From positions 1 to 6,670 of the forward strand of contig CAIYYW010000397.1 of assembly GCA_903930515.1 (NCBI GenBank): 6,670 bases of DNA. Reading direction: 5' to 3'. Origin of the DNA: an uncultured delta proteobacterium. GTDB lineage: Bacteria; RBG-13-61-14; DRUE01. Made by a program: the position numbers and the translations under genes. Below, piece after piece: positions 1 to 6,670 of this stretch. The notes beneath the pieces are model-generated. The model was not told the origin of the DNA. It did not search any database and was given only the letters and a program-made list of their open reading frames with translations. Numbering within the stretch: the stretch's first letter is position 1; every line of letters starts with the position of its first letter.

Positions 1-760
1 AAGATCCTTCTTGGTTCCGGTATAAATAAATTTCATTTTCAGTTGGGTAGCGCTCAATCTGGAAGTCCTCAAGCAAAATGGAGAAATCCAGCGGATGAAT
101 ATTTTCGGTCCTGGCCCCCAGCCTGGTTTCAATGACAGCTCCTGCGCTCTCGCCGATATGGAGGTCCATCATTCCCCGGAACCCGAACCAGTATCCGATG
201 AACCCGCCGATCAGGATGATCACGATTCCGAAATGGGCGAGTAGATTTCCCCATTCTGGAAAACGCCAGGACCTCCGCTTGATCACCACCAGACTCAGGC
301 TGATCATTAGCAGGATTAAAAATCCCCCGAACCAGATGGTATGAAAAGGATCGTTCAGACCCGATAGATAAATCAACTTGGCCAACCCCTGTCCGGATGA
401 TCCTTCAAGGACTTCCCGCGAATCGGTCCGGGCGGTCAAAGTGCCGAGCGCCGTAAATCCCAAAAGCCAGGACAGAATAGCAACCGCAAACTGCCTGGAA
501 GTTAAGGTTTGATAGAGACGGGTCCGGATTTTGAAAAGCGCCAAGCAGATGATGACGGGAATTATAACAATGATTCCCCGGCCAATAATGGATTTGATTA
601 GACCTGGGAATTTATCTGATAAAAAAAGCCGGTCAATAATCAGGAGGACCATCCAGAGGGACAATAACCAATAGGCGCACTCGGAAACCGTGATCTTGCC
701 GGTTGTTTTTTTCTGGATCCTCTCTTTTTCCTCTGAGCCTTTATCCCCTTCTTGATTCAT
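1..760 (-). CDS. resB: ResB-type cytochrome c biogenesis protein (System II), C-terminus outside window
   Basis: This frame is open from the ATG at 760 to the window edge, giving 253 residues of an unfinished protein. ResB (Ccs1) is the membrane partner of CcsA/ResC in System II; together they move heme across the inner membrane and attach it to CXXCH apocytochromes. Hydrophobic segments lie at about residues 29-47, 60-78, 91-110, 140-160 and 175-193. The ResB signatures are the SRQFAVAILSWLLG helix, the DPFHTIWF entry to the next helix, and the LLAHFGIVIILIGGFIG helix followed by a GFRG turn and the start of the large periplasmic domain. The first two hydrophobic segments form an N-terminal addition before the usual ResB core. 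A G-rich Shine-Dalgarno (773-780) lies 12 nt upstream. The gene starts 89 bp after the porin stop on the same strand with no obvious terminator between, so it is probably in the same operon. That fits a neighbour encoding a two-heme protein that needs heme attachment. The family is fairly certain; a ccsA/resC gene probably follows outside the window. Confidence 0.85.
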   Translation of the reverse strand, partial: MNQEGDKGSEEKERIQKKTTGKITVSECAYWLLSLWMVLLIIDRLFLSDKFPGLIKSIIGRGIIVIIPVIICLALFKIRTRLYQTLTSRQFAVAILSWLLGFTALGTLTARTDSREVLEGSSGQGLAKLIYLSGLNDPFHTIWFGGFLILLMISLSLVVIKRRSWRFPEWGNLLAHFGIVIILIGGFIGYWFGFRGMMDLHIGESAGAVIETRLGARTENIHPLDFSILLEDFQIERYPTENEIYLYRNQEGS

Positions 761-849
761 TTTCTACATACACCCCCCCTTATCACTCATTCCATGCCAA
801 ATTTTATTTCCCGGGAATCGGATGAGCGATTTCCATTTTCAGGCTCGTG

Positions 850-1998
850 TCAAAGTAATACCTCTATGTTCAGAAAAACGATATTGTCATTCAGGTCTTT
901 TTCAAAGGCGATGACCGTGGTTTTGGTCAGATAGTCCAGTTGCAGCCGCATCTGGGGAATCGGCTTCCAGTTGACCCCGTAGGTCCAGTGGTCCTCGTGA
1001 CTGGGTTCCCCGCTCTCGTTTGTTTCCCATCGGTAGGTGTCAAAACGCGCGGCCAATTCCAGTCGGTCGTTGAAAAAGCCTTGGATCACCCTTGTTTCCC
1101 AGCCCTCATATTGATAGTCCTTCTTGTCCAGCGTGAGCCAGTCATCAGCAATTACGCCTTCTCCATACATACCGACGGCGCGGAGCCCCCAGGGCGTTTT
1201 GATGGTCAGGTCGGTTGACCAACTGGTCCGGTCCAGGTCGAGCACGGTTGCCCGGTCGCGGAAGAGCATGTTGTGGTGGACATTGTAATCGTAATGCCCG
1301 CCAAGCTTGATCCATTCCAGGGGCGCGAGTTCCAGCCGAGCGCCATAAAGATAATCGCCGAAATTATTGCTGACCATAAAACCCGGGGACTCTGCGTTGC
1401 CGATGCTAAAATTCGCCCCCAAACCATTTCCCACCATAACAAAATATTTAATCACATCCCACTTCTGTCCGGCGTCCCACGATCCCTGGAACCCGATCCC
1501 GACATCCCGCAAATGGGCATCCAGCCCTGTGAGCGGGCCCTCATAGGTCGAGGTGGCCAGACTGTAATTGACCACCTTTTGGGAAAAAACGGTCCGGGTG
1601 ATGAAATCCAGGCTGTATTCATCAGTCAGAACTTCATAAGTGGAAGGGATCTTCATCTGGCCGACATAGAGATTGAAAAACGGGACCGGCCGGTATGAAA
1701 TCCAGGCGTCCAGCAGGTTCACCTGCTGGCTGAACTCGGCCTGGACTTTGGCATACAAATTATATTGCGGCGCCGATGGGAGCAGGCTGATCCTCGCCCG
1801 CTTGAGGTTAAAACCGGAGGCCTCCCGGGCCGCGTCGTCCTCGGTTCGGATTTGCATAATCCCGTTTTCGTTCTGCTCCTGGATTACCCACCAGAAGCTG
1901 GCATCGGTTATGATTTCCAGGTCCGCCCGGGCCGCGCCGGCAAGAAAAGCTCCGCCCAATATAATTAAACCGGCAAGAAAGCCTTGCAACTTTTTCAT
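850..1998 (-). CDS. Outer-membrane porin, phosphate-selective porin (OprO/OprP-like) family
   Basis: This 382-residue protein is probably an outer-membrane beta-barrel channel. It has a Sec signal peptide (MKK, hydrophobic residues 7-22, cleavage likely after Ala25 in AARA). The mature part begins with a short acidic stretch and then strands typical of phosphate-selective-type porins: FNLKRARISL (63-72), a YAKVQAEF strand (82-89), LLDAWISYRP (95-104) and NLYVGQMKIP (109-118), followed by alternating polar/aromatic strands to the end. The last residues form a strand but end in Leu-Leu rather than the usual aromatic residue. The ATG overlaps the stop of the upstream diheme gene (ATGA, 1995-1998), and the Shine-Dalgarno is weak (a GGG cluster about 10 nt upstream), so translation is probably coupled. 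The substrate cannot be read from sequence; phosphate selectivity should not be assumed. Beside a heme protein it could instead be the barrel of an envelope electron-transfer unit. Confidence 0.8.
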   Translation of the reverse strand: MKKLQGFLAGLIILGGAFLAGAARADLEIITDASFWWVIQEQNENGIMQIRTEDDAAREASGFNLKRARISLLPSAPQYNLYAKVQAEFSQQVNLLDAWISYRPVPFFNLYVGQMKIPSTYEVLTDEYSLDFITRTVFSQKVVNYSLATSTYEGPLTGLDAHLRDVGIGFQGSWDAGQKWDVIKYFVMVGNGLGANFSIGNAESPGFMVSNNFGDYLYGARLELAPLEWIKLGGHYDYNVHHNMLFRDRATVLDLDRTSWSTDLTIKTPWGLRAVGMYGEGVIADDWLTLDKKDYQYEGWETRVIQGFFNDRLELAARFDTYRWETNESGEPSHEDHWTYGVNWKPIPQMRLQLDYLTKTTVIAFEKDLNDNIVFLNIEVLL

Positions 1999-3290
1999 GG
2001 ATTGATGCCCTGCCCGTAGATAATCAACTCTTTAGCGTCAATATAAGCCCAACCGCCGTTCTGGTAGTCAAACTGCTCATATCCCTCGGGCATGGGATTG
2101 ATCCGGATGGCGATCACCCCTTTAACCATGGCGCCGGCATTATGGTCCTTAGAGCCGAGGTAATCATAGCTGTCCCCGCACGCGGTGGGAGAATATGACA
2201 AGCCTCGGTCCGGTGTTCCGGGCGTAGTCTGCGGGACAATGATCCGGTAGGGTCCTTCCCCGGCGATCCGGTTATTGGCCGAGTCCAGATATGACGGTTC
2301 CATCCGCGCCCCATCCCTTTGATAGGCCAAAATCAGCCACTGATCGGGCAGGCTGGCGCCCCATCCCAGCCCGGTGGTGTATTGGCTGGGGGGATACTCT
2401 ACGAACCCGCAGTCCGGCCCCAGGGTTCCCGTATTAAGTCCGGGATAGAAGAGTCCGTCCGGGAATTTGTTATTGATCTGATCCAAAGTGAAGTCCTTGG
2501 TGAAGCCGTCCGGGGCGATCACGGTGATGCCGGTGACGGTAGTGCCCGGAGCCAGATTGACTCCGATGGCAGTAAGCAATTTTTGAATTTTTACGCCCTT
2601 GTAATAAGCATACTCGTCGTACGGCTGCTTGTTGGCGTTGCTGAGTTGAAGATGAGCGGAGGAGGCCAGGCTTCTGATCTTCTTCCAGTGCAGGACCTTG
2701 ACGGGAGCCCAAGGCTGGCCGGGCTTGCTATTGGGGTCGCCCGGATAGCGCAGGGCTTTGATCTCCTTCACATTGGTGTAAGTGTCGCCGTCGCTGTCCG
2801 TGCCCGCGATGTTCCGGACCGCGCTCTTGCTCCGGCCGGCATCGTCATAATCCTTGCCATAGGAATTAAGCGTGGCCGGGATGCTGGTCGGGCCGTCCGT
2901 GATATTGGGGTCCGGATGCACATAGAGGTGGCAATAATCGCAGGCGTTCTTGTAGAGCAGCGGACCGGTCTTGGGAGTGACATTGCCCTGATAATGACAG
3001 GTCTGGCAATCATCCAGACGCGTCCCCACCTTGCCCGGATAGACCGAGACAAAATTATTGATATCAAACTTGTCCGCATGGTGCCCGTTATATGACCGCG
3101 AGGTCACCCCACTTGAACTAATTCCCATCCCGTTTCCGGCCGGGGCCTGCAGACTTGAGTTGTCCGAGTGCCCGGCGCTGCCGGGACCGCCGCAGAACTC
3201 CAGGGTGAAGACCAGGAACCCGGCCAGTATTAACAACGGAAATAACTTCCAAACCCTTTTTGCCGATGGTTTCAGATTTTTCTCTTTCAT
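1995..3290 (-). CDS. GEGP-motif diheme c-type cytochrome with sulfite-oxidase-like domain
   Basis: The chosen start is the ATG at 3290, preceded by a GGAGGA Shine-Dalgarno, giving 431 residues; the frame extends 29 codons upstream without such a signal. A hydrophobic segment at 15-30 exports or anchors the protein. Cys33 follows it, but the preceding LEF is not a standard lipobox. Two heme sites are visible, CQTCH (95-99) and CDYCH (117-121), with a His pair at 70-71 as possible ligands. A calcium-binding-like DSDGDTYTN (165-173) and PGDPNSKP follow. Residues about 195-360 resemble the oxidoreductase molybdopterin-binding (SUOX-like) fold: YKGVKIQKLLTAIGV, a VIAPDGF strand, then LAYQRDG and GEGPYRIIVP (344-353). 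The Moco-ligating cysteine expected before the KGV strand is not seen; the only cysteines nearby are 294 and 371. The architecture matches what I recall as 'GEGP motif-containing diheme protein'. It lies 55 nt after the Kelch gene and overlaps the porin start. Redox partner and substrate are unknown. Confidence 0.8.
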   Translation of the reverse strand: MKEKNLKPSAKRVWKLFPLLILAGFLVFTLEFCGGPGSAGHSDNSSLQAPAGNGMGISSSGVTSRSYNGHHADKFDINNFVSVYPGKVGTRLDDCQTCHYQGNVTPKTGPLLYKNACDYCHLYVHPDPNITDGPTSIPATLNSYGKDYDDAGRSKSAVRNIAGTDSDGDTYTNVKEIKALRYPGDPNSKPGQPWAPVKVLHWKKIRSLASSAHLQLSNANKQPYDEYAYYKGVKIQKLLTAIGVNLAPGTTVTGITVIAPDGFTKDFTLDQINNKFPDGLFYPGLNTGTLGPDCGFVEYPPSQYTTGLGWGASLPDQWLILAYQRDGARMEPSYLDSANNRIAGEGPYRIIVPQTTPGTPDRGLSYSPTACGDSYDYLGSKDHNAGAMVKGVIAIRINPMPEGYEQFDYQNGGWAYIDAKELIIYGQGINP

Positions 3291-3345
3291 CGCATTCCTC
3301 CTATTTTCCTTTTCGCTCTTAAGCCTTTTTCCCTTGACGCATTTT

Positions 3346-4776
3346 TCACGGCCAATATCTTCCGCCCGACCGGTCATCCGCGTCTCCCCAGATGATCATC
3401 ACGCCGTCACCATCGTCCCAGACCGCCGAGTGGCTGTATCTTGCGGATGGGGCCTTGGACAGCGAGGTGCGAGTCCAACTGTCAAGAGCCGGATCGTATT
3501 TACCGCCGGAGTTCCGCGCCGCAGGGGTCCTGTCCATCCCGCCCCAGACGATCATTTGGGTCCCGGTCCAGACTGAGGTTGCGTATTTCTTTGCCGAAGG
3601 AGCATTGACCGCGGAGATCGCGGTCCAGGAATCGCCCGCGAGATTGTATTTGCCGCCGGAGTTCAAGAGGGTGGTCCCGTTATCGCCGCCCCAGACGACC
3701 ATGTCGGTTCCGGTCCAAACCGCGGCGCTATAGCGCCTGGCTTCGGGAGCGTTGTCGGTTGCGATCGCAGTCCAGACATCGCCGGACGGATCGTATTTGC
3801 CGCCGTCATTCAAATGGTTGGCGCCATCAAATCCTCCCCAGACCAGCATGGCCGCTCCGGTCCAGACGGCGCTGTAGTCAGAGCGCATAATTGGAGCATT
3901 GGTGGTAGTGGTCGCGGTCCAGAGGTCCGAACTCGGATTGTATTTCCCGCCGGTGTTGGTGATGCCTTTGCTGGTAACCCCGCCCCAGATTATCATCTCG
4001 GTATCGTCCCAGATCGCCGAGAAGTATGACCTGCTGGAGGGACTGTTGGCGGTGGACATTGCGGACCAGGAATTGGTTGACAGGTTATATCTGCCGCCGC
4101 TCGCGACCTTGCTGTAAGGCACGCCGCCCCAGATGATTGCCTCGGAACCGGTCCAGACCATGGCGAATTGATGTCTTCCCGCCGGGGCGTTGGCGGTTTC
4201 AATCGCAGTCCAGGTGTCGGTCACTGGATCGTAGACGCCGCCGGTATTGGCTTCATACCCGCCATAATTTTCCATCCCGCCCCACACCACCATTTTGGTG
4301 TCCGCCCATACCGCGCCTTGCCGGGTCCGGGCCGAAGGCGCGTTCTTGGCATCGGTGACCAGCCACACATCCGAGATGTTCCAGGTATAAACGGCCGGGG
4401 TCGGGTCAGCATTGCCCGCGGAGTCCATGCCCTTGACCTGGAAGGTGTGGCTGCCGCCCCTCAGGTTTTTATAAACCTTCGGCGAAGTGCAGGCCTTCCA
4501 GCTCGCGCTGTCCATCGCGCATTTGTAAGCGCAGGCCCCTGCCGAGCAGGAGAAACCTAACTTGGCAATGGTGGAATGGTCCTCTTCCGCCGGCCTCATC
4601 GTTTTGCTGATCCGGGTTTGGACTCCACCCGAGGCATAGCTCTTTGCCAGGATATTATCCTGACCGGTCAACTCCAAACCTTGCCCGTCATCCGCGCTGC
4701 CGCAACCGGAAAGCGCCAAGGCCAGGACCAGCGACAAACCCGCTCCCAAAATCAAACCCCGTTTTCTCCCTTTCAT
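3346..4776 (-). CDS. Kelch-type seven-bladed beta-propeller lipoprotein
   Basis: The start is the ATG at 4776, behind an AGGAGGAGG Shine-Dalgarno, giving 476 residues; the 86 extra upstream codons of the frame run through the RNA leader and are rejected. The N-terminus is a lipoprotein signal: MKGRKRG, a hydrophobic stretch, and the lipobox LSGC with Cys25 as lipidation site. Residues about 75-134 form a small four-Cys domain (Cys77, 82, 86, 96) with CTSPK, GGSHTFQVK and AGNADPTPAVYTW, an Ig/fibronectin-like type common in secreted bacterial proteins. From 137 onward there are seven Kelch-like repeats of about 49 residues, each with a 'VWTGT-MIVWGG' strand, 'GGKYDP', 'W' and 'NAPSAR'. The protein is probably tethered to the outer membrane as a binding or scaffold domain; no catalytic motif is visible. 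It is the first gene after the riboswitch leader and heads the cluster with the diheme protein, porin and ResB. The partner is unknown. Confidence 0.85.
   Translation of the reverse strand: MKGRKRGLILGAGLSLVLALALSGCGSADDGQGLELTGQDNILAKSYASGGVQTRISKTMRPAEEDHSTIAKLGFSCSAGACAYKCAMDSASWKACTSPKVYKNLRGGSHTFQVKGMDSAGNADPTPAVYTWNISDVWLVTDAKNAPSARTRQGAVWADTKMVVWGGMENYGGYEANTGGVYDPVTDTWTAIETANAPAGRHQFAMVWTGSEAIIWGGVPYSKVASGGRYNLSTNSWSAMSTANSPSSRSYFSAIWDDTEMIIWGGVTSKGITNTGGKYNPSSDLWTATTTTNAPIMRSDYSAVWTGAAMLVWGGFDGANHLNDGGKYDPSGDVWTAIATDNAPEARRYSAAVWTGTDMVVWGGDNGTTLLNSGGKYNLAGDSWTAISAVNAPSAKKYATSVWTGTQMIVWGGMDRTPAARNSGGKYDPALDSWTRTSLSKAPSARYSHSAVWDDGDGVMIIWGDADDRSGGRYWP
3349..4368 (-). repeat. Seven in-gene Kelch repeats, period about 147 bp
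   Basis: Residues 137-476 of the lipoprotein contain seven copies of one unit, about 147 bp each at DNA level. WGG triplets fall at residues 165, 216, 264, 313, 362 and 411, with a seventh WGD at 463. The spacing is near constant (51, 48, 49, 49, 49, 52). The last unit stops after GGRYWP and lacks the closing 'D-W-T' strand, while an orphan strand, SDVWLVTDAKNAPSAR, precedes the first unit. This is the usual 'velcro' closure that completes a seven-bladed ring. The units are close to each other but not identical, which suggests internal duplication. They are coding repeats, not a mobile or CRISPR-type array. Confidence 0.85.
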
Positions 4777-4805
4777 CTTCCTCCTCCTATTTATTTTTCT
4801 CCTCC

Positions 4806-4842
4806 AAAAAAAATCGCCGGTCTCCGCGCCTGGAAACCGGCG
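4806..4842 (-). terminator. Second terminator-like hairpin before the Kelch gene
   Basis: On the minus strand a hairpin with arms CGCCGGT (4815-4821) and ACCGGCG (4836-4842) continues inward by three pairs after one mismatch, leaving a 6-nt loop. It is followed by eight consecutive U residues (4806-4813). This is a textbook intrinsic terminator, placed only about 30 nt before the Kelch ATG, so it must be read through for the operon to be expressed. It is the second such hairpin in the leader. Function is inferred from structure only. Confidence 0.6.
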
Positions 4843-4895
4843 AGTAAAATTCTCAGGATTGATCCTGGCCTGAGATACTCCCAAACCGGAGCCGG
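4837..4895 (-). promoter_or_regulatory. Alternative fold competing with the second terminator
   Basis: In the minus-strand RNA, UCUCAGG (4869-4875) pairs with CCUGAGA (4851-4857), and the adjoining GAGUA (4876-4880) pairs with UACUC (4842-4846). CCGGC (4891-4895) can extend the fold onto GCCGG (4837-4841). The last pairing uses bases of the 5' arm of the hairpin at 4806-4842, so the two structures exclude each other. This looks like an antiterminator for a second attenuation step. I do not recognise a known ligand-binding class here. Confidence 0.4.
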
Positions 4896-4896
4896 A

Positions 4897-4934
4897 ATAA
4901 AAAAGCCGACCCCGTGCTAATCGGTGGTCGGCTT
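4897..4934 (-). terminator. Intrinsic terminator, expression platform of the Moco-type riboswitch
   Basis: The arms AAGCCGACC (4926-4934) and GGTCGGCTT (4903-4911) are perfect 9-bp complements on the minus strand, followed by a U tract (4899-4904). It begins 15 nt after the 3' end of aptamer helix P1. The loop and first bases of the 3' arm spell AGCACGGG (4911-4918), a perfect complement of CCCGUGCU in the aptamer (4961-4968). Pairing these two would break both the terminator and the aptamer's 3' conserved segment. The arrangement predicts termination when the aptamer is folded (ligand bound) and read-through when it is not. Confidence 0.75.
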
Positions 4935-4948
4935 GAGTTCCAGCCCTT

Positions 4949-5045
4949 ATCTCCTTTCCAAGCACGGGAGGCCCGGCGGTTTCCCGCCAGACCCTATCGG
5001 CCTTGCGCCATCGGCCAAAGCCCTTAGGCCGCAAGGCTCGGAGAT
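4949..5045 (-). promoter_or_regulatory. Moco/Tuco-type riboswitch aptamer (molybdenum or tungsten cofactor)
   Basis: The 97-nt RNA is closed by P1, AUCUCC (5040-5045) with GGAGAU (4949-4954). Inside are the sequence blocks I recall from the E. coli moaA leader: GGCUUUGGCC (5013-5022), GCCUCCCGU (4964-4972) and UGGAAAGG (4953-4960). A 10-bp hairpin with a GAAA tetraloop (4970-4993) takes the place of the E. coli hairpin that ends in CUUCGCC. GCCUUGCG (5030-5037) pairs with CGCAAGGC (5000-5007). CCUAAG (5023-5028) with GAUGG (5008-5012) resembles the 11-nt GNRA-tetraloop receptor, so tetraloop docking is likely. Family knowledge: this class (MOCO RNA motif) senses molybdenum cofactor, and variants lacking helix P3 were proposed to sense the tungsten form. 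Only a short P3 candidate is visible, so the metal is open. The element starts at the predicted transcription start. What it controls here is a Kelch/cytochrome/porin operon, not cofactor synthesis. Confidence 0.82.
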
Positions 5046-5052
5046 TTATCTA

Positions 5053-5080
5053 ATTTTAGCAAAAGATTTAATATTGTCAA
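5053..5080 (-). promoter_or_regulatory. Sigma70-type promoter for the Kelch-diheme-porin operon
   Basis: On the minus strand a perfect TTGACA (5075-5080) is followed after 16 nt by TAAAAT (5053-5058), in an AT-rich stretch between the SDR stop and the leader. The predicted start, near 5046, falls on the first base of riboswitch helix P1, so promoter and aptamer support each other. Confidence 0.8.
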
Positions 5081-5118
5081 GTCTGTAGCCAATCTCAATA
5101 TTTTTGATTTTATAAAAT

Positions 5119-5949
5119 TTATTTCTCTCTTGCCTTGAGCAGTTTTTTTGTAATGACAAGCGAGATTTTTTGGAAGGATTTGCTTAGCAGATGGCTCATC
5201 GGCAACAGCCGCGCGCCCAAATTGCCGCTCACCGTGCAGAGAACTTCCTCTTTCCGCTTCTCGCAGGCCCGCGCGATTTTCTCCGCGATTTTTTCCGGAG
5301 CGTCCCCTCCCATTTTCCAGGCCAGGTCCGGAGGCACATTGTAATCCGGGCTGAGGATCTTGGCCTGGAATTTGGTCTTGACAAAATTCGGGTAGATGCA
5401 GATCAGATCAATATTGTGCTCTTTCAGCTCCAATCTTGCGCTGTCCGCGAATCCCCACAAGGCGAACTTGCTCGCGCAATACGCCGAATTGAGCGGCATT
5501 GCGATCCGGCCGGAGAGGGAATTGATGATAATGAACTGGCCATAGCCCTGTTTTTTGAAATAAGGGAGCGCGGCATAGAACCCGTTCAGGACTCCGAAAA
5601 AATTCACCTCAAATTGCTGATGCCATAATTCCAGCGGAATATTCGCGGCCTCGCCCAGCACCCCGAACCCGGCCCCCAAAACCGCAACATTCAACCGGCC
5701 GGTCAGCCCCCAGGCCCGGTCCATCAACGCCCTCATCTCTTCCGGACGGGTAACATCACCCGGCACAACATACGCTTCCGCGCCAAAGGCAAGCGTCGTC
5801 TCCGCGGCCTGATTGAGCAAATCCAGGTTCCTTCCGCTCAGCACCAGCTTAGACCCCCGCCGTCCGAAAGCGACCGCGGCTGCCGCCCCGATCCCCCCGC
5901 TTGCCCCGGTGATCACCACGGTTTTTCCCTTCAGATCTACTTTGCTCAT
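5119..5949 (-). CDS. Short-chain dehydrogenase/reductase (SDR), classical type
   Basis: This 276-residue NAD(P)H-dependent oxidoreductase has a Rossmann fold; its substrate cannot be told from sequence. Visible motifs are the nucleotide-binding TGASGGIG (14-21), SGRN (38-41, Arg40 favouring NADP(H)), Asp65 for adenine, catalytic Asn116, Ser144 in INSLSG, and Tyr157/Lys161 in YCASK. The usual NNAG reads LGAG at 91-94, a departure from the classical motif. The C-terminal 60 residues, from about GDAPEKIAEKIARACEKRK on, resemble the tail of DltE/YqjQ-like or sterol-type SDRs with a basic amphipathic end that might touch the membrane. The start at 5949 has an AGGGG Shine-Dalgarno five bases upstream; a frame extension of 54 codons (from a TTG) lacks SDR character. 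It stops 38 bp before the riboswitch promoter on the same strand and is probably a separate unit, so its link to the operon is doubtful. Confidence 0.9.
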   Translation of the reverse strand: MSKVDLKGKTVVITGASGGIGAAAAVAFGRRGSKLVLSGRNLDLLNQAAETTLAFGAEAYVVPGDVTRPEEMRALMDRAWGLTGRLNVAVLGAGFGVLGEAANIPLELWHQQFEVNFFGVLNGFYAALPYFKKQGYGQFIIINSLSGRIAMPLNSAYCASKFALWGFADSARLELKEHNIDLICIYPNFVKTKFQAKILSPDYNVPPDLAWKMGGDAPEKIAEKIARACEKRKEEVLCTVSGNLGARLLPMSHLLSKSFQKISLVITKKLLKAREK

Positions 5950-6081
5950 TTCATCCCCTGATCGTTTCCTTTTTATACTCTTGATAAATTGCAAAAAATG
6001 TTTCAAAGCCAACAACTCGCAGGCGCCCCTGGAAACCTTCAGCCACAAAGCCCCGCCAGGCATCACCAGCTTGCCCGTCCC

Positions 6082-6111
6082 ATTATAAATCCTCCGCCGC
6101 ACCGCGCGCAA
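6082..6111 (-). promoter_or_regulatory. Candidate promoter for the SDR gene (weak)
   Basis: On the minus strand a perfect TATAAT (6082-6087) is preceded 18 nt upstream by TTGCGC (6106-6111). The -35 box is poor and the transcript leader would be about 125 nt. An alternative lies further up: TTGACC (6162-6167) with AATATT (6140-6145), 16 nt apart. Only one, or neither, may be used. Confidence 0.3.
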
Positions 6112-6145
6112 CCTGATTCACGGGGTTTTTTATCGGAAAAATATT

Positions 6146-6167
6146 TTGACCGCGGATTTAGGGTCAA
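6146..6167. repeat. Inverted repeat TTGACC-N10-GGTCAA
   Basis: A perfect 6-bp inverted repeat with a 10-bp spacer, 22 bp in total, lies in the divergent spacer between the SDR and the + strand gene. Its size fits a dimeric regulator's operator, and its right half coincides with a possible -35 box for the SDR. No hairpin-plus-U-tract is present. This rests on symmetry alone. Confidence 0.3.
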
Positions 6168-6216
6168 GCTTTGAGCCAGGGCCGGTGGCATTTAAGGACA
6201 TCCGATTTGGGCAAAA

Positions 6217-6240
6217 CCGGAGCAAGCATCATTTCTCCGG
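6217..6240. repeat. Inverted repeat CCGGAG-N12-CTCCGG upstream of the + strand promoter
   Basis: This perfect 6-bp inverted repeat ends 12 bp before the -35 box of the + strand promoter at 6253. It could be an operator or activator site, or a chance GC-rich palindrome. Together with the repeat at 6146-6167 it is all that I see in the 5950-6252 spacer apart from candidate promoter boxes. Confidence 0.25.
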
Positions 6241-6252
6241 AGCGGGAAAAAC

Positions 6253-6281
6253 TTGACAGAATAGGTCCTGGCATATATCTT
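6253..6281 (+). promoter_or_regulatory. Sigma70-type promoter for the small + strand gene
   Basis: TTGACA (6253-6258) is followed after 17 nt by TATCTT (6276-6281); a TATATC overlapping it gives a slightly shorter spacer. The start would be near 6288, leaving a leader of about 16 nt that just includes the AAGGA ribosome binding site (6289-6293). Confidence 0.65.
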
Positions 6282-6303
6282 AACCACCAAGGATTGTGCT
6301 GAG

Positions 6304-6633
6304 ATGATGGAAAATTTTATGGATGAAAACCTGAAAGTGACGATGTTGCTGGACTATATCATCAGCCAGGGGCTGAAGGGGAATCACCTCCTTTTCAATA
6401 ATGAGCAGATCCGGAAGACCTTTGAGAAACGGGGCGAGGAGCTGACGGACCTCGGCTCGCAGCGGGTTCAGGAAGTCCGGAACGCTTTGCGGGAAATTTT
6501 TTCCCTGCCCGGGATGGACGAGAAGCGGGATTTTATTTCGCAATTGCCCGAAGAGATTCAGAGCGTCCTGGTGTTCCTGTATTTCCAGATCCTGGAGAAG
6601 AATATCCTGTCCCAGAAGCCGCGGCTGCATTAA
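6304..6633 (+). CDS. Conserved-looking small protein of unknown function
   Basis: I do not recognise this 109-residue protein. It is charged and predicted mostly helical, with no signal peptide, membrane segment, cysteine pair or metal motif; it is probably cytoplasmic. A helix with hydrophobic spacing, SVLVFLYFQILEKNIL, lies near the C-terminus (about residues 87-102), preceded by a DEKRDFISQLPEEIQ segment. The N-terminal half (LLDYIISQGLKGNHLLFNNEQI) could form a small helical bundle, perhaps a protein-interaction module. The strand choice rests on the promoter at 6253-6281 and AAGGA 10 nt before the first of two adjacent ATGs; an overlapping minus-strand frame (6280-6630) has neither. It diverges from the SDR gene. 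No terminator is seen in the remaining 37 bases. Confidence 0.65.
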   Translation: MMENFMDENLKVTMLLDYIISQGLKGNHLLFNNEQIRKTFEKRGEELTDLGSQRVQEVRNALREIFSLPGMDEKRDFISQLPEEIQSVLVFLYFQILEKNILSQKPRLH

Positions 6634-6670
6634 CCCAGGCTCGCCCGAAATTCTCAGGAGCGAAAATATT

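Follow-up and report, generated by a model that had tools for sequence, protein, structure and literature searches.

A P3-lacking Moco/Tuco riboswitch upstream of a Kelch–GEGP diheme–porin operon, and a possible link to metal or cofactor entry through the outer membrane

Introduction

What does a cofactor-sensing riboswitch control when the genes behind it encode a propeller lipoprotein, a diheme protein, a porin and ResB? This question is raised by the stretch of DNA analysed here (6,670 nucleotides, hereafter the window). The genes published as targets of the Moco RNA motif (RF01055) serve Mo/W transport or cofactor synthesis, or encode Mo/W enzymes (Regulski et al. 2008, PMC2408646), whereas in the window the order is Kelch-GEGP-porin. 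A porin, outer-membrane or cytochrome target is not mentioned in the main text of that paper. The original prediction, made from the sequence alone, proposed that the level of the cofactor determines the choice of envelope redox chain.

Results

Identity and structure of the aptamer

4935–5055, minus strand: Moco/Tuco riboswitch aptamer (RF01055), P3-lacking, from cmscan and covariation

The riboswitch is a genuine member of the Moco/Tuco class. The covariance scan that the original prediction had called for gave a significant, full-length and untruncated match to RF01055 (Molybdenum) at 5055–4935 of the minus strand, with 91.3 bits against a gathering cut-off of 36 bits (E 4.7e-22). All other Rfam matches in the window were below threshold and chance-like. 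P1 is formed by 5045–5040 and 4954–4949, and the interval proposed beforehand, 4949–5045, is exactly the span from P1 to P1. The predicted GAAA tetraloop and CCUAAG/GAUGG receptor were both found in the aptamer. The RNA agrees with the published motif in sequence, in the P1-P2-P4-P5 architecture, in the tetraloop and its receptor, in a terminator-type platform and in belonging to a P3-lacking subclass (PMC2408646).

Covariation was examined in 11 related aptamers, taken from the genome of the window, from a congener, from the same order and from other genomes. The cells of P1, P2 and P4 were paired in 90.9% of cases, against 71% in shuffles, and pairing fell to 45–48% when one partner was slid by one column. 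Double changes occurred in 14 of the 23 pairs. The covariation score of 0.584 (0.213 in shuffles) was reached by none of 500 shuffles. Most of this signal came from P2 and P4; P1 was nearly invariant, as expected since this stem lies close to the conserved core.

In the covariance alignment P3 is missing, and P2 and P4 are joined by 3 bases. P3-lacking RNAs were tied to tungsten-cofactor (Tuco) metabolism by Regulski et al. 2008 (PMC2408646), and the absence of P3 therefore points to a Tuco-type RNA with tungsten cofactor as its putative ligand. In the same genome tupABC-type genes stand behind a second RF01055, their assignment to tungstate resting on sequence type and context.

Promoter and expression platform

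5053–5080, minus strand: sigma-70-like promoter from a consensus scan, with −35 TTGACA at 5080–5075 and −10 TAAAAT at 5058–5053
4931–4963, minus strand: candidate antiterminator, GCUUGG (4963–4958) of the conserved UUGGAAAGG block with UCAAGC (4936–4931), overlapping the 5' arm of the terminator
4899–4934, minus strand: intrinsic terminator 1 (T1), AAGCCGACC/GGTCGGCTT followed by a T run
4806–4843, minus strand: intrinsic terminator 2 (T2), TCGCCGGTTTCC/GGAGACCGGCGA plus T8

The promoter (TTGACA-16-TAAAAT) matches the consensus at 11 of 12 positions and would place the transcription start at about 5046, just before P1. An SDR-family dehydrogenase gene (5119–6111, minus strand) ends just 5' of this promoter on the same strand, with no evident terminator, and read-through from it into the leader is possible.

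T1 starts directly beside P1, where the expression platform of RF01055 is expected, and is followed by T2, a serial arrangement that the original prediction had not listed. In all five leaders examined from the order of the window a terminator lies directly 3' of the aptamer. The leader of the congener (L032, 2083–2172) also has two serial terminators, the first of which has a stem nearly identical to that of T2 in the window. Apparently, the partner terminator was gained or lost on different sides of a shared stem in the two species.

Pairing between the aptamer and the terminator varied in strength. It was longest in three leaders from the genus, where CUUGGAAAGG, the conserved strand of the aptamer, could pair with the 5' arm of the terminator over 9 bp (p 0.001–0.003 each). 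The corresponding pairing of the conserved block was 6–7 bp long in the window and in G002:C41, with p 0.12 for the 6 bp of the window and 0.16 for the latter. Over the five leaders of the order the combined p was 2e-6. Among 33 leaders from many phyla support was modest (5/33 at p<0.05, Fisher 6e-4), and the antiterminator pairing therefore belongs to some leaders rather than to the class as such. From the pairing of CUUGGAAAGG with the terminator an OFF switch is predicted, in which ligand binding frees the terminator. The class as a whole was described as repressing (Regulski et al. 2008, PMC2408646).

The operon and its conservation

3346–4776, minus strand: Kelch-propeller lipoprotein of 476 aa with a ribosome site at its start and a signal peptide carrying the lipobox LSGC (Pfam Kelch 7.6e-38; Kelch matches in the PDB)
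1995–3290, minus strand: GEGP motif-containing diheme protein, 431 aa, probable lipoprotein, two CXXCH (NF041762)
850–1998, minus strand: Porin_O_P outer-membrane porin (PF07396, 3.9e-10, 40 bits against a cut-off of 20.9)
2–760, minus strand: resB, N-terminal half, cut by the contig end (PF05140; ResB 2.2e-20)

The propeller lipoprotein, diheme protein, porin and ResB had all been named in this order from the sequence, and each was recovered; none is a gene of cofactor synthesis. The start of the porin overlaps the stop of the GEGP gene by 4 bases, and this porin is the sole Porin_O_P found in the genome of the window. No evident terminator lies in the interval between porin and resB, and co-transcription of the two is plausible.

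The same leader was found, as the original prediction had suggested looking for, before a GEGP operon in a second genome. The congener contig CAIUDS010000198.1 (a MAG from Alinen lake sediment) carries riboswitch-Kelch-GEGP-porin in the same order, followed by convergent genes. The GEGP proteins of the two species are 83% identical, and their aptamers show compensatory changes. The only resB match of the congener is on another contig, among cytochrome genes, and is absent from the riboswitch operon; the conserved unit is therefore riboswitch-Kelch-GEGP-porin. This exact order was found in only two genomes. In another genome (G273) the GEGP gene and the only RF01055 are on two different contigs, and within the order and phylum of G273 a GEGP protein was found in G273 itself only. 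Plasmids and viral contigs gave no GEGP matches.

A second riboswitch on a probably adjoining contig

The second RF01055 of the genome, on contig C324, heads tupA-tupB-tupC-moeA-moaC-MOSC-moaA-mogA. C324 begins inside resB, which is followed by resC. A search of the genome with the ResB profile gave one N-terminal half (the window, profile positions 3–221), one C-terminal half (C324, profile positions 224–451) and, beyond these, one non-significant match. The window contig (C397) and C324 therefore most likely adjoin through a split resB, with the C-terminal half and resC on C324; no sequence overlap was found between their ends. If they adjoin, the Kelch operon would lie directly upstream of a tungstate transport and cofactor synthesis operon, each under its own switch. 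The original prediction had set the operon apart from cofactor synthesis genes. This holds for the first genes, which are not synthesis genes, but the target is not remote from the cofactor: the GEGP protein has a domain of sulfite-oxidase/PruR type, as set out below, and the second RF01055 heads tungstate transport and cofactor synthesis genes on the apparently adjoining contig.

A sulfite-oxidase-type domain in the GEGP diheme protein

2091–2705, minus strand: C-terminal part of the GEGP protein, sulfite-oxidase-fold (PruR-like) domain with the GEGP motif, without the Mo-ligand cysteine

The GEGP protein matched NF041762 with 437.6 bits (cut-off 300), and direct sequence searches of Pfam, PF00174 included, and of the PDB returned nothing significant. 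The relation to other folds came through a bridge protein of 270 residues from another genome (L025), which matched the GEGP family at 1.2e-11 and, at 5e-19, also PF00174, the molybdopterin domain of sulfite oxidases. When the GEGP profile was compared with sulfite-oxidase-like domains by hhalign, the probability was 96% (E 1.5e-9), and the GEGP motif aligned to the G-x-P-x-R stretch of the sulfite-oxidase fold. A structure model of the whole protein from three homologues reached a pLDDT of 32. The AF2 model of the domain had a pTM of 0.64 and a core pLDDT of about 70–87; its alignment included PF00174-like rows, of which the model is not fully independent. The best match of this domain model was PruR (Z 10.9, rmsd 2.6 over 115 residues), followed by sulfite oxidases and sulfite dehydrogenases; sulfite oxidases and PruR matched at Z about 10, and the best 28 structure rows all belonged to PruR or the sulfite oxidase family, with the exception of one integrative model. 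As judged from these profiles and this model, the C-terminal domain of GEGP is homologous to the sulfite-oxidase/PruR family.

A normal Mo/W active site is unlikely, since none of the three GEGP sequences has a conserved cysteine outside CXXCH. The stretch of PF00174 with the Mo-ligand cysteine is left unmatched by GEGP. PruR, a periplasmic protein which also lacks this cysteine, binds reduced pterins and was reported as unlikely to hold Moco (PMC13259868). It shares with the GEGP domain the fold, the missing ligand and the extracytoplasmic location. In contrast to PruR, GEGP has two additional heme sites and insertions, and no DcpA partner here; pterin binding is a property of PruR and only putative in GEGP. 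A possible task of the GEGP diheme protein is the binding of a pterin or metal complex, or the adjustment of its redox state.

The bridge protein (L025:642–1454; G029:C71) is a small exported protein in its own right, with two tandem cysteine-less PF00174 domains, and links the GEGP family with sulfite oxidases.

Outer-membrane genes behind RF01055 in other genomes

In a sweep of 386 genomes RF01055 was above cut-off in 76, and the downstream DNA was read at 106 loci, window included. In agreement with the published targets, most of them stand before genes for tup/mod transporters or aldehyde ferredoxin oxidoreductases, or before moaA or moeA. At 16 of the 106 an outer-membrane gene was found downstream, eight times a Porin_O_P and eight times a TonB-dependent receptor. 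All of these share the strand of the riboswitch, and the opposite strand had none; the profiles behind this count took their seeds from loci that had first been spotted on the strand of the riboswitch. The number of porins expected by chance is well below one locus, by a rough estimate rather than a computation.

Several of these loci combine outer-membrane and transport genes. The order behind RF01055 is porin-tupA-tupB in G320, porin-tupA in G310, tupABC-porin in G188, and two tupA-like genes followed by porin-tupB-tupC in G131; in G002, an order-level relative, the riboswitch lies directly before the porin. In seven genomes with PF07396 (1–4 matches each) the best or only match was the riboswitch-linked porin. 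These genomes were chosen for that link, and the result speaks for specificity and not for frequency. A porin or TonB receptor beside W/Mo transport genes, as a hypothetical uptake system would have, is thus present in relatives, and in the window by way of the inferred contig adjacency. In G082:C46 (L141:487–4213) the riboswitch is followed by a lipoprotein, a TonB receptor and a cysteine-less PF00174 lipoprotein; here too, as in the window, an outer-membrane protein is paired with a sulfite-oxidase-fold protein. On the genes read, a predicted outer-membrane protein is the common denominator.

Two further loci (L086:483–3200 and L109:3311–6039) have RF01055 before a 270-aa lipoprotein, unassigned to a family, and a TonB-dependent receptor. 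The likeness of these lipoproteins (G142, G279) to the sulfite-oxidase fold was faint and non-significant. In G043:C3:345400–351800 (L144) the genes behind RF01055 encode a PEP-CTERM protein and a surface lipoprotein of 1048 aa, and no Mo/W gene was seen in this stretch.

Discussion

By a narrow margin of probability, we read the locus as a P3-lacking Moco/Tuco transcriptional OFF switch on an envelope operon that acquires or handles tungsten or molybdenum. When cofactor is scarce, the aptamer strand CUUGGAAAGG would pair with the 5' arm of the terminator and transcription would proceed. Read-through would yield a surface Kelch lipoprotein, a diheme lipoprotein of PruR/sulfite-oxidase fold and an anion-type porin, and probably also ResBC for cytochrome c maturation. 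With Tuco or Moco plentiful, the bound aptamer would retain the CUUGGAAAGG strand, the terminator would form and the operon would fall silent. The second switch, probably on the adjoining contig, would exert the same control on the tungstate transport and cofactor synthesis genes, so that a single signal would govern entry at the outer membrane, transport across the inner membrane and assembly of the cofactor. End-product sensing that shuts off both entry and synthesis is the simplest account; within it we infer the identity of the ligand, the OFF direction, the substrate of the porin and the roles of the Kelch and GEGP proteins. The recurrence of the riboswitch before porins and receptors in several unrelated bacteria suggests control of metal or cofactor entry through the outer membrane. 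Some points argue against acquisition. The porin may pass something else by diffusion, the Kelch and diheme proteins have no known transport role, the antiterminator of the window itself is weak, and in G273 switch and GEGP gene are on separate contigs. The contig adjacency, moreover, depends on a split resB, and the census on profiles seeded from one strand.

The choice of an envelope electron-transfer chain by the cofactor level, as in the original prediction, would make Kelch, diheme, porin and ResBC a redox module induced or repressed against a respiratory chain with Mo/W enzymes. The two CXXCH of GEGP and the resB that follows the porin without an evident terminator fit this view, as does G310, where a propeller gene and a cytochrome with 23 CXXCH come after riboswitch, porin and tupA. 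We nevertheless consider it unlikely: the feature common across phyla is an outer-membrane porin or TonB receptor, often beside tupABC, usually without a cytochrome and with no need of GEGP or resB; the operon of the congener lacks resB, and a partner oxidase or reductase is not among the genes of the operon. Because of the heme sites and ResBC the redox chain keeps some probability, with less support than acquisition.

About as improbable is an enzyme role of GEGP, as a Mo/W-pterin member of the sulfite oxidase family with built-in hemes, in which case the switch would regulate a cofactor-using enzyme, as is known for the class. The kinship of the C-terminal domain to PF00174, SoxC and PruR speaks for it, and P3-less motifs were reported before putative sulfite oxidase genes in S. 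wolfei (Regulski et al. 2008, PMC2408646). Against it stand the three GEGP sequences without a conserved cysteine outside the heme sites, the unmatched ligand stretch of PF00174 and, as nearest structure, PruR, itself an unlikely holder of Moco. Very unlikely, in our view, is an aptamer which reaches the Kelch gene only, or which was left over from a gene rearrangement, the following genes being no functional unit. The exact order is indeed found in two draft-contig genomes only, but order and leader were kept between two species with compensatory changes in the aptamer, GEGP and porin genes overlap, and porins recur behind RF01055 elsewhere.

We return to control of acquisition as the preferred reading. 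Apparently, a known riboswitch class has here a new kind of regulon, unusual and recurring. In the open-access literature we found no prior report of a Moco/Tuco riboswitch before a porin or TonB receptor, none on GEGP, and no role in metal homeostasis for the GEGP diheme family or for ligand-less sulfite-oxidase-fold proteins. Tungstate and molybdate are generally taken to cross the outer membrane by unspecific diffusion. If a cofactor riboswitch governs porins and TonB receptors, there would be dedicated outer-membrane steps and a computable way to find them, as well as a testable role for the GEGP diheme family and sulfite-oxidase-fold proteins without a metal ligand. A wider version of this reading is tentative and rather doubtful: in many bacteria Moco/Tuco riboswitches would govern both dedicated channels or receptors of the outer membrane and extracytoplasmic, ligand-less sulfite-oxidase-fold proteins, a module importing tungstate or molybdate complexes or salvaging an external pterin-type cofactor, as BtuB does for vitamin B12.

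The cobalamin riboswitch before BtuB, with an example in Caldithrix (PMC5317091), is likewise a cofactor-sensing switch upstream of an outer-membrane uptake protein. It differs in aptamer and ligand, and the window has instead a porin and a PruR-fold diheme protein, with a putative substrate. The family closest to the TonB receptor of G243 is that of the B12 receptors.

Several aptamers and terminators in series at a single locus are also known from the triple Moco RNAs of S. wolfei and the tandem ones of G. metallireducens (PMC2408646), whereas the window has one aptamer with two serial terminators, the second aptamer being on the probably adjoining contig. A tandem RF01055 (147005 and 147661) was observed in G310:C20:147005–156675 (L173, about 3000–12675), followed by porin, tupA, an NHL-type propeller and the 23-CXXCH cytochrome.
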